Positions 1-64,000 of a DNA stretch of 64,000 bases are shown here, piece by piece (within the stretch, counting starts at the first letter, position 1; each line of letters opens with the position of its first letter). The position numbers were made by a program, and so were the translations under genes. Under the pieces are notes generated by a model. The model made no database searches. It saw only the letters and a list, made by a program, of their open reading frames with translations, and was not told the origin of the DNA. The stretch comes from Sporomusa malonica. Lineage in GTDB: Bacteria; Bacillota; Negativicutes; Sporomusales; Sporomusaceae. The stretch is taken from positions 154,187 through 218,186 of the forward strand of contig NZ_FWXI01000007.1 in the NCBI RefSeq assembly GCF_900176355.1, in the 5' to 3' direction.

Positions 1-209
1 TGATAAAAAAAGGTAATCGACTTAAGGTGGACAACCAGGATGGGGAGAATCCGAATGATTTAGCCGAGATTAAAGATGATGCTGAAAAACAAGCCATTAT
101 GCGGGCTCTGGCTGCGGCAGGTGGTAATAAGAGTAAAGCGGCCAGATTATTGGGTATTCATCGCTCTGGTTTTTATCAGAAGATGCAGAAGTATAATTTG
201 ATAAAATAG
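1..209 (+). CDS. C-terminal end of a Fis-type HTH regulator (partial)
   Basis: The reading frame is open from the window edge (codon phase begins at base 3), so this is the 3' end of a longer gene rather than a 60-residue protein starting at the GTG at 27. The last 40 residues form a Fis-type helix-turn-helix with the hallmark GGNKSKAARLLGI segment, as at the C-terminus of NtrC-family sigma-54-dependent activators and related response regulators. The sigma-54-interacting AAA+ domain would lie upstream of the window and cannot be seen. A terminator follows directly. Confidence 0.8.
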   Translation, partial: IKKGNRLKVDNQDGENPNDLAEIKDDAEKQAIMRALAAAGGNKSKAARLLGIHRSGFYQKMQKYNLIK

Positions 210-240
210 TTATGTAATTGACTGAAAGTTCATAAAGGGA

Positions 241-284
241 AAATATGTAAGGAAGGAGAACATCTTTCTTTACATATTTTTTTT
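241..284 (+). terminator. Rho-independent terminator after the Fis-type regulator
   Basis: An A/T-rich stem (AAATATGTAA pairing with TTACATATTT, extended inward through G-U pairs) is followed by a run of eight T. It separates the regulator from corA. Confidence 0.7.
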
Positions 285-296
285 GCGAGGTGTGCT

Positions 297-1367
297 ATGC
301 CTAAATTTAAGAGAACCAGAGCTTCTAAGGTTGGTTTACCACCAGGAACGCTGGTGCATATTGGTGATACACGCGCCGACAAGGCGCATATTAGCGTATT
401 ACAGTATAACGACGATACGTTCACAGAAACAAAGGATGTTTCGCTGAATGAGTTAGCACAGCTGGAGACGCAATCAGGCGTTACCTGGATTAGTGTACAA
501 GGACTTACTTCTGCGGCTGTCGAAAGTATTGGTCAACAGTTCTCGGTTCATCCCTTGGTGCTTGAAGACATCTTGAACACCAATCAGCGTCCAAAGCTTG
601 AGGATTATGGCGATTATTTATGCATAATCCTCAAATCGCTGGAGGTGACAGCTGGCGCGGCCGACTATGAGGCTGAGCAGGTTAGTCTTATCCTGGGTCC
701 AAACTATGTAATCTCTTTTTCGGAAAATTTGCCAGGTGACAGAGATGTTTTCGCCGGTGTCTATACGCGTGTTATTAGCGGGAAGAGCAAAATAAGAAAG
801 CTGGGAGCAGACTATTTGCTATATGCCTTGATTGATAGCGTGGTAGACCATTATTTTTTGGTGCTTGAACATTTAGGTGAAAAAATCGAAATGGTAGAAG
901 ATCAGATTGTCGTCCAACCACGCCCTGAACTCCTGCATGAGCTACATGCACTTAAACATGATATGCTGTTTATGCGCAAGTCGGTGTGGCCTGTGCGTGA
1001 GTTAGTCAATGCGCTTGACCGTGGGGAATCCGCTCATATCCAGGAATCAACGCTTATTTATTTGCGAGATGTGTATGATCATGCGATTCAAGTCATTGAG
1101 ACTGTTGAGATCTACCGTGATATGCTGTCTGGTATGATGGATATCTATTTATCAAGTATTAGTAATAAGATGAGTGAAGTGATGAAAATGCTGACAATTA
1201 TTTCAACTATTTTTATTCCACTCACCTTCATCGCTGGGGTATATGGCATGAATTTTGAGAATCTACCTGAACTAAAGTGGGAGTACGGCTACCCGCTGGT
1301 TCTTTCAGTTATGCTGGGGATAAGCCTGTTTATGTTACGGTATTTCCGTCAGAAACAATGGCTCTAA
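297..1367 (+). CDS. corA: CorA-family magnesium/cobalt transporter
   Basis: This is a 356-residue inner-membrane divalent cation channel of the CorA family. The signature GMN motif sits at residues 317-319, at the end of the first of two C-terminal transmembrane helices, and is followed by a short acidic loop, the second helix and a basic tail. The N-terminal 280 residues are the soluble, helix-rich funnel domain. Length is normal for the family. The ATG is preceded by GAGGTG four bases upstream. It stands alone between the terminator at 241-284 and the Tad locus, so it is probably its own transcription unit. Zn/Co specificity cannot be excluded from sequence. Confidence 0.93.
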   Translation: MPKFKRTRASKVGLPPGTLVHIGDTRADKAHISVLQYNDDTFTETKDVSLNELAQLETQSGVTWISVQGLTSAAVESIGQQFSVHPLVLEDILNTNQRPKLEDYGDYLCIILKSLEVTAGAADYEAEQVSLILGPNYVISFSENLPGDRDVFAGVYTRVISGKSKIRKLGADYLLYALIDSVVDHYFLVLEHLGEKIEMVEDQIVVQPRPELLHELHALKHDMLFMRKSVWPVRELVNALDRGESAHIQESTLIYLRDVYDHAIQVIETVEIYRDMLSGMMDIYLSSISNKMSEVMKMLTIISTIFIPLTFIAGVYGMNFENLPELKWEYGYPLVLSVMLGISLFMLRYFRQKQWL

Positions 1368-1477
1368 GGGGGGCAGGCCCAAAGTCCTAGGAAATTAAAC
1401 GGTAGGTCTGATAGGTTGCAGCGCGTTCCCCGGTTAAAATTAGATTATAGAGATGAGTAACAGGCAGGGGGGACGAC

Positions 1478-2329
1478 ATGCTCAAACTTTCTAATAAAGG
1501 ACTCTTGATTATTGCAGTCAGTCTTAGTTTGTTAACAACCGGACTTGTATACAGCTATTTGATGAAGACAAGCAGTAGTCAGCCCAAAGATACGGGTTCA
1601 GTCGTGGTGGCAAAGGTTGACATCGGTGCTAAGACCAGAATTACTCCCGAAATGGTGCAGGTAATAAAGGTTCCGGTCCCGTATCTGCAGCCTGGCGTAG
1701 TAACGGACAGCAAAGAGGTTATCGGTACCCTGTCCAAGGAGCAGATTGTGTCTGGTGAGCAGATAACGGCAAGGCGGCTTATTAGCGAGGGCAAGTCAGC
1801 AGGTTTTACTGGGATTATTCCCCCTGATAAGCGGGCGGTAACGGTCGGTGTCAACGAGGTCACCGGGGTGGCGGGATTTGTTAAGGCCGGTGATTATGTG
1901 GATGTTGTTGTGACGTTTGATCAGAATACTGTCGGTGATAATGTTGGTCATTTGGTATTACAGAACATACTGGTACTGGCCTCTAACCGCGAAACCGAAG
2001 GGGGAGCTGTTGAAACGGCCAATAGCAATAATTCTAAAGAAAAGAAAGATATTATTAAAACAGCAACTGTAACGCTGGCCGTAGCGCCAGAGGAAGCCGC
2101 CAAACTGGCACTATCTGAAGATAAAGGAAAAGTACGCCTGGCCCTCAGGCCGTTCCTGCAGAATGCAGGTATCAGTATAGCTGGCCCGGTGACCCCGCGA
2201 GATCTTGTCGGAATTCACAGTTCGCCAGTGCCAGAAGGCCCGCGGGAACAGAAGCCTAAAGTTAAACAGCCGGTTCCAGGTATTCAAATGATTCGCGGCA
2301 CCAAAACCGAGATAGTGCCCATTAACTAG
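1478..2329 (+). CDS. cpaB: Flp/Tad pilus assembly protein CpaB (RcpC)
   Basis: This 283-residue protein opens with one N-terminal membrane anchor (about residues 8-28), followed by a SAF-type domain (VAKVDIGAKTRITPEMV onward) and the RcpC/CpaB domain containing the AVTVGV...GFVKAGDYVDVV stretch typical of the family. CpaB links the secretin to the inner-membrane machine of the tight-adherence pilus. The ATG has a strong AGGGGGG site six bases upstream. It is the first gene of a tightly spaced run (cpaB, secretin, receiver-ATPase, tadB), so it probably heads that operon. Confidence 0.88.
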   Translation: MLKLSNKGLLIIAVSLSLLTTGLVYSYLMKTSSSQPKDTGSVVVAKVDIGAKTRITPEMVQVIKVPVPYLQPGVVTDSKEVIGTLSKEQIVSGEQITARRLISEGKSAGFTGIIPPDKRAVTVGVNEVTGVAGFVKAGDYVDVVVTFDQNTVGDNVGHLVLQNILVLASNRETEGGAVETANSNNSKEKKDIIKTATVTLAVAPEEAAKLALSEDKGKVRLALRPFLQNAGISIAGPVTPRDLVGIHSSPVPEGPREQKPKVKQPVPGIQMIRGTKTEIVPIN

Positions 2330-2372
2330 CAGAATCCCTGTAAGTGAAGGCGGACAGAAAGGCAGGACTCTT

Positions 2373-3602
2373 ATGAAAAAATTTAGATTGCCTGTTGCAG
2401 TTGTTGTTATACTAGCCATCATGCTGATCAGTGCTGTGGCATCAGCTGGTGACGATAAACTGGCGGTGGCTGTAAACCAGTCGCGTATTCTTAACTTTAA
2501 CATCGTCGAGCGTGTCGCGGTGGCTAATCCTGAGATCGCCGATGTATTAGTGGTATCTGGCGTTGAAGTGCTTTTAATCGGCAAATCGCCAGGCTTAACA
2601 ACCCTCCATATTTGGGCTGGCGGCAGCCGGTATAGCTACTTGGTGGAGGTTGGTGCCGCCGATGTCACCATTGCCAACGATATTAAGAATATTCTCGGGT
2701 TATCCGATATTACTGTAAGTAAGGTAAATAAGACCATTATTCTCGAAGGCACAGTCAATGATCAATACCAGAAAACCAGGGCCGAAAAGGTAGCAGCAGC
2801 CTATGCCGACAAAGTGGTTAATTTACTGGAAATTACTCGACCGGTACAGGTGAAAATTGAAGCAAGAGTGCTTGAAATCAACCGGGAAGCCTCAAAAAAC
2901 CTGGGTATTAAATGGTCGGGGAATACTGCTGGAACGCCTGGCAACTTTTCCTTTGGTCAATCCTCGATAAACTCACTGGCACCAACGGCTTTTGGTAACT
3001 TGGGCACATATACCCCCATCAATGCTCAGGTTGATGCACTGGTAAAAAACGGGCTGGCCAAGATACTGTCGCAGCCCAATATGATTACCTTAAGCGGTGA
3101 TAAAGCGAATATCATGGTAGGCGGGCAAATACCGATACCTGTGGGCTTAGATAATGGCCGGATTACGATTGAGTGGAAAGAGTATGGTATTAAGCTCGAC
3201 ATCGCGCCTGAAGTCAACGCCGAAAAACTCATTCAGAGTAAAATTAAGGCAGAGGTCAGTACGCTTGATTGGACGAGTGAACATAAAATCGAGCTTGGCG
3301 TGGGGATGAAGATTCCACCGATAAAAATGCGCAAGGCCGAAACCTCAATTGCGATGTCTTCCGGCCAAACCATGGCCATTGGCGGTCTGATTTCGTCTGA
3401 AGCGACCAAAGATGTACAGAAGGTGCCGCTATTAGGTGATATTCCTATTCTTGGCAACTTGTTCAAGAGTAGCTCGTTTAGCCGGGGTGAGACAGAAGTA
3501 ATTATCTTGGTGACTCCGACTATCGTTAATCCTAACGAATACCTTCCGGCGGAAACAAAGGAAATGAAGGAGTTTGCTAAAGAAAACCCATATAGGGGGT
3601 AA
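2373..3602 (+). CDS. cpaC: Tad secretin (CpaC/RcpA), outer-membrane pore
   Basis: A 409-residue secretin with a signal peptide (hydrophobic stretch about residues 6-24, cleaved near ASA). Residues 30-95 form the N-terminal pilus/secretin domain and residues 100-155 a BON-like segment. The secretin core runs through the C-terminal half and carries the signature VPLLGDIPILGNLF at residues 351-364. It would form the outer-membrane channel for the Flp pilus. Its presence argues for a diderm cell envelope, unusual in Firmicutes and characteristic of Negativicutes and Halanaerobiales. It lies 43 bp after cpaB and 6 bp before the receiver-ATPase, so all three are probably cotranscribed. Confidence 0.9.
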   Translation: MKKFRLPVAVVVILAIMLISAVASAGDDKLAVAVNQSRILNFNIVERVAVANPEIADVLVVSGVEVLLIGKSPGLTTLHIWAGGSRYSYLVEVGAADVTIANDIKNILGLSDITVSKVNKTIILEGTVNDQYQKTRAEKVAAAYADKVVNLLEITRPVQVKIEARVLEINREASKNLGIKWSGNTAGTPGNFSFGQSSINSLAPTAFGNLGTYTPINAQVDALVKNGLAKILSQPNMITLSGDKANIMVGGQIPIPVGLDNGRITIEWKEYGIKLDIAPEVNAEKLIQSKIKAEVSTLDWTSEHKIELGVGMKIPPIKMRKAETSIAMSSGQTMAIGGLISSEATKDVQKVPLLGDIPILGNLFKSSSFSRGETEVIILVTPTIVNPNEYLPAETKEMKEFAKENPYRG

Positions 3603-3608
3603 AGGTAA

Positions 3609-4826
3609 ATGGATGAAAGAATAAAAGTGTTTATCGCTGACGATATTGCCGCAACCAGAGAAAACATTTGCAAATTGATGGAATTTGACCCGGAGATGAC
3701 GGTGATTGGCCAAGCTGAGTCAGGCCGCGAGGCCGTGGAAAAGGTCAAGGTACTGCAGCCTGATGTCATTTTAATGGATATAAATATGCCAGGCATGGAT
3801 GGTATTGCTGCTACCGAGCAGATTGCTGCAGAATCTCCGAGCTCTTGTATCATCATTATGAGTGTGCAAGGTGAGCAGGAGTACTTGAGACGGGCCATGG
3901 TGGCAGGTGCTAAAAACTACCTGGTAAAACCCTTTAGTGGTGATGAGCTGCTGCAGGCTATTAAGCAAAGTTTTGCGAATGAGAAGAAGCGCCGCAATAT
4001 TGTCAAGTTTGAGCCCAAGCGGGAAGAACAGGGCAAAATCATTACAGTATTCAGCACCAAAGGTGGTATTGGCAAAACAACAATATCAACAAATTTGGCA
4101 GTGGCTCTGGCAGCCAAGACTGGAGCAAATGTGGGAATTGTGGATGCTGATCTGCAGTTCGGGGATGTAGCTCTGTTCTTAAATCTTATGCCACGTGCCA
4201 CAATTGCCGACTTGGTGAGGGATATCGAACACCTGGATATGAACGTTCTTGATGGCTATATGGCGCAGTTTAACAGTAGTGTAAAAGTACTGCCGGCACC
4301 AACTCGCCCTGAACAAGCTGAGACAGTGACCAGCAGCCACTTGTCAGCCATCCTTAAGACCATGCGATCGAGTTTTAAGTATACCGTGATTGATACGGCG
4401 CCGACTTTTTCGGATAATATGCTGGCAGTACTTGATGCTTCAGATATCATCCTGGTAGTAGCCGCGCTTGACCTGCCGACAATTAAGAATGTCAAGCTGT
4501 GTTTGGAGATCATGGAATCGCTCAAATATGGCGAAGATAAGGTCAAAGTAGTCTTAAACAGGGCCAACACCGATGCTGGCATGGACATCTCTGAGGTGGA
4601 AGAAAGCCTGAGATATAAGTTTTCAGCTACTGTACCCAGCGATGGTAAGGTAGTTGTGGCTTCCGTCAACAGGGGTGTACCGTTCGTTGTCAGTCACCCG
4701 GACGCGCCGGTTACCCAAAGCATTGTTAATTTGGCCCGCCTGGTTGCCGGTAGTGACTGGCCGGACCGGCACGAGGAACAGCCAGCAGCGGGGGTTGTAA
4801 GTCGGTTTAAGCGGCTATTTGGCTAG
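3609..4826 (+). CDS. cpaE: Receiver domain fused to a MinD/ParA-type ATPase (CpaE/TadZ)
   Basis: Residues 1-120 are a response-regulator receiver domain with the full set of conserved positions visible: acidic pair D11-D12, phospho-acceptor D57 (in LMDINMPG), S85 and K107. Residues about 143-390 are a MinD/ParA-like ATPase with the deviant Walker A motif KGGIGKTT at 151-158 and a DADLQFGD segment. CpaE/TadZ proteins place the Tad machine in the cell. Many family members have a degenerate receiver, whereas this one appears able to be phosphorylated, which matters given the DegS-like kinase 1.1 kb downstream. Its start is 6 bp after the secretin stop. Confidence 0.88.
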   Translation: MDERIKVFIADDIAATRENICKLMEFDPEMTVIGQAESGREAVEKVKVLQPDVILMDINMPGMDGIAATEQIAAESPSSCIIIMSVQGEQEYLRRAMVAGAKNYLVKPFSGDELLQAIKQSFANEKKRRNIVKFEPKREEQGKIITVFSTKGGIGKTTISTNLAVALAAKTGANVGIVDADLQFGDVALFLNLMPRATIADLVRDIEHLDMNVLDGYMAQFNSSVKVLPAPTRPEQAETVTSSHLSAILKTMRSSFKYTVIDTAPTFSDNMLAVLDASDIILVVAALDLPTIKNVKLCLEIMESLKYGEDKVKVVLNRANTDAGMDISEVEESLRYKFSATVPSDGKVVVASVNRGVPFVVSHPDAPVTQSIVNLARLVAGSDWPDRHEEQPAAGVVSRFKRLFG

Positions 4827-4841
4827 AGAGGAGATAGTAGC

Positions 4842-5813
4842 ATGCTGCTCTTAATCGGAATTATCCTATTTGTTAACCTGCTGGTTATCTGCCTGCTGCT
4901 CTATCGATGGCAGATACGGAACAAAGAAGCCGTCAGCCAGCGTATTAGCTACTATATCGAGCCAGATTTGGCAAGCCAGCCTCAATTTCAAACAGCCACA
5001 GGGCGCCAATTGACGGGCTGGCGGGCATTAATAAGGCAACTGAGTAAACTATTCACACTTTCCGATGGATCATGGTCAAGAGGCGTTGAGCACCGTCTCA
5101 TTCAGGCCGGATTGCCGCTAAAAAGTTCCGAGTTTCTGGTTATATGCCTGGCAACAGCCATTGTGGGAGCAGTTCTGTGTATTCTCAAGGGCGGGTTGGC
5201 CGGTGCAGCGGTTGGTGGTATTGCCGGCTACTTTTCGCCGTTTTTATTCCTAAGAGTAAAGATTAAACGGCGGGCCAAAGCTTTTAATGATCAGCTAGGG
5301 GATACGCTTATTCTCATTGCTAACGCACTTAGAACAGGCTATAGCTTTATGCAGGCGATTGAAATGGTATCCCGGGAGATGCTGCCACCTATTTCTGTTG
5401 AATTTGGCAGGATGCTGAAAGAGATGAATTTAGGAGTCCCTACCGAAGACGCTATGAACAACATGGCTAAGCGCGTGGATAGTGATGACCTCGACCTGGT
5501 TATTACAGCAGTCTTAATTCAGCGGCAGGTTGGTGGTAACTTGGCCGAAGTCCTTGATAATATTGCTGGGACCATTCGGGAGCGGATTCGCATTAAAGGT
5601 CAGATTAAAACACTAACCGCTCAAGGACGAATGTCAGGAATCATCGTGAGTTTGCTGCCGATCGCTATGCTGCTTATGCTTCAGGTTCTTAATCCCGGGT
5701 ATAGTAATATCCTTTTCGCACATCCGACAGGGCAGCTTATGCTGGGGGCCGCTGTTGTTGGCCAGTTTTTGGGAATTGTGGCCATCCAAAAAATTGTCAA
5801 TATTGACATTTAG
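4842..5813 (+). CDS. tadB: Tad inner-membrane platform protein TadB
   Basis: This 323-residue protein has the type II secretion F (GspF) fold: an N-terminal membrane helix, two helices around residues 98-145, a cytoplasmic domain with LILIANALRTGYSFMQAIEMVSREM, and C-terminal membrane helices. With TadC (10516-11442) it forms the inner-membrane platform on which the TadA ATPase acts. The start follows GAGAGGAG and lies 15 bp after cpaE. A hairpin follows its stop codon, so it probably ends the first transcription unit of the locus. Confidence 0.88.
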   Translation: MLLLIGIILFVNLLVICLLLYRWQIRNKEAVSQRISYYIEPDLASQPQFQTATGRQLTGWRALIRQLSKLFTLSDGSWSRGVEHRLIQAGLPLKSSEFLVICLATAIVGAVLCILKGGLAGAAVGGIAGYFSPFLFLRVKIKRRAKAFNDQLGDTLILIANALRTGYSFMQAIEMVSREMLPPISVEFGRMLKEMNLGVPTEDAMNNMAKRVDSDDLDLVITAVLIQRQVGGNLAEVLDNIAGTIRERIRIKGQIKTLTAQGRMSGIIVSLLPIAMLLMLQVLNPGYSNILFAHPTGQLMLGAAVVGQFLGIVAIQKIVNIDI

Positions 5814-5820
5814 GAGAAGC

Positions 5821-5861
5821 AAAAGAGGGGGATTTTTCCACCCTCTTTTGGTGCGTTTTAT
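5821..5861 (+). terminator. Hairpin terminator after tadB
   Basis: AAAAGAGGG (5821-5829) pairs with CCCTCTTTT (5841-5849), and a short T-containing tract follows. The T-run is weaker than usual, so partial read-through to the kinase is possible. Confidence 0.55.
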
Positions 5862-5930
5862 TAGCAGGAGATAGGGCTGATATGGCGAATCTGCTTATAA
5901 TGCTTAATTTAGTAGTAGTGAGGGGCCAGC

Positions 5931-7064
5931 ATGAAGAATCTTGATGTAAAAGTGTTAGATAAGATCGTAAAAGGAACAATTGCTGCGGTAGAGAAAAGCA
6001 AAACGCAGATTTTCGATATATATGAAGCTGCCCGCGCTGAGATGGAGAAAGTGCGGCGGGATGTTGACCGAATCAAGCAGGAAACGGCCGATATCATTTT
6101 TAAGGTTGACGAATTGGAAAAAAAGGAGCGGCGCTCGCGGCTCAGACTAATGGAGGTTAGCCGGAATTTTCGTCAATATACCGAAAGTGACATTAAAGGT
6201 GCCTATGAGGATACCAGCAATGTCCAGCTCGAATTGGCCATGGCGAGACTGCAGGAGCAAAATCTGCGTCGCCAGCGCGATGATTTGGAGCTAAGGCTTA
6301 AGTCGCTGAAAGATACCGTTGAGAAAGCCGAAGGTCTTGTGTCGCAGGTGGGAGCCGTGCTCGGGTATCTAGGCAATCAGATGGGAGAGGTTGTCACTCA
6401 GATCGAATCCCTACAGGCAAGTCAGATTTTTGGTGCAAAAATAATTAGAGCCCAAGAAGAAGAACGGCGGCGGGTGGCCCGGGAGATTCATGATGGGCCG
6501 GCCCAGGCAATGGCCAATATCGTTTTTCGGGCAGAGGTATGTGAGCGCCTGATAGATACTGATATTGCACGGTCAAAAAACGAACTCAAGGATCTCCGTG
6601 AACAAGTACGGGTGGCTCTTAGAGAGACCAGGAAGATTATCTTTGATTTGAGGCCTATGACGCTTGATGACTTAGGGCTTGTGCCTACCATCAGACGGGT
6701 GCTTGATACGCTGAAAGAGCGGAGTGGTATTTTCCCCGAAGTCAAAATAATGGGGGAGGAAAAACGACTGGATTCACATATTGAGATAGGCCTGTTTCGC
6801 ATTATTCAGGAGGCGCTCAATAATGTGGAAAAACATTCGCAGGCCTCCCTGGTATGGGTGCGGATTGACTTTCGCCCCAGTGTGGTTTCGGCCGTTGTTG
6901 AAGATGATGGGCGGGGCTTTGATTCAGCAGAGAATATTGGTAATGAAAGCTTTGGTTTAATGGGTATGCGCGAACGGATTAATCTCCTAAGCGGCGAGCT
7001 AAATATAAAATCAGAATCAGGCAAAGGTACGAGGATTTTTGTTACCGTACCGCTCAAACAGTAG
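5931..7064 (+). CDS. DegS-like cytoplasmic sensor histidine kinase
   Basis: A 377-residue kinase with no membrane segment. Residues 1-175 are predicted coiled coil, like the DegS sensory region. A HisKA_3 dimerisation domain follows with phospho-acceptor H187 in REIHDGPAQ. The C-terminal HATPase domain shows ALNNVEKHS (N box), EDDGRGF and GLMGMRERI. Kinases of this class normally pair with NarL-type response regulators, but none is adjacent. The nearest receiver domain is that of the CpaE-like ATPase at 3609-4826, a possible partner by inference. The gene is embedded in the Tad locus, between tadB and the pilin gene. Confidence 0.85.
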   Translation: MKNLDVKVLDKIVKGTIAAVEKSKTQIFDIYEAARAEMEKVRRDVDRIKQETADIIFKVDELEKKERRSRLRLMEVSRNFRQYTESDIKGAYEDTSNVQLELAMARLQEQNLRRQRDDLELRLKSLKDTVEKAEGLVSQVGAVLGYLGNQMGEVVTQIESLQASQIFGAKIIRAQEEERRRVAREIHDGPAQAMANIVFRAEVCERLIDTDIARSKNELKDLREQVRVALRETRKIIFDLRPMTLDDLGLVPTIRRVLDTLKERSGIFPEVKIMGEEKRLDSHIEIGLFRIIQEALNNVEKHSQASLVWVRIDFRPSVVSAVVEDDGRGFDSAENIGNESFGLMGMRERINLLSGELNIKSESGKGTRIFVTVPLKQ

Positions 7065-7196
7065 GTCTGCCCAATACTTAATAGGACTTTTTCCTTGGTG
7101 TGGCTGGGACCCAGCACCTACCAAATTGATTACCAGAATAAGCCTCAATGCCTACTGTAATTGAGACTCTAGGACGATGTTAACATACCTTCTCAC

Positions 7197-7205
7197 TGGT
7201 ATAAT
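7197..7205 (+). promoter_or_regulatory. Extended -10 promoter for the Flp pilin gene
   Basis: TGG-TATAAT forms an extended -10 element 66 bp upstream of the flp start. No good -35 hexamer stands at 17 bp, which fits an extended -10 promoter. A separate promoter would allow high pilin expression independent of the assembly genes. Confidence 0.5.
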
Positions 7206-7270
7206 GAAATCAGAACCAGACGAGATTACCTAAATAAAATACAACCATAAAAATTTAGGAGGTATGGCAA

Positions 7271-7456
7271 ATGTTGAAAATGTACTGGGAAATGATCCAA
7301 GCTCGTTACCTGAATGAGAAAGGCCAAGGCATGGTAGAGTACGGTTTGATCCTGGCAGTAATTGCTGCAATCGCGTTGGCATCGTTTACAAGTATGGGAA
7401 CCGGCTTGGTCGCTAAGATGGCAGATATAGTCACTAAACTTGGCGGCGGAACCTGA
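7271..7456 (+). CDS. flp: Flp-type major prepilin
   Basis: A 61-residue prepilin. The leader ends at G18, the predicted cleavage site (G18|Q19), with the conserved Glu-Tyr pair E23-Y24 at +5/+6 and then the hydrophobic helix GLILAVIAAIALASF, the hallmark of Flp/Fap pilins. It would be the main fibre subunit of the tight-adherence pilus after processing by a prepilin peptidase that is not in this window. It has its own likely promoter upstream and a strong terminator downstream, consistent with a short abundant transcript. The AGGAGG start site lies eight bases before the ATG. Confidence 0.92.
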   Translation: MLKMYWEMIQARYLNEKGQGMVEYGLILAVIAAIALASFTSMGTGLVAKMADIVTKLGGGT

Positions 7457-7521
7457 TCCTAGTTGCCAGCAAAGTCTTATCTCTTAGCACTCATAGCTCG
7501 AAATATTATAGTAAGAAGCTC

Positions 7522-7563
7522 AAAATATCCCTCTGGCCGTTGGTTGGAAGGGATATTTTTTTA
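7522..7563 (+). terminator. Strong terminator after flp
   Basis: AAAATATCCCT (7522-7532) pairs perfectly with AGGGATATTTT (7549-7559), leading into a T-run. Confidence 0.85.
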
Positions 7564-7714
7564 TAATAAATAATGTTGGGACTATACGCCTATTTCTCTA
7601 GGGACTAAGTTCCTTGAAGAGATAAGACTCAGGCATGATATTATCGTCAACCTATTGATGTTACAATTAAATTACCGATAGTAACCCCCATAAATATCTG
7701 TCAGGGGTGATCAT

Positions 7715-8131
7715 ATGAATACTATTTATTATCTTAAGCAAAAACGCGGCCAGGCCATGGTTGAGACAGCGCTTGTTTTACCTGTCGTCGTGCTAATTTT
7801 ATTTGCTATCCTAGAGTTTGGGCTGGTAATGAATCAGTATCTGGTACTGACGGCAGCCGCCCGGGAAGGGGCGCGAATTGCGGCAGTGAGTGACGATGCT
7901 GCAGCACGGACGGTCGTCAACGATGCAGTCGCCAGCATTGGTAGTGCTGGTTTGCAAGTTAATATTGCCTATCCAGGCGGCAAACGCGAGCAGGGTAAAT
8001 CAGTCACTGTGACAGTCAGTAAACCAGTTGAAGTAACGACACCGGTGATTAAGGATATCATTGACAGTGCTTTTGCACCTGATGCACCGGTGCTTACAGG
8101 CCGCTCGGTTATGCGGGTAGAACTGCCATGA
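7715..8131 (+). CDS. tadE: TadE-like pseudopilin
   Basis: A 138-residue minor pilin. A short basic leader ends at G12, followed by QAMVE (Glu at +5), matching the prepilin-peptidase site. A long hydrophobic helix (about residues 18-38) and the TadE motif AAREGARIAA come next. TadE-type pseudopilins are needed for Flp fibre assembly. The stop codon overlaps the start of the next gene by four bases, so the two are translationally coupled. Confidence 0.88.
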   Translation: MNTIYYLKQKRGQAMVETALVLPVVVLILFAILEFGLVMNQYLVLTAAAREGARIAAVSDDAAARTVVNDAVASIGSAGLQVNIAYPGGKREQGKSVTVTVSKPVEVTTPVIKDIIDSAFAPDAPVLTGRSVMRVELP

Positions 8132-9051
8132 TGACATTTGTTAATAATCAAAAGGGTACGATAACAGTGTTAACTGTTTTTGCGCTCACTGCCCTGCTCG
8201 GTTTTACCGCCCTTATCGTGGATGTTGGATTTTTATATGTAAACAGGGCGGAGCTTGTTAATATAGCCGATGCCGCAGCTCTAGCCGGTGTCCAGGATCT
8301 GCCTAATGATACTGCTCAAGCTGAGGCCAGCGGCAGAGAATATGCCGCCCAAAACGGTCATCCCGGCGATGTGGTAGAGGTCGCTGTTCCAACAAATAAG
8401 GTAGTTACCGCTACCGCTAAACGGACAGTTAACATGACATTTGCCAAAATCATTGGTCTGAACTCAGTCGATGTCCGGGCAGAAGCGGCAGCCGTTTTAA
8501 GACCCACTAGCGGGGTTATTGGGGTGGTGCCGTTCGGAGTAGTCTGGCAGGAGTTTATTTATGGACAGACTTATGCTTTGAAAGTCGGGGCTGGTGATGG
8601 CTACGCCGGCAACTACGATGCGTTGGCTTTAGGCGGTACCGGTTCGCGTAATTATACCGATAATATTAAGTTGGGCTATGATGCCAAGTTGTCGGTAGAT
8701 CAATGGGTATCAACTGAAACCGGTAATATGTCAGGTGGTACCAGTGAAGGAGTTAACTACCGTATAGACCTTGATCCGTATGCTACCTTTAATACGGTAG
8801 AGATTGGCTCGCCACGGATAGTAATTGTGCCATTGATTGAATCAATCACTAATGATACAGGGCGGCATGATGTAAAGATTGTTGGCTTTGCCGGCTTTTT
8901 TCTAGAGGGAGTAGCTGGCTCAGGGAATGACAACCTTGTAAGCGGCAAGTTCATGCAGACTGTAGTCGCTGGTGACACGTCTGGTACCGCGACCGATTAC
9001 GGTGTGTATAGCGCTGCACTTGTTCCGTATGAATCAGTAGCGCCAAACTAG
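8128..9051 (+). CDS. TadG-like Flp pilus-associated protein
   Basis: This 307-residue protein starts at an ATG overlapping the tadE stop. Its N-terminus has a short polar segment (NNQKGTITVL), one membrane helix (about residues 11-36) and the motif NRAELVNIADAAALAGVQ, the signature of the TadE/TadG-like N-terminal region. Residues about 60-115 continue that domain with an N/T-rich section. The remaining about 190 residues are an extracytoplasmic domain rich in Gly, Tyr and Asn that I do not recognise. No von Willebrand A domain, present in some TadG proteins, is visible. It probably sits at the pilus base or tip. Confidence 0.75.
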   Translation: MMTFVNNQKGTITVLTVFALTALLGFTALIVDVGFLYVNRAELVNIADAAALAGVQDLPNDTAQAEASGREYAAQNGHPGDVVEVAVPTNKVVTATAKRTVNMTFAKIIGLNSVDVRAEAAAVLRPTSGVIGVVPFGVVWQEFIYGQTYALKVGAGDGYAGNYDALALGGTGSRNYTDNIKLGYDAKLSVDQWVSTETGNMSGGTSEGVNYRIDLDPYATFNTVEIGSPRIVIVPLIESITNDTGRHDVKIVGFAGFFLEGVAGSGNDNLVSGKFMQTVVAGDTSGTATDYGVYSAALVPYESVAPN

Positions 9052-9127
9052 TGGCGCAGCAACAGTGCATCCACTGACCCGGTAACTACGGAATAACGCC
9101 ATCAGCCATAGGGCGAGGAGGAACACT

Positions 9128-10498
9128 ATGTCGCTGTTAAGACGCTTGGAACAAGCTCAGATAAAGCAGGAGCAGCCGCCCAAAGGTATAGAAAAGCCAA
9201 AAACGGCAGCGCCGCCCAAAATTGATCCTTATCAAAGCCTTAAAGGCAAGATTCACAAAAAGATAGTCGAAGAAATGAGCCTGGAAGAAAGCAAAGTGCT
9301 TGTTGATAAGGACGCTGACCGCAAAATGTTGGAAGAGGTTGTAGCCCGTATTGCCAATGCGGTTATGGATGAAGAAACGCTACCAGTGCCTAGAAGCGAG
9401 CGGGCGCGGATTATTACCGAAATTGTCGATGAGGTTTTAGGCTATGGACCGATTGACCCATTATTAAAAGATGAGTCTATTTCCGAGGTTATGGTTAATA
9501 GTCCGACCCAGGTATATGTTGAGCGCAAAGGGAAATTAGTGCTTAGCGATGTGCAGTTTCGCGATGATGCGCATGTCATGCATGTGATTGAAAAAATTGT
9601 TGCGCCGCTGGGGCGCCGTATTGACGAGAGTTCGCCGATGGTTGACGCCCGGCTGCCGGACGGCTCCCGGGTGAATGCCATTATTCCCCCGCTGGCTCTA
9701 AGAGGGCCGTGCCTGACCATCCGGAAATTTGCCAAGAACCCATTGCTGGTGGAGGATCTAATAAAATTCGGTACATTGACCCAGGAAATGGCTGACTTCT
9801 TACTGGCCTGCGTAGAAGGAAAACTTAACATTGTGGTATCAGGCGGCACCGGTTCAGGAAAAACAACCACCCTCAACATCCTTTCGTCATTTATTCCACA
9901 TGATGAGCGGATTGTTACCATTGAGGACGCTGCTGAGCTGCAGCTTAGACAAGATCATGTTGTTACCCTTGAGACCCGACCGGCTAATATCGAGGGTAAA
10001 GGCGCCATCTCTATGCGCGATCTTGTACGAAACAGCCTCAGGATGCGACCAGACCGCATTGTCGTCGGCGAGGTCAGAAGCGGTGAGGCGCTTGATATGC
10101 TGCAGGCCATGAATACCGGCCATGACGGCTCCTTAACCACTGGCCATGCCAACACGCCGCGTGATATGCTCAGTCGCTTGGAAACTATGGTGCTGATGGC
10201 GGGGATGGATTTGCCAGTCAGGGCTATCAGGGAACAAATTGCATCAGCGGTTGACCTAATTCTGCAGCAGTCCCGTCTACAGGATGGCAGCAGGCGGATT
10301 ACCCATCTAACAGAGGTTCAGGGCATGGAAGGGGACGTAATTACCCTGCAGGATATCTTTGTCTTTGAACAGACCGGACGGGACGCAGCTGGTAAAATTA
10401 CCGGCTATTTTAAGCCGACAGGCATCAGACCCAAGTTCCTGGAAAAGCTGTCTGCTAACGGAATTAACTTGCCAAACGAAACCTTCTGGCCTAAATAA
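9128..10498 (+). CDS. tadA: Tad secretion ATPase TadA/CpaF
   Basis: A 456-residue hexameric ATPase of the type II/IV secretion superfamily that powers Flp pilus assembly. An N-terminal helical region (to about residue 100) precedes the ATPase core. Walker A is GGTGSGKT at about 239-246. Walker B lies in RPDRIVVGEVRSGEALDMLQAMNTGHDG, with the conserved TTGHANTPRDMLSRLE segment following. It is 18 bp upstream of tadC with an AGGAGG site between them. Length and motif order match the CpaF family. Confidence 0.93.
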   Translation: MSLLRRLEQAQIKQEQPPKGIEKPKTAAPPKIDPYQSLKGKIHKKIVEEMSLEESKVLVDKDADRKMLEEVVARIANAVMDEETLPVPRSERARIITEIVDEVLGYGPIDPLLKDESISEVMVNSPTQVYVERKGKLVLSDVQFRDDAHVMHVIEKIVAPLGRRIDESSPMVDARLPDGSRVNAIIPPLALRGPCLTIRKFAKNPLLVEDLIKFGTLTQEMADFLLACVEGKLNIVVSGGTGSGKTTTLNILSSFIPHDERIVTIEDAAELQLRQDHVVTLETRPANIEGKGAISMRDLVRNSLRMRPDRIVVGEVRSGEALDMLQAMNTGHDGSLTTGHANTPRDMLSRLETMVLMAGMDLPVRAIREQIASAVDLILQQSRLQDGSRRITHLTEVQGMEGDVITLQDIFVFEQTGRDAAGKITGYFKPTGIRPKFLEKLSANGINLPNETFWPK

Positions 10499-10515
10499 AA
10501 GGAGGGTAAAGGCAT

Positions 10516-11442
10516 ATGCTTATTGTCATAATAGCGCTCACCTTCATAACTGCATTTGTGCTCCTTTACCTAGTTCTTCATACCTTTGTACCTATCGCTG
10601 GTCCAGTCGAAATGCGGCTTAAGGCCTTGGATGGCATTATTTCAGGCCGCAGTGACATTGATGACGAGCTGGCCAAACCATTCCGGCAGCGCATCTTAGC
10701 GCCACTCAGCGGTGATATGGCCGGAATTCTGACCAAGCTGACACCAAAAGCCGTACGGGCCACAATTGAGCAAAAACTCATCATGGCTGGCGGATTTGGT
10801 AATTTAACAAGTGATGAGTTTCTGCTTTTAATGGGTTTTTTAGCAGTGGCCCTGCCGGTGATTGCTGGAACGCTAAGCATACTGGCTGGCGCTGTCGGCG
10901 GTAAAGTCATTGGCTTTGTACTCATAGCCTTTCTGATAAGCCAGGTGCTGCCCTTTGTGCTCTTAAATCATAAAATTGCAGCCCGGAAGCTAAGTATTCA
11001 AAAAGACCTGCCAGATGTTCTGGATCTGCTAACAGTTAGTGTGGAAGCTGGCCTGGCCTTTGACGGGGCGCTGGCTAAGCTGTCGGAAAAAATGAAAGGT
11101 GCGCTTGTTGAAGAGTTTAACAGGGTACTCCAGGAGATCCGTATGGGGATAGCCCGGCGGGAAGCGCTAAGTGCTATGGGCACACGCTGTGATGTACCTG
11201 ATCTGTCACTGTTTACCACTTCGCTTGTGCAGGCTGACCAATTGGGTGTAAGCATTGGCAATGTCCTGCGGGTGCAGTCGGCCTCCATGCGGGAAAAACG
11301 CCGCCAGCGAGCAGAAGAAAAAGCCATGAAAGCGCCGATAAAAATGCTGTTGCCGCTGGTTCTCTTTATTTTTCCTGCACTGTTTGTCGTGCTGCTTGGC
11401 CCAGCCGTCATCCAGATGGCTAACAGTTTAATGAGTAAATAA
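10516..11442 (+). CDS. tadC: Tad inner-membrane platform protein TadC
   Basis: A 308-residue GspF-fold membrane protein with an N-terminal helix, two central helices (about 95-160), the cytoplasmic LPDVLDLLTVSVEAGLAFDGAL segment and a C-terminal hydrophobic helix pair. It is the second platform protein beside TadB. It is the last gene of the locus and ends just before a strong terminator. Confidence 0.88.
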   Translation: MLIVIIALTFITAFVLLYLVLHTFVPIAGPVEMRLKALDGIISGRSDIDDELAKPFRQRILAPLSGDMAGILTKLTPKAVRATIEQKLIMAGGFGNLTSDEFLLLMGFLAVALPVIAGTLSILAGAVGGKVIGFVLIAFLISQVLPFVLLNHKIAARKLSIQKDLPDVLDLLTVSVEAGLAFDGALAKLSEKMKGALVEEFNRVLQEIRMGIARREALSAMGTRCDVPDLSLFTTSLVQADQLGVSIGNVLRVQSASMREKRRQRAEEKAMKAPIKMLLPLVLFIFPALFVVLLGPAVIQMANSLMSK

Positions 11443-11446
11443 AAAA

Positions 11447-11487
11447 ACAGAAGGAGCCCTGGCAATCAATCAGCCGGCTCCTTCTGT
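11447..11487. terminator. Bidirectional terminator between tadC and ppnP
   Basis: ACAGAAGGAGCC (11447-11458) pairs perfectly with GGCTCCTTCTGT (11476-11487). The A-run before the stem serves as a T-run for the minus-strand gene, so the hairpin probably ends both convergent genes. Confidence 0.75.
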
Positions 11488-11497
11488 CGTAAGATAT

Positions 11498-11815
11498 TTA
11501 TTTTGAGACATAAGAACAGCAATAGTCTGCTACTGTTGGTACCTTGAGTTTAAAGCGTGAATCAGCGGGAACGTCGAAGCTGTCTCCTGCTTTATAAGTA
11601 ATCCAGTCGCTTTGTCCTGGCAACAATACGATTAGCTCACCTGCTAAAACCTCCATAACCTCAGCTGCCGCCGTACCAAACTCATATTCACCAGGGAGCA
11701 TAATTCCCAGTGTTTTTTTGCTGCCATCGGCAAAAATCACTGTACGGCTGGTCACCTTGCCTTCGAAATATACATTGGCCTTCTTAACAACAGATACTTT
11801 TTCAAATTGCTCCAT
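11498..11815 (-). CDS. ppnP: Pyrimidine/purine nucleoside phosphorylase PpnP
   Basis: A 105-residue single-domain cupin of the DUF1255/PpnP family, which phosphorolyses a broad range of nucleosides. Recognisable segments are [30 protein letters not shown], and [18 protein letters not shown] longer open frame extends upstream to 12043, but the internal ATG is right: AGGAGG stands nine bases before it and the family begins at this position. It is a single gene, convergent with tadC. Confidence 0.9.
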
Positions 11816-11903
11816 CTTCCAATTCCTCCTAATGCAAAAGTTATATTTTTCATTATAATTTAATAGCGGTGTTAAGTAAAACAGAAAACGATTGGGTGAC
11901 ATT

Positions 11904-12245
11904 ATGAAAGCCATTAACACAACAAGGCAACAGCGGCTAGGTGACAATATCAAAGTAGCAGCCAATTTTTTTTCTCGACTGGTGGGGCTGTTGGCTACAC
12001 CCCGCCTGCAGGCCGGGGCGGGGCTTTTAATTAAGCCCTGCAACAGTGTCCATACGTTCGGTATGCGCTATCCGATTGATGTAGTGTTTGTTGATTCATC
12101 CCATACGGTTGTTAAAGTTGTGTCTGGGCTGAAGCCTTGTCGTTTGGCAGCTGTGCGGGGGGCTGCTTATGTGATCGAACTTCCTGAAGGAATGGCTTCA
12201 GCCACCTTTACTCAAAAAGGTGATAAGTTGGAAATTATTAATTAG
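11904..12245 (+). CDS. DUF192 family protein
   Basis: A 113-residue protein with the DUF192 core: [32 protein letters not shown] and a C-terminal VIELPEG segment. The family is widespread in bacteria and archaea, often secreted, with no established biochemical role. No signal peptide is visible here. The ATG at 11904 with GGGTGA just upstream is preferred to the TTG at 11892. It is divergent from ppnP. Confidence 0.8.
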
Positions 12246-12364
12246 TGCATCTTAGGGCTTTGCGAGGGCTGGCCAATGTCTGGAGCCTCAAGAGGGATCT
12301 ACTATCAAACTAATGAATGAGAGCTTAGTTGTTTTAGCTAAGAGGATATGGATCAAACAGCGCA

Positions 12365-12398
12365 GGAAGAGGGCCTTTTTTAAGGCCCTCTTCCATTT
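12365..12398. terminator. Terminator between the DUF192 gene and a small minus-strand gene
   Basis: GGAAGAGGGCCTT pairs perfectly with AAGGCCCTCTTCC around a four-T loop. It is positioned to terminate the minus-strand gene at 12400-12546 and probably transcripts from the left. Confidence 0.7.
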
Positions 12399-12399
12399 A

Positions 12400-12546
12400 T
12401 TATTCTCTCGTTTTAAAGTCCGCCTTTTCTCTCTCTTCCTGTAATTGCTTCAAGGTGTCTATATATGCTCCATCAGTGGGTCCGGTTCTCGGTATTACTG
12501 GATTAATCGGATTTCCCTGAGAACTTTTTTTAATTGTCTTATTCAC
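12400..12546 (-). CDS. Small hypothetical protein, 48 residues
   Basis: A short, charged, soluble protein with a Pro/Asn-rich N-terminal half (NPINPVIPRTGPTDG) and a Lys/Glu-rich C-terminal helix. A longer open frame extends to 12591, but the GTG at 12546 is preceded at the right distance by AGAGGTGA. A terminator follows the stop. It is not recognised; small proteins of this type in spore formers are sometimes spore-enriched, but nothing here proves it. Confidence 0.5.
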   Translation of the reverse strand: MNKTIKKSSQGNPINPVIPRTGPTDGAYIDTLKQLQEEREKADFKTRE

Positions 12547-12722
12547 GAATGTCACCTCTAGTATTAGTTTCCCCACGTTTGAAATGGACATACTGGTGGC
12601 GAGAAGAGTAAAACTTACAAACTAAAACTAAACTAAAAATTAACATATTACCGGTAAAATAATATTAGGACTAGAAGGTGGCGTTTTATGAGGCGGGATC
12701 CTATTAAGTAAGGAGAACTCAC

Positions 12723-12998
12723 ATGAATGTAAAACCAAAGCAAATTGAAATTGCGCTGTCAGTCCCGGCAATTGTCGGAATACTGCCAGCACAAAGGCAG
12801 ACATTGGTAGCGAACGCAGGGCGGCAGGCAGCTGCGCTGCTAACGCAGGCTGGATTAACGATACGAGAACAGCAAGCGGCTATGGCGATAGCAGATTTGT
12901 ATTTGCAATTCTGCCAGCAAGACGAAAATAATCAGAAGTGGAGCGCGCTTATGGAAGCTGCTATTCGACATGATGAGGAAAAGGCGACAAGTATGTAG
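12723..12998 (+). CDS. Hypothetical protein, 91 residues
   Basis: An Ala/Gln-rich, mostly helical soluble protein preceded by AAGGAGAA and an ATG. There is no signal peptide or membrane helix. It is followed after 17 bp by a serine-rich protein with its own AAAGGAGG site, so the two are probably cotranscribed. No family is recognised. Confidence 0.55.
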   Translation: MNVKPKQIEIALSVPAIVGILPAQRQTLVANAGRQAAALLTQAGLTIREQQAAMAIADLYLQFCQQDENNQKWSALMEAAIRHDEEKATSM

Positions 12999-13015
12999 GG
13001 AAAGGAGGTTTGAAC

Positions 13016-13378
13016 ATGAGTGTTTCGTCAATTACCGGTAGTTCCAGTTTTGACTATCTAACTCAATCAGTACAGAAAAGTAATCAAACTGAAACCCAAT
13101 ACAGTAGTTCAAGTATTGGTGAAGCTGCGACTTTAGAGTTAAGCAGCACAGCTGCAACAAGTGCAGTTGCTCAAGGAAGTGGTGCACCAACCAGCAGTTC
13201 CTCATGTCCTTTGGGCAGTAATGTTTGTATGGGATGTGGAAGCTGCAGCAAAACATCGAAAACCAGTGAAAGCTACAGTTTAACTCAGAGTAATACAGAC
13301 ACCCAAGAAAGCGCCAATACTAATTATCTAACAACTGCTGCGACAAATGCATACGAAATGAATACCAAATTCCTATAA
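13016..13378 (+). CDS. Serine/threonine-rich protein with a four-cysteine cluster
   Basis: A 120-residue protein whose sequence is dominated by Ser, Thr, Ala and Gln, with no predicted membrane helix. A single compact cysteine cluster, CPLGSNVCMGCGSC (C-x6-C-x2-C-x2-C), sits near residue 65-78 and could bind a metal or iron-sulfur cluster. The rest looks disordered. AAAGGAGG lies seven bases before the ATG. A terminator follows. I do not recognise the family; a radical-SAM-modified peptide or a flagellar-type disordered protein are possibilities only. Confidence 0.55.
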   Translation: MSVSSITGSSSFDYLTQSVQKSNQTETQYSSSSIGEAATLELSSTAATSAVAQGSGAPTSSSSCPLGSNVCMGCGSCSKTSKTSESYSLTQSNTDTQESANTNYLTTAATNAYEMNTKFL

Positions 13379-13410
13379 ACATATTTTAGTACTTTATAAG
13401 GAAAACACAA

Positions 13411-13443
13411 GCTGGCGTTTCTATTAGCGCCAGCCTTTTTCTT
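13411..13443 (+). terminator. Terminator after the Ser/Cys-rich gene
   Basis: GCTGGCG (13411-13417) pairs with CGCCAGC (13428-13434), followed by CTTTTTCTT. Confidence 0.8.
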
Positions 13444-13532
13444 CCTGTTAGAAAGTATAACTTTCCGTCTGGATAAGGGCAACATCGGCTTCCACTGTCG
13501 CCAAAGGCTCGGCGCAAGCCGTGTTTTCTTTA
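13443..13532 (-). repeat. Interspersed structured repeat, copy A
   Basis: This copy is about 90 bp and nearly identical to 23148-23236, and to the reverse complement of 33812-33900 and 56010-56098. It contains a small hairpin (GAAAGTATAACTTTC) and a larger imperfect one bounded by CGGCTT and AAGCCG. One frame of the repeat is open (KENTACAEPLA...), producing spurious ORF tails. Orientation is defined so that copies C and D are plus. Confidence 0.85.
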
Positions 13533-13623
13533 TTTGGAATCTTGTACCAGATAACGCTGTGTGTTAAAATATTTACAACCTGCAAGGACATAATATAGGA
13601 ATGAACTAAAAGGTGGTGGCGGC

Positions 13624-15093
13624 ATGCTTGACCAGACGAAAGTACCATTGCTGGCAGCCATGAATACTTATGTAAACGATGAAGTAATTCCTTTTCATAC
13701 ACCCGGGCACAAGATGGGCAAAGGCATGCATCAGGCGTTAGCTGATTTAGTGCCGCAGAAAACGCTGGCACTTGATTTGGCGTTAATGGCTGAGCTTGAT
13801 GACCTGCACGAACCGCACGGGCCTGTAAAAGCAGCCCAGGATTTGGCTGCTGACCTCTATGGGGCTGACCACAGCTATTTTGTAGTTAACGGGACAACCG
13901 GCGGCATTTATGCCATGATTTTGACCATTGCCGGGCCAGGCGACAAAATTATCGTGCCGCGCAATGCCCACCGCTCTATTATCGGGGGTATTATTTTGAG
14001 TGGGGCTATCCCCGTGTTTATGCAGCCTGAGGTGGACAACGAGCTGGGACTGGCCATGGGGGTTACGCCTGAGACGGTCTCTGAGGCATTGGCACAGCAT
14101 CCTGACGCTAAGGGTGTGCTGATTATAAATCCCACCTATTATGGTGTAGCTACCGATCTGAAAAAAATTGTTGATATTGTTCATAGCTATGATATCCCGG
14201 TTGTTGTCGATGAGGCTCATGGCCCTCACCTTAAATTCTCTGGCAGGCTGCCAGTACAGGCGCTTGATGCGGGTGCTGATATTGTGGCTCAAAGCACCCA
14301 CAAAATTATCGGGGCGCTGACCCAGTGCTCGCTGGTGCATTGTCGGGAAGGACGCATCCGGGTGCCCCGCCTTAAGGCTATGTTGCAACTAGTGCAGTCT
14401 ACCAGTCCGAACTATATCCTCCTAGCCTCGCTGGATGTTGCCAGAATGCAGATGGCTACAGAAGGGCGGCAGCTGATTGAACGGGCTGTTGACTTGGCTA
14501 ACCTGGCAAGGCAAGAGATAAATAAAATCCCAGGTTTGTATTGTTTTGGTGAAGAAAAATTGGGTAACCCTGGCGTATATAGTATTGATCCGACCAAGGT
14601 GACAGTTACCGTCAAGGGTTTGGGGCTCAAGGGCGCAGAGGCTGAACGCATTCTGCGTTATACATATAAAATTCAGGCAGAGTTGTCTGATGTGTATAAT
14701 CTTCTATTTCTTATTACGCTAGGCGACACTGAGCGAGAAGTAGCTGCACTGGTAGCTGCCTTAAAAGACATGGCTGCCCGCCATCATGGTACCCGTGACT
14801 TTGCTGCCATTAGCCAGATCTATGCAGCAGGCAAGCACCCTCAGCCGCCTGAGCAAGTGATTTCACCCCGGGATGCCCTGTTCGGCAATACCTGCATGGT
14901 GCCGTTCAATGATGCTGCAGGCATGATTTGTGCTGAAATTGTTACTTTTTACCCGCCAGGTATCCCGATGCTTTGTCCAGGGGAGCGGATTACTCAGGAG
15001 ATTATTGACTACTGCCATGTTTTGCAAAACGCCGGTCTTCATATCTCCGGACCGGAAGATTATTTGCTCAAAACCGTTAAGGTGGTCGACTAA
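13624..15093 (+). CDS. Orn/Lys/Arg decarboxylase family protein (YaaO/SpeA-like)
   Basis: A 489-residue PLP-dependent, fold-type I amino-acid decarboxylase. The N-terminus has IPFHTPGHKMGKG, the middle VNGTTGGIYAMI and VVDEAHGPHLKFS, and the cofactor lysine lies in STHKIIGALTQ. The C-terminal decarboxylase domain is present, including GMICAEIVTFYPPGIP. Substrate (arginine, lysine or ornithine) cannot be settled by eye. It directly precedes tmk, as yaaO does in Bacillus, and the stop is 11 bp before the tmk start, so they are probably cotranscribed. Confidence 0.9.
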   Translation: MLDQTKVPLLAAMNTYVNDEVIPFHTPGHKMGKGMHQALADLVPQKTLALDLALMAELDDLHEPHGPVKAAQDLAADLYGADHSYFVVNGTTGGIYAMILTIAGPGDKIIVPRNAHRSIIGGIILSGAIPVFMQPEVDNELGLAMGVTPETVSEALAQHPDAKGVLIINPTYYGVATDLKKIVDIVHSYDIPVVVDEAHGPHLKFSGRLPVQALDAGADIVAQSTHKIIGALTQCSLVHCREGRIRVPRLKAMLQLVQSTSPNYILLASLDVARMQMATEGRQLIERAVDLANLARQEINKIPGLYCFGEEKLGNPGVYSIDPTKVTVTVKGLGLKGAEAERILRYTYKIQAELSDVYNLLFLITLGDTEREVAALVAALKDMAARHHGTRDFAAISQIYAAGKHPQPPEQVISPRDALFGNTCMVPFNDAAGMICAEIVTFYPPGIPMLCPGERITQEIIDYCHVLQNAGLHISGPEDYLLKTVKVVD

Positions 15094-15103
15094 TGGAGGT
15101 AAC

Positions 15104-15784
15104 ATGCGAGGTAAACTAATTGTAATTGACGGAACTGACGGCAGCGGTAAGGCAACCCAGGCAGGGCAGTTGGTGTCGCGGCTTCAGGCAGAAGGGTTTA
15201 ATGTCCGTAAGGTCGATTATCCTAACTATCAGAGTCAGTCCTCGGCTTTGGTTAAGATGTATTTAAACGGCGAGTTCGGCAATCGTCCTGAGGATGTCAA
15301 CGCATACGCCGCTTCGGCATTTTATGCTGTTGACCGCATTGCTTCTTATAAAAAGGACTGGGAAGAATTCTACTTGAGCGGCGGTATCGTTATCGCCGAC
15401 CGCTACACCACCTCGAATATGATTCACCAGGCAGTCAAAATCACTGATGAACCAGAGCAAGTTCGCTATCTGGAGTGGTTGTGGGATTTTGAATTTACTA
15501 AATGTGGCCTGCCTGTTCCTGACACCGTTATTTTTCTGGCTATGCCGCCGGAAGCGAGTAGAGAGCTTATGCGCGGACGAGAAAACAAGGCTGGCGGCGT
15601 CAAAGATATCCATGAACAAGATAGCGGGTATTTGGCCCATTGTTATGCCAATGCCTGTAATATTGCTGTAAAGTTTGGCTGGCACAAAATCGACTGTGCC
15701 AGGGACGGAACGGTTAAGCCGGTTGAACAGATTCATGATGAAATCGTTCAGCAGGTTAGGACGCTTATTGGCAGGGCTTACTAG
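15104..15784 (+). CDS. tmk: Thymidylate kinase
   Basis: This 226-residue P-loop kinase phosphorylates dTMP to dTDP. The P-loop is GTDGSGKATQ near residue 10, the DR motif is DRYTTSN, and a LID-type segment (MRGRENKAGG) follows. Alanine replaces the usual Ser/Thr after the P-loop lysine. It belongs to the longer clostridial variant of the family. The frame is open far upstream, but the ATG at 15104 with GGAGG in front, just after the decarboxylase stop, fits the family start. Confidence 0.9.
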   Translation: MRGKLIVIDGTDGSGKATQAGQLVSRLQAEGFNVRKVDYPNYQSQSSALVKMYLNGEFGNRPEDVNAYAASAFYAVDRIASYKKDWEEFYLSGGIVIADRYTTSNMIHQAVKITDEPEQVRYLEWLWDFEFTKCGLPVPDTVIFLAMPPEASRELMRGRENKAGGVKDIHEQDSGYLAHCYANACNIAVKFGWHKIDCARDGTVKPVEQIHDEIVQQVRTLIGRAY

Positions 15785-15912
15785 TGAGCCTCTGCCTTTT
15801 TATTTCCGCTATTCTGGCAAATATTTGATTATTTCACTAAAACCATTTATAATTTAAAGGATAAGAAGAATGTAGCTGCCGTGTATTTTCTGGGCAGGAG
15901 GACTATAGTACC

Positions 15913-16365
15913 ATGAGTATGAAAATAAATAAATTTGGGTTAGGCAGTCAGCCTATGGCTGCTGAACGTGAGCAGGGTGGCAAGGCCGAAAAAGTGGGCG
16001 ACTATTTTGCTGCCGATCTGTTAAAAACCCAGGAAAAGCAGTCAACCGAGCGGCTGCAGGGGCTGCTGGCGGACATCGACGAGAGTGGGCGCCGGTTATC
16101 CACTATGCCAACCTACGGCGAGCTTAAATCGTACCGGGAGCTTGTCCGTAAATTTATTGGTGAGGCTGTATCCCGTATGTATTCGTTGGAATCGCGTACC
16201 GGTTGGGACCGCCATGGCCGGCAGAAGATGTTTACAACCATTCGACAAATCGACGAAAAGCTGGCTGGGATGGCTGAAGATGTGCGCAGTGGTCAGGAGC
16301 GCCAATTGTCGATAATGTCTAAACATGACGCAGTGCGCGGTATGTTGGTTGACTTATACACGTAG
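15913..16365 (+). CDS. yaaR: YaaR family protein (DUF327)
   Basis: A 150-residue, mostly helical cytoplasmic protein of the DUF327 family. The recognisable part is LSTMPTYGELKSYRELVRKFIGEAV followed by a helical C-terminal region. Function is unknown. It immediately precedes holB with no gap, as in Bacillus. The c-di-AMP receptor gene darA (yaaQ), which often sits between tmk and yaaR, is absent here. Confidence 0.85.
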   Translation: MSMKINKFGLGSQPMAAEREQGGKAEKVGDYFAADLLKTQEKQSTERLQGLLADIDESGRRLSTMPTYGELKSYRELVRKFIGEAVSRMYSLESRTGWDRHGRQKMFTTIRQIDEKLAGMAEDVRSGQERQLSIMSKHDAVRGMLVDLYT

Positions 16366-17364
16366 ATGATGATGAATTGGGATGAGGTAAGCGGCCATCA
16401 AGAGGTCATAAGCAGAGTAAAAGCTATGTTGGCGGCTGATCGAATACCGCATGCATTGTTATTTCTCGGTCCGGCGGGAATCGGTAAAAGCTTAATAGCC
16501 ACGCTATTAGCTGCCGGGATCTTATGTGGTGGTAACAGCGATAGGCCTTGTGGACATTGCCAAACGTGCATACTATTCAACCGTAACGCACACCCTGATT
16601 TTACATTAGTACGGCCTGAAGGTGCGACGATTAAAATTGATCAAATTCGCGCCTTGCAGCATTATGCCGCCTTAGCGCCGTCTGTGAGTTCAAGACGGGT
16701 ATGCATAATTGAGGACGCCGAGCTTATGACAGTTCAGGCAGCTAACAGTTTGCTCAAACTGTTAGAAGAGCCGCCGCCCGGCTTTGTTTTTATTCTGGTG
16801 GCGGGAACAGCTCAGCCGCTGCTTCCAACCATTTTGTCGCGTTGCCGTAAGCTTCAATTTCAGCCGCTGGCTGCAAGTATTCTTGCCAAAGCACTTGAGG
16901 CCAAAGGCCATGTGCCTGAGGCCGCTAATGTTGCCGCTCGTTTAAGCGGCGGCCGTATGGGAACGGCGCTGGGATTACTGGCACCTGATGGTTTGGCAGC
17001 CAGGAATATGGCTGCAGACTTGCTAGAGAACCTCCATGATAGCAAAATGACAGCTATCTGGGACAAGGCATTAAAGCTTGACAGCCTGGAAACCAAAGAA
17101 ATTGTGGCAGTACTGGAGTTTTTATTATATTTATTTCGTGATATAGTATTAGTTGCCGGCAGACATAGTGAGCACTTGGTATATAATATCGACCTTGTTC
17201 CTAAACTTGCAGACTGGGCGATCCATTGGTCTGAAGGACAAGGTATTTCGGCAATCAACGCAGTTAAGAATACGATTCGCGCTATTGGGGGTAATGCCAA
17301 TACCCGGCTGGCGCTGGAAGCGTTACTAATAAATTTAAAGGATTTGGCGGAAAAAGGAGATTAA
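16366..17364 (+). CDS. holB: DNA polymerase III delta-prime subunit
   Basis: A 332-residue AAA+ clamp-loader subunit. It shows GPAGIGKSLIATLLAA (P-loop), a zinc-binding cysteine set CGGNSDRPCGHCQTC, the family stretch IEDAELMTVQAANSLLKLLEEPP, and the SRC motif in ILSRCRKLQF. It opens the sliding clamp during replication. The start adjoins the yaaR stop; ATG codons at 16366, 16369 and 16372 are all possible. The stop is 2 bp before yaaT. Confidence 0.92.
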   Translation: MMMNWDEVSGHQEVISRVKAMLAADRIPHALLFLGPAGIGKSLIATLLAAGILCGGNSDRPCGHCQTCILFNRNAHPDFTLVRPEGATIKIDQIRALQHYAALAPSVSSRRVCIIEDAELMTVQAANSLLKLLEEPPPGFVFILVAGTAQPLLPTILSRCRKLQFQPLAASILAKALEAKGHVPEAANVAARLSGGRMGTALGLLAPDGLAARNMAADLLENLHDSKMTAIWDKALKLDSLETKEIVAVLEFLLYLFRDIVLVAGRHSEHLVYNIDLVPKLADWAIHWSEGQGISAINAVKNTIRAIGGNANTRLALEALLINLKDLAEKGD

Positions 17365-17366
17365 GT

Positions 17367-18176
17367 ATGTTGACAGTAGTGGGTATCCGCTTTAAAAAGG
17401 CAGGTAAAATATACTATTTTGATCCAGGCGGTATTGAAATTATCGCAGGGGATCATGTTATTGTCGAAACAGCCAGAGGGCTGGAGTTTGGCGATGTTGT
17501 TGTTGGGCCGCGTGAGGTAGAAGATAATCAGATTGTTGCGCCGCTAAAGCCGGTTTTGCGTAAAGCGACCCCGGAAGATGAGGAAAAGGTCAAAGACAAC
17601 CGAAAAAAAGAGAAAGAGGCTTTTAAAGTTTGTGAGCAAAAAATTCAGGTACATGGCTTGCCGATGAACCTGGTTGATGTTGAATATACATTTGATGTGA
17701 ACAAGATTATTTTTTATTTTACTGCGGAAGGGCGTATCGACTTCCGTGAATTGGTAAAAGATTTGGCCAGTGTATTTAGGACCCGTATCGAACTTAGACA
17801 GATTGGTGTGCGGGATGAAGCTAAACTGATGAACGGTATTGGCTGCTGCGGCAGATCGCTGTGCTGTGCCACTTTTCTCGGAGACTTTGAGCCGGTGTCG
17901 ATCCGTATGGCTAAAGACCAGCATTTATCGCTCAATCCGACCAAGATTTCAGGGATTTGCGGACGGTTGATGTGTTGCCTGAAGTATGAAAATGACTGCT
18001 ATGGTGGTTGTTGCGCCAAGAAGGTTGTGCCGCCGACAGTGGGTAAAGAGGTAGTTACTATCGACGGTGAAGGCCGGGTGCTCACTATAAATCAGCAAAA
18101 ACGAACAGCAACAATTGCTTTGGCTGAGGGAAAAACGCTAGTCATTCCATGGGATGAGGTAGTGGAAAAGGAATAA
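17367..18176 (+). CDS. yaaT: PSP1 domain protein YaaT (RicT)
   Basis: A 269-residue protein with the PSP1 domain: VGIRFKKAGKIYYFDPG at the N-terminus and the conserved cysteine-rich block GCCGRSLCCATFLG plus GICGRLMCCLKYE, with a further CYGGCC downstream. In Bacillus RicT joins RicA and RicF in a complex carrying iron-sulfur clusters that affects RNA processing, sporulation and competence. The cysteines here are the likely cluster ligands. The stop overlaps the next start by one base. Confidence 0.92.
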   Translation: MLTVVGIRFKKAGKIYYFDPGGIEIIAGDHVIVETARGLEFGDVVVGPREVEDNQIVAPLKPVLRKATPEDEEKVKDNRKKEKEAFKVCEQKIQVHGLPMNLVDVEYTFDVNKIIFYFTAEGRIDFRELVKDLASVFRTRIELRQIGVRDEAKLMNGIGCCGRSLCCATFLGDFEPVSIRMAKDQHLSLNPTKISGICGRLMCCLKYENDCYGGCCAKKVVPPTVGKEVVTIDGEGRVLTINQQKRTATIALAEGKTLVIPWDEVVEKE

Positions 18177-18925
18177 TGACATCCACCGAATTTAGGCTAA
18201 AATCCGGTGAACGGATAGATGAGCTGGTTATTAACAATCTGAAACTGATACAGCATCCTGACGAGTTTTGTTTCTCACTGGACGCTGTATTGCTCGCCCA
18301 TTTTGCCAGCGTACGGTGTGGGGGCTCGGCAATAGACCTTGGTACCGGAACAGGGGTTATCGGCCTGCTGCTTTTGGCGCGGGGATCAGCCGCAGTTACT
18401 GGTATTGAGATCAATCCGGATATGGCTGATCGGGCCTGCCGCTCGGCCGAAGGTAATGGTCTTGCCGACAGGTTCAGGATTATTCATGGTGACATGCGCG
18501 ACATAAAAGAGCTTTTACCAGGAGGCGGCTTTGAACTTGTTGTTTCAAATCCGCCTTACCGCCCTGTGGGGGGCGGATACATAAGCCCTAATGACAGGGT
18601 GGCGATGGCGCGCCACGAAGTGACTGCAAGCCTTGTTGATGTTGTTGCTGCCGCCAAATATCTTGTGAAGTACCGCGGACGGTTTGCTATGGTGCACTTG
18701 CCGGAACGGCTGGCTGAGATTACAGTGGCCATGTGCGCGGCAGGGATTGAACCCAAGAGGTTGCAGCTTGTGTATCCGGCTGTTGGTAAAAAACCTAATA
18801 TGCTGTTAATTGAGGGTGTGAGGGGAGCCAGACCCGGGCTTGATGTATTACCGCCTTTAATTGTATATACTACAGATGGGAGCTATAGTGAAGATATTAT
18901 GAAGCTCTATAGGCAGGACAGGTGA
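18176..18925 (+). CDS. trmN6: tRNA1(Val) adenine-37 N6-methyltransferase family protein
   Basis: A 249-residue class I SAM-dependent methyltransferase. The SAM-binding motif is AIDLGTGTGVIGLLLLARG and the catalytic motif NPPYRPVGGGY. It corresponds to Bacillus YabB in gene order, between yaaT and rsmI. The start codon overlaps the yaaT stop (TAATG), and the end overlaps the rsmI start, so the three are coupled. Confidence 0.87.
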   Translation: MTSTEFRLKSGERIDELVINNLKLIQHPDEFCFSLDAVLLAHFASVRCGGSAIDLGTGTGVIGLLLLARGSAAVTGIEINPDMADRACRSAEGNGLADRFRIIHGDMRDIKELLPGGGFELVVSNPPYRPVGGGYISPNDRVAMARHEVTASLVDVVAAAKYLVKYRGRFAMVHLPERLAEITVAMCAAGIEPKRLQLVYPAVGKKPNMLLIEGVRGARPGLDVLPPLIVYTTDGSYSEDIMKLYRQDR

Positions 18926-19788
18926 TTTCTGTGACTAAGCCAGGGACGCTCTATTTATGTCCCACGCCGCTCGGCAATCTGGAAGATATGACATTTCGGG
19001 CTGTGCGGGTGCTAAAAGAGGCGGCAGCCATTGCTGCCGAGGATACCAGACATACGATTAAGTTGTTAAACCATTTTGATATCCATGTGCCGCTGATTAG
19101 CTATCACGAGCATAACAAAGATGAACGAGGGCCTGAGATCATTGATCGTCTCTTAAATGGGGATACGATAGCCTTGGTGAGTGACGCTGGGATGCCTGGC
19201 ATATCCGACCCTGGCGTCGATTTGGTGCGTTTGGCAGTAGCCAGTGGTGTACAAGTTGTTCCCCTGCCGGGGCCGAATGCGGCGCTGACAGCACTCATTG
19301 CGTCAGGGCTGGATACAACCATGTTTACTTTTGTCGGTTTTTTGCCTAAGACCAATAAGCATCGGCGGGAAATGCTGGCCAAACTAGCTAAACATCCTTA
19401 TACAATGGTGTTTTATGAGTCGCCGCACCGGGTGCGGGCGACACTGGGTGAGCTCACTGAGGCCTTTGGCGACCGGCAAGCTGTTGCCGCGCGGGAGCTG
19501 ACCAAAAAGTTTGAGGAATTTATTCGTGGCAGTCTAGACAGCGTAAATCGGCATTTTAGTGAGAATCAGCCCAGGGGTGAATTTACCCTGATAGTAGCTG
19601 GTTGCCCTGTTGGCCAAGAGTTGGCAGAAGAACAGGACAAGCTGGCAGGTCTTACGCTTGTACAAGCTGTAGGTGAGCTTATGAGTCGGGGTATAAATAA
19701 AAAAGACGCCATCCGTGAGGTGGCGTCTCAAAAAGGTCTACCGAAAAGACAGGTATACCAAGCTGTTCTGGAAAGCGACTTAGTTTAA
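18922..19788 (+). CDS. rsmI: 16S rRNA (cytidine-1402-2'-O)-methyltransferase
   Basis: A 288-residue SAM-dependent tetrapyrrole-methylase-fold enzyme that methylates C1402 of 16S rRNA. Hallmarks are LYLCPTPLGNLEDMTFRA, AEDTRHTIKLLNHFDI, LVSDAGMPGISDPG and PLPGPNAALTALIASGL. The GTG at 18922 overlaps the previous stop; a second GTG at 18931 is an alternative. A perfect short inverted repeat (GACGCCA/TGGCGTC) lies inside its last 100 bases. Confidence 0.93.
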   Translation: MISVTKPGTLYLCPTPLGNLEDMTFRAVRVLKEAAAIAAEDTRHTIKLLNHFDIHVPLISYHEHNKDERGPEIIDRLLNGDTIALVSDAGMPGISDPGVDLVRLAVASGVQVVPLPGPNAALTALIASGLDTTMFTFVGFLPKTNKHRREMLAKLAKHPYTMVFYESPHRVRATLGELTEAFGDRQAVAARELTKKFEEFIRGSLDSVNRHFSENQPRGEFTLIVAGCPVGQELAEEQDKLAGLTLVQAVGELMSRGINKKDAIREVASQKGLPKRQVYQAVLESDLV

Positions 19789-19797
19789 TGTAAGACT

Positions 19798-20046
19798 TTA
19801 TACAGCCTTTTGCCCCATGCTGTCCAGGCATTCTTTGCATACATTCTTGTTTTTGAAGTTTGTAACATCGGCAGCGTTGCCACAGAATACGCAAGCTGGC
19901 TCATATTTCCGAAGAATGATGCGGTCGCTGTCTACATAAATTTCAAGAGCATCTTTTTCCTCGATATCTAGAGTGCGGCGCAATTCGATAGGAATAACCA
20001 CCCTACCCAGCTCGTCCACTTTACGTACAATACCAGTTGATTTCAT
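19798..20046 (-). CDS. abrB: AbrB-family transition-state regulator
   Basis: An 82-residue DNA-binding protein. The N-terminal swapped-hairpin domain has STGIVRKVDELGRVVIPIELRR, nearly canonical for AbrB. The C-terminal part carries two CxxC pairs (CVFCG and CKEC), a likely small zinc knuckle. AbrB represses post-exponential genes in spore formers. It is convergent with rsmI and divergent from metG; AAGGA precedes its ATG. Confidence 0.9.
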   Translation of the reverse strand: MKSTGIVRKVDELGRVVIPIELRRTLDIEEKDALEIYVDSDRIILRKYEPACVFCGNAADVTNFKNKNVCKECLDSMGQKAV

Positions 20047-20265
20047 TTTTTCCTTACTCCCTTCACACTACTATAATTTTTAAAAATAACATTCAATGCA
20101 ACAAGATTCGACAAAACCTGCTCAACTAAATAATACCAAATATTACAAAGCTTGTCAACCTAGATTCTTCCAATTGGTAAAATTTTTTTAATTACCGCCT
20201 CACACAGTGCATAAGAGCGCTGTACAATGTCATATAATACTACTTTATGTCGAAAAATACAACTA

Positions 20266-20294
20266 TTGACAATTATTTTACTAATGTCTATAAT
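20266..20294 (+). promoter_or_regulatory. Sigma-A promoter for metG
   Basis: A consensus TTGACA (20266-20271) and a consensus TATAAT (20289-20294) are separated by exactly 17 bp. The start point near 20301 leaves only a 38-base leader, so there is no room for a T-box riboswitch. Confidence 0.85.
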
Positions 20295-20338
20295 TGGTAA
20301 AACATATGAAACGTGCGTCAATACTTAAGGAGGAAATT

Positions 20339-22273
20339 ATGTCGAAAAAACCTTTTTATATTACTACACCGATTTATTATCCGAGTGACCGGCTACACAT
20401 TGGTCACGCGTACTGCACTACGGTGGCTGACACCATTGCCCGCTATAAGCGTCTGGCTGGGTTTGACGTGTTTTTCCTGACCGGTTCGGACGAGCATGGC
20501 CAAAAAATTCAGCGCAAGGCTGAGGAAACTAATACGACACCGCAAGCATATGTAGATAAGATTGTGGCGTCTTTTAAACATTTATGGGAAAAACTTAATA
20601 TTTCTCATGATGACTTTATCCGTACCACTGAGCAACGTCATCATGAGCTAGTGCAGGCAGTATTTCAAAAAATTTATGATCAGGGTGATATATACAAAGC
20701 TGAGTACGAGGGCTGGTATTGTACCCCCTGTGAAACTTTTTGGCTGGAACGCCAGCTCACTGATGGCAAATGCCCTGATTGCGGGCGCCCTGTTGAGATT
20801 GTAAAAGAAGAAAGCTATTTCTTCCGTATGTCCAAATACCAGGAACGGCTGCTTACCTATATCGAGGAAAACCCTGAGTTTATCCAGCCGACCTCCAGGC
20901 GTAATGAGATGATCAACTTTATTAAAGGCGGACTGGAAGACCTATGTGTATCGAGGACAACCTTTGACTGGGGTATTCCAGTGCCGTTTGACACTAAACA
21001 TGTAGTGTATGTATGGTTTGACGCGCTGACCAACTACATAACAGCTGCCGGGTATCTAGACGACAGGGAAAAGTTCGCAAAATACTGGCCGGCTGATATT
21101 CATTTGGTTGGCAAGGAGATTGTCCGGTTTCACAGCATAATCTGGCCGGTTATTTTGATGGCGCTTGACGCTCCTTTGCCCAAAATGGTGTACGGTCATG
21201 GCTGGCTGGTCGTTGAAGGCGACAAGATGTCCAAATCCAAGGGAAATGTCATTGATCCCTTGGCCTTAATTGACGAGTTTGGCCCTGATGCCATCCGTTA
21301 TTTCCTTCTGCGGGAGATCACACTGGGGCTTGATGGCAACTTCTCGCGCGATGCGCTTATTAACCGGATTAATGCTGATCTGGCTAATGATCTGGGCAAT
21401 TTGCTGCATCGGAGTCTGAGTATGATCGGCCGGTTCAATGGTGGGGTAATTGAAGCACCAGGTGAAACTGAGGCCATAGATCTGGAACTTATCGAACTGG
21501 CTCGAAGTACTGCGGCTCAGTATGAGAAACATATGGAGCACCAGGATATTAATGCTGCGCTGAAGGATATGTGGGCGCTCATCGGGCGTACGAATAAATA
21601 TATTGATGAGACTGGGCCATGGGCGTTGGCCAAAGATCCAGCAAAAAAAAGCCGGCTTAATACTGTGCTGTACAATCTGGCCGAGGTACTCAGAATTGTG
21701 GCTATCCTGATTTCGCCGTTTATGCCGGTAACGGCCCCGAAGGTTTGGAGTCAGCTTGGTCTTACCACTGATTTCGCCAGCGTAACACTGGGTGAGGCGC
21801 AGGCCTGGGGCCGGCTGGCTGCAGGTACTACTGTTGCCAAGCCTGAGCCTATTTTCCCACGGATAGAGGAAAAGCAGGAAGAACAAGCTGAAGCCAAACC
21901 GGCTGAAGCAGCAGTTGCTGCTGTGCCGGAGGCCGCGCCTCTTGAGCCGGGGACACCAGAGATCACTATTGATGAATTTGCCAAAGTTGACCTTAGAGTA
22001 GCTAAAGTACTAGCTGCTGAAAAGGTTAAGAAGGCAGATAAACTGCTGTTATTGACGGTTGATTTAGGTACTGAACAACGTACCATTATCTCAGGTATTG
22101 CCAAGCATTATGAGCCTGAGCAGCTGGTCGGCCAAAATGTTGTTATGGTAGTTAATCTAAAACCGGCCAAAATCCGGGGTATTGAATCCCGCGGTATGGT
22201 GTTGGCTGCGTCCTGTGATGACAAACTGCAACTTGTCACAGCTGATATGCCGCCAGGCAGCAAGGTGAAGTAA
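20339..22273 (+). CDS. metG: Methionyl-tRNA synthetase
   Basis: A 644-residue class I synthetase. The HIGH motif is HIGH at 20-23 and KMSKS lies at 296-300. A zinc site with CTPCETF and CPDCG pairs sits in the connective peptide. An Ala/Glu/Pro-rich linker (about 510-545) leads to a C-terminal EMAPII-like tRNA-binding domain (FAKVDLRVAKVLAAEKV). AAGGAGG five bases before the ATG fixes this start; the in-frame extension to 20294 overlaps the promoter. tatD starts 1 bp after the stop. Confidence 0.96.
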   Translation: MSKKPFYITTPIYYPSDRLHIGHAYCTTVADTIARYKRLAGFDVFFLTGSDEHGQKIQRKAEETNTTPQAYVDKIVASFKHLWEKLNISHDDFIRTTEQRHHELVQAVFQKIYDQGDIYKAEYEGWYCTPCETFWLERQLTDGKCPDCGRPVEIVKEESYFFRMSKYQERLLTYIEENPEFIQPTSRRNEMINFIKGGLEDLCVSRTTFDWGIPVPFDTKHVVYVWFDALTNYITAAGYLDDREKFAKYWPADIHLVGKEIVRFHSIIWPVILMALDAPLPKMVYGHGWLVVEGDKMSKSKGNVIDPLALIDEFGPDAIRYFLLREITLGLDGNFSRDALINRINADLANDLGNLLHRSLSMIGRFNGGVIEAPGETEAIDLELIELARSTAAQYEKHMEHQDINAALKDMWALIGRTNKYIDETGPWALAKDPAKKSRLNTVLYNLAEVLRIVAILISPFMPVTAPKVWSQLGLTTDFASVTLGEAQAWGRLAAGTTVAKPEPIFPRIEEKQEEQAEAKPAEAAVAAVPEAAPLEPGTPEITIDEFAKVDLRVAKVLAAEKVKKADKLLLLTVDLGTEQRTIISGIAKHYEPEQLVGQNVVMVVNLKPAKIRGIESRGMVLAASCDDKLQLVTADMPPGSKVK

Positions 22274-22274
22274 G

Positions 22275-23042
22275 ATGCTGTTTGATTCACATGCTCACCT
22301 TGACGACAAACGGTTTGATGAAGACCGGGATGAGGTCATTGCGCGTGCGGCAGCGGCCGGACTTGTGGGGATAATAAATGCCGGAGCTTGTATGCAGTCG
22401 TCAGCCCGGTCAGTGGCACTTGCTCAGAAACATGACATAATTTACGCAGCTGTTGGGATTCACCCTCATGATGCGAAAGAAGCGAAAGATACAGATTATG
22501 GCCAGTTGGCTGAGTGGCATTCTCTCTCGAAGGTTGTGGCTATCGGTGAGATTGGGCTTGACTATTACTATGACTTGTCACCGCGTGAGGTGCAGCAGCA
22601 GGTATTTATCCGTCAGATTGATGTAGCGCGCCAGCTGAATAAGCCGATCATTATTCATGACAGAGATGCGCATGGCGATGTACTCCGCATTATAAAAAAA
22701 GAGGCCAAAGGTTTGACAGGTGTATTTCACTGTTTTTCCGGCAGCCTGGAGATGGCTAAAGAGGTTATCAGATTAGGATTCTATGTATCTTTTGCCGGCC
22801 CGGTAACCTATGCTAAAGACGGCAAGCTCAAAGAGGTGGCAGCCAATATACCACTTGATCGTTTGCTGGTAGAAACCGACTGCCCATATCTGACGCCGCA
22901 GCCGTTTAGGGGCCGCCGTAATGAACCTGCCCATGTTAAGTTTACTGCTGAAGAGGTAGCCAGGGTGCGGGGCATTGAGTTTGAGGTATTGGCACAAGCG
23001 GCAACTGCCAATACCAAGCAGTTGTTTGGTATTGGCCTATAG
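22275..23042 (+). CDS. tatD: TatD family metal-dependent hydrolase
   Basis: A 255-residue TIM-barrel DNase/hydrolase of the TatD family. Metal ligands are visible in DSHAHLDD (His-x-His), GEIGLDYYYD (Glu), IIHDRDAH, FHCFSG and ETDCPYLTPQPFRGRRNEP. It follows metG immediately, an arrangement conserved in Firmicutes (metG-tatD-yabE), so it is probably cotranscribed from the metG promoter. Confidence 0.93.
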   Translation: MLFDSHAHLDDKRFDEDRDEVIARAAAAGLVGIINAGACMQSSARSVALAQKHDIIYAAVGIHPHDAKEAKDTDYGQLAEWHSLSKVVAIGEIGLDYYYDLSPREVQQQVFIRQIDVARQLNKPIIIHDRDAHGDVLRIIKKEAKGLTGVFHCFSGSLEMAKEVIRLGFYVSFAGPVTYAKDGKLKEVAANIPLDRLLVETDCPYLTPQPFRGRRNEPAHVKFTAEEVARVRGIEFEVLAQAATANTKQLFGIGL

Positions 23043-23147
23043 CTTTTTTGCAACGCTAGTATAATAAAAAAATATATCAGCAGGAATAATTTGGAAACTC
23101 GGCGAATATGTTAAGGTAAACATACATATGCGCCGAGTTTTTCTCTA

Positions 23148-23236
23148 TCCTGTTAGAAAGTATAACTTTCCGTCTGGATAAGGCAACATCGGCTTCCGCT
23201 TTCGCCAAAGGCTCGGCGCAAGCCGTGTTTTCTTTA
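23148..23236 (-). repeat. Interspersed structured repeat, copy B
   Basis: An 89-bp copy in the same orientation as copy A (13443-13532), differing by only a few bases and one missing G. It sits between tatD and the yabE-like gene. The KENTACAEPLAKAEADVAL frame is intact on the minus strand. Confidence 0.85.
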
Positions 23237-23366
23237 TGTATAGTCTTAACATATATTGGTAATACTCCTAATGTAGAGTGGATAATAATGGTTAATTTCA
23301 TGTCTAAAGTTGACTGAATAACCATGTTATGGTATAATTGATAGGCTCGCAGAAAGGGGGGTATTC

Positions 23367-24356
23367 ATGGGTGGTGAAACGTCTGTACTGGCAAAGTACA
23401 GGAAGAGCAAAGCGATAATTATTGTCGCGCTGCTCCTGGCATCACTGGTGGCAACCGGATTTGTTTGGGCGTATAAGAAAGTGCAAATTGTAGCAGATGG
23501 TCAAAACTATAGCGTGAATACGCTATATAAAAGCCCGCACAAAATATTAAAACAGGCAGGGATTACGCTCAGCCCTGAGGACGAAATTAGGTTGTCGACA
23601 GTAAAGGTTAATACCGGAACAGTTATTGAGGTATTCCGTGCAGTACCTGTAATGGTAACCTATCAGGGAAAAAACACCAGCTTAATTACTGGTAAGCCTA
23701 CTGTTCGCGAAGTTGCTGATCAGCTGGGGATTCCTCAAGACAAGGTAAAGCTGATTCCTGGGGAGGACAGCAGACCGGTTGCTGGGATGAACATTAAGGC
23801 CGTTACACTAAGTGAAAAAATCGAGGAACAAGAAAGTCCAGATTTGTATCAGGTCGTCCGTCAGCCTGATGCCACGTTAGAAAAGGGCGTGGAAGAGGTT
23901 GTCCAAGCTGGGGAAAACGGACTAAAAAAAGCTACGGTACGCGTGCGCTTTGAAGATGGCATCAAGGTATCTGCCGATGTGCTTTCAGAAATTGTGGCAG
24001 TAGGCTCCAAACCGCAGATTATTCGGGTCGGTACTAGGGATATTGTAGATACGTCCCGGGGTGCTATGCGGTTTAGGGACATCCGCTATATGGAGGCCAC
24101 AGCCTATCTGCCGACAGATGGTTCGGCTCTCGGACTGACAGCCACCGGCATTTCCGCCCGGCGGGGAGTTGTCGCTGTTGACCCGGATGTTATCCCGCTT
24201 GGCACACGTGTATATGTGCCAGGCTATGGCATGGGGTTGGCAGCTGACACCGGCGGCGCCATTGTGGGTGACAAGATTGATTTATGTGTGGAAGATGCCA
24301 GTGAGGCCTGGCGGTTTGGCCGCCGGACAGTAAAAGTATATGTTTTAGCTGAGTAA
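23367..24356 (+). CDS. yabE: YabE-like cell-wall protein with DUF348, G5 and 3D domains
   Basis: A 329-residue envelope protein. A membrane anchor at about 16-36 is followed by DUF348 repeats (about 40-130), a G5 domain (about 150-235) and a C-terminal 3D domain (about 240-329) with MEATAYLPTDG, TATGISARRGVVAVDPDVIPLGTRVYVPGYG and DTGGAIVGDKIDLC. The 3D domain resembles the catalytic part of resuscitation/lytic transglycosylase-like proteins with Asp residues. The last 23 bases are duplicated at 27581-27603, marking an integration site. Confidence 0.9.
   Translation: MGGETSVLAKYRKSKAIIIVALLLASLVATGFVWAYKKVQIVADGQNYSVNTLYKSPHKILKQAGITLSPEDEIRLSTVKVNTGTVIEVFRAVPVMVTYQGKNTSLITGKPTVREVADQLGIPQDKVKLIPGEDSRPVAGMNIKAVTLSEKIEEQESPDLYQVVRQPDATLEKGVEEVVQAGENGLKKATVRVRFEDGIKVSADVLSEIVAVGSKPQIIRVGTRDIVDTSRGAMRFRDIRYMEATAYLPTDGSALGLTATGISARRGVVAVDPDVIPLGTRVYVPGYGMGLAADTGGAIVGDKIDLCVEDASEAWRFGRRTVKVYVLAE
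24334..24356 (+). repeat. Left 23-bp att-like direct repeat (yabE 3' end)
   Basis: The last 23 bases of the yabE-like gene, beginning AAGTATATGTTTTAGCTGAG and ending in its stop codon, recur exactly at 27581-27603. Flanking bases differ on both sides. Integration at a gene's 3' end with a duplicated core is typical of tyrosine-recombinase elements. Confidence 0.85.
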
Positions 24357-24367
24357 GAAAGAAGTAT

Positions 24368-24414
24368 AGCCTATAGACCCGCGAAATTGTTGGGTTTATG
24401 GGCTTTCTCTTTTT
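24368..24414 (+). terminator. Terminator just inside the element, serving yabE
   Basis: AGCCTATAGACCC pairs with GGGTTTATGGGCT through two G-U pairs, followed by TTCTCTTTTT. It now terminates the yabE transcript, while the probable original terminator lies at 27604-27634. Confidence 0.65.
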
Positions 24415-24473
24415 GCGGTGAGCGGGGCTTGGGATGAAGTTAGGCAGCTGTTTTTCTAGCGATTTGGCTATAA

Positions 24474-24721
24474 GTTCCTGGAGTGGTTAGCGATAGTTTT
24501 AGACGAGTTGTAAAGAGGGTAAAGGTAGAATATAGGAACTTCCACCACTTACGGCATACATTCGCCAGTATAGCCATAACCAGCGGTATAGGTATAAAGC
24601 TATATCTGTAACGATGGGACATGCAACGGTGGTAGAGACTATAGACACCTATGGACACTTAATGCCAGGTGATAACCAGGCGGTAACGGCGGCAGTTGCG
24701 AATTTTTTGGCAGGCTTGTAG
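24474..24721 (+). pseudogene. C-terminal remnant of a tyrosine recombinase (integrase)
   Basis: The first frame (24474-24608) reads ...EYRNFHHLRHTFASIAITSGIG and ends at a stop at 24609. The frame at 24614-24721 then continues with MGHATVVETIDTYGHLMPG. Together these are the integrase box II: Arg and His of HLRHT, His of MGH and the tyrosine nucleophile of DTYGH. The shift between them is a frameshift, and the N-terminal arm-binding and core parts, with the first catalytic Arg, are missing. Its position next to the left repeat matches an integrase gene of the inserted element. Confidence 0.85.
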
Positions 24722-24960
24722 CCTGCTATTTTTATTGATTTCTCTTAAGGCCATTGAGACTGAAGCGCTCCAGGATGCCGATAATATTAAAAAAAATGTT
24801 GGTTGGGAAGTAAAGGCTGTTTGGAAAACTGATAAGCTGTTTATATTGTTCTGATTTTGGCCGCTCGGGGAAACCTGGGCGGCTTTATTATTAATTACAA
24901 AGGGGAAATATGGATAATAGCGAATACTTTTTATTAATATATTTTGCAATGGAGGAAAAT
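24722..24960. other. Non-coding or degraded stretch inside the element
   Basis: A short open stretch without a start (about 24748-24855, ending KTDKLFILF) could be the tail of a lost gene. A hairpin follows at 24860-24889. Nothing else is recognisable. Confidence 0.4.
24860..24889 (+). terminator. GAAA-loop hairpin terminator
   Basis: GCCGCTCGGG pairs with CCTGGGCGGC around a GAAA tetraloop, followed by TTTATTATT. Confidence 0.55.
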
Positions 24961-25191
24961 ATGGATACTCTTTTAGCAATGATATTAAGTTATCTTACGT
25001 GGTTCATAATTCTCGTTATAATCGGGTATTTTATTTCTCCGACTATGTCCAAGAACAAACTTACACCAAAAGAGAGAAAGAAACAAACTTTATCATTTGC
25101 TCGTAGGGCACTGTTTTTGCTAATTATAATTGATATTGGTTCAGAGTTTATGGGCTTCATTTTTGGAAATTTATCAGGCAAGCCTAAATAG
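24961..25191 (+). CDS. Small membrane protein, 76 residues
   Basis: Two hydrophobic segments (about residues 3-26 and 46-68) flank a strongly basic loop (KNKLTPKERKKQ), giving a two-helix membrane protein. The ATG at 24961 follows GGAGG by five bases; an ATG at 24910 with AAAGGGG is an alternative that would add 17 residues. No family is recognised. It lies inside the decayed element. Confidence 0.5.
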   Translation: MDTLLAMILSYLTWFIILVIIGYFISPTMSKNKLTPKERKKQTLSFARRALFLLIIIDIGSEFMGFIFGNLSGKPK

Positions 25192-25295
25192 GTTTGCTTA
25201 TTTAGATAAACCTGAATAGGTGAAGTTAAGCCTTCGGTATCGAGGTTACCCCTCGGGAAACCGGGGGCTTATTACTTTTCCGGGAGGGGAGTCAA

Positions 25296-25793
25296 ATAGA
25301 TAAACAACTTATTTGTCAGCAATTTAAACCGCTTGTTAAGAAGTACGCAGGTATATATAGAAAATCCGTTCCGGATGCTGAGTCAGAAGCTTGGCTGGCT
25401 TTGATTCAAGCACTGCATACCTATAATCCCGATCTTGGCGTTCCGCTGGCCGGTTATCTCGAAAGTCGGGTTAGGTATACATTGTTGAATCTCTGGAAAC
25501 GTGAGATGAAGCGAAGACGGCAAGAATATCAAACAGAAAATGTCTTTGAGTATCTAGCAGCTCCGGACAATCCTCAGGCCACGATTGAACGGAAAGAAGT
25601 CATTGCCAGTATTCTGGCGGCACTGAAAGAAATCACAACGGCAACTGTTTGTAGTAGTTCATACTGTGGTTTATGGTTCTAGATTGGTATATATAGCGTA
25701 GGTATTAAGAATTACAGCCCAGGCGGTATATCAACTGAAAAAGAGAGCATTAAGCCGTTTAAAAAGCCAGCTAGTTTGAATGTATCTAAGTGA
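25296..25793 (+). pseudogene. Broken sigma-70-like regulator
   Basis: From 25296 the frame reads DKQLICQQFKPLVKKY..., then SEAWLALIQALHTYNPDLGVPLAGYLESRVRYTLLNLWKRE in shorter pieces, matching sigma-70 region 2. It then enters a terminal ITTATV tail at 25682. Shifting frame near 25635 restores QRQLFVVVHTVVYGS and, after an in-frame TAG, ITAQAVYQLKKRALSRLKK, a clear region-4 helix-turn-helix ending at 25793. So one frameshift and one nonsense codon inactivate it. No normal start codon is seen: an ATA stands six bases after GGGAGGGG. Confidence 0.75.
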
Positions 25794-25874
25794 AAGCCGA
25801 TATACAGGAAACACACAGTAAAAAGGAGCTCCTTGGCTGTCGGCGCTCAAATAATTAATTTGGAGGAATGTAAA

Positions 25875-26924
25875 ATGAGTTGTAAATGGGTTAAAGTAGA
25901 TTCCCAACGTTATCTGCTTTCAAACAACGATCTTACTGTATTCGGTGGAGAAACAGTATCTGCCTATGCCATATTGGCGGATATCAGCTACGATTCAGGA
26001 AAGAAATATTTTGAGGTCAAAATAGATAGACTGGATAAAGGTGGTGATCCTAATATTGCAATAGGTGTAGCAATAGAGAATTCCATGCTAGCGTATGGGT
26101 TGGAAGGAGATCCAGTAATGAGATGCTATACGTCCGGTGGAAATTTGCTTGCTGGAACAAACGTTAGACCTTTGCCAAATTATGGGGAAATATTTACTGT
26201 TGGAGATGTAATTGGCGTAGCGTTAAATCTGGATGACGGTATTCTGACATTTTATAAAAACGGAGTTAGCCAAGGCGTAGCTTGCAGTGATATGACAGCT
26301 TTTAGACAGGAAGTTAAATTGTGTCCGACACATAGAAGCTATGGCACATCAACAGCACAAGTCACTGCGAATTTTGGTGCAACTCCTTTTTCATATCCAA
26401 TTCCCGATGGATATGAAAAATGGGACTCTATAAATGATGTTGTTCCTCGATTATCAGCTACAGCAGGTGACGCCAGGGTAACGCTCTCTTGGACGACAGT
26501 CATCGGCGCAACCGGCTATAACGTAAAACGAGCCACCACAGCAGGCGGCCCGTACACAACCATTGCGAGCAACGTTACCGGTCCTAGCTATACCGATAAT
26601 GCAGTCACAAACGGTACCACCTATTATTATGTTGTAACTGCAATTACTGCTGACAGCGAAAGCGGAAATTCCAATGAAGCTTCTGCTACGCCGATTGCAA
26701 CATCGGTCGAAGATGAAAATGTCTTACTCCGCATCACTATGAATGATTCCAGTGAACGTGAATATAAGGTATCCAAGACCATTGCGGATGACCTTGCAAA
26801 TTGGTGCAATCGCACACTTGGAACCGGCAACTCATGCTTTGTATTTAACAAAGGTATTCAAAATAGCAAAGAATATCTATTTTACGAAAAAATCATCAGT
26901 TTTGAAGTGATACCGGTAGCGTAA
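25875..26924 (+). CDS. SPRY domain plus fibronectin type III protein
   Basis: A 349-residue protein. Residues about 1-180 look like a SPRY/concanavalin-like domain: KKYFEVKIDRL, NIAIGVAIENSML, GDVIGVALNLDDGILTFYKNGVSQG, ANFGATPFSYPIPDGY. Residues about 190-285 are a fibronectin type III domain (LSATAGDARVTLSWTTVIGATGYNVKRA...). A C-terminal domain of about 65 residues is not recognised. No signal peptide is visible. GGAGG precedes the ATG. SPRY domains are uncommon in bacteria and occur in phage-tail and host-interaction proteins; here the gene is the only intact large cargo of the decayed element. Confidence 0.75.
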   Translation: MSCKWVKVDSQRYLLSNNDLTVFGGETVSAYAILADISYDSGKKYFEVKIDRLDKGGDPNIAIGVAIENSMLAYGLEGDPVMRCYTSGGNLLAGTNVRPLPNYGEIFTVGDVIGVALNLDDGILTFYKNGVSQGVACSDMTAFRQEVKLCPTHRSYGTSTAQVTANFGATPFSYPIPDGYEKWDSINDVVPRLSATAGDARVTLSWTTVIGATGYNVKRATTAGGPYTTIASNVTGPSYTDNAVTNGTTYYYVVTAITADSESGNSNEASATPIATSVEDENVLLRITMNDSSEREYKVSKTIADDLANWCNRTLGTGNSCFVFNKGIQNSKEYLFYEKIISFEVIPVA

Positions 26925-26942
26925 TAAGCTACCCTTACTGCA

Positions 26943-26978
26943 GCCGCCTACCGGGTTCATCCTGGTGGGCGGCTTTTT
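26943..26978 (+). terminator. Strong terminator after the SPRY-FN3 gene
   Basis: GCCGCCTACCGGG pairs with CCTGGTGGGCGGC around TTCAT, followed by five T. Confidence 0.85.
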
Positions 26979-27072
26979 GCTTCTCTAAACAAATTCTAAA
27001 ATTTGGCGATTATTATATGCATATGAACTCAGAGCGCAACGCTCTGTTAATATAAATTTCTTCCCCTTTTTT

Positions 27073-27109
27073 AGCGGCTCTGTCCTTCGGGATGGGGCGG
27101 CTTTTTGTT
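27073..27109 (+). terminator. UUCG-loop terminator, first copy
   Basis: The hairpin has a TTCG tetraloop, a G-U-containing stem (TCTGTCC/GGATGGGGCGGC) and a T-run. The same 28 bases (27079-27106) recur at 28079-28106. Confidence 0.7.
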
Positions 27110-27221
27110 TTTAAAGAGGAATATCAAAAAAACTTACAGAATTTATCTGGAAAAAGAAAGAACCCCAGCAGTAGCCGGAGAGAACAGTGTGAACTCTTAT
27201 TCCGTTAGTGGAGTTGATTTT

Positions 27222-27455
27222 ATGGATAATGACAATGAAACAAAATTAGAGCAAGAACGAATTCTCGCAAAGTATAATGCAAATAACCAAATTGGCCTAG
27301 CGTTGATTACCATGGGGCAAAATGCTTTAAAAAGTGCAACTTTGATTAACGGTGGAGCAGCGATCACGCTTCTTGCTTTTGTGGGGAATATATGGGATAA
27401 AGGTATAGACCACGAAACTGCAGTTTTCTTGGCAAAGTCTTCCAGCCGCCAATAA
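27222..27455 (+). CDS. Hypothetical protein, 77 residues, probably truncated
   Basis: A hydrophilic N-terminus (EQERILAKYNANNQIG) leads into the pattern LITMGQNALKSATLINGGAAITLLAFVGNIW, with one membrane helix at the end. I associate this pattern with longer (about 150-residue) phage- or plasmid-linked membrane proteins, so the KSSSRQ end may reflect a frameshift. Start at the ATG after GTGGAG; the frame is open upstream only through the terminator. It is the last gene inside the element. Confidence 0.45.
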   Translation: MDNDNETKLEQERILAKYNANNQIGLALITMGQNALKSATLINGGAAITLLAFVGNIWDKGIDHETAVFLAKSSSRQ

Positions 27456-27580
27456 GACGCTTTGTTTTATTATGATAATTATTACAATCGAAGATAAAGA
27501 CCGATAATCTTATAATGGAGCAAAGGGGACAATCTTAGTATCTACGGGCCTTGACGGGCAACCATAAACGGGATAAATGT
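27456..27580. other. Non-coding right end of the element
   Basis: An A/T-rich stretch leads up to the right direct repeat. No gene is recognised. Confidence 0.5.
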
Positions 27581-27603
27581 AAGTATATGTTTTAGCTGAG
27601 TAA
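27581..27603 (+). repeat. Right 23-bp att-like direct repeat
   Basis: An exact copy of the last 23 bases of the yabE-like gene (24334-24356), here with no coding context. The base before and after differ from the left copy. Confidence 0.85.
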
Positions 27604-27634
27604 AATAGCAGGGCCTTGAGCCCTGTTATTTTTT
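27604..27634 (+). terminator. Probable original yabE terminator
   Basis: AATAGCAGGG pairs with CCCTGTTATT, followed by TTTT. It begins directly after the right att-like repeat, exactly where the yabE terminator would be before insertion. Confidence 0.75.
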
Positions 27635-27732
27635 GATTTGACAACACACCTAGTATCTAAAGTTATTCTAATAAATGGAGTTTATTATTAAATTATGGGA
27701 TTCGATATTAAATACAAAAGGGAAGTGTTCCT

Positions 27733-28053
27733 ATGAAAATTGTAGCGAAAAAAGTAATCATATACTCAATGGTAGGCCTAATGCAAATTGGCATGTTTGC
27801 CTCTGCCGCTGAAGCAGCCGCCCCAAGACAGGAGGAACCGCCACGCTTCGAACAGCGGAATGAGCATCGTAATGACCACCAGCAGCGAGACCTGGAAAAA
27901 GAGCGGAGATTACACGAAGAAAATAAACGACACGAGCAAGAAATGAAACGACGTCCGCATGAGTCAAGGAAGAAATGGCATGAGCGACAGCAACGTGAGA
28001 TTGAGCGCCATGAAAGAGCTATACATGAGATTATGGAAATGAGGCATAGATAA
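27733..28053 (+). CDS. Secreted charged coiled-coil protein, 106 residues
   Basis: A signal peptide (MKIVAKKVIIYSMVGLMQIGMF, cleavage near AEA|AAP) is followed by a hydrophilic body of Arg, Glu, His, Lys and Gln with heptad-like spacing, giving one long helix. The His content (over ten residues) might allow metal binding. It is preceded by GGGAAG and followed by a terminator. No family is recognised. It lies just outside the right end of the decayed element. Confidence 0.55.
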   Translation: MKIVAKKVIIYSMVGLMQIGMFASAAEAAAPRQEEPPRFEQRNEHRNDHQQRDLEKERRLHEENKRHEQEMKRRPHESRKKWHERQQREIERHERAIHEIMEMRHR

Positions 28054-28073
28054 TAGATACATAATTGGAGCAG

Positions 28074-28107
28074 GCCGATCTGTCCTTCGGGATGGGGCGG
28101 CTTTTTT
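28074..28107 (+). terminator. UUCG-loop terminator, second copy
   Basis: GCCGATCTGTCC pairs with GGATGGGGCGGC around TTCG, followed by a T-run. It shares 28 identical bases with the terminator at 27073-27109. Confidence 0.75.
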
Positions 28108-28237
28108 ATTCTGGTTAGAAAGCTAGGTTATTATATTTATTTATAAAACTAGCCTATGAATGGGGTATATAAGGAGGAGTTTGATTATTAAATCTAAAAA
28201 TATAATTATAATTAATGAAAGGCAAGGGGACAAAAAA

Positions 28238-28408
28238 ATGGTTGCAAAATGCATGAAATGCGGAAAAGTATTTAATGTCGACGGAACAGTATTGAAACCA
28301 ATAGGTGACGGTGGATATTTAGAATGTTGTCCTAAATGCGGCAGTACGAATGTTTATTATACGGATTGCTTCTCAAGTGAAGAGGAGAACTCATGGCGAG
28401 ATGATTGA
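28238..28408 (+). CDS. Small zinc-ribbon protein, 56 residues
   Basis: Two cysteine pairs, CMKCGKVF and CCPKCGSTNVYY, are spaced as in a rubredoxin-like zinc ribbon, with an acidic C-terminus (SSEEENSWRDD). The start at 28238 follows AAGGGG; the open frame upstream to 28160 has a poorer start. It may be a nucleic-acid or metal-binding accessory protein; no specific family is claimed. Confidence 0.6.
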   Translation: MVAKCMKCGKVFNVDGTVLKPIGDGGYLECCPKCGSTNVYYTDCFSSEEENSWRDD

Positions 28409-28430
28409 GAAGGAAATAAAGACGTCTTTT

Positions 28431-28457
28431 GCCGCATCCTCCGAGGTGCGGCTTTTT
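28431..28457 (+). terminator. Terminator after the zinc-ribbon gene
   Basis: GCCGCATCCT pairs with AGGTGCGGC around CCG, followed by five T. Confidence 0.8.
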
Positions 28458-28658
28458 CTCTTACGGTAAGGGAATAAAGAAGCCGATAGAAAATTTCGGG
28501 CAGGAGTAGGGACAGAGTGCAGCGAATTCTTAGAGGATAAGAAAAGACTTGGTTTGTGCCAAGTCCTTCAGGACGCCGGCAGAAGCCTTAGTCGTTCTTA
28601 TGTCAACAGAATTGCATTATAAATTCTGGTAGACTCAAAAATCCAATGGCCGAAGGGA

Positions 28659-30386
28659 ATGATGTGCTTGCCTGGCTTAAATCGCAAATTTTTACAAGAT
28701 ACCTGGCATTTGACCCGTGAATACTGGCGTTCGGAGGAAAAATGGCGGGCGGGAGGGTTGCTTGCCGTAATTATAACCCTTAATCTGACCTATGTTTATA
28801 TTTTAGTGCTGATTAATACCTGGTTCAACCGGTTTTATAACGCACTTCAGAATTTTGATAAAGAGGAAGTTTTCAGTGCGCTGGGTGAATTTTGCCTGCT
28901 GGCTGCTTTTTACATCATTGTAGCTGTTTATCAGCTTTATCTCAGGCAGATGCTTGAGATAAAATGGCGGCAATGGATGACGGGTAAATACCTTAATGTG
29001 TGGCTTAAAGATCAGATGTATTACCGGTTGCAGCTGACGGAGAATTATACGGATAATCCGGATCAGCGTATTAGCGAGGATTTAAGGTTATTTACTAATT
29101 ACACCCTGCAATTGTCGCTAGGCCTGCTCAAAGCGGTTGTAACCCTGGTATCATTTATCGCTATCTTATGGCAGCTGTCCGGCACGTTGGTGATTCCTTT
29201 CGGTAATCACCAACTGGCTGTCTCCGGTTATATGGTGTGGGTGGCCATTGTATATGCGGTAATTGGTACCTGGCTGACCCATAAAATTGGCAAGCCGCTG
29301 GCGCAGCTTAATTTTGATCAACAGCGCTATGAGGCCGACTTCCGGTTTAGTCTGGTACGGCTGCGTGAAAACAGCGAAAGTATTGCCTTCTATGGGGGTG
29401 AGGCCCGTGAGGAACGAGCCTTTATATCACGATTTGGCAAGGTGTTTGATAATTATTGGCAGATTATGCAGCGCCAGAAGCACCTGACATGGTTTGCTTC
29501 CGGCTATGGTCAGATTGCGATTATCTTTCCCTTGGTGGTAGCCATGCCACGCTATTTTACCAAAGAAATTCAGCTTGGTGGCTTATTGCAGACGTCCCAG
29601 GCTTTTAGCAAAGTGCAAGATTCCTTGTCCTTTTTTGTCGAGAGCTATTCCACGCTGGCAGAATGGAAGGCAGTAGTTGACCGTCTTACCGGTTTTGTGT
29701 GTAATATCCAGCAGGTGAGCGAGTTGCCTCAGAGCAGCACGATTATTCGGACAGAACCTGCACCGGTATTGGCTGTAAACCAATTGGACATTGACCTGCC
29801 TGATGGTCGGCGAATCCTTTCTGGGCTTAATTTATCCATTCAGGCCGGTGAATCGCTGTTAGTGGCAGGGCCGTCAGGCAGCGGAAAAAGTACGCTCTTA
29901 AGAACCTTGTCTGGGCTATGGCCGTATGCGCAAGGCAGTATAGTCATACCGGAGGGTCACAGTTTTTTGTTTCTGCCCCAGAAGTCGTATCTGCCGCTGG
30001 GGACGCTTCGTGACACCCTGTTGTATCCAGGCCCTAAGCGGAGTGTAACAGATGAAGAAATTATGGCTGCTATGTTACTCTGTAAGCTTGATTGGCTGAA
30101 AGGCCAGCTTGATAAAATAGAGGACTGGTCTCGTGTATTATCTTTAGGTGAACAGCAGCGGATTGCTTTTGTCAGGGTACTTATCCACCAACCTGAATGG
30201 CTGTTTATGGATGAAGCCACGTCAGCGCTTGATGAACCAACCGAGCGGGTATTATATACTTTGTTGCGGGAACGCTTGGCCGGGACTGCTATGATTAGTG
30301 TTGGTCATAGAAATACCCTAAACAGCTATCACAAAAAGAAGCTGACACTTGATGGGGCAGGCCGTTGGAGTCTTCTTACTATGTAG
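28659..30386 (+). CDS. ABC transporter of the SbmA/BacA-YddA type (fused permease and ATPase)
   Basis: A 575-residue half transporter. The N-terminal 350 residues are an ABC_membrane_2-type domain (start REYWRSEEKWRAGGLLAVII, with NQRI-like ENYTDNPDQRISEDLRLF, characteristic of SbmA, YddA and the ABCD family). The ATPase follows with Walker A GPSGSGKST (about 404-412), signature LSLGEQQRIAF and Walker B EWLFMDEATSALDE. Members move peptides, cobalamin or fatty acyl-CoA; the substrate here is unknown. ATG codons at 28659 and 28662 are both possible. Confidence 0.88.
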   Translation: MMCLPGLNRKFLQDTWHLTREYWRSEEKWRAGGLLAVIITLNLTYVYILVLINTWFNRFYNALQNFDKEEVFSALGEFCLLAAFYIIVAVYQLYLRQMLEIKWRQWMTGKYLNVWLKDQMYYRLQLTENYTDNPDQRISEDLRLFTNYTLQLSLGLLKAVVTLVSFIAILWQLSGTLVIPFGNHQLAVSGYMVWVAIVYAVIGTWLTHKIGKPLAQLNFDQQRYEADFRFSLVRLRENSESIAFYGGEAREERAFISRFGKVFDNYWQIMQRQKHLTWFASGYGQIAIIFPLVVAMPRYFTKEIQLGGLLQTSQAFSKVQDSLSFFVESYSTLAEWKAVVDRLTGFVCNIQQVSELPQSSTIIRTEPAPVLAVNQLDIDLPDGRRILSGLNLSIQAGESLLVAGPSGSGKSTLLRTLSGLWPYAQGSIVIPEGHSFLFLPQKSYLPLGTLRDTLLYPGPKRSVTDEEIMAAMLLCKLDWLKGQLDKIEDWSRVLSLGEQQRIAFVRVLIHQPEWLFMDEATSALDEPTERVLYTLLRERLAGTAMISVGHRNTLNSYHKKKLTLDGAGRWSLLTM

Positions 30387-30398
30387 GTGTAAAATAAC

Positions 30399-30421
30399 AA
30401 AGCCGCCTTATAGGCGGTTTT
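30399..30421 (+). terminator. Terminator after the ABC transporter
   Basis: AAAGCCGCC pairs with GGCGGTTTT around TTATA. Confidence 0.7.
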
Positions 30422-30501
30422 GTATTGTAAAAACCTAGATAAAAAATCGGTAACTGTGGTAAGATATTCATATTGTGGATGTTGAATGGTGGAGTAGATA
30501 A

Positions 30502-31083
30502 ATGATTAAAGAAGTAATTGTAGTGGAAGGTAAACAGGATATTGCCGCTGTTAAGCGGGCAGTGGAGGCCGAATGTATTGCGACCGAGGGCTTCAATTTG
30601 CTGCCGCGCTGCTTAAGCCGGATTGAGCAGGCATATAAAAAACGGGGTATTATCATTCTGACCGACCCCGACAGCGCAGGAGAACGTATCCGGAAATTTC
30701 TTGCCGAGCGGTTTCCCGAGGCTAAGCATGCATTTGTGCCGAGGGAGCAAGCCGAGGCCAATGACGATATTGGCATTGAGCAAGCCAAACCTGCTGCCAT
30801 TAGAGAAGCACTCAGTAAAGTGCGGCTGCATGAGTGGCAGCCAACAGGTGAATTTGGTTTGCAGGATATTATGGCCTGTAGACTGAGTGGGGTGCCAGAT
30901 GCGACAGCGCGGCGAGCAGCTGTGGGCGAAAGTCTGGGTATTGGTTATGCCAATGCCAAAAGCTTTTTATATCGGCTAAATCACTATGGTGTTACCCGTG
31001 CTGAGTTTAATGCAGCACTTGAGAGATTGGAGGCTGCGGCCAGTAAAGGCAGTGGCGTGGAGGAAACAGAGTATGGCGATTAA
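30502..31083 (+). CDS. rnmV: Ribonuclease M5
   Basis: A 193-residue Toprim-domain nuclease that matures 5S rRNA in Firmicutes. The Toprim core shows IVVEGKQDIAAVKRAV (catalytic Glu) and IILTDPDSAGERIRKFL (DxD). A C-terminal DUF4093 region follows with DIMACRLSG and YANAKSFLYRLNHYGV. It overlaps ksgA by 11 bases, the standard rnmV-ksgA pairing. Confidence 0.93.
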   Translation: MIKEVIVVEGKQDIAAVKRAVEAECIATEGFNLLPRCLSRIEQAYKKRGIIILTDPDSAGERIRKFLAERFPEAKHAFVPREQAEANDDIGIEQAKPAAIREALSKVRLHEWQPTGEFGLQDIMACRLSGVPDATARRAAVGESLGIGYANAKSFLYRLNHYGVTRAEFNAALERLEAAASKGSGVEETEYGD

Positions 31084-31927
31084 GCCGCGTATTGCGCAAA
31101 AAGATGTAACACTACATATCTTGAAGACGTTCGGTATTCATATGAGCAAGAAATTAGGCCAGAATTTTCTTATTGACGACAATGTCGTTGATGGCATTGT
31201 ATCAGCCGCCAAGGTAGCTGAGGGTGATACTGTACTGGAAATTGGGCCAGGGATAGGAACGTTAACCCAGGGGCTTGCTGAAGCCGGCGCACATGTAACG
31301 GCTGTTGAACTTGATCGACGGTTGTTAGATGTGCTCGGTAAAACGCTGGATGGCTATGATAATGTCAAAGTTGTACATGGCGATATATTGAAAATCGACA
31401 TTTCCCAGGAAATAAACAAGGAAAAATACAAGGTTGTCGCCAATCTGCCCTACTATATTACGACACCAATCATTATGAAGCTCTTAGAGGACCGGCTGCC
31501 GATAGAGCTTTTAGTGACCATGGTACAAAAAGAGGTAGCTGAACGGATGGCAGCCAAGCCAGGCGGCAAAGAATATGGCGCATTGTCTGTTGCTGTTCAG
31601 TATTATACTGAGCCTGAAATTATGTTTATTGTACCGCCTAAAGCCTTTATCCCTGCACCTGCGGTAGAATCAGCGGTTATTCGTTGCACTGTGCGCACTG
31701 AGCCGCCAGTCAAACTTGAAAGTGAAAAAATGTTTTTCCGAGTTGTTAAAGCGGCGTTTGCTCAACGGCGGAAAACCTTGGCGAATACGCTTAAAGCGGG
31801 TGGTTTAGAGAAGGAATTGTTAAACCAGGTATTAGCTCAGGCTGGAATCGACGGTATGCGCCGCGGCGAGCAGTTGTCGATTGAGGAGTTTGCTGCTATT
31901 GCCAACGCCTGGACGAACCTGAAATAA
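31073..31927 (+). CDS. ksgA: 16S rRNA adenine-1518/1519 dimethyltransferase
   Basis: A 284-residue Rossmann-fold methyltransferase. Motifs include KKLGQNFLIDDNVVDGIV, VLEIGPGIGTLTQGL, AVELDRRLLDVL, and the catalytic NLPYYITTPI. Length is typical. The ATG with GGAGG upstream, inside the rnmV end, is preferred to upstream starts in the same frame. A terminator follows the stop. Confidence 0.95.
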   Translation: MAIKPRIAQKDVTLHILKTFGIHMSKKLGQNFLIDDNVVDGIVSAAKVAEGDTVLEIGPGIGTLTQGLAEAGAHVTAVELDRRLLDVLGKTLDGYDNVKVVHGDILKIDISQEINKEKYKVVANLPYYITTPIIMKLLEDRLPIELLVTMVQKEVAERMAAKPGGKEYGALSVAVQYYTEPEIMFIVPPKAFIPAPAVESAVIRCTVRTEPPVKLESEKMFFRVVKAAFAQRRKTLANTLKAGGLEKELLNQVLAQAGIDGMRRGEQLSIEEFAAIANAWTNLK

Positions 31928-31936
31928 AGAAAACTG

Positions 31937-31966
31937 AAAGCCCTGCTCATTTTGAGCAGGGCTTTT
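31937..31966. terminator. Bidirectional terminator between ksgA and the glycosyltransferase
   Basis: AAAGCCCTGCTCA pairs perfectly with TGAGCAGGGCTTT around TTT. It lies at the 3' ends of both convergent genes and overlaps the glycosyltransferase coding end. Confidence 0.8.
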
Positions 31967-32747
31967 CGCTTAAAAAGAGGTCAAGCAAGTCAAAACGACG
32001 GTCAATATGATACCCTAAGTATGTTTTGTTTTGCCATTGGCGGGTGCGACTCTGGTCGTGGAAAGCGGCAATGGCTTCAAGGCAATCACCGACAATAGTG
32101 TCAATGATCTTGTTGGTGTGAATTTGATTTTTTACTGATGAACCCAGACGGTAGTGGGGGATGGTTGTAGCTACGTCAATTTTCAATTTTTGTATGCGGG
32201 CAAGCGCCATGGTAACTGGGGGGACTGCCAGCTCGCGCATGGGGATTGTTTCCAGGAGGCGGCGGGATACGGCGTGCGGTCCATGGGCTGGGCTTGCTAA
32301 ATTGATTTTTTTATCCAGCCCCAGTTCCTTGTTGAGGTTAAGCCGCCACTGAAAGGTCGGGTTATGCCGCTCGATATGGCGCGGAGGCGAAGGATAACAG
32401 TTGGTTAGTGCCATATCCATATGTTTCAATAATACGCCGTCGACAAGTTCCATCAAGTTTTCATTAAAGGTACCTACCATGTCGCCGTCAACAAAGACGA
32501 CAACGTCGCTGCCCAGAGCCAGAGCCGCTTTAGCGCCAACAGCGCGCGGGGTGTCAATTCCTAAGCATTCGTGGAAGTAGATAATCTGCAGCTTAGGGAG
32601 ACGCATTGCTAAGGCTTCGCGCATGGTGCTGTCTTTTGAACCGTTTGCCACCAGGATAATGTGATCAATTGGTAAAGTTCCTAAATTTTGCAATACAGTA
32701 GTAATGCGACCTCCCTCATTTTTGGCCGGTACGACCACGCAAATCAC
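31947..32747 (-). CDS. Family 2 glycosyltransferase
   Basis: A 266-residue GT-A-fold enzyme: CVVVPAKNEGGRI at the N-terminus, then ILVANGSKDSTM and the DxD-type VVFVDGDMVG that binds the metal-sugar nucleotide. No transmembrane helix is visible, so it is cytosolic or peripheral. The GTG at 32747, six bases after GAGGTG, is the best-spaced start; an ATG at 32753 has the site directly abutting. It is divergent from yabG. Acceptor and donor are unknown; a role in spore or envelope glycans is plausible only by position. Confidence 0.78.
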   Translation of the reverse strand: MICVVVPAKNEGGRITTVLQNLGTLPIDHIILVANGSKDSTMREALAMRLPKLQIIYFHECLGIDTPRAVGAKAALALGSDVVVFVDGDMVGTFNENLMELVDGVLLKHMDMALTNCYPSPPRHIERHNPTFQWRLNLNKELGLDKKINLASPAHGPHAVSRRLLETIPMRELAVPPVTMALARIQKLKIDVATTIPHYRLGSSVKNQIHTNKIIDTIVGDCLEAIAAFHDQSRTRQWQNKTYLGYHIDRRFDLLDLFLSEKPCSK

Positions 32748-32929
32748 GTACATCACCTCGGAAAGTATGCGTGTAATATGCCACATTATAAAGCGGTCTC
32801 ATGGGGGCTCACTATAGTATATAGTGGGGATAGGGCGTTTGCCACTGGCCGCGCGGGGATAATTTGTGGCACTTTAGCTAGGCGATACATAGGATGTAAT
32901 AGCTATAGGCACTAGCTAAGGGGGGAATT

Positions 32930-33808
32930 GTGGTGGACATTCAAGTAGGTGACCTGGTCGTCAGGAAATCTCACGGCGGTGATATTGTTTTCAAAGTAGT
33001 TGATATTTTTGTTGATGATAGTGCGCAGACGCATTGTGTTTTAAAAGGCCTTCATCTTCGGTTAATGGCCGACTCGCCCATAGATGATTTACAGCGAATT
33101 GCGGCTGAGGATTTGCGGAATGAGATTGTACGCATGGAAGGTATGCACAATGATACGCTAAAGAGGGTTATGGTACGCCGCAGTCGTGAACGGGAGCAAG
33201 TCGAGCTAAGGCGATCTGAGGCAACCAAGAAGTTTAGTTTTTTTGATTTACCTGGCCGGGTATTACATCTTGATGGTGATGAGGAATATCTAAAAATGTG
33301 CTTGAAAACCTATAGTCAGCTTAACGTTCAGGCAGAAGGACGATGGATAGAAGAAGCTAAGCAGGCTGAGGTCGTCCTTGATTTATTAGATGAGATTAGG
33401 CCTGATATTCTAGTACTTACCGGACATGACGCGCTGGTGGGCAACGGCAAAAAAGACCTGAGTGACCTTAATAACTATCGCAACTCCAAACATTTTGTGG
33501 CGGCAGTAAAAAAGGCCAGGACATTTGAGCCTTCACGTGATGATCTGGTTATCTTTGCTGGAGCCTGTCAATCCCACTTTGAGGCCATTTTGTCATCGGG
33601 TGCAAATTTTGCCAGTTCACCTAACCGTATTTTTATTCATGCGTATGATCCGGTTTTTATTGCTGAGAAGGTGGCTTTTACCCCAATAAACAAGACTGTT
33701 GATGTAAGTGATGCTATTACGGCTTCGGTAACTGGCGTTGACGGCGTAGGCGGCCTTGAAACAAGAGGGAAATTCCGCCTGGGAATGCCCAAGACTCCAA
33801 TCAGATAA
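32930..33808 (+). CDS. yabG: Sporulation-specific protease YabG
   Basis: A 292-residue cysteine protease of the YabG family (MEROPS U57). The N-terminal VGDLVVRKSHGGDIVFKVVDI, the central RVLHLDGDEEYLKMCLKTY, PDILVLTGHDALV and VIFAGACQSHFEAILSSGANFASSPNRIFIHAYDP segments match the family (listed here as separate motifs). YabG processes coat proteins in Bacillus and cortex-lytic proteins in C. difficile. It starts with GTG after AAGGGGGG. Its presence is strong evidence for sporulation. Confidence 0.95.
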   Translation: MVDIQVGDLVVRKSHGGDIVFKVVDIFVDDSAQTHCVLKGLHLRLMADSPIDDLQRIAAEDLRNEIVRMEGMHNDTLKRVMVRRSREREQVELRRSEATKKFSFFDLPGRVLHLDGDEEYLKMCLKTYSQLNVQAEGRWIEEAKQAEVVLDLLDEIRPDILVLTGHDALVGNGKKDLSDLNNYRNSKHFVAAVKKARTFEPSRDDLVIFAGACQSHFEAILSSGANFASSPNRIFIHAYDPVFIAEKVAFTPINKTVDVSDAITASVTGVDGVGGLETRGKFRLGMPKTPIR

Positions 33809-33811
33809 TTG

Positions 33812-33900
33812 TAAAGAAAACACGGCTTACGCCGAGCCACTGGCAAAAGCGGAAGTCGATGCCGCCTTATCCAGACGGAAAGTGATACTTTTTAACAGGA
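33812..33900 (+). repeat. Interspersed structured repeat, copy C
   Basis: This 89-bp copy is inverted relative to A and B, starting just after yabG and running to the terminator at 33904. The frame KENTAYAEPLAKAEVDAALSRR remains open on the plus strand. Confidence 0.85.
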
Positions 33901-33903
33901 TGA

Positions 33904-33932
33904 AAAATACGCCATTCTAGGCGTATTTTTTT
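33904..33932 (+). terminator. Terminator after yabG and repeat C
   Basis: AAATACGCC pairs with GGCGTATTT around ATTCTA, followed by T's. Confidence 0.8.
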
Positions 33933-34004
33933 GACGATTGCTGCAGGGACGGGCTGCTGTGTTAGCGAACTATATGTACGTAATTTGGATATGGAGGCGT
34001 TGAG

Positions 34005-35798
34005 GTGCCAAAACCTAAGGAAAGTCAAACCGGCCGGGCTACACGGAAGTCTGCCGGAGTATTTTATACGCCTGAACATATTGTGAATTACATTCTAGAC
34101 CGTACGTTGGGCAAGCATGATATCGTGACAGACCCGGCGCCCAAGGTGCTAGACCCAGCCTGTGGGTCAGGTAACTTTTTAGTAGCTGCATATGATGTCC
34201 TATGGGGCAAGCTTAACGAAAACCTAATCCTCCTGCAGCGCCGGTATGCCAAAGAACAATATAGTATAAAAAGCGGCAACATCGAAACCTGTATGACCGG
34301 TAATCAATATTGGCAGCCGGAAAATTTGCACTATCATATTATCAACTGTTGCTTATATGGCGCAGATGTTGACGAAGCTGCAGTTTCAGTAGCTAAGTCC
34401 CGGCTGCAAGAAAAAGCGATACCGCAGACTGTGGTAGGTCTGGTTGATGATAATTTGGTTGTCTGCGACAGTTTGATCAAATGGGAAGGCCCTTCGGCTG
34501 CCCAGGTTCCAGACTCTGGCAGCGAGGGTATTAGCTATAAGCTTACATTGGCTGAATTTTGGCAGCAGAAGTTTGACTATATTGTTGGCAATCCGCCGTA
34601 TATAAGTTTTGGTCTTAACCGGGTCGGTAAAATACCAATTGTTCAGTCTGATTATCTAAGGCACAATTACCCATACTCAGCCCAGTATAAGCTCAGTTAT
34701 TACGCTTTATTTTTTGAAAGAAGTATCAAGGCACTCAAGTTAGGGGGCTACTTGGGATTTATTACGCCTGACAGCTACTTGCTTGGTCGTTATTACTCCA
34801 AGATTCGTGAATATATATTAGAGACTTGCAGAGTACAGGAAATCACATTGGCAAGTAGTAATGTATTTGCTGGCGTTTTAGTAGGGATTCCCGCCATTAC
34901 TATTCTACAGAAAGCTGACAATGACTGCTCGACTGCGGTTGTAACGGTGACTCGGTTGGGCACCGACGGGGTGCCTGTGACCCGGTATCAATATGAGCAG
35001 AATTATTTTATGCAGCAGGTTTATAAAAGGTTCCGTCTGTTTTTTCATGCACGCGATAAGGAAATCATTGATAAGCTTGAGCAAACGCCGTGCTTACTCA
35101 AAGACATCACAAAAATTCGGACAGGGATGCGCTCACTAACTGTCCAGGCTGAGATTAAAAGTAAAACCAGGCAGGGTAATACCTGGATGAAGGGCTTGAT
35201 ATCATCAGGCCAGATACGGCCGTTTTGTCTTGCCTATCAAGGTGACTGGCTTGACGTTAACCCGGCAAAGCTCAACAAGGGTGGCTGGGAGGCGGCGATT
35301 ATAGCTGGGCCGAAAATATTTATGCGACAGACAGGTGACAGTCTAATTGCTGCAATTGACCGGTCTGGCTTATATCATTTAAACAATATTCACTCGCTGA
35401 CGGTATTACAGGACGGAGTTAGTCTGGAATATCTAGTGTGTATTCTTAATTCCAGGCTGATGAACTATTACTACCATACTGTGACCTTGGAAAAGGGGCG
35501 CGCTATGGCACAAGTGGACATTGAAACCGTGGAAAAGCTGCCATTACGAATAGATAAGCAGTGCCAGGAGCGGTTGGCGTTGCTGGGAATAAAACTGTCA
35601 AAACTGGCTGCTGCTGTTTATTTGGGAGAGGCGGAGGAGACGGCAGATTCTGCAGTTGCTGCCGATGAACTGGGTGCTTTGTATAATGAGATGAATACTT
35701 TGGTGTACAAGATATACGGCCTAACCGAAAGCGAGATCACATATATTGAGCAGGCTAATGCTGAAAACACCATTACCAAATTCCGCAAGTTATGGTAA
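34005..35798 (+). CDS. Orphan N6-adenine DNA methyltransferase, CamA-like
   Basis: A 597-residue class I DNA methyltransferase. It has SAGVFYTPEHIVNYIL, SAM motif LDPACGSGNF (about 49-58), INCCLYGADVDEAAVSVAK, and catalytic NPPY at 196-199. A C-terminal target-recognition region of the Eco57I/TaqI type follows, with VCILNSRLMNYYYHT. No restriction enzyme is adjacent. The N-terminal third matches, from memory, the layout of C. difficile CamA (GIYYTPKIIVDYIV..., CIYGADIDEKAI), the orphan methylase needed for normal sporulation, and the gene lies directly after yabG. GTG start with GAGG upstream. Confidence 0.85.
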   Translation: MPKPKESQTGRATRKSAGVFYTPEHIVNYILDRTLGKHDIVTDPAPKVLDPACGSGNFLVAAYDVLWGKLNENLILLQRRYAKEQYSIKSGNIETCMTGNQYWQPENLHYHIINCCLYGADVDEAAVSVAKSRLQEKAIPQTVVGLVDDNLVVCDSLIKWEGPSAAQVPDSGSEGISYKLTLAEFWQQKFDYIVGNPPYISFGLNRVGKIPIVQSDYLRHNYPYSAQYKLSYYALFFERSIKALKLGGYLGFITPDSYLLGRYYSKIREYILETCRVQEITLASSNVFAGVLVGIPAITILQKADNDCSTAVVTVTRLGTDGVPVTRYQYEQNYFMQQVYKRFRLFFHARDKEIIDKLEQTPCLLKDITKIRTGMRSLTVQAEIKSKTRQGNTWMKGLISSGQIRPFCLAYQGDWLDVNPAKLNKGGWEAAIIAGPKIFMRQTGDSLIAAIDRSGLYHLNNIHSLTVLQDGVSLEYLVCILNSRLMNYYYHTVTLEKGRAMAQVDIETVEKLPLRIDKQCQERLALLGIKLSKLAAAVYLGEAEETADSAVAADELGALYNEMNTLVYKIYGLTESEITYIEQANAENTITKFRKLW

Positions 35799-35801
35799 TA
35801 A

Positions 35802-35838
35802 AGCAAAAGAGGGCGTCGGTAGACGTCCTCTTTTGCTT
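35802..35838. terminator. Terminator after the methyltransferase
   Basis: AAGCAAAAGAGGGCGTC pairs with GACGTCCTCTTTTGCTT with one mismatch. It also sits at the 3' end of the minus-strand gene at 35854-36021 and may serve both. Confidence 0.75.
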
Positions 35839-35853
35839 GTCCTGTATAGAGTT

Positions 35854-36021
35854 TTAGTGTTTGGGGCGGGCTTTAATATCTTTGGTGGGTGGAATTACAT
35901 TAGCCGCTTTTTTGTTCGTCATAGTATCGGAATTTTTGCCGCCGTAGGGCCCTTGATGAGTCTGGGATTCGCCAAAAGGACCGTGCGCTGATTCTTGATT
36001 TTTGTCATAAATATTGCCCAT
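35854..36021 (-). CDS. Small Gly/Asn/Gln-rich protein, 55 residues
   Basis: The ATG at 36021 follows a strong GGAGGTG nine bases upstream, and the frame runs 55 codons to TAA. The sequence is hydrophilic, starting MGNIYDKNQESAHGPFGE, with QGPYGGKNSD in the middle and a Lys/Pro-rich end. There are no Cys or membrane segments. It resembles small disordered spore-associated proteins in composition but matches no family I know. It sits among sporulation and surface genes. Confidence 0.6.
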   Translation of the reverse strand: MGNIYDKNQESAHGPFGESQTHQGPYGGKNSDTMTNKKAANVIPPTKDIKARPKH

Positions 36022-36276
36022 AGTAAAATCACCTCCTGCAGATAGTGTTTCCCAAATTACTCATTTGGCGATTACCAATTTTGGGGGTTACAGTTATATT
36101 TATGAAGATATATTTATATGCAGAAATTGTTAACATCCTAAAAACAGGATTTTGGACTACTAGGGCGAATCTTTACATAACATCAGACTGTATGCTCAGT
36201 TTGGTTAACTAACCGCTAACTCCGATGTTTCTATATCTTAAAAACAAACATTGAAAGGCAGGTTGATTTAAAATCA

Positions 36277-36969
36277 ATGAAAATTAAAAAATGGATGACT
36301 AAAATCGTTTTCGGTTTAGTAATCATGTCTCTGGTTACTACTTCGTTCGGCGGAGCATTGGCGACAGCCGCATATGCTGCTCCGGCTGAAGAAGAGTCGA
36401 TTCAGGATGGTGACAATAAAGCGGTAATCGGCGGATTAGTAGCCCTTGGTTTATTAGCGGTACTAGCTGGTGGCAAGAAAGGCGGTGGCGGTGCAGCGAC
36501 GCCCAAGAGTACAGATACGACTACAACTCCCACAACGCCTTCGACTACAACACCAAGCACCTCGAATTCCAGCTCAACATCAGGACTTACCGCCGACGAA
36601 GCCAAAGCGTTTAAGTTGTTAAACGCAGATCGCGCGGCCAATGGTTTGCCGGCGCTCAAGGTTAATATGAGCCTGGTGCGTTTAGCGGAAAATTATGCCC
36701 AAGATATGATTAATCGTAAATATTTCTCACACTACAACCCGGAAGGGCAGTCCCCATTTGACCGGATGAAGCAAGCCGGCATCAGCTATCGTTATGCCGG
36801 CGAAAATCTGGCTATTAACAGCAATGTAACAGCTGCTGAAAAAGCCTTTATGAATAGCTCAGGGCATCGTGCCAATATTTTAAGCCCTAATTATACTGAG
36901 GTAGGTGTAGGTGTTCGGTATGATTCGGCCGGTTCAGTCTATGTTGTTCAAGAGTTTATTGCCAAATAA
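36277..36969 (+). CDS. Secreted CAP-domain (YkwD-like) protein
   Basis: A 230-residue exported protein. A signal peptide (hydrophobic about residues 9-25) is followed by a short hydrophobic VIGGLVALGLLAVLAGG stretch, a Gly tract and a Thr/Pro/Ser linker (about 72-108). The C-terminal CAP/SCP domain includes LLNADRAANGLPAL, ENYAQDMINRKYFSHYNPEG, YRYAGENLA and NSSGHRANILSPNYTEVGVG, with the two His and two Glu positions typical of CAP cavities. Similar proteins occur on spore formers' surfaces. The start has no close ribosome site. Confidence 0.88.
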   Translation: MKIKKWMTKIVFGLVIMSLVTTSFGGALATAAYAAPAEEESIQDGDNKAVIGGLVALGLLAVLAGGKKGGGGAATPKSTDTTTTPTTPSTTTPSTSNSSSTSGLTADEAKAFKLLNADRAANGLPALKVNMSLVRLAENYAQDMINRKYFSHYNPEGQSPFDRMKQAGISYRYAGENLAINSNVTAAEKAFMNSSGHRANILSPNYTEVGVGVRYDSAGSVYVVQEFIAK

Positions 36970-36985
36970 ACAACTGTTAACAGTA

Positions 36986-37014
36986 AACCCGCGCTATAAA
37001 ATGCGCGGGTTTTT
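36986..37014 (+). terminator. Terminator after the CAP protein
   Basis: ACCCGCGC pairs with GCGCGGGT around TATAAAAT, followed by four T. Confidence 0.85.
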
Positions 37015-37023
37015 GCTGATAAG

Positions 37024-37305
37024 CTACATGCACTTGGGGCAGCCGCCGCGATGCTCGTGATAATCGAACTCATGGCCGCAGTACGGGCACATTTTATATA
37101 AACGATAGGTGCAGATTTTGTATAATTTATAGTAGCATTTATAGGTTTTTACACATTCCTTAGTTGGTTGGCATTTCATTTTGGGGGCATAGCAAGACAT
37201 ATCCATGTCATAACAATCATCCATCATCTCATGTTTATCGCTGCAGCCGTATTTAGAATAATCGTCATCACATTTCCAGTAAGGATTTTTTTTATAAGCC
37301 TTCAT
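37024..37305 (-). CDS. Cysteine/tyrosine-rich protein with a C-terminal zinc ribbon, 93 residues
   Basis: The protein is rich in Cys (13), Tyr, Lys and Asp. A central KTYKCYYKLYKICTYRLYKMC block precedes a zinc-ribbon-like CPYCGHEF...GGCPKC end. The ATG at 37305 follows AAGGAGG by nine bases. Such Cys/Tyr-rich, cross-linkable compositions recall spore-coat proteins, and it lies between a CAP protein and SPOCS genes, so a coat role is a reasonable inference. No family is recognised. Confidence 0.65.
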   Translation of the reverse strand: MKAYKKNPYWKCDDDYSKYGCSDKHEMMDDCYDMDMSCYAPKMKCQPTKECVKTYKCYYKLYKICTYRLYKMCPYCGHEFDYHEHRGGCPKCM

Positions 37306-37311
37306 TAACAC

Positions 37312-37666
37312 AGACCTCCTTATATTTGGATAGTTAGCTCTCGGCCAAAGGGGAAACCAACATCCTTGCTATATACTATGAGCGATACCGGAAAAGTGTT
37401 ATGTTGTTTGTCACATGGCACTTTTCTTTTTCTTTGCCCAAACTCCGCAAATATCCAGTGTTTAATGCAACATTGCCTGTTTTTTGCTTAAATCGCGCTT
37501 TTCTGAAGTCATGTTTTGCTAAAGTCCAACATAGTTATAATCTAAGATTTGCCTGCGAGAATAGGTTTTTGAAGCTACTTGTACCTTTGTCATTTTTTTG
37601 TTTTTTGTCACATAAAAATTAGTGCAGGCATATATATAACTAGAATATACAAAGGGGGGAATCTGC
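37312..37666. other. Intergenic region upstream of the SPOCS genes
   Basis: About 355 bases without a supported gene; a 73-codon frame at 37401-37622 lacks coding character. It holds the divergent promoters of the Cys-rich gene and the first SPOCS gene. CATATATATA at 37627-37636, 31 bases before the SPOCS start, is a possible sigma-E/sigma-K -10 element, seen only by eye. Confidence 0.4.
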
Positions 37667-38326
37667 ATGGACGATAGAGCCATTAACAAATGTACCCTTG
37701 GTGCAGAGACAGGTCCGCAAACTATTATCGTGCGCCAAATAATAGGAGAGAAGGAAAAACAAAAAGCTCTGGATATTCACGTGGTTGTTCCGGAAAGGAA
37801 ACCTGCCATTGAACAAATTGTTGATGTATTTGTTAAAGAAGTAGAAGTAAACAGCGTTGACGTTATTACTGATAAAGTCATTGTGCGGGGCGAGTTCGAA
37901 GTGAAAGCCATTTATGTGGCAGCTCTGCCTGACCAGCCTGTTCATGCTGTGGAGATTAAGCATTATAAATGGACCCTTGACATTGATATTCCTGGCGCCC
38001 GCAGAGGGATGGATGCTGAGGCTAGTGTAGTTGTCGAGTTTGTTGACTATGACGTTGAAGACCATCACCGTGCATACAAATACAAAAACTTTGAACCGAT
38101 TGAGTGCGATGACGATGACGACGATGACGACCATGACCACGATGATTGTCACGACCATGACCATGACCATGATCATGATGATTGCGACGACCATGGACAC
38201 CATCACCACCACCGCAATTGCCGCGAATTTGATGTATCTGTAATTCTTAAAGTTACTGCCAAAGTTATGACCGATCGTGAGGTTACTATCGGAACTGGAA
38301 CCTTGCCAACTACACCGAAAGGCTAA
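37667..38326 (+). CDS. SPOCS-domain (DUF3794) protein with a His/Asp-rich insert
   Basis: A 219-residue protein. The SPOCS domain runs through EQIVDVFVKEVEVNSVDVI, DKVIVRGEFEVKAIYVAALPDQPVHAVE and MDAEASVVVEFVDYDV and resumes at VSVILKVTAKV. Between these halves, residues about 146-185 are almost entirely Asp and His with four Cys, a probable metal-binding insert. SPOCS domains occur in spore-coat proteins such as SafA partners and SpoVID. The start follows AAAGGGGGG. It is a tandem paralogue of the next gene, 35 bp apart. Confidence 0.85.
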   Translation: MDDRAINKCTLGAETGPQTIIVRQIIGEKEKQKALDIHVVVPERKPAIEQIVDVFVKEVEVNSVDVITDKVIVRGEFEVKAIYVAALPDQPVHAVEIKHYKWTLDIDIPGARRGMDAEASVVVEFVDYDVEDHHRAYKYKNFEPIECDDDDDDDDHDHDDCHDHDHDHDHDDCDDHGHHHHHRNCREFDVSVILKVTAKVMTDREVTIGTGTLPTTPKG

Positions 38327-38361
38327 TAATGGTTGGATATCACCAGAAAGGGGGGGGAATA

Positions 38362-39318
38362 ATGGACGACAACACAAGGGTCGTTTCAGGCTCGACAGAT
38401 ACCTCGTCTACGAATATAAAGAAAGTTGCCGGAGTGACAACTGTTGAAAGTTCTGAACTGGTATGCGGTTGCCCTGAACCAGGTCCGGAAACAATTGAGG
38501 TTGAACAGGTCCTAGGCGCCGAGATGGCACAGCGGGTTGTTGAACTTGATATGTTTGTTCCGGCACAAAAACCGGATATTGAGCAAGTAGTTGACGTATA
38601 TGTCAAAGAATTGGAAATTACCAAAATTGATGTTATTCCTGACAAAGTCATTGTTCGTGGCGAGTTAGAGGTAAAAATAATGTATGTGGCTGACCTGCCT
38701 AATCAGCCGGTGCATGCTTTTGAGAAGCAACACATCCGTTGGACGCGTGATATTGACATGGATGGCGCGGAGCCGGATATGAAGGCGACAGCCGATGTCG
38801 CCGTTGAGTTTGTTGACTATGATTTCCACTGCCACCATGACAGGCGTAAAGTGCACGTTACTATTGTACTTAAAATCTGGGCCCGGGTGGTCACTACCAC
38901 TGAGATGGATGTATATGCCTTAAGCCCTATCGATGAAATCGGTATAGTCGAAAGTACTACAGCCAACACCTCAGACAAAGTCAGTGCCAGTGAATTTTCC
39001 GATGATGTTGTGTCGGCTGCGGAAACTGGTGGCGGTGACATAGAGGCTTTTGGCGAACAAAATATTATTGTCACTGGCCCTGTTACGCCTACCGCCGGGA
39101 CGCCGACGACTGTCAGCGGCATGGTAACAGTAACTGGCAATAACGTAAATATTAGAACAGGTCCTGGTACCAATTTCCCAGTAGTAACTAAAGTTAACAA
39201 GGGGGCTACTTTAACCGTAAAAGAGCAGGCTTTTGGCTGGTTCAGAGTCGTACTTCCTGACGGTACTACGACTGGCTGGATTGCCAGTTGGCTGGTAAAC
39301 GGGACCCCTAAAGGCTAA
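38362..39318 (+). CDS. SPOCS-domain protein with a C-terminal SH3b domain
   Basis: A 318-residue protein. Residues about 45-200 form a SPOCS domain closely matching its neighbour (DKVIVRGELEVKIMYVADLPNQPVHAFE) but with only a short HCHHDRRK stretch in place of the long His/Asp insert. After a Ser/Thr/Pro linker, residues about 250-318 are an SH3b domain (VTGNNVNIRTGPGTNFPVV, GWFRVVLPDG). Both tandem proteins end in TPKG. SH3b domains bind cell wall. The ATG at 38362 follows a run of eight G; it is preferred to 38329. Confidence 0.85.
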   Translation: MDDNTRVVSGSTDTSSTNIKKVAGVTTVESSELVCGCPEPGPETIEVEQVLGAEMAQRVVELDMFVPAQKPDIEQVVDVYVKELEITKIDVIPDKVIVRGELEVKIMYVADLPNQPVHAFEKQHIRWTRDIDMDGAEPDMKATADVAVEFVDYDFHCHHDRRKVHVTIVLKIWARVVTTTEMDVYALSPIDEIGIVESTTANTSDKVSASEFSDDVVSAAETGGGDIEAFGEQNIIVTGPVTPTAGTPTTVSGMVTVTGNNVNIRTGPGTNFPVVTKVNKGATLTVKEQAFGWFRVVLPDGTTTGWIASWLVNGTPKG

Positions 39319-39325
39319 ATAGATA

Positions 39326-39360
39326 ACCCAGGGATGGCAAAAATCCCTGGGTATTGTTTT
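39326..39360 (+). terminator. Terminator after the SPOCS pair
   Basis: ACCCAGGGA pairs with TCCCTGGGT, followed by ATTGTTTTCTT. Confidence 0.75.
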
Positions 39361-39388
39361 CTTGATAAAAATTGTTGATAAAGCAAGA

Positions 39389-39421
39389 AAAATCCCGGGG
39401 GCTCAAAGCTGCCGGGATTTT
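39389..39421 (+). terminator. Second terminator-like hairpin before the HipA-like gene
   Basis: AAAATCCCGG pairs with CCGGGATTTT around a 13-base loop. It lies inside the upstream extension of the next frame, which argues for the later start at 39450. Confidence 0.6.
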
Positions 39422-39449
39422 GGAGATAATGGGGAGAGGAGTTGGCCGG

Positions 39450-40253
39450 ATGTTTCGGGCTGTAGAATATATAGGCCCAGTAGGGCTGGGGGCGACGTCA
39501 CCCCAACTATTCCGGGCCGAAAACAGTCATGGCGACAGTAAGGTGTGTGTTGTTAAACTGTCGGCCAATCGCCTTGGTGCTAAAGTTCTGGTAAATGAAT
39601 TATTAGCTGCCCAGTTTGGCTGTTGGCTAAATCTGTGTTTTCCGCCAGGGGGCCTTATCAAGATTTCCTCAGAAGTCCTTGCCGGCAGCAGGCGGCTGAC
39701 TGCTGCCGGCGTGCTCCCGGGTTGGCACTTTGGTTGTGAGTATCTAAAAGGGGCAGGGTATGTAACTAAGTTCAACTTGCACCGGGCAGTAAATAAAGAA
39801 CAAATGGCGGGAGTTATGCTGTTTGATCACCTGTTCCACAATCCTGACCGTACAGAGAATCGCAAAAACCTGCTGATTCGCAAAGAACAAGATGGTTATA
39901 AAATATATGCTATTGACAATTCTCACCTATTTCGTCGTGGCAAATGGACCATTGAAATGCTTAAACAATTGACTGATAGTATAACACTAAATCACCGTCG
40001 GTCGTACGGTGTGCTTTTGAAGTATTATCTTAAACCAACGCATTTTTTTAAGTATGTTCAAATTGTTAAGAATATCAAGGATGCTGAGCTTTCGGAGTTT
40101 ATGGAGAGTATACCAGGCGAGTGGTTACCAGATCTGGGTGAACGGCAGGCATTACAAGAGTTTATTACCGCGCGGCGCGACAAGGTCGATTGGGTGATGC
40201 GCCGACTCACTGATTTAATCCCTAATATAAATCGGAGTGCCAACATTCACTAA
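39450..40253 (+). CDS. HipA-like kinase domain protein
   Basis: A 267-residue protein of the stand-alone HipA-like kinase type (HipA_2). Features are an N-terminal glycine-rich VGLGATSPQLFRA, KVCVVKL (Lys), FDHLFHNPDRTENRKNLLI (catalytic HxxDR..N pattern) and YAIDNSHLF (metal-binding Asp). No HipB partner is adjacent, so a toxin-antitoxin role is not supported. The start at 39450 follows AGAGGAG by nine bases. Its 3' end overlaps the convergent ykuD-type gene by 39 bp. Confidence 0.78.
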   Translation: MFRAVEYIGPVGLGATSPQLFRAENSHGDSKVCVVKLSANRLGAKVLVNELLAAQFGCWLNLCFPPGGLIKISSEVLAGSRRLTAAGVLPGWHFGCEYLKGAGYVTKFNLHRAVNKEQMAGVMLFDHLFHNPDRTENRKNLLIRKEQDGYKIYAIDNSHLFRRGKWTIEMLKQLTDSITLNHRRSYGVLLKYYLKPTHFFKYVQIVKNIKDAELSEFMESIPGEWLPDLGERQALQEFITARRDKVDWVMRRLTDLIPNINRSANIH

Positions 40254-40700
40254 GGCAAACAACTCTTCGGCATGGGCATTATGCATCCGGACACAACCGT
40301 TGGATACCATCTGGCCGATAAACCAAGGGGCATTTGTGCCATGTAAGCCATACGCGTCATAATTAAGACCCATCCAGCGGGTGCCGAGAACGCCGCCTGG
40401 GTTCATAATCTTAGTGGCAATTGCATAATTGCCAAGCGGTGTGGGTGTGGTTGGTTTGCCGATTGCGACAGGATATTGACGCACAGGGCTGTTGCCGTCA
40501 AATAGTGTTAGCTGACGCTGCGACCTTGCAATTAGTATATTTGCTCTAGGCAGGACCAATTTAGCTCTGTCAGTACAAAGAACAGGTGTCACTTCGCTCA
40601 CTGTGGCAGGTTGGTTTTGACAGTAGCTGATGAAGCTCTCTCCTTCAGGCAACGTGATGGTTTTTAGCGATTCAGGGAGATAGATCATTCTGACATGCAT
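40215..40700 (-). CDS. L,D-transpeptidase (YkuD domain)
   Basis: A 161-residue cysteine transpeptidase that makes 3-3 peptidoglycan cross-links. The catalytic motif is H120-G...SNGCVRMHN, with the nucleophile C136. LGTRWMGLNYDAYGLHGT and TPTPLGNYAI fit the YkuD domain. A LysM-like segment may lie at the N-terminus (about 1-50), but no signal peptide is visible, so it may be spore-associated or loaded inside the mother cell. It overlaps the end of the convergent HipA-like gene. Confidence 0.88.
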   Translation of the reverse strand: MHVRMIYLPESLKTITLPEGESFISYCQNQPATVSEVTPVLCTDRAKLVLPRANILIARSQRQLTLFDGNSPVRQYPVAIGKPTTPTPLGNYAIATKIMNPGGVLGTRWMGLNYDAYGLHGTNAPWFIGQMVSNGCVRMHNAHAEELFALVNVGTPIYIRD

Positions 40701-40844
40701 AGATAGTTCAACCTCCGTTTTCCAGTTTAGTCTGCTTCATTATATTCAACGGTAGTTCATTTGGTTAGCGCGGTCGATGGTATAAAGGATAGACATTTTT
40801 GGTAAAAATAGGAGTAAAGGCTAAAACAGGAGATATTGTATCTG

Positions 40845-41681
40845 ATGAGCGAAAAAACAGCAGACAATAAACAACTGGCACCTGGCAGCTTGCTTATCAT
40901 TGGTGGTCATGAAGACAAAATTGGGAATTGTGTTATTCTGCGCAAATTCGTGGACATGGCCGGCGGCCGGGATAGTCGTATTGTTATTGTCGCTACGGCT
41001 ACTGGTGAGCCACGTACTGTGGGCAGTGAATACAAAGAGCTATTTTCTTCCATGGGCGCTTCGGCGGTAACTATTATGGCGATTGCTAACCGTGAGACGG
41101 CCAATCAAATGCAGCAGGCTGAGATAATAAAAAATGCCAGCGGCATATTTTTCACCGGCGGCGACCAACTGCGCTTGACCAGTATTTTGGGCGGCTCAGC
41201 AGTTGACGCCGCCATTCGTGCTGCCTTTAGGCAGGGTGCCGTTATCGCCGGGACAAGCGCTGGTGCAGCAGCCATGAGTGAGACGATGATTGTAGGCGGT
41301 AACTCCAATGATACACCGAAGAAGGCTTCGTTGAGCATGGCTCATGGGATGGGCTTTTTGGGGGAGGCAGTCATAGACCAGCATTTTGCTCAACGAGGTC
41401 GTATTAATCGCTTGTTGGCTGCAGTAGCTCAAAATCCGCATGTAATGGGGATCGGAATTGATGAGGATACGGCGTTCATTGTCAGGCCTGACCGATTGTG
41501 CGAGGTAGTGGGATCTCAAACGGTAACTATTGTTGATGGCAAAAATATTATCTATTCAAATATATCAGAGTCTAACCAAAATCAGCCGTTAGTCATATCC
41601 AATGTCCTACTGCATATTTTACCAGCAGACTATGGCTTTGATTTAAACCTAAGGCGGCCCATTCAGCTTGCTACAAACTAA
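40845..41681 (+). CDS. cphB: Cyanophycinase
   Basis: A 278-residue serine peptidase of family S51 that cleaves cyanophycin to beta-Asp-Arg dipeptides. Nucleophile context AGTSAGAAAMSETMI, FFTGGDQLRLTSIL, and IDQHFAQRGRINRL are characteristic. The start is uncertain: ATG 40845 or TTG 40836 after AGGAG. It is 16 bp upstream of the cyanophycin synthetase gene, so the storage polymer is made and degraded from one operon. Confidence 0.93.
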   Translation: MSEKTADNKQLAPGSLLIIGGHEDKIGNCVILRKFVDMAGGRDSRIVIVATATGEPRTVGSEYKELFSSMGASAVTIMAIANRETANQMQQAEIIKNASGIFFTGGDQLRLTSILGGSAVDAAIRAAFRQGAVIAGTSAGAAAMSETMIVGGNSNDTPKKASLSMAHGMGFLGEAVIDQHFAQRGRINRLLAAVAQNPHVMGIGIDEDTAFIVRPDRLCEVVGSQTVTIVDGKNIIYSNISESNQNQPLVISNVLLHILPADYGFDLNLRRPIQLATN

Positions 41682-41697
41682 GATAGGGGGATTTGAC

Positions 41698-44364
41698 ATG
41701 CAACTACTATATTCCAGCTTTATTAGCGGCCCCAATGTATATAGCTATCGACCTGTGGTTAGGGCATTACTTGATATTGGTGTCTATGAGAATATTGCCA
41801 GTAATACTATTGCCGGTTTTGTAGCCCGCTTATTGATCTTGTTACCCGGGCTAAAGCAGCACTCATGCTCACGCGGATATCCGGGCGGTTTTGCTGAGCG
41901 CTTGCACGAAGGGACATATTTAGCGCATATTTTTGAACATGTTGCGCTTGAGCTTCAGACACTAGCCGGTAAAGACTACATGTCATCCTTTGGCAAGACA
42001 AGGGGTTCAGGGTGTAAAGGCATCTATAACGTTGTCTTCGGTTGTAAATCAGGTCCGGTTGGGCTTGCTGTCGCTCAGGGGACATATCAATTGCTTGCAG
42101 CCGTACTTGCAGGACAAGCCTTTAATGTGTCAGAACTGGTGGCTGAACTGAAAAGAGTTGGAGAAAGTGCCAAGTTGGGTCCAAGTACTGAAGCCATTTA
42201 CGCGGCGGCCCGGCGGCGCGGCATTCCTGTTTTGCGGCCTGATTATGATACTAACTTTCTTATTTTAGGCTATGGACACAGGCAAGAGCGGGTTTGGGCC
42301 ACTGTCACAGGGAGGACAAGCTCGGTTGCTGTTGATTTAGCTGGTGACAAGTATCTTACCAATAAGCTTTTACGTCAAAATGCAGTTCCTGTGCCAATAG
42401 GCTATATCGTGACAAATTTAGCTGAAGTCATAGAGGCTTTTGCTGCAATTGGCGGGCCGGTTGTTGTTAAGCCTGTTGGTGGCAACCATGGCAAAGGTGT
42501 TACTCTTAATATTTTACGTGAAAATGAACTTGAAGCGGCCTTTGTGCTTGCAGCCAAGTACGACGAGCGTGTACTTGTGGAAGAATATATTACAGGACGC
42601 CAATATCGGCTCTGTGTTGTCAATGGCAAATTAGCGGCTGGGGCGGAGCGAATACCTGCTCATGTGATTGGGGATGGCGTCCATACGATCGCTCAACTTG
42701 CAGACATTGTGAATCTGGACCCAGCACGCGGGTTTGGTCATAGCCGTGCCCTAACCCGGTTGGAACTGGATTCTGCGGCGATAACTACGCTGTCCAGACA
42801 AAACCTGACGACTCAGTCTATACCCAAGGCTGGGCAGTCTGTCTATATCCGCGATAATGCTAACCTGAGTGCTGGTGCTACGGCAGTAGATATTACTGAC
42901 TGTATCCATCCTGATACTGTGCGCTTGGTTGAGCGGGCAGTGCGGCTGATTGACCTGGATGTTGCCGGTGTAGACCTTGTCGCTGCCGATATCTCTCAGC
43001 CAATGACTGCTGGGACTGGGGCAATTATCGAAATAAATGCCGCGCCTGGACTTAGAATGCACCTGCATCCGAGTACTGGGGCAGCACATGATGTGGGCGC
43101 AGATATTGTTGAATACCTGTTTCCCGCCGGCACTGACGGGAGGATACCTATTGTAGCGGTAACCGGTACTAATGGCAAAACAACTGTGACCAGACTTATC
43201 TCCCATATCTTCCGGCAAGCCGGACATAAAACCGGCATGACAACATCTGAAGGGATTTATGTTGATCAAGAGTGTATTGTCTATGGCGACACTACCGGAC
43301 CGGTTAGCGCTGCCATGGTATTAGCCGATCCTACTGTTGAGGTTGCTGTGCTTGAAGTAGCGCGCGGCGGTATCGTCCGCGGCGGGCTTGGCTATGACTA
43401 CGCCGATGTCGGAGTCATTACCAATATTACAGAAGACCATATTGGACAAGATGGTATTGAAGACCTTGAGGATTTAGCGTATATAAAATCGCTGGTTATC
43501 GAGACCGTACGCCCTGATGGTGTTGTGCTCCTTAATGCTGACGACCAGCGGATCGTGACACTGAAATCCAGGACTAAAGCGGAAATTGTGTACTTTAGTA
43601 CACGACTTGACAACCTGGCTGTCCGCCGCCATCTGGGTGAAGGCAGAAAGGCCTGTTTTGTCAAAAACGGCATCATCTATTTGGCCAGCGGCCAATCAGA
43701 GCAGCCGATTATTCCTATAGTGGAAATACCGCTAACTCTACAAGGCTTTGCTCAGCACAATATTCAAAATGTTGTTATTGCTGCTGCCGCCTGCTGGTGT
43801 CAAGGTCTCCCGGCAACTGCCATTCGCCAAGGATTGGCCAGTTTTAGCGAAAATCACGGCCGGCTCATGTTAAAGGATGTTAGAACATTCCAGGTTTGCG
43901 TTGACTATGCTCATAATCCGGCTGGCTGCCAGGCGCTTGCAAGTACCCTCCGCCGCTTGAATCCCTGCCGGCTTATTGGCGTAATTGCCGCACCCGGCGA
44001 CCGGCGTGATGATATTATTGTGAGTCTCGGCAGGGAAGCCGGCCAGGGATTTGACGTTATTTACATCAAGGAAGATCAGGATCTACGCGGCCGCCAGCCT
44101 GGCGAGACAGCGACACTACTGATGCGTGGTGTACTGGAGGCAGGCTGCGCGCCTACGCTGATTACAACCATTCTAGATGAGCGTGAGGCGGTATCAACCG
44201 CCTTGGCTTGCGCTGAAAGCGGCGATTTGGTTGCCATATTTTATGAACAGTACGGGGTAGTTATGGATGCTATAACAGCTTTTGAAAAAACAGAAAATGC
44301 CAATCGTAGTCATAGTTCAGACTATCAAGACCTGGTAGTGGCTGGGGTGCGTGCAGAAGGATAA
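41698..44364 (+). CDS. cphA: Cyanophycin synthetase
   Basis: An 888-residue ATP-dependent ligase that polymerises aspartate and arginine into cyanophycin. The N-terminal part has the cyanophycin synthetase-specific SYRPVVRALLDIGVYEN region, an ATP-grasp domain follows (GGPVVVKPVGGNHGKGVT, EEYITGRQYRLCVVNG), and the C-terminal half is a Mur-ligase-like domain with GTNGKTTVTRLISHI and TNITEDHIGQDG. Length is normal. ATG at 41698 follows AGGGGG. The pair makes a nitrogen store, in spore formers possibly used in sporulation. Confidence 0.95.
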   Translation: MQLLYSSFISGPNVYSYRPVVRALLDIGVYENIASNTIAGFVARLLILLPGLKQHSCSRGYPGGFAERLHEGTYLAHIFEHVALELQTLAGKDYMSSFGKTRGSGCKGIYNVVFGCKSGPVGLAVAQGTYQLLAAVLAGQAFNVSELVAELKRVGESAKLGPSTEAIYAAARRRGIPVLRPDYDTNFLILGYGHRQERVWATVTGRTSSVAVDLAGDKYLTNKLLRQNAVPVPIGYIVTNLAEVIEAFAAIGGPVVVKPVGGNHGKGVTLNILRENELEAAFVLAAKYDERVLVEEYITGRQYRLCVVNGKLAAGAERIPAHVIGDGVHTIAQLADIVNLDPARGFGHSRALTRLELDSAAITTLSRQNLTTQSIPKAGQSVYIRDNANLSAGATAVDITDCIHPDTVRLVERAVRLIDLDVAGVDLVAADISQPMTAGTGAIIEINAAPGLRMHLHPSTGAAHDVGADIVEYLFPAGTDGRIPIVAVTGTNGKTTVTRLISHIFRQAGHKTGMTTSEGIYVDQECIVYGDTTGPVSAAMVLADPTVEVAVLEVARGGIVRGGLGYDYADVGVITNITEDHIGQDGIEDLEDLAYIKSLVIETVRPDGVVLLNADDQRIVTLKSRTKAEIVYFSTRLDNLAVRRHLGEGRKACFVKNGIIYLASGQSEQPIIPIVEIPLTLQGFAQHNIQNVVIAAAACWCQGLPATAIRQGLASFSENHGRLMLKDVRTFQVCVDYAHNPAGCQALASTLRRLNPCRLIGVIAAPGDRRDDIIVSLGREAGQGFDVIYIKEDQDLRGRQPGETATLLMRGVLEAGCAPTLITTILDEREAVSTALACAESGDLVAIFYEQYGVVMDAITAFEKTENANRSHSSDYQDLVVAGVRAEG

Positions 44365-44460
44365 TCGGCGAAAAAATTTATGAATGAAAATTGTCAGTTG
44401 CAGGCAAATACTTCAGCAGGTAGAATATAGTAATGTAAGATATATGTGGAGGTGTTCCGG

Positions 44461-44937
44461 ATGGAAACAAACAATTTAACTGCCGAACAGGAACTGCAAC
44501 TGGTGATTTTCCGGTTAGCTAAAGAAGAATACGGATTGCCGATTACTAAAGTTCAGGAGATAAATCGCCTTGTTCCTATCACCAAACTGCCGCAGACGCC
44601 TGCATTTATGGAAGGAATCATAAACTTGCGCGGCCGGATCATTCCCGTTGTAGACCTTAGAAAGCGCTTTCAGCTTGCGGTATCAGACTATAATGACGAT
44701 AGCCGGATTATTATTGTGGAAGTCGATGGCCAGACTGTAGGGGTTATTGTCGATGCTGTTAATGAGGTGGTGCGCATGCCAGCAGCGAATGTTGAACCGC
44801 CGCCGCCGACATTTATTCTTGATGCCAAGTATATTCAAGGTGTGGGTAAACTTGACGGCCGTTTGCTTATCTTGCTGGAGATTGATCAAATTCTGAGCTC
44901 GCAAGAGGCGATTGCTTTAAAGCAGCTCAGCGCATAA
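44461..44937 (+). CDS. cheW: CheW-like chemotaxis coupling protein
   Basis: A 158-residue CheW domain: ELQLVIFRLAKEEYGLPITKVQEIN, LPQTPAFMEGIINLRGRIIPVVDLRKRF and KYIQGVGKLDGRLLILLEID. CheW links receptors to the CheA kinase. No other chemotaxis gene is in the window, so it is isolated. GGAGGTG lies six bases before the ATG. The stop is 4 bp before ispE. Confidence 0.92.
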   Translation: METNNLTAEQELQLVIFRLAKEEYGLPITKVQEINRLVPITKLPQTPAFMEGIINLRGRIIPVVDLRKRFQLAVSDYNDDSRIIIVEVDGQTVGVIVDAVNEVVRMPAANVEPPPPTFILDAKYIQGVGKLDGRLLILLEIDQILSSQEAIALKQLSA

Positions 44938-44941
44938 GGTT

Positions 44942-45802
44942 ATGTTGACAATTAAAGCCTATGCCAAAATAAATCTTGCGCTTGATGTTCTTTATAAGCG
45001 CCCTGACGGGTACCATGAAGTAGCCATGATTATGCAGGCAATTAGTCTTAATGATACGGTAGCATTGACAAGTCAGCCTGCAACTATTAATCTTAGTGTA
45101 AATATCCCCAGTTTGGCTGCCGATACCAGCAACCTTGCTTACCGCGCTGCCGCCCTGCTTAAGGAATATACACAAACCGAGCAGGGAGTACACATTTATT
45201 TAGAGAAGCGGATTCCATTGGCTGCGGGTTTGGCTGGCGGCAGTGCTGATGCAGCTGCTGTGCTTAAAGGTCTCAATCAACTGTGGGAGCTTAATCTTAG
45301 TTTGGACGAGCTAAGCAAGCTGGCAGCCAGGCTTGGGTCAGATGTTCCGTTTTGCTTATATAACGGTACGATGTTAGCCACTGGGCGGGGCGAGGTATTA
45401 GAGCCGCTGCCGCCGATGCCGCATTGCTATGTGGTATTGGCTAAACCAGCTATTGAGGTACCGACAGCCTGGGTATACGGGCAGTTTAGAGCAAGTGAGG
45501 TCTGCGTCCGTCCTGATATTACTGCAATGCGTGAGGCCCTTGTAAGCAGTAGTCTTGCTGGTGTTGCCAGGCATCTGGCAAACGCCCTGGAGAGTGTCAC
45601 AATCCCGGCGCATCCGGAAATTTTAAAGATTAAGGAAGATATGCTGGCGTATGGGGCTATGGCGGCGCTCATGTCAGGCAGTGGCCCAACAGTATTTGGT
45701 CTTTCAGAGTGCCTGGAGCAGGCTGAGCAGATTGCCGGCCAGCTAAGGTCTCAGGGGGTACCAGAAGTATTTATAGCAGAAACAGTATCAAAGGTGGAGT
45801 GA
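44942..45802 (+). CDS. ispE: 4-diphosphocytidyl-2-C-methyl-D-erythritol kinase
   Basis: A 286-residue GHMP kinase of the MEP isoprenoid pathway. KAYAKINLALDVLYKRPDGYHEV at the start and the ATP motif PLAAGLAGGSADAAAVL are diagnostic, with the C-terminal MSGSGPTVFGL. The gene lies between cheW and a GntR regulator, close to the conserved ispE-purR neighbourhood of spore formers. Confidence 0.95.
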   Translation: MLTIKAYAKINLALDVLYKRPDGYHEVAMIMQAISLNDTVALTSQPATINLSVNIPSLAADTSNLAYRAAALLKEYTQTEQGVHIYLEKRIPLAAGLAGGSADAAAVLKGLNQLWELNLSLDELSKLAARLGSDVPFCLYNGTMLATGRGEVLEPLPPMPHCYVVLAKPAIEVPTAWVYGQFRASEVCVRPDITAMREALVSSSLAGVARHLANALESVTIPAHPEILKIKEDMLAYGAMAALMSGSGPTVFGLSECLEQAEQIAGQLRSQGVPEVFIAETVSKVE

Positions 45803-45804
45803 TT

Positions 45805-46488
45805 GTGGAGAGGCGATTAGTACCTATCAAATTAGACAGCTACAAACCACTAAGGGAAGTAGTAGCTGAAACACTAAGAGAAGCTATAGTAAATGGTATT
45901 TTAAAACCTGGTGAGCGACTCATGGAAATCCAACTGGCTGAAGAGCTGGGTGTCAGCCGGACGCCGGTTCGGGAGGCTATCCGGAAGCTTGAACTGGAAG
46001 GGTTTGTTGTCATGATTCCCCGTCGAGGAACCTATGTGGCCGATTTGTCAATAAAGGACATCAATGAGGTATTTGAAATCAGGACTGCGCTTGATGTATT
46101 GGCTGCCGGGCTTGCTGTTGAGCGCATTACCGAAGACGAGCTAGAGCAGCTTGAACGCTTGCTTGTGGAAATTGGTGAGTTAATTGAACAAGATGATGCC
46201 GATAGGCTGGTGGAATCTGACAGCCAATTCCATGATATCTTATATAGAGCCAGCCGTAATGACCGTTTGGTGGGCATTATCAATAATCTCCGAGAGCAAT
46301 TTACCCGTTTTCGGTCAATCTCGATCCAATACCCCGGCCGTATGCAAAAATCAGTGGAAGAACACCGGCGACTGGTTGAAGCTATTGCCAGCCGCGATAC
46401 TGATTTAGCTCAGCAACTTGCCCGTGAGCATATGGAGAACTCTGAGCAGACACTACTGCAGGATTTGAACGAGCGCCGTCAGGCTTAA
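45805..46488 (+). CDS. GntR-family regulator with FCD domain
   Basis: A 227-residue repressor type. The winged helix spans about 15-75 with AIVNGILKPGERLMEIQLAEELGVSRTPVREAIRKLELEGFV (quoted in parts here), and the C-terminal FadR-like FCD ligand domain has EIRTALDVLAAGLAVE and DSQFHDILYRAS. The GTG at 45805 with AAGGTGG seven bases upstream is preferred to 45799. Ligand unknown; it may control the next gene, 21 bp downstream. Confidence 0.88.
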   Translation: MERRLVPIKLDSYKPLREVVAETLREAIVNGILKPGERLMEIQLAEELGVSRTPVREAIRKLELEGFVVMIPRRGTYVADLSIKDINEVFEIRTALDVLAAGLAVERITEDELEQLERLLVEIGELIEQDDADRLVESDSQFHDILYRASRNDRLVGIINNLREQFTRFRSISIQYPGRMQKSVEEHRRLVEAIASRDTDLAQQLAREHMENSEQTLLQDLNERRQA

Positions 46489-46509
46489 AATCTCAAAGGA
46501 GTGTACATA

Positions 46510-47259
46510 ATGGTTGATGCCATAATCCTAGCTGGTGGGGAAAATAGTAAGAATCTAAATCGTTATACGTCTCAGCCCTATGAGGCCATGATTGATATTG
46601 CTGGTAAGCCAATGGTTGAATTTGTGGCTGAGGCACTTGCTTCCAGTTCACTCATATCCCGCATTTTTATAGCCGGTCCGGCTCTTGAGCTGGCCAAATG
46701 TAATTTCCCGGAGAAGGCAGTCATCGTGGCTGGCGGGCAGACGATTATGGAGACCATTAGCTTAGGTGTAAAGGCATTAGGGCATGAGAATCTGACATTA
46801 GTTGTAACAGCCGATATACCGCTTTTGACGCCAGGGGCTGTTGAGGATTTTCTGACTCAGTGTGCCAGCGTGCATGCTGATTTATATTATCCTATTGTCA
46901 CCCGGGGCGATCATGAACGTCGGTTTCCTGGAAATAAACGGACTTATGTGCGCTTGAAAGAGGGGATTTTTACCGGCGGCAATATTTTTCTGGTAAATCC
47001 TAAAATTGTACCCCACTGCATGCAGGTAGCTGAGCGTATTATTGCCAATCGTAAGAATCCTTTTAAATTATGCTGCCTGTTAGGCTGGACCTTTGTTGTA
47101 CAGTTCATTTTCGGCACGCTTAAATTAAATCAAGTAGAAAAAAGGGTAGGGGATATTTTAGGTATTAAGGGTGCCGTTATCCGGTCACAGTATGCCGAGC
47201 TTGGCATTGATGTGGACAAACCAAGTGATTTGGAATTAGTACGAAGCTGTTTTACATAA
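46510..47259 (+). CDS. MobA-like nucleotidyltransferase
   Basis: A 249-residue NTP_transf_3 protein. The start VDAIILAGGENSKNLNRYTSQPYEAMIDIAGKPMVE (in parts), the Asp context VVTADIPLLTPG and the C-terminal GIDVDKPSDLELV place it in the MobA/GlmU-N superfamily. The pyrophosphorylase loop is modified relative to GlmU. Such genes sit next to ispE/purR in several Negativicutes and Clostridia, but the substrate is unknown. AAAGGAG precedes the ATG. Confidence 0.75.
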   Translation: MVDAIILAGGENSKNLNRYTSQPYEAMIDIAGKPMVEFVAEALASSSLISRIFIAGPALELAKCNFPEKAVIVAGGQTIMETISLGVKALGHENLTLVVTADIPLLTPGAVEDFLTQCASVHADLYYPIVTRGDHERRFPGNKRTYVRLKEGIFTGGNIFLVNPKIVPHCMQVAERIIANRKNPFKLCCLLGWTFVVQFIFGTLKLNQVEKRVGDILGIKGAVIRSQYAELGIDVDKPSDLELVRSCFT

Positions 47260-47271
47260 GGCTGCTGACAG

Positions 47272-47297
47272 AACGCGGATAAACCGCGTTTTTTCTT
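47272..47297 (+). terminator. Terminator after the nucleotidyltransferase
   Basis: AACGCGG pairs with CCGCGTT, followed by TTTTCTTTT. Confidence 0.8.
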
Positions 47298-47300
47298 TTA

Positions 47301-47381
47301 TCCTGTTGGAAAGTAAACTTTCCTCCTGGATGAGGTCGACTAAACTTCAGATGGGGCACAACCCCACCTGAAGCTAAGTCT
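47301..47381 (+). repeat. Modular hairpin repeat, copy E
   Basis: The first 40 bases (TCCTGTTGGAAAGTAAACTT...) are a diverged version of the start of the 89-bp repeat. The rest, from GGATGAGGTCGACTAA through a hairpin with CTTCAG/CTGAAG ends, matches 62508-62563. So the copy joins modules from two repeat types. Confidence 0.75.
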
Positions 47382-47497
47382 CGCTTCACAATTATTTTTG
47401 GACTGAGCAGGAATTGTGGCATCTGTAGAGAATGTGAATAAAAAAATAGTTTTAGGAGAAAATATTCGGTATTTCCCTGATTGTGGAGGAAGTAAGC

Positions 47498-48316
47498 ATG
47501 GATAAAGTACGGAAAATGGAACGGGTAGCTGCTTTGACGAAGCTTATGTCAGACAGGCCCCGCCATTTGTTTTCGCTCAGTCATTTCAGCGAGCTTTTTG
47601 GCGCTGCCAAATCGACCATATGTGAAGATATTACTACAATAAAAGAAACCATGGGACATTTCGGGCTGGGGACCATTGAGACTGTGGCTGGAGCGGCCGG
47701 CGGTATCCGGTTTATTCCCACTGTGTCAGCTAAGGAGACAGACCGGCTGCTCAATGAGCTGGCTCGGCGGCTGGCTGAGCCAGACCGCATTATTCCTGGC
47801 GGTTTTTTATATATGTCAGACTTGCTGTTTACCCCCCATTTGATGGTCAAAGTGGGCGAGATATTTATGGAGCGGTTGGCCCATTTATCACCTGATTATA
47901 TCTTAACAGTTGAGACCAAAGGCATTCCATTGGCATTTATGACAGCTCGCGCCTTTGATCTGCCGCTGATTACTGTGCGGCGCGGCAGTAAGGTAACCGA
48001 GGGTTCGGCAGTAAGCATTAATTATGTTACAGGTTCATTTAAACGCATTCAAACCATGTCGCTGCCCAAACGGGCATTGCCGGCTGGCGCTAAAGTACTC
48101 ATTATTGATGATTTCATGAAAGCCGGTGGAACAGCGCGCGGTATGGTTGATCTGGCGCAGGAAGTAGGCGCAAAGGTGTGTGGTATTGGCGTACTTGTAG
48201 CAACAGCTGAACCTGAGCCTAAATTAGTAGAAGACTATCTAGCGCTGCTTATTTTACATGATGTACATGAACATACTAAAGTAACAGATATCAGGCCGGT
48301 ACTAACATCCGGTTGA
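47498..48316 (+). CDS. purR: Purine operon repressor PurR (Bacillus type)
   Basis: A 272-residue repressor with an N-terminal winged helix (RVAALTKLMSDRPRHLFSLS, FGAAKSTICEDI) and a C-terminal phosphoribosyltransferase-fold domain that senses PRPP through IIDDFMKAGGTARGM. It represses purine genes unless PRPP is high. GGAGG precedes the ATG. Its stop overlaps the end of the inverted-repeat element that follows. Confidence 0.93.
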   Translation: MDKVRKMERVAALTKLMSDRPRHLFSLSHFSELFGAAKSTICEDITTIKETMGHFGLGTIETVAGAAGGIRFIPTVSAKETDRLLNELARRLAEPDRIIPGGFLYMSDLLFTPHLMVKVGEIFMERLAHLSPDYILTVETKGIPLAFMTARAFDLPLITVRRGSKVTEGSAVSINYVTGSFKRIQTMSLPKRALPAGAKVLIIDDFMKAGGTARGMVDLAQEVGAKVCGIGVLVATAEPEPKLVEDYLALLILHDVHEHTKVTDIRPVLTSG

Positions 48317-48437
48317 TGCTGCCGCAAAAGTCCACCTGCGTTGTTGTTCCTGTGGTTACTTGCTTGCGTACGTTCTGTGTACGCGGCGCTGCGCAATCCT
48401 CGTCGCGCCTAGCATCTGGAGCTTTTTCGGCAGCATC
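48315..48437. repeat. Inverted-repeat-bounded element between purR and ilvA
   Basis: The 5' end GATGCTGCCGCAAAAGTCCA pairs with the 3' end TGGAGCTTTTTCGGCAGCAT with few mismatches, bounding about 123 bp. Inside is a further GCGTAC/GTACGC hairpin. The arrangement resembles a MITE or a large structured RNA. It is non-coding; the ilvA frame happens to be open through it. Confidence 0.65.
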
Positions 48438-48459
48438 TATTAAAAGGAGGAAGACAACG

Positions 48460-49683
48460 GTGTCTGACACTACTACTGCCACGGTAACGCTGGCTGACAT
48501 TGAGAAAGCCCGGGAGGCCTTAGACGGCGTTATTCATCATACCACTCTTGATAAAAGTAATACGTTCAGTACGTTGACAGGCAGTGAGATTTATTTAAAA
48601 CTAGAGAATTTGCAGAAAACCGGGTCTTTTAAGATTCGGGGGGCATACAATAAAATAAACAGTTTAACCCCGGCAGAAAAGGCGCACGGGGTTATTGCTG
48701 CGTCGGCGGGGAACCATGCCCAAGGGGTAGCTTACGGTGCCAGTCAGGCAGGAATTAAAGCTACGATTGTCATGCCGGAGATTGCTCCTTTAGCCAAAAT
48801 TACGGCTACCCGGGGGTACGGGGCAGAGGTCGTGCTGGCAGGGGGCGTCTATGATGAAGCTTACAGTAGGGCGAGAGAACTTCAGGCTGAAACCGGCCAG
48901 ACGTTCATTCATGCTTTTAATGATCCTGCAGTTATTGCTGGTCAAGGCACAATCGGCCTTGAAATATTACAGGACTTAGAAGATGTTGACGCCATAATCG
49001 CGCCTATCGGCGGCGGCGGTATGATTGCCGGTATTGCTGTAGCTGTTAAAGAATTAGCGCCTCACATCAAGGTGTATGGCGTGCAGGCCCAAGGTGCACC
49101 TGCTATGTATATGTCCAAGAAGGCGCATGCCATTAAGACAACCAGAGATGCTGAAACCTTTGCTGATGGGATTGCTGTTAAAATACCGGGTGATGTGACC
49201 TTTGCCCTGATTGATAAATATGTAGACGATATTTTTGTCATTGATGATGAAGCCATTGCCAGTACCATACTCATGCTGTTAGAACGAGCTAAGCTGATGG
49301 TCGAAGGGGCTGGCGCAACAAGTCTTGCGGCAGTGTTACATGGCAAAATTCCGGCCAAAGGTAAAATCGTCAGTGTAATATCTGGCGGCAATGTTGATGT
49401 TAATTTTATCTCCCGTATTATCGAACGAGGTCTGGTGAAAGCCGGTCGGCGTGTGAGGCTGCAGACTGTTGTAGTCGACAGGCCGGGCAGTCTGCAACGG
49501 CTTTTAGCTATTATTGCCAAGCTGCAGGCTAATGTTCTCTATGTCTCCCACGACAGAGTCGAGCGGCATGTGCCGCTAGGCCAGGCTGTTGTCGAAATTG
49601 GTTTGGAAACCAGAGATGTTCTTCATACCGAGCATATCATGGCCTCACTTCGCCACGAAGGGTATAAAGTGGAGATTATCTAG
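48460..49683 (+). CDS. ilvA: Threonine ammonia-lyase (catabolic or biosynthetic threonine dehydratase)
   Basis: A 407-residue PLP enzyme converting threonine to 2-oxobutyrate. The cofactor lysine is K58 in GSFKIRGAYNKI, with SAGNHAQGVAYGAS and GGGGMIAGIAVAVKEL further on. A C-terminal ACT domain of about 80 residues (RLQTVVVDRPGSLQRLL) would bind a regulator. The GTG at 48460 follows AAAGGAGG by nine bases; the longer upstream frame runs through the inverted-repeat element and is rejected. Confidence 0.92.
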   Translation: MSDTTTATVTLADIEKAREALDGVIHHTTLDKSNTFSTLTGSEIYLKLENLQKTGSFKIRGAYNKINSLTPAEKAHGVIAASAGNHAQGVAYGASQAGIKATIVMPEIAPLAKITATRGYGAEVVLAGGVYDEAYSRARELQAETGQTFIHAFNDPAVIAGQGTIGLEILQDLEDVDAIIAPIGGGGMIAGIAVAVKELAPHIKVYGVQAQGAPAMYMSKKAHAIKTTRDAETFADGIAVKIPGDVTFALIDKYVDDIFVIDDEAIASTILMLLERAKLMVEGAGATSLAAVLHGKIPAKGKIVSVISGGNVDVNFISRIIERGLVKAGRRVRLQTVVVDRPGSLQRLLAIIAKLQANVLYVSHDRVERHVPLGQAVVEIGLETRDVLHTEHIMASLRHEGYKVEII

Positions 49684-49780
49684 GTGCAGCTTAGAGGAAT
49701 TTGCATATTTGTGTCGAAGGGGTTAATTCACCCGATTGACCGAGACTGAGTTTATCCTAACTGAGTCAGGCCTTGGTATG

Positions 49781-49812
49781 CCTAACCAGTCTTAAGAATC
49801 TTAAGACTTAGG
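49781..49812. promoter_or_regulatory. Inverted repeat upstream of glmU
   Basis: AGTCTTAA and TTAAGACT flank five bases, with outer CCTA/TAGG arms. There is no T-run, so it is a possible operator or mRNA leader structure, 43 bases before the glmU start. A CTGAGTTTAT...CTGAGTCAGG stretch precedes it. Confidence 0.4.
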
Positions 49813-49854
49813 AATGAGTTCTTCTTAACAGCAGTCGGGAATGGAGGTATATAG

Positions 49855-51222
49855 ATGTCAAATTTGATGGCCATCATCCTTGCGGCTGGTAAAGGCACGC
49901 GGATGAAGTCGGCCTTGCCCAAGGTTCTGCATCAGGTAGGTGGTAAACCTATGGTTCAGCAGGTGCTTGATGCAGCCAAGTTCGCCGGAGCGGACAAGAA
50001 TGTAGTTATCATTGGTTTCGGCGCTCAGGCTGTAGCTGATGCATTGGCTGGTCAAGCTGAATTTGCTGTTCAGACAGAGCAGCTAGGAACCGGGCATGCG
50101 GTTATGCAGGCCAGGAAAGAACTAGCTGACTTTGACGGCACTGTTATGGTACTGTGCGGTGATACGCCGCTTCTGACCGGAGAATTGTTAAGAACGCTCT
50201 ACACAGAGCATGCTAATGCTCAAGCAGCAGCTACTGTGCTTACCGCAATCATGCCTGACCCTGCAGGGTATGGGCGGGTTATCCGCAATCCAGCAGGACA
50301 GGTTGTAAAAATTGTCGAACACAAAGATGCCAGCCTGGTAGAATTGGCAGTAAGTGAGATCAATACCGGCATCTATTGCTTTGAAGCCAAAGAGCTTTTG
50401 CAGGCACTTGATGGTTTGACCTGCAATAACGCTCAGGGCGAGTACTATCTGACAGATGTCGTGGCAATTTTAAACAGTCAAGGTCAAAAAGTATGGGCAG
50501 TAAAGGCTCCTGATTACCATGAAACGTTGGGGATAAACTCCCGGGTGCAGCTGGCTGAAGCCGAGCAGCTAATCAGGCGGCGCAAGCTGGACTTACTGAT
50601 GGAAAGTGGCGTTACCATCATGGACCCGAATAGTACTTTTATTGATAGCCAGGTTGAAATTGGCCCTGATACCATTATTTATCCCTTTACCTGGATCGAA
50701 GGAAACACCAAAATCGGCACTAACGTGGCAATTGGCCCCAACAGTCGCATCACAAATACTGTAATCGGTGACAATGTAACCATCCATTTTACATATGCCC
50801 ATGACTGTACAATTGGCGATCAAGTGACTGTCGGACCGTATGTTCATCTACGGCCGCAAACTGAACTCAAAAACGGAGTCAAGATCGGAAACTTTGTCGA
50901 AGTAAAAAATACAGTTGTTGGTGAAAAGAGTAAGATACCGCACCTGAGCTATATCGGCGACACCGATATGGGTGCTGGTGTCAATATCGGTTCAGGCACT
51001 ATTACGGTTAATTATGACGGTAAAAACAAAAACCGTACTACAATAGAAGATCAAGCCTTTATCGGCTGTAATACCAATCTGGTAGCACCGGTTACTGTTG
51101 GCCATGGTTCCTATGTGGCTGCAGGCTCAACCATTACCAAAAACGTTCCCCCCGGTTCTTTAGGGGTAGCACGCGCCCGTCAAAATAATATTGAGGGCTG
51201 GGCGGAAAAACAGCGGAGGTAA
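49855..51222 (+). CDS. glmU: Bifunctional N-acetylglucosamine-1-phosphate uridyltransferase / glucosamine-1-phosphate acetyltransferase
   Basis: This 455-residue enzyme makes UDP-GlcNAc. The N-terminal uridyltransferase has [26 protein letters not shown] (in parts), CGDTPLL and EINTGIYCF. The C-terminal left-handed beta helix has repeated hexapeptides and the [21 protein letters not shown] acetyltransferase region. Length is standard. It is 5 bp from prs, the conserved glmU-prs pair; spoVG, which often precedes it, is absent. Confidence 0.96.
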
Positions 51223-51227
51223 GAAAA

Positions 51228-52175
51228 ATGCAAGACACAAAACGGTTACGAATATTTAGTGGTAATGCCAATCCGGTATTAGCCCAGGAGATTGCTGCTT
51301 ATCTGGGACTTACAGTGGGCGATGCTTTTGTTGGCAAGTTCAATAATGGTGAAATTCAAGTTATGATTGACGAAAGCGTACGCGGCACTGATGTGTTTAT
51401 TGTTCAGCCGACAAGCTATCCGGTCAATGATAATATGATGGAACTACTCATCATGATTGATGCGGTAAAACGGGCTTCAGCCAAAAATATTACTGCTGTC
51501 ATTCCTTACTACGCATACGCACGTCAGGATAGAAAAACCCGTGGGCGTGAGCCTATATCGGCTAAGCTGATGGCCAATCTTCTAACAGTAGCTGGCGCTA
51601 CCCGGGTTGTCACCATGGATCTCCATGCCGGCCAGATTCAGGGTTTCTTTGATATTCCGGTAGATAACCTGCCAGGCGTACCCACGCTGGCCGAGTATAT
51701 TATGTCTTTGAATCTGGAAGACCTTGTTATTGTATCACCAGACTTAGGTGGTGTATCGAGAGCAAGGCTGTTTGCTGATAGGATGCATGCGCCGATTGCT
51801 ATTATTGAAAAGCGCCGTCCTGCTCCTGGCGTGGCTGAGGTCATGAATTTGATTGGCAACGTCGAGGGCAAAACAGCTGTTATTGTGGACGATATTGTTG
51901 ATACTGCCGGTTCCTTGACCGAGGGCGCTAATGCCCTGGCCAGAATGGGTGCCAAAGCCGTATATGCCTGCTGTACTCATGCTGTGTTAAGCGACCCAGC
52001 GGTAGAACGGATTGAAAAGTCGAATATTACCGAACTTATTGTTACTAATACCATCCCTATGTCAGAGGCAAAACGTACTTCTAAGATTAAAGTACTTTCG
52101 GTTGCTCCGCTCTTGGGCGAGGCTATCATCCGGATTTTTGGCGAACTGTCTGTCAGTAAACTGTTTGACGATTAA
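51228..52175 (+). CDS. prs: Ribose-phosphate pyrophosphokinase
   Basis: A 315-residue enzyme making [44 protein letters not shown], and the PRPP-binding [15 protein letters not shown] are diagnostic. It supplies the purR effector and the nucleotide pathway. CGGAGGT lies before the ATG. A terminator follows. Confidence 0.96.
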
Positions 52176-52216
52176 GGCAGGTTACTGACAACTTAAGGAT
52201 ATAACGGGGGTAACTC

Positions 52217-52249
52217 AAAATAGGGCGCGAATCATCGCGCCCTATTTTG
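52217..52249 (+). terminator. Terminator after prs
   Basis: AAAATAGGGCGCGA pairs perfectly with TCGCGCCCTATTTT around ATCA. Confidence 0.85.
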
Positions 52250-52262
52250 TAAATACACTGCT

Positions 52263-52895
52263 ATGAATAATTATACGATTACTCGGGCTCGAGCAGCTGA
52301 TATTGAGGGCATTGCCTGCCTGTTTACTGAGAGCTTCATCGACAGTGTGCTGCATCATTGCGGCGGACGTCTGCCCAAACCTCAGGCTATGCAGGATGTT
52401 TTTAGTCTGGTTTATGCGGCAGAACCTGAGGCTGCGCTGATCGCCAAAGACAGAGCCGGACAACTGATCGGCTATTGCTTTGCTCCTGTACGGTTAAACC
52501 GGCTCTGGCTAAAAGCCATTACCGGCGGGCACCTTGTCAAATGGGCCTGGCGCTGGCTGACAGGCAAATATGGGTTTGGCCTTCATCCTGTCAAAGTCAT
52601 TCTATTAAATAAACTGGCATTTCTCCGTTCAGCGGCCACTCCTGGCAAAACGGCCAACGCCCGCATCTTATCAATTGCTGTTAGTCCAGCCGCACGCGGG
52701 CTGGGAGTAGCTAGTGCGCTCATGGCTCAGGCCGACAACTATTTCCGTGAGAATCATGTGACACGGGTACGGCTCGAGGTACGCCCGGATAATCGTCCGG
52801 CCATCCGGGTCTATGAAAAGCTGGGCTATTATGCGGGGGGAACTACTTATGATTCGCAAGGTCCCTGGCTCATCATGTTTAAAGAAATCTCCTGA
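52263..52895 (+). CDS. GNAT-family N-acetyltransferase
   Basis: A 210-residue acetyltransferase. The acetyl-CoA binding segment is ILSIAVSPAARGLGVASALMAQAD, and RLEVRPDNRPAIRVYEKLGYY is typical of the fold's end. A central basic insert (KWAWRWLTGKYGFGLHPVK) is unusual. Substrate unknown. It begins 14 bp after the prs terminator. Confidence 0.82.
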   Translation: MNNYTITRARAADIEGIACLFTESFIDSVLHHCGGRLPKPQAMQDVFSLVYAAEPEAALIAKDRAGQLIGYCFAPVRLNRLWLKAITGGHLVKWAWRWLTGKYGFGLHPVKVILLNKLAFLRSAATPGKTANARILSIAVSPAARGLGVASALMAQADNYFRENHVTRVRLEVRPDNRPAIRVYEKLGYYAGGTTYDSQGPWLIMFKEIS

Positions 52896-52912
52896 AATGG
52901 GGTCTAAGGTCA

Positions 52913-53731
52913 ATGTTTGAAACCAAAGTCCGGCTTATCAGTATGCTGGGGCTACTGACAATAGCAGTCATCTTTAGCCTGGTACTTGACTATTTCCGGA
53001 TACTCAGGCGTCCGTACCGCCTTGGTTTGGGGATGGCTATTCTCGGCATTACCGCCGGTTTTATTCTTACACTTCATGCTGTGCTGCCGGAGAATCATTT
53101 TTACGGACCGGTTTTTTCAGAAGTCAGGACAAGTCAAAAGCTGGTGGCATTGACTTTTGATGATGGGCCTTATCCGCCATATACCGGACAAATTCTGGAT
53201 GTTTTAAAAGAGAAACAGATACCGGCCACCTTCTTTGTTATTGGCCAAAATGCTGCGAAATACCCTGACATGCTCCGGCGTGCTGTTGCTGAAGGTCATC
53301 AGTTAGGCAATCATACCTACAACCATGTAGACCTTTTAAAGGCTGACCGTGAGGCCGCTATCGGTGAAATTGAAAAAACCAACAAGGTGATTGCCGAGGC
53401 TGTAGGGTATGCGCCGCATGTCATGCGGCCGCCGCATGGCTTTCGCGATGCTGTTGTCATGGATATAATGGCTGAATATCAATTCAAGGTTGTGGAGTGG
53501 TCGGTCTCCAGCCGCGACTGGGTAAATCCGGGCGCTGATGTGATCGCCGACAGGACTCTGCGTAAAGTAAAGAACGGTTCAGTCATACTACTGCATGACG
53601 GGGATGGAATAGCTGGTGTAGCGCCGCGCGCCCAAACAGTGGAAGCTACCCGGCAGATTATTGACAAGTTGTTGGCCCAAGGGTATAAATTTGTTACTGT
53701 TGATGAAATTCTTAAGATAGCGGAGGAGTAG
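52913..53731 (+). CDS. Membrane-anchored polysaccharide deacetylase
   Basis: A 272-residue NodB-fold enzyme. Two N-terminal hydrophobic helices (about 6-27 and 38-62) anchor it outside. Catalytic motifs are LTFDDGPYPP (metal-binding Asp), LGNHTYNHVDL (HxxxH), MRPPHG and the WSVSSRDW/ILLHDGDG segments. It would deacetylate peptidoglycan or exopolysaccharide. It is 1 bp upstream of pth. Confidence 0.9.
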   Translation: MFETKVRLISMLGLLTIAVIFSLVLDYFRILRRPYRLGLGMAILGITAGFILTLHAVLPENHFYGPVFSEVRTSQKLVALTFDDGPYPPYTGQILDVLKEKQIPATFFVIGQNAAKYPDMLRRAVAEGHQLGNHTYNHVDLLKADREAAIGEIEKTNKVIAEAVGYAPHVMRPPHGFRDAVVMDIMAEYQFKVVEWSVSSRDWVNPGADVIADRTLRKVKNGSVILLHDGDGIAGVAPRAQTVEATRQIIDKLLAQGYKFVTVDEILKIAEE

Positions 53732-53732
53732 C

Positions 53733-54293
53733 GTGAAGATTGTTGTTGGCCTGGGGAACCCCGGGCAGGAATACAGCGCCACCCGTCACAACATCGGCTT
53801 TATGGCTGTAGACAAGCTGGCTGAAAAGTGGGCGATAACAACATGGCGCGAACGGTATAACGCATTGGTGGCTGAATACCGGGGTGAGGAAACTGTGCTA
53901 TTGGTTAAGCCGCTGACATATATGAATTTGAGCGGCAGAGCAGTAGCGCCGCTGGCTGCTTTTTATAAAGTGCCATATGACGATATTACTGTTATCTATG
54001 ATGATCTGGATTTACCTGCCGGCCGCTTGCGTCTCAGGCTCAAAGGAGGATCTGGCGGTCATCGTGGCATTGAATCAATGTTGTACGAGCTGGCTAAAGA
54101 TGAATTTGGCCGGGTTCGGATTGGTATCGGCCGGCCGCCGCAGGGCTGGGAAACAGCTAACTATGTGCTTGGCCGGTTTACCCCTGAAGAGGCGCCAGCC
54201 ATCAGCCAGGCAATCGGACAGGCGGCAGATGCTGTTGAGTGCATTTTAAAAGAGGGCTTTACAAAGGCCATGAATAAATTTAATAAAGGGTAG
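53733..54293 (+). CDS. pth: Peptidyl-tRNA hydrolase
   Basis: A 186-residue hydrolase that releases peptides from stalled tRNAs. VGLGNPGQEYSATRHNIGFMAVDKL (given in parts), the LVKPLTYMNLSG motif and DDLDLPAGRLRLR...GGHRGI are diagnostic, with catalytic His in TRHNIG. GTG start. Immediately followed by the radical SAM gene. Confidence 0.95.
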   Translation: MKIVVGLGNPGQEYSATRHNIGFMAVDKLAEKWAITTWRERYNALVAEYRGEETVLLVKPLTYMNLSGRAVAPLAAFYKVPYDDITVIYDDLDLPAGRLRLRLKGGSGGHRGIESMLYELAKDEFGRVRIGIGRPPQGWETANYVLGRFTPEEAPAISQAIGQAADAVECILKEGFTKAMNKFNKG

Positions 54294-54299
54294 ATAACC

Positions 54300-55523
54300 A
54301 TGATTACAGCTCTTTACGCTGATAAAAACGGCGAAATATTTGACGCGCCCGGCTATCAGGCCGCTGGCCGTCTGGGAACAGAATATCTTGCGCTGAAGCC
54401 GGATGATCTGATTCGGCTGCCGGAAGGCGCGGAACTGATGTTTCTGCCGGCACGGGACGCGCTGTATCTGGCAGGTGGAGTTTCTAAGAAAATGAAAGGC
54501 CGTTTGGCAGTGGCGGCGATGTTGCCGGTAGGCTATACCCGCACCCTGCTGCCTGCCTATGCCCGGCGTCCGGACGCGCCACAGCTGCCACTTTTCGGAT
54601 ACACAGCTGCCGCTCTTTTTAATGATGAAATCTATGTGGCTGCCGTAAGAACAGCAGATAACGCCAAATGGCATCCCTACCGGTACAATACTCCAGACCT
54701 AAAGAAACGGGTTGCCCAGGTGAAGCGGGATTTGCCCAATAACCGCTTAGTCGAACATTTGGCCAACTGCTCGCTCACCTGGCACTGTTGTACGGCACAA
54801 AACCTGTTTTATCGCCGTTGGGAAGCCGGCATCCCTGTTTCCCCGGCTTGTAATGCCAACTGCCTCGGCTGTATTTCCTTGCAGCCAGCCGAGTGCTGCC
54901 CGGCTCCTCAGAGCCGTATAGCCTTTGCGCCTACAGCAGAAGAGATCGCTGCCATTGGTCTATATCATTTAACAAATGCGCCTGAGCCGATAATTAGCTT
55001 TGGGCAAGGCTGTGAAGGCGAGCCATCGCTTGCTGCCGGGGCCATTGCTGCAGGCATCCGGCTCATCCGGAGCAAAACCGATCGAGGACAGATAAACATT
55101 AATACCAATGCCGGGTTTACCGAAGGCATCAAAGCCATTGTTGATGCAGGCCTAAACAGTATGAGGGTCAGCATTATCAGCGCTTTGCCAGCCACCTATC
55201 AGGCTTACTATCAGCCCGGATACAGTCTGGAACATGTGAGGCAGTCAATTGCCTATGCTAAGCAGCATGGTGTATATGTATCCTTGAACATGCTCTTATT
55301 CCCCGGGCTTAACGACCGGCCTGAGGAGCAGGCAGCCTGGCTTGACTTCCTGGGTGATACCGGGGTAGATATGATTCAGCTTAGGAATCTTAACTTTGAC
55401 CCTGATGCTTTTCTCGCGGCTATGCCTGTAGGTGGTCAGCCTGGCGGTGTGCGAAATTTTCTTAAAGAAATCATGGAAAAATTTCCTGCAATTAAGCTGG
55501 GTAGTTTTACTGAAAAAATCTAA
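54300..55523 (+). CDS. Radical SAM protein of unknown substrate
   Basis: A 407-residue protein. The first about 175 residues are a unique domain (ALYADKNGEIFDAPGYQAAG, FLPARDALYLAG). The radical SAM core begins at about 180 with CNANCLGC (C-x3-C-x2-C), and GQGCEGEPSL and SMRVSIISALPATYQAYYQP follow. It would cleave SAM for a modification I cannot identify. It is directly after pth and ends before a terminator. Confidence 0.82.
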   Translation: MITALYADKNGEIFDAPGYQAAGRLGTEYLALKPDDLIRLPEGAELMFLPARDALYLAGGVSKKMKGRLAVAAMLPVGYTRTLLPAYARRPDAPQLPLFGYTAAALFNDEIYVAAVRTADNAKWHPYRYNTPDLKKRVAQVKRDLPNNRLVEHLANCSLTWHCCTAQNLFYRRWEAGIPVSPACNANCLGCISLQPAECCPAPQSRIAFAPTAEEIAAIGLYHLTNAPEPIISFGQGCEGEPSLAAGAIAAGIRLIRSKTDRGQININTNAGFTEGIKAIVDAGLNSMRVSIISALPATYQAYYQPGYSLEHVRQSIAYAKQHGVYVSLNMLLFPGLNDRPEEQAAWLDFLGDTGVDMIQLRNLNFDPDAFLAAMPVGGQPGGVRNFLKEIMEKFPAIKLGSFTEKI

Positions 55524-55538
55524 ATCGTTCAAGGGTGT

Positions 55539-55582
55539 CAAAACGTCCCGCGCTATGCGTATGGGACGTTTTGTGTTTTTTT
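55539..55582 (+). terminator. Terminator after the radical SAM gene
   Basis: CAAAACGTCCC pairs with GGGACGTTTTG, followed by a seven-T run. Confidence 0.85.
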
Positions 55583-55659
55583 ACACTAAGGTTAATCCTG
55601 GTGTAACCCCACAGTGCAGAAAAAACCTAATAAAAAATATAAAATACAAAAAACATACC

Positions 55660-55688
55660 TTGACAATAAACATGTGTAGCTATATGAT
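55660..55688 (+). promoter_or_regulatory. Strong sigma-A promoter for the 44-codon gene
   Basis: TTGACA (55660-55665) and TATGAT (55683-55688) are 17 bp apart. The transcript would begin near 55695 and end at 55938. Confidence 0.75.
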
Positions 55689-55755
55689 GTATACAAAGCG
55701 GATAAAAGATAAATTATATTGTAACAATGTAAATAAATAAAAGGGGCGGTTACCT

Positions 55756-55890
55756 GTGTCGGAAAAGTTACAGAGTGTTCTAGAGAATAACCAAGGCAAG
55801 GAAATCTTGCATCCCGGCGAGTTTAGCGAACTAGGAAGCCTTGATCCCAATGTTGACCAAAACTTAATGCGCTTATCTGGTACTGTATAG
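55756..55890 (+). CDS. Small protein, 44 residues, own transcription unit
   Basis: A GTG nine bases after AAGGGG begins a 44-codon frame ending TAG. The protein is hydrophilic and acidic (starts MSEKLQSVLENNQGKEIL; contains GEFSELGSLDPNVDQN) with no Cys, signal peptide or membrane segment. It has a near-consensus promoter upstream and a perfect terminator downstream, so it is probably transcribed alone and strongly. It is not recognised. A regulatory RNA with a chance frame is the main alternative. Confidence 0.6.
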   Translation: MSEKLQSVLENNQGKEILHPGEFSELGSLDPNVDQNLMRLSGTV

Positions 55891-55896
55891 TTAATC

Positions 55897-55939
55897 ACCG
55901 GAATTTCAGCAACATCTGAAATTCCGGTTGTTTTTTTTG
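55897..55939 (+). terminator. Strong terminator after the 44-codon gene
   Basis: ACCGGAATTTCAG pairs perfectly with CTGAAATTCCGGT around CAACAT, followed by TGTTTTTTTT. Confidence 0.9.
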
Positions 55940-56009
55940 CAGGATTTACCGGAACAGGCAAAGAATTATGAGAATATCCGGTTGACACATGTCGAAAAAT
56001 AATCCTTGC

Positions 56010-56098
56010 TAAAGAAAACACGGCTTGCGCCGAGCCTTAGCGAAAGCGGAAGCCGCTGTTGCACTTATCCAGACGGAAAGTTATACTTTCCTACAGGA
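56010..56098 (+). repeat. Interspersed structured repeat, copy D
   Basis: This 89-bp copy is oriented as copy C. The KENTACAEP frame is broken by a TAG, whereas the nucleotide sequence and hairpins are kept, so conservation seems to act on structure and not on coding. Confidence 0.85.
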
Positions 56099-56125
56099 TA
56101 ACAAAACTCGCAGGGGGCGGAATTA

Positions 56126-56785
56126 TTGATAACCGGCAATTATATTAAGTATTGTTTTGGTAGTCAGTCATGCCATGTGGATGCTGTGCACGCTACCTCA
56201 CCGCAATCTGATCGCTTTACCGATGAGATTGTTGCTGGGATTATAACGAAAACGGGTTGTGCTGGGATTATTGGCACTGTGTCTCGCACAGTTGCAGATC
56301 TTAACCGTCCACCGGGTCAAGGCAATGAGGAAGCTGTATGGGAATATCGGGATGTTATTGGCCAATTTTTATATAATACAGGACTACTCAAGCCAGGTAG
56401 CCGGAACTTAGCCCGGCCATACCTGCATATTGGAATTCACGGGATGAAGGATCAGCCACATGGGCCGCTGAGCATTGAAGTAGGGACAATTCATGGAAAG
56501 ACATGCTCGGTTAGAGTCAAGAAGTGGTTTGGTGAAACCCTGAAGGCTAAGGTTAGGGACTATTCTCCTGATATCAAAGTTATTTTTGACAAGCATTGGG
56601 TGGGAAATCAGTCGCTCGCTTCACACCGCTGGGGTGAGGGGCGGCGTTATCCTGGTTATGGCAAGAACTACAATGCCTTTCAGGTGGAGATTGCCCGTAC
56701 CCTTAGGGAATACCACCGTCAGGAGATGATTGATATTTTTACTGCCGTTGTGGCAGATTTTACTCTTATGTTTTCCAGGAGGTAA
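56126..56785 (+). CDS. N-formylglutamate amidohydrolase-like protein
   Basis: A 219-residue protein. HATSPQSDRFTDEIVAGIITKTG, then IGTVSRTVADLNRPPGQG (the SR..DLNR signature of the family), HIGIHGMKDQPHGPLSIEVGT and the C-terminal GYGKNYNAFQVEIAR fit the N-formylglutamate amidohydrolase superfamily. Metal-binding His and Glu appear in IHG and IEVG. The TTG start follows AGGGGGCGG. True substrate is uncertain. Confidence 0.65.
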   Translation: MITGNYIKYCFGSQSCHVDAVHATSPQSDRFTDEIVAGIITKTGCAGIIGTVSRTVADLNRPPGQGNEEAVWEYRDVIGQFLYNTGLLKPGSRNLARPYLHIGIHGMKDQPHGPLSIEVGTIHGKTCSVRVKKWFGETLKAKVRDYSPDIKVIFDKHWVGNQSLASHRWGEGRRYPGYGKNYNAFQVEIARTLREYHRQEMIDIFTAVVADFTLMFSRR

Positions 56786-56790
56786 TTATT

Positions 56791-57144
56791 TTGGGCAAAA
56801 TCAAAAAAAATCTTAGTGACAGCGAGATGTTAAAAGGCTGGCAGGAACAGCCGACGTTTGAGACCGAAATCAATGATGAGCCTGTCCGGCCAACGGTTAA
56901 AGCGGTAAAAAAAGACCCGGTAGAGGATATTAATAGCGCTTATTTTACACCAGAACTCAAGGAATCAGTTGGGAAAGCGTTATTGGAGCTTAAGCTCAAC
57001 CTGTATAAAGAAGGAATTGTTGATTATCAGATAAAGGTTTCATGTCAAGGCAATCAAGTGTTGCTGACGGCAGTGCCACCAAAAGAAAAACCGGTACAGA
57101 GTGTTAACCAGCCTGTACATCGCGGGGGCAGAAGTAAAGGATAG
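56791..57144 (+). CDS. Hypothetical protein, 117 residues
   Basis: A charged N-terminal half, apparently disordered, precedes a C-terminal part with ELKESVGKALLELKLNLYKEGIVDYQIKV (helix then strand), followed by a Pro/Lys tail. It starts with TTG after AGGAGG, 5 bp after the previous gene, so it is probably cotranscribed with it. No family is recognised. Confidence 0.6.
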   Translation: MGKIKKNLSDSEMLKGWQEQPTFETEINDEPVRPTVKAVKKDPVEDINSAYFTPELKESVGKALLELKLNLYKEGIVDYQIKVSCQGNQVLLTAVPPKEKPVQSVNQPVHRGGRSKG

Positions 57145-57168
57145 GGTGATTCGGCCTATCCTTTTTAT
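57137..57168 (+). terminator. Terminator after the 117-residue protein
   Basis: AAGGATAGG pairs with CCTATCCTT, followed by T's. It overlaps the coding end and may also act on the convergent gene. Confidence 0.7.
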
Positions 57169-57174
57169 TACAAT

Positions 57175-57780
57175 CTAATCGTGCTCTGGCGGCAGCGGTT
57201 CATGGGTAAGTTCAAATAGTGCGGCAGTAAACTCAGCAATATGTTCTTTTTCTTCATTCATTAAATGGCAAAATAGCATTTGTACTTCAGCGTTTTCGGC
57301 ATCCAGCATATAACGCTGATATTTATTGACAGCCAGAAATTCGTCGCTAAGGGCCTTGGTTAGAAGGTTAACAGTGGGCATCTCCTTACGGTCTGGCAGG
57401 ATTACTTGGACATCATTTGTGCCAGCTTCTTTGGCGATGACCTTTGCTTTGGGCTTAAACAGCGGGCGGGTCATTACTAGCATATCAAGGCCTGCTTCAC
57501 TGAGCAGATCAGCCTGTACCGGGTCCAACCGGGAAATCTCCCGCATAGTTTCTACATAGTGATGCATCTCATCTTCGGCAACATCGAGAAATAAGTGGGG
57601 TGTGCATGAGCTCCTTGCAGCATCCAAATAAAAAGCTATCGCATTACGCTCGTCGGCGGCAGCATCCCGCAACAGCAGTAAATCCGGGGAACTGGGACAT
57701 TCTTCAATAGGGCATACAATATTAGTTTCGGCTAAAACCTTGGGCTTAGGCCTATTTTTATAAGCTCGAAACAAAGCCAT
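57175..57780 (-). CDS. Ferritin-like domain protein
   Basis: A 201-residue protein with two helical segments carrying the E...ExxH pairs of diiron ferritin-like proteins: LRDAAADERNAIAFYLDAA, DVAEDEMHHYVETM, then LSDEFLAVNKYQRYMLDAE and MNEEKEHIAEFTAALF. It may handle iron or peroxide, or be spore-related as in the CotJC/YhjR group. The start at 57780 follows GGGAGGTG; the upstream extension is rejected. It is convergent with the previous gene. Confidence 0.78.
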   Translation of the reverse strand: MALFRAYKNRPKPKVLAETNIVCPIEECPSSPDLLLLRDAAADERNAIAFYLDAARSSCTPHLFLDVAEDEMHHYVETMREISRLDPVQADLLSEAGLDMLVMTRPLFKPKAKVIAKEAGTNDVQVILPDRKEMPTVNLLTKALSDEFLAVNKYQRYMLDAENAEVQMLFCHLMNEEKEHIAEFTAALFELTHEPLPPEHD

Positions 57781-57904
57781 ATATCCACCTCCCGATAATC
57801 TTATATAGTGTATGCCGGGAAGGGAAGAGACGTTAATGCAGGCAGGATATTTCACTGCTTGTGTCATATAGTACTTTGAACATCTTACAAAAAGAGGCGG
57901 GCAG

Positions 57905-59428
57905 ATGGACGAACAACAACAAACCAATATGCATATAGAGGAACTGACTGCCAAACTAGCACTGCTCGAGGCTGAGAATAATCAACTTAAACGCACGCAA
58001 CAAAGTATAGCTGAGGTAAATAACAATTACCTGATGCTGCATTATTTGACAAGTAATATTCAAGACTGTCAGACAACGCAGGAACTATGGGAAACTTACT
58101 TACACAACTTGAGCGACTGCGGTTTTAACTATGATCATGTCGCACTTTTGCTGCCTGATGATAATGAACAGTTTACGACAAAATTGACGCTTGAAGACTG
58201 CAAACTCACTCAGACGACTGTCGCGGTTGGAGACGGCTATATAGCGCAGGCAATTACCACCAAGGCTTCAGCCACATCGCCTGATAACTTGAAGGCGGCT
58301 GTGCCGATAGTGAGAAAAGCGGGTGTGGTTAGAGCGCTTTTGCTGGCTGAAAAAGCAAGCGGCATCTTTTTTGAGGATCTACAGCTCTTAGATTTATATG
58401 TCCGGCAAACGGCAGCTACCATTGAAAATATAATCTTAAATGAAAATCTCCGGCAATTTCAGGAGCTATTAGGGCGGCAGCTTGACCAATTTGTCATGCT
58501 CCACTATGTAACTAAAGCTATCCACGATGCGGGTAATTATTATGACGTGTTGGCGAATTATTTGACAACGTTGTGTTCACCACTAGGCTTCGGTTTTCAG
58601 AAAGGTGTTCTTTATATTTTCGCTGAGAATAAACTCCAAAAAGCCAGTTTGGAGGACGAGAAACTGGTAGTAATGGAACTGGAGGCATTTGAAGGCCAGC
58701 TGATTAATGGCGTAATAAAGGCAAAACGATATGAGCTTTCCCCAGACCGCAGTCATTTGGTTATGCCGCTTAACTCCTGCGGTAATATTACTGCCGTTAT
58801 CGAAATCAATCATGATAAAGAGATAACACCTGAGCAGATTCAAATGCTTGAAATATTTGCGATGCAAACATCTTCGGCGATTGATAATACCAGACTTAAA
58901 CTCCACTTAGAATATTTGAGCTTTCATGACCCGCTTACCAGCCTTTATAACCGCGCTTACTTTGAGAAAGAAATACAACGGATTGAGACTGAAAGTCTAT
59001 ATCCTGCAGGCATCATTATCTGTGATTTAGATGGCCTCAAAATGGTGAATGATACTTGGGGCCATAATGCTGGTGACAAATTTATTGTTGCAGCAGCTAC
59101 AATTATTAAATGTGCAGTGCCGGATAGCGCGGTGGCGGCTCGGATTGGCGGCGATGAGTTCGGTATTATCATTACCGGTAATGAAGCTCAAACAATCGAA
59201 AAAGCTGGGCTTAAGCTAAAGCACGAGCTTGAGAGGCACAATGCCAGCTTGCCGGATATTCCGATTGGAATGTCCATCGGTTGGGCGGCTAGCGCTGAGC
59301 CGGTAGAAGTAATAGAAATTTTTAAACAGGCCGATAGTCAGATGTATCGCGATAAGTCCCTTCACGGTAAGGCCAGTCGCGAATATATTCTGAAGATGAC
59401 TAAACGGCATTCAGATGTTAGGCTATAG
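57905..59428 (+). CDS. GAF-GGDEF diguanylate cyclase
   Basis: A 507-residue cytosolic protein: coiled coil at the N-terminus, two GAF-like domains (about 50-175 and 195-330), then GGDEF (about 345-500) with the intact catalytic motif GGDEF at 415-419 in RIGGDEFGIII. It should make c-di-GMP in response to a ligand. It shares a 14-base overlap zone with a longer frame of the next gene and probably forms an operon with it. Confidence 0.9.
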   Translation: MDEQQQTNMHIEELTAKLALLEAENNQLKRTQQSIAEVNNNYLMLHYLTSNIQDCQTTQELWETYLHNLSDCGFNYDHVALLLPDDNEQFTTKLTLEDCKLTQTTVAVGDGYIAQAITTKASATSPDNLKAAVPIVRKAGVVRALLLAEKASGIFFEDLQLLDLYVRQTAATIENIILNENLRQFQELLGRQLDQFVMLHYVTKAIHDAGNYYDVLANYLTTLCSPLGFGFQKGVLYIFAENKLQKASLEDEKLVVMELEAFEGQLINGVIKAKRYELSPDRSHLVMPLNSCGNITAVIEINHDKEITPEQIQMLEIFAMQTSSAIDNTRLKLHLEYLSFHDPLTSLYNRAYFEKEIQRIETESLYPAGIIICDLDGLKMVNDTWGHNAGDKFIVAAATIIKCAVPDSAVAARIGGDEFGIIITGNEAQTIEKAGLKLKHELERHNASLPDIPIGMSIGWAASAEPVEVIEIFKQADSQMYRDKSLHGKASREYILKMTKRHSDVRL

Positions 59429-59459
59429 AATAGGTAGTGTTTTTGGCGGGGAGAATGGT

Positions 59460-60863
59460 ATGCAAAAATTGGGGTTAGCCTGTAAGTATATAAATTATCT
59501 GGTAATAGCTGCAGTATTACTGCCAATAATTTTCATTGCCGAGGTTGTTTATGTTGAACGCCAGTATACTGCGAGTGCGAGGCAAGCGCAGACCCAGGAG
59601 CTTGCAAAGCTTAGGACTGCAGCAGCAGCAGCCTGGCTTGACGGCCAGGCTGCTTATCTCAGAGGAATTGCTGGATTACAAAGTGTTCAAGCAGGTAATC
59701 AGGAGGTCTTGGCAACTGAGTTCCGTTCGTTGCTTGCTGCTAAGACGGGTTTCCTCTCACTGGAATATACAGGAATAGATGGGGAAACCCAAGTGAATAC
59801 TAATGAGCTTTCCACTAGTTACATTGGTGATCGTGCATATTTTATCGCGGCTGCCGCTGGGCAGCAATACATTGGTGAACTACCAGGGACAGATTGGCAG
59901 CAGGGAGAAGACGTGACGGTGGTGGCTGTACCTGTTACCGTCAATGGTGAGATTACAGGGGTTGTTTGTGGGGTTATCGCCAAAAAATCAATTGAAACGA
60001 TGACTGCCAGACTTGTTCCTGCAGGAAATGAACCGGTGCCTACCAACCGGTGGCTTGCCTGGCTGGGGCTGGTGTACCTGCTGGGGGTAATACCCCTGCT
60101 GCTTATTGTCTATGTGCTCTGGCGGTCCCCCGGTACCACTGCCGCCGAACCGGAGACAGACAGTCCAAAATTTAATAAACCGCCAGTTGCCGTTGATAGA
60201 GCGTTGGCAGCAGCCGCGACAACGGCCTATAAGGCAATTAAAATGGCAGCAGACTCAGTGCCTGCCGCCATAACAAATGAGATACCTGGTGAAATACGAG
60301 TAACAATGCCTGATAAAGTACTTTCAGCGCCTGTGCCCGAAACAGAGCTGATCGGTGCACAACCCATCCAGGATGAATTAACAGGTTTGTACACGCAGGC
60401 TGGGTTTGAAAAGGTGTTAGCTGCTGCCGCAGGAAAGGCAGATATCGGCATAATTGCGTGCAGCATTGACGGTATGAAAGTCATCAATGATTTTCTGGGG
60501 AAAAATACCGGTGACGTGATTATTAAGGCTGCGGCTGAGAGCATTAAGTCAGCCATTGGCTCAGCACAAACAGCAGCCCGTTTGGAGGGTGACAAGTTTG
60601 CGGTGCTGATACCTAATGGCGTGGCATCAAGTCTTGAAGACAGTAAAAAAGACATTAGATACTATGTTGACCTTCATAACTTGCTTCATCCTGAATTGCC
60701 TCTTAGCATAACGGTAGGCTGTGCTGCTGCCGAACACGGCCAGGACCTGCATTCGGTATTGTACAACGCAATTAGTGACATGGAAAGTCAAAAACCTGTC
60801 AGCCGGGTAGAAGCCCGCAAATTCATTATGTGGTCAATTAAACGATACCGGCGCCGGACGTAA
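59460..60863 (+). CDS. Membrane CACHE-type sensor with a degenerate GGDEF domain
   Basis: A 467-residue protein: membrane helix at about 12-32, an extracellular CACHE/PDC sensor (about 40-195, with GYIGDRAYFIAAAAGQQYIGE in parts), a second helix (about 198-222), a linker and a GGDEF-like domain. The catalytic motif reads EGDKF (376-380) instead of GGDEF, so it is probably inactive as a cyclase and may be a regulator or c-di-GMP/GTP sensor. ATG 59460 after GGGGAG is preferred to 59415. Confidence 0.82.
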   Translation: MQKLGLACKYINYLVIAAVLLPIIFIAEVVYVERQYTASARQAQTQELAKLRTAAAAAWLDGQAAYLRGIAGLQSVQAGNQEVLATEFRSLLAAKTGFLSLEYTGIDGETQVNTNELSTSYIGDRAYFIAAAAGQQYIGELPGTDWQQGEDVTVVAVPVTVNGEITGVVCGVIAKKSIETMTARLVPAGNEPVPTNRWLAWLGLVYLLGVIPLLLIVYVLWRSPGTTAAEPETDSPKFNKPPVAVDRALAAAATTAYKAIKMAADSVPAAITNEIPGEIRVTMPDKVLSAPVPETELIGAQPIQDELTGLYTQAGFEKVLAAAAGKADIGIIACSIDGMKVINDFLGKNTGDVIIKAAAESIKSAIGSAQTAARLEGDKFAVLIPNGVASSLEDSKKDIRYYVDLHNLLHPELPLSITVGCAAAEHGQDLHSVLYNAISDMESQKPVSRVEARKFIMWSIKRYRRRT

Positions 60864-60866
60864 CCG

Positions 60867-62420
60867 TTAATCCCGGCTGAACTTCTTCAGCCCCTGACGG
60901 AACGCGGCTATTGTTTCCTCAGACTCGTCCAAGACATAAATACGGCCAGGTCTGCCGGAAGAATCATAGTCGATGCCGTTCCACCAAATGGCGGCTTTAA
61001 TTTTAGAGAACTGGCCAATTTGTGTAAACATCCTGTTCATCCAGGCAGCTTTGTCGCCACCGACTGAATTAGAGCCGAACTCTGTAATCATAAATGGCTT
61101 GGCAAAGTGCCGGTCATATTCGGCATAGATATCAGGGTAAATGTGGTCAAACTCGCGCCACTTTTCTCCGGGGAAATAAGTACCTGTATTATATCCTGTC
61201 AAACCAATAATATCCACATACTCGTCGCCTGGATAATACATCAGATAGTGATTCCATTTAAAGTTTGGGAAAGACAAATCATGCGGGTTCCATACCCAGA
61301 GCACATTATCAACATCGTTATTATCAAAAATAGCGCGGATATGCCGCCACATGGCCTTATACAGCTCAGCATCCTTGCTATAATTGGAGGATGAATACCA
61401 GCACCAGTCGCCGTTCATTTCATTGTTCAGACGAAAGATAACTGGGTGGCCGAAAGTCTTTAACTGCTGCGCATATAGGTTAAAATAATCGTCATACTTG
61501 CCGTCTAGGATGTCGTAAATAGCCCCAGAGTTATCGGTGAAATTGTAGCTGGTTTGCAATGTCAGTTCGACAGTGCGGCCATGCTCATAAGCCGACTCCA
61601 GGGCACGGATAGGCAGGTTTTCGTCAAACGATTGATAGCGCACCAAAATGGGAAAAGTGTAGCTAAGCTGGCTTTCCAGAAGATCAAGCTTTTCGAAAGT
61701 TTGGGGTGCACCCGGTTCAAAGATACCCCAGCGGAGCGGGCTGGTAACACCGAAAAATTTGTCATAGAAAGCACGTGTTTCGGCATTAAGGGGAGTATGT
61801 GGCTGGTTCATAGGCAGATTAAAGCGAGGTGCGCCCTGACGCTCGGTTAAAGTAAAGCTGGCAGCAATTTCTCTGGCATTGTCAATTGGCTGGGTTGACT
61901 TGATAAAGATGGAATATACCTCATTCTGATTTTTTATTAGCTCGATGCTAGAGTAATGGTTTTTGTCATTAGGCAGCCGCTGCAGCGGGCGGCGAGTCCA
62001 GTTCAAGAGGTGGATGGTAAAGCCGTTTTGGCGGTATGTTTCGTCAAGCAATAGAGAATGATCTTTGCGATTATTAATAAACTTGTTACTATAGCTTATA
62101 TAGTCGTTGGCAGTGGCCGGTGTACCTGCAAAACTATCATAAAAGATTTCTATTCTCAGATTATCATTGGACAGCACAGTGACGATTGGTGATAGTGAGG
62201 CGTTTACAGTAAGGCCGTGCGGGACAAGTACCGAATAGCCGTTGGCATAATCGGTTAGTCGCTCATGACGGCTGTCGACATAGGTGGTAACTTTGACGTC
62301 ATCGTCAGAACCTGGTGCAAAGGCGGTATACTCCCCGTTGATGATGGAGGCGGCATTGACCGAGGCTGATAATGCTGTCGCTAAGAAGAGGGCTGTTAAT
62401 AACCGATAGAAGTTGTGCAT
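60867..62420 (-). CDS. Secreted family 26 glycoside hydrolase
   Basis: A 517-residue exported glycosidase. A signal peptide (about 1-23, ending VNA|ASI) precedes an about 170-residue N-terminal domain. The GH26 barrel follows, with the acid/base glutamate E334 in NNEMNGDW and the nucleophile E447 in ITEFGS. GH26 enzymes act on mannans, other beta-glycans or bacterial exopolysaccharides. It is convergent with the degenerate GGDEF gene (3 bp apart). AAGGAGA precedes the ATG. Confidence 0.85.
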   Translation of the reverse strand: MHNFYRLLTALFLATALSASVNAASIINGEYTAFAPGSDDDVKVTTYVDSRHERLTDYANGYSVLVPHGLTVNASLSPIVTVLSNDNLRIEIFYDSFAGTPATANDYISYSNKFINNRKDHSLLLDETYRQNGFTIHLLNWTRRPLQRLPNDKNHYSSIELIKNQNEVYSIFIKSTQPIDNAREIAASFTLTERQGAPRFNLPMNQPHTPLNAETRAFYDKFFGVTSPLRWGIFEPGAPQTFEKLDLLESQLSYTFPILVRYQSFDENLPIRALESAYEHGRTVELTLQTSYNFTDNSGAIYDILDGKYDDYFNLYAQQLKTFGHPVIFRLNNEMNGDWCWYSSSNYSKDAELYKAMWRHIRAIFDNNDVDNVLWVWNPHDLSFPNFKWNHYLMYYPGDEYVDIIGLTGYNTGTYFPGEKWREFDHIYPDIYAEYDRHFAKPFMITEFGSNSVGGDKAAWMNRMFTQIGQFSKIKAAIWWNGIDYDSSGRPGRIYVLDESEETIAAFRQGLKKFSRD

Positions 62421-62455
62421 AACGGTTTCTCCTTCGAATTAATCCGATGACTAAC

Positions 62456-62564
62456 CCGCTCTAAGACTCCCATCTTCTAAAAGTGGGAGTTAAGAGCGGC
62501 TAAGTCCCTGGATAAGGGCGACTAACCTTCAGCTGGGGTTAAAACCCCACCTGAAGCTAAGTCT
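62456..62564 (+). repeat. Double-hairpin repeat, copy F
   Basis: The first hairpin pairs CCGCTCTAAGACTCCCA with TGGGAGTTAAGAGCGG; the second pairs CTTCAG...GGGGTT with AACCCC...CTGAAG. The part from GGATAAGGGCGACTAA on is shared with copy E at 47328-47381. The overall design resembles the hairpin ends of IS200/IS605 elements, but no transposase is present. Confidence 0.65.
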
Positions 62565-62776
62565 ACTTTATCTCATAAACATACTTAATTATTATCGTGA
62601 CAAGCAACAATTTCCTTAATGTTAGCATCTTAAAAGCCGCAAAAGCTGCAGATACTACACATGGGATTGATTGAATTCTATGACTTTCGTCACAGACGCG
62701 CTGGCTCTTTCGAGGTATATTTAGAGTAAGTCCGTCTGTGTCAGGCGGCGCAACAAATAAAGGAGGGGATTAAACA
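62565..62776. other. Upstream region of the ferredoxin gene
   Basis: This stretch, with the repeat at 62456-62564, accounts for the 356-bp gap between the GH26 and ferredoxin genes. The palindrome TGACTTTCGTCA at 62681-62692 could be a site for the nearby Crp/Fnr regulator, but this is weak. No gene is seen. Confidence 0.35.
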
Positions 62777-62950
62777 ATGGCATATAAGATTAATTCTGAG
62801 TGTATTAAGTGCGGCGCATGTGCGTCGGTCTGCCCAGTTGATGCTATTTCTGAAGGCAATACCCAATACGACATTGATCCTGGCCTATGTATTGACTGTG
62901 GCGCATGTGCGGCCGTGTGTCCGGTAGGCGCCATCAGCCCTGGCGAATAG
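62777..62950 (+). CDS. 2[4Fe-4S] ferredoxin, 57 residues
   Basis: A complete small clostridial-type ferredoxin. Two CxxCxxCxxxCP motifs are present: CIKCGACASVCP and CIDCGACAAVCP, each binding one [4Fe-4S] cluster, with the classic DAIS and GAIS segments. The ATG follows AAAGGAGGGG. It carries electrons in anaerobic metabolism. A terminator follows, so it is monocistronic. Confidence 0.95.
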   Translation: MAYKINSECIKCGACASVCPVDAISEGNTQYDIDPGLCIDCGACAAVCPVGAISPGE

Positions 62951-62981
62951 CGGGTTCCATAAGGTTTATACGGAGGGAATT

Positions 62982-63008
62982 AGTCCAGCTTTTACGAGCT
63001 GGGCTTTT
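62982..63008 (+). terminator. Terminator after the ferredoxin gene
   Basis: AGTCCAGCT pairs with AGCTGGGCT around TTTACG, followed by TTT. Confidence 0.7.
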
Positions 63009-63079
63009 ACATATATAATAAACTGCTTGGGGGTTATGTCAGGGGGGACGGTTCTTTTGACACGAGAGGAGAGGGTTAT

Positions 63080-63763
63080 ATGTTGGAATTTGAATATCTA
63101 AAACACTTGCCGATTTTTGAGGAGTTGGCTCCGGCTGATTTGGCAGCCATCAGCAATGTTACACTTGAACGCCGCTATAAAAAGAATATGATTATCTTTA
63201 TGGAAGGAGAACCAGGTGAAGGCTTTCATTATGTTAAAAGTGGCAAAGTGAAAATCGTTAAGATGGCGCAAGATGGTAGAGAGCACATTATCAACATCTT
63301 AGGGACTGGAGAGGTATTTGCCGAAGTATTGCTCTTTAATCGCGGCCCTTATCCAGCCACTTCGGTCGCCTTAGAAGACTCGGTTATTGGTATTATAAAA
63401 AATAGTGACTTGGAAAACGTGGTGGCCGAAAATTCACGTATCGCTCTTCACATTATCCGGGTGATGAGTAAAAAGCTGATACATGCCCAAATGAAGATAA
63501 AAACCCTGGCCTTATCAGATACTTTTTCGCGTACAGCACAAATCCTTACCAGGTTATCACATCAGTATGGCCGGCCAGTCCCCGGTGGTGTTCAGATTGA
63601 TGTTGATATGACCCGCCAGGATTTAGCCAACTTAATAGGAACAACCCGTGAGACAGTCAGTCGTGTATTAAGTTCTATGAAGAAGGATAAAGTTATTGAG
63701 TTTAGTGATCAACAGATTATTATTTTAGATGTAAAACGACTTGATCGATATCATGAAATGTGA
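63080..63763 (+). CDS. Crp/Fnr-family transcription regulator
   Basis: A 227-residue regulator. A cyclic-nucleotide-binding-type domain (about 10-120) has MEGEPGEGFHYVKSGKVKI and RGPYPATSVALEDSVI; the HTH_Crp domain has DMTRQDLANLIGTTRETVSRVLSSMKKD. There is no N-terminal Cys cluster, so it is not a classic oxygen-sensing Fnr. The ligand and targets are unknown; it lies between the ferredoxin and a partial gene. AGAGGAGAG precedes the ATG. Confidence 0.9.
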   Translation: MLEFEYLKHLPIFEELAPADLAAISNVTLERRYKKNMIIFMEGEPGEGFHYVKSGKVKIVKMAQDGREHIINILGTGEVFAEVLLFNRGPYPATSVALEDSVIGIIKNSDLENVVAENSRIALHIIRVMSKKLIHAQMKIKTLALSDTFSRTAQILTRLSHQYGRPVPGGVQIDVDMTRQDLANLIGTTRETVSRVLSSMKKDKVIEFSDQQIIILDVKRLDRYHEM

Positions 63764-63766
63764 GTG

Positions 63767-63793
63767 AAAAGCGCCGCGAGGCGCTTTTTTTAT
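63767..63793 (+). terminator. Terminator after the Crp/Fnr gene
   Basis: AAAAGCGCC pairs with GGCGCTTTT around GCGA, followed by a T-run. Confidence 0.85.
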
Positions 63794-63940
63794 TTGGGTT
63801 GCGAGTAGCCGGGCAATTTTTTGTTGACAGATTCAAAGGGTTCGTCAGTTAATTTCGGCGTTTGGTCGTAAATGCATGTCAGGTTGATGAATTCGCAGCT
63901 AGTATAAGTGATAGAAATTCTTTTTGAAGGAGGAAGCCAC

Positions 63941-64000
63941 GTGGTTCAATCAGTGTCGCCTCAGTCCATCGAAGAATTGCAGCAAGTGCTGCGGACATCA
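63941..64000 (+). CDS. Start of a further gene (partial)
   Basis: A GTG eight bases after AAGGAGG begins a frame (VQSVSPQSIEELQQVLRTS) open to the window edge. The SPQSIEELQQVLR pattern is like the N-terminus of FAD-linked oxidases (glycolate oxidase type), but 20 residues are too few to be sure. Confidence 0.5.
   Translation, partial: MVQSVSPQSIEELQQVLRTS

Follow-up and report, generated by a model that had tools for sequence, protein, structure and literature searches.

The gene at positions 34005..35798 (+ strand) of the window (the whole stretch of 64,000 nt from Sporomusa malonica) is predicted to encode an N6-adenine DNA methyltransferase, which is probably a core orphan chromosomal methylase of the Sporomusa order that works without a partner nuclease and was likely domesticated from a Type IIG-like enzyme; if its marks are regulatory, sporulation genes would be the first place to look for their effect. 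The ORF is intact (597 aa), begins with GTG and is preceded by GGAGG (33993..33997, +), a likely ribosome-binding site. The Pfam analysis identified Eco57I (PF07669, 4.5e-27), N6_Mtase (PF02384, 7e-18) and TaqI_C (PF12950, 6.3e-17) domains, the last one a TaqI-like target-recognition domain (residues 403-514; 35211..35546, +), and revealed no nuclease domain in the 597-aa chain, in which 13 residues precede the methylase part. The initial annotation had pointed to the layout of the motifs YTP (residues 21-23; 34065..34073, +), DPACGSGNF (cofactor binding, residues 50-58; 34152..34178, +) and NPPY (catalytic, residues 196-199; 34590..34601, +), and to an N-terminal likeness to CamA of Clostridioides difficile, and both observations were confirmed. 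All three adenine-methylase motifs are intact, with Y21-P23, D50, C53, G54, G56, F58 and N196-Y199 invariant in a 49-row methylase alignment. CamA was the top PDB match in the sequence search (145.7 bits; second match BseCI, 33.7 bits) and in the fold search alike, and the structure prediction (pLDDT 86.3) exhibits the CamA-type fold over its full length. The gene is single-copy in its genome (5.19 Mb in 66 contigs, 6.11% listed contamination), and a second, weak Eco57I-type match (30.1 bits) is located elsewhere in the same assembly. The close relatives that carry a species name come from Sporomusa, with 67% identity for S. termitida, 63% for S. carbonis and 62% for S. ovata; a scan of genome contigs with the window protein as a query confirmed no close relatives.

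The methylase stands alone, as had been claimed: the PADLOC scan recognised no restriction nuclease among 10 nearby ORFs, and inspection by eye of the ORFs around the methylase in seven loci of its relatives revealed no linked nuclease. Two assignments to known defence systems were rejected. The BREX-1 profile gave 82.7 bits against a cut-off of 500, PglX/BrxX proteins are about 1,200 aa long compared with 597 aa here, and no BREX match was found among the 10 ORFs scanned. The profile of the MADS methylase MAD2 gave 44 bits against a cut-off of 720, and the nearby matches to the mad3/mad8 and mad4 profiles are a transporter-like ATPase (by eye) and ribonuclease M5.

The initial annotation took the gene for an orphan methylase and, by its likeness, considered it a possible orthologue of CamA; the former part stands, while the latter fell once the sampling was broadened. 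In the first tree (84 rows) the window-type methylases grouped with CamA (support 98/88), and two AU tests on this tree left both groupings standing, one clade of the Negativicutes-type rows (p 0.226) and Sporomusa joined with CamA (p 0.33). For the broader tree, 32 proteins were hand-picked from 119 found with L116 as a query and 18 long-branch or near-duplicate rows were taken out of the first set; 12 further rows were removed for a long-branch check. The methylase P0280, named from C. botulinum, was left out of the trees, and the Negativicutes-type rows include metagenome proteins and P0036, named from a Patescibacteria MAG. The broader tree separates the window-type methylases from CamA, and the AU test rejects one clade with CamA (p-AU 0.0005), one clade of CamA with all Negativicutes-type rows (p-AU 1.15e-5) and, with the long branches removed, again one clade with CamA (p-AU 5.2e-62). 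One clade of all Negativicutes-type rows was not rejected (p-AU 0.566, with a likelihood 4.4 higher), and the support for their single origin is only 59/94. The target-recognition domain is on average 20% identical to that of CamA (64 Sporomusa-CamA pairs); the corresponding domain of CamA is 54% identical to that of its own nearest kin. Orthology with CamA, through inheritance or through transfer between Clostridia and Negativicutes and with CAAAAA as the shared target and a shared part in sporulation, would agree with CamA being the best PDB match by sequence and fold, with the result of the 84-row tree and its AU test, and with the BLASTP matches of CamA among the relatives of the window methylase, of which the 41 best listed are all of the Sporomusa, 650-aa or 700-aa types. 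We nonetheless regard it as very improbable, since the broader tree and its three AU tests split the two enzymes, the recognition domain is much closer to that of Type IIG-like rows (48% versus 20% identity), and the neighborhood differs, with camA preceding patatin- and PtsI-like genes (labels assigned by us) in 9/9 loci.

CamA itself has been described as rare among other bacteria (PMC8187626) and as specific to C. difficile (PMC13395437). Among the camA loci L090-L098, those of CamA relatives from Romboutsia, Intestinibacter and a Clostridium MAG (51-67% identity) keep the patatin- and PtsI-like genes (again our labels) found downstream in C. difficile in 6/6 loci; therefore, camA looks like a gene of family-level distribution in Peptostreptococcaceae and not like one specific to C. 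difficile. The search of the phylum sample (398 genomes) with CamA as a query gave 10 matches, of which one, from the genome G647, is 41% identical over most of its length. This gene (L126:9842-11650; 40-41% in our comparisons) is situated about 600 nt upstream of the SpoIIAB gene, followed by the SigF and SpoVAD genes, and is a second CamA-superfamily methylase adjoining sporulation genes. The same sample searched with the window protein gave 10 matches with E ≤ 1e-15, the best of them outside the window's genome scoring 135 bits.

The trees and the recognition domain suggest that the family likely descends from Type IIG-like enzymes. The long Type IIG-like Eco57I/TaqI_C proteins P0056, P0062 and P0065 (900-950 aa) share the type of recognition domain with the window methylase (48% identity), although these rows were collected with the window protein as a query, which may favour similar recognition domains; P0056 is 42% identical to it across the methylase and recognition domains. 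They differ in the region ahead of the methylase, which comprises about 340 residues and is HSDR_N-like (P0065 over the Pfam cut-off; P0056 just under it, 23.3 vs 25.1 bits; P0062 also just under), compared with the 13 residues of the window protein; the nuclease domain in the same chain, by which Type IIG enzymes are defined, is absent from the latter. No counterpart of the N-terminal part of P0056 was found in 14/14 genomes, where the matches are confined to P0056 from residue 329 on. A recognisable Type IIG connector in the 650-aa members of the family was sought and rejected: the HMM of their N-terminal ~110 residues matched no protein outside the family, and by eye only a short LGxIYE before the methylase is alike. 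The ancestor would have been a Type IIG-like restriction-modification enzyme that lost its nuclease part and kept the target-recognition domain. A Type IIG-like methylase gene of Proteinivorax (L125:8450-11155, G392) ends at an inserted transposase gene, with a large ATPase gene nearby, and is perhaps a decayed defence locus.

Restriction-modification systems are a commonly assumed origin of orphan methylases. The window gene could alternatively be the modification half of a split system with the nuclease encoded elsewhere, or a methylase protecting against incoming Type IIG systems, as the presence of nuclease-type N-termini in the nearest outgroups (HSDR_N over the cut-off in P0065) may suggest. 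This is improbable in our view, since the gene occurs once per genome and in a conserved block across families (see below), in contrast to the remaining Eco57I-type genes of these 14 genomes, whose number and length are variable, since no counterpart of the N-terminal part of P0056 was found in these genomes, and since the recognition domain is conserved; a nuclease that is unlinked or unrelated would, however, have escaped these comparisons. The recognition domain is more similar than the catalytic core in 28/28 Sporomusa pairs (79 vs 62% identity) and in 105/105 pairs of the 650-aa type (67 vs 55%); the same trend is weaker in CamA and in the HSDR_N-type group (+7 points each) and reversed in a second Type IIG-like group, where the recognition domain is less conserved than the core. 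The dN/dS ratio of the methylase is 0.195-0.213 in three close pairs (yabG: 0.01-0.10) and 0.05-0.11 in three distant pairs, in which dS is saturated. A target that stays fixed is more in line with an orphan mark than with a restriction system that diversifies. In the reading we prefer, a restriction-type enzyme was probably turned into a core orphan methylase, as a parallel to CamA.

Homologs of the methylase (E ≤ 1e-20) were found in 25/28 sampled genomes of the Sporomusa order, i.e. the gene is conserved in the lineage and not patchy; the three genomes lacking a match are assemblies that are 58, 72 and 87% complete. Each positive genome contains one methylase (in G018 one gene in two pieces), and YabG is present in all 28. 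In a sample of 300 genomes of Negativicutes the methylase was found in 33 and YabG in 54, the 33 being all within the 54, which corresponds to 33/54 yabG-bearing and 0/246 yabG-lacking genomes (Fisher p 5e-30, with the genomes treated as independent, which they are not). This sample consists of two draws, one for the methylase and one for YabG, which agree wherever genomes were listed, and in the search for the methylase no more than four candidates were scored in each genome. When the 21 yabG-bearing genomes without the methylase were searched again with all candidates scored, no close homolog was detected, only weak matches in four of the genomes (best 58.9 bits); hence, sporulation in the class does not require the methylase. 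The best argument for a sporulation role is that none of the 246 YabG-lacking genomes has the gene, and the best argument against it is that 21 YabG-bearing ones lack it as well; the link to yabG-bearing genomes may stem from shared ancestry, in a single event or a few.

The position of the methylase directly after yabG, also noted initially, is correct: the gene of this sporulation peptidase (32930..33808, +; TIGR02855, 362.6 bits vs a cut-off of 270.4) ends 196 nt upstream. The conservation of this neighborhood holds in part. The methylase follows yabG in 9/9 loci of Sporomusa and its sister genus (the window and L012-L019), two of them with an insert inside or after yabG, and in nine other families it is found instead in a QueC-FolE2-MTase-ChbG block; yabG was not found in the stretches read around the tenth locus of the family (G002) or around 15 loci of other families of the order. 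Between yabG and the methylase of the window there is a terminator-like hairpin followed by a T-run (33903..33932, +; -12.3 kcal/mol), which is absent from the listing of the terminator scan of the window, and a strong hairpin is located directly 3' of the methylase stop codon (35800..35841, +; -29.4 kcal/mol). Similar hairpins between the two genes were seen by eye in L012, L018 and L019 and none in L014, L015 and L017 (L013 and L016 were not judged). Co-transcription with yabG was considered, and the hairpins speak against it in the window and in the three loci that share them. Because hairpins flank the methylase, it is probably its own transcription unit in the window, and therefore its adjacency to yabG alone says little about function.

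Several of the yabG-linked loci carry additional genes. In L013:4916-8769 (G011) an element splits yabG near codon 250-257 and leaves the 3' part of the gene just before the methylase; the element encodes a large serine recombinase (CcrB/XisF-like, but below those cut-offs) and, by eye, a deacetylase-like protein, and it resembles elements of the skin type as well as yin, an element that PMC10747680 reports within the yabG gene of C. botulinum. In L016:7010-9986 (G009) the region from the intact yabG to the methylase contains two genes labelled by eye, one with collagen-like repeats and one deacetylase-like, and a degenerate second 3' end of yabG, and is perhaps the trace of an element similar to that of L013. 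A HipA-like kinase (PF20613; PADLOC candidate PDC-M66A) is encoded at 39372-40253 of the window and in 7/8 yabG-linked loci of relatives, and the counterpart of the window gene 40215-40700 is split by about 2.5 kb in L015:16742-19752 (G006).

The methylases of the 650-aa type (13 loci inside the order and eight outside) reside in the block QueC-FolE2-methylase-ChbG-LPG-synthase-like-epimerase-ArnT, in which the labels ArnT, epimerase and LPG-synthase are what we take these genes to be. At least one block gene is next or close to the methylase in 21/21 loci of the nine families, in 16 of them the gene called immediately upstream is FolE2, and in 18 a downstream position is taken by ChbG or the LPG-synthase-like gene, some gaps in these counts being due to the ORF filter or contig ends. 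Profile searches of one block locus confirmed LarE, LarB, LarC, QueC and FolE2, and its ChbG scored best as HpnK, below the HpnK cut-off. The loci of G002, G012 and G013 belong to neither setting; in the latter two, other genes follow FolE2. Five genomes of the Sporomusa family keep the block, but the place of the methylase is taken by nothing more than a short ORF of 103-158 aa on the opposite strand. This ORF (e.g. L149:8342-8659) has a Ser/Thr/Gly/Ala-rich tail and fills the FolE2-ChbG gap, alike in 4/5 family genomes read. In five spore formers lacking the methylase FolE2 adjoins ChbG. Thus, in the Sporomusa lineage the methylase gene was either relocated to yabG or replaced there.

In the loci of the other families, the block contained no recognisable sporulation gene. 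This, together with the 21 yabG-bearing genomes without the methylase and the hairpin that separates the two genes in the window, would fit a core orphan methylase with a general role (replication timing, repair or expression during growth) and no tie to sporulation, the links to yabG being by-products of ancestry. We consider such a role a real possibility, albeit not a probable one; the absence of the methylase from every yabG-lacking genome of the class sample argues against it.

A role of the orphan methylase in sporulation is plausible from these data. By analogy to CamA and from its fold, the predicted reaction is the flipping of an adenine within a conserved motif and its methylation at N6 with AdoMet. 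The motif would be common to the family and is probably not CAAAAA, and the marks may alter the binding of regulators at promoters; judging solely from the distribution of the gene, sporulation genes would be the first place to look for such an effect. We speculate further, and hold it rather unlikely in this complete form, that a Type IIG enzyme independently became an orphan methylase steering sporulation via a non-CAAAAA promoter motif, i.e. a second, convergent CamA-like control in diderms. If the marks do influence sporulation, orphan methylation would have become tied to spore formation convergently and would be no oddity of C. difficile, and this tie could be studied in non-pathogenic acetogens.

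Dam and CcrM are conserved orphan methylases of other lineages and belong to other enzyme classes. The window enzyme is of the same kind as these and as the orphans surveyed in PMC4752239, namely a nuclease-free chromosomal methylase kept by a lineage; the main text of that survey does not mention Sporomusa, Pelosinus, Acetonema or Dendrosporobacter, and our literature search, with most subscription journals outside its reach, found no paper on an orphan methylase of Sporomusa or Negativicutes. Activity, motif and a role in sporulation have been demonstrated for CamA alone (PMC8187626, PMC13395437), the methylation of one spoIIE promoter site being reported to promote sporulation in C. difficile (PMC13395437); for the window enzyme activity is predicted, and a role in sporulation would be a possibility. 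CamA (PDB 7LNI/7LT5; PMC8187626, PMC13395437) differs from it in clade, in neighborhood and in the recognition domain (~20% identity). Thus, a lineage of spore formers far from C. difficile has its own order-wide orphan methylase, with the fold of CamA and another descent, which likely provides a separately evolved case for probing DNA methylation in sporulation.
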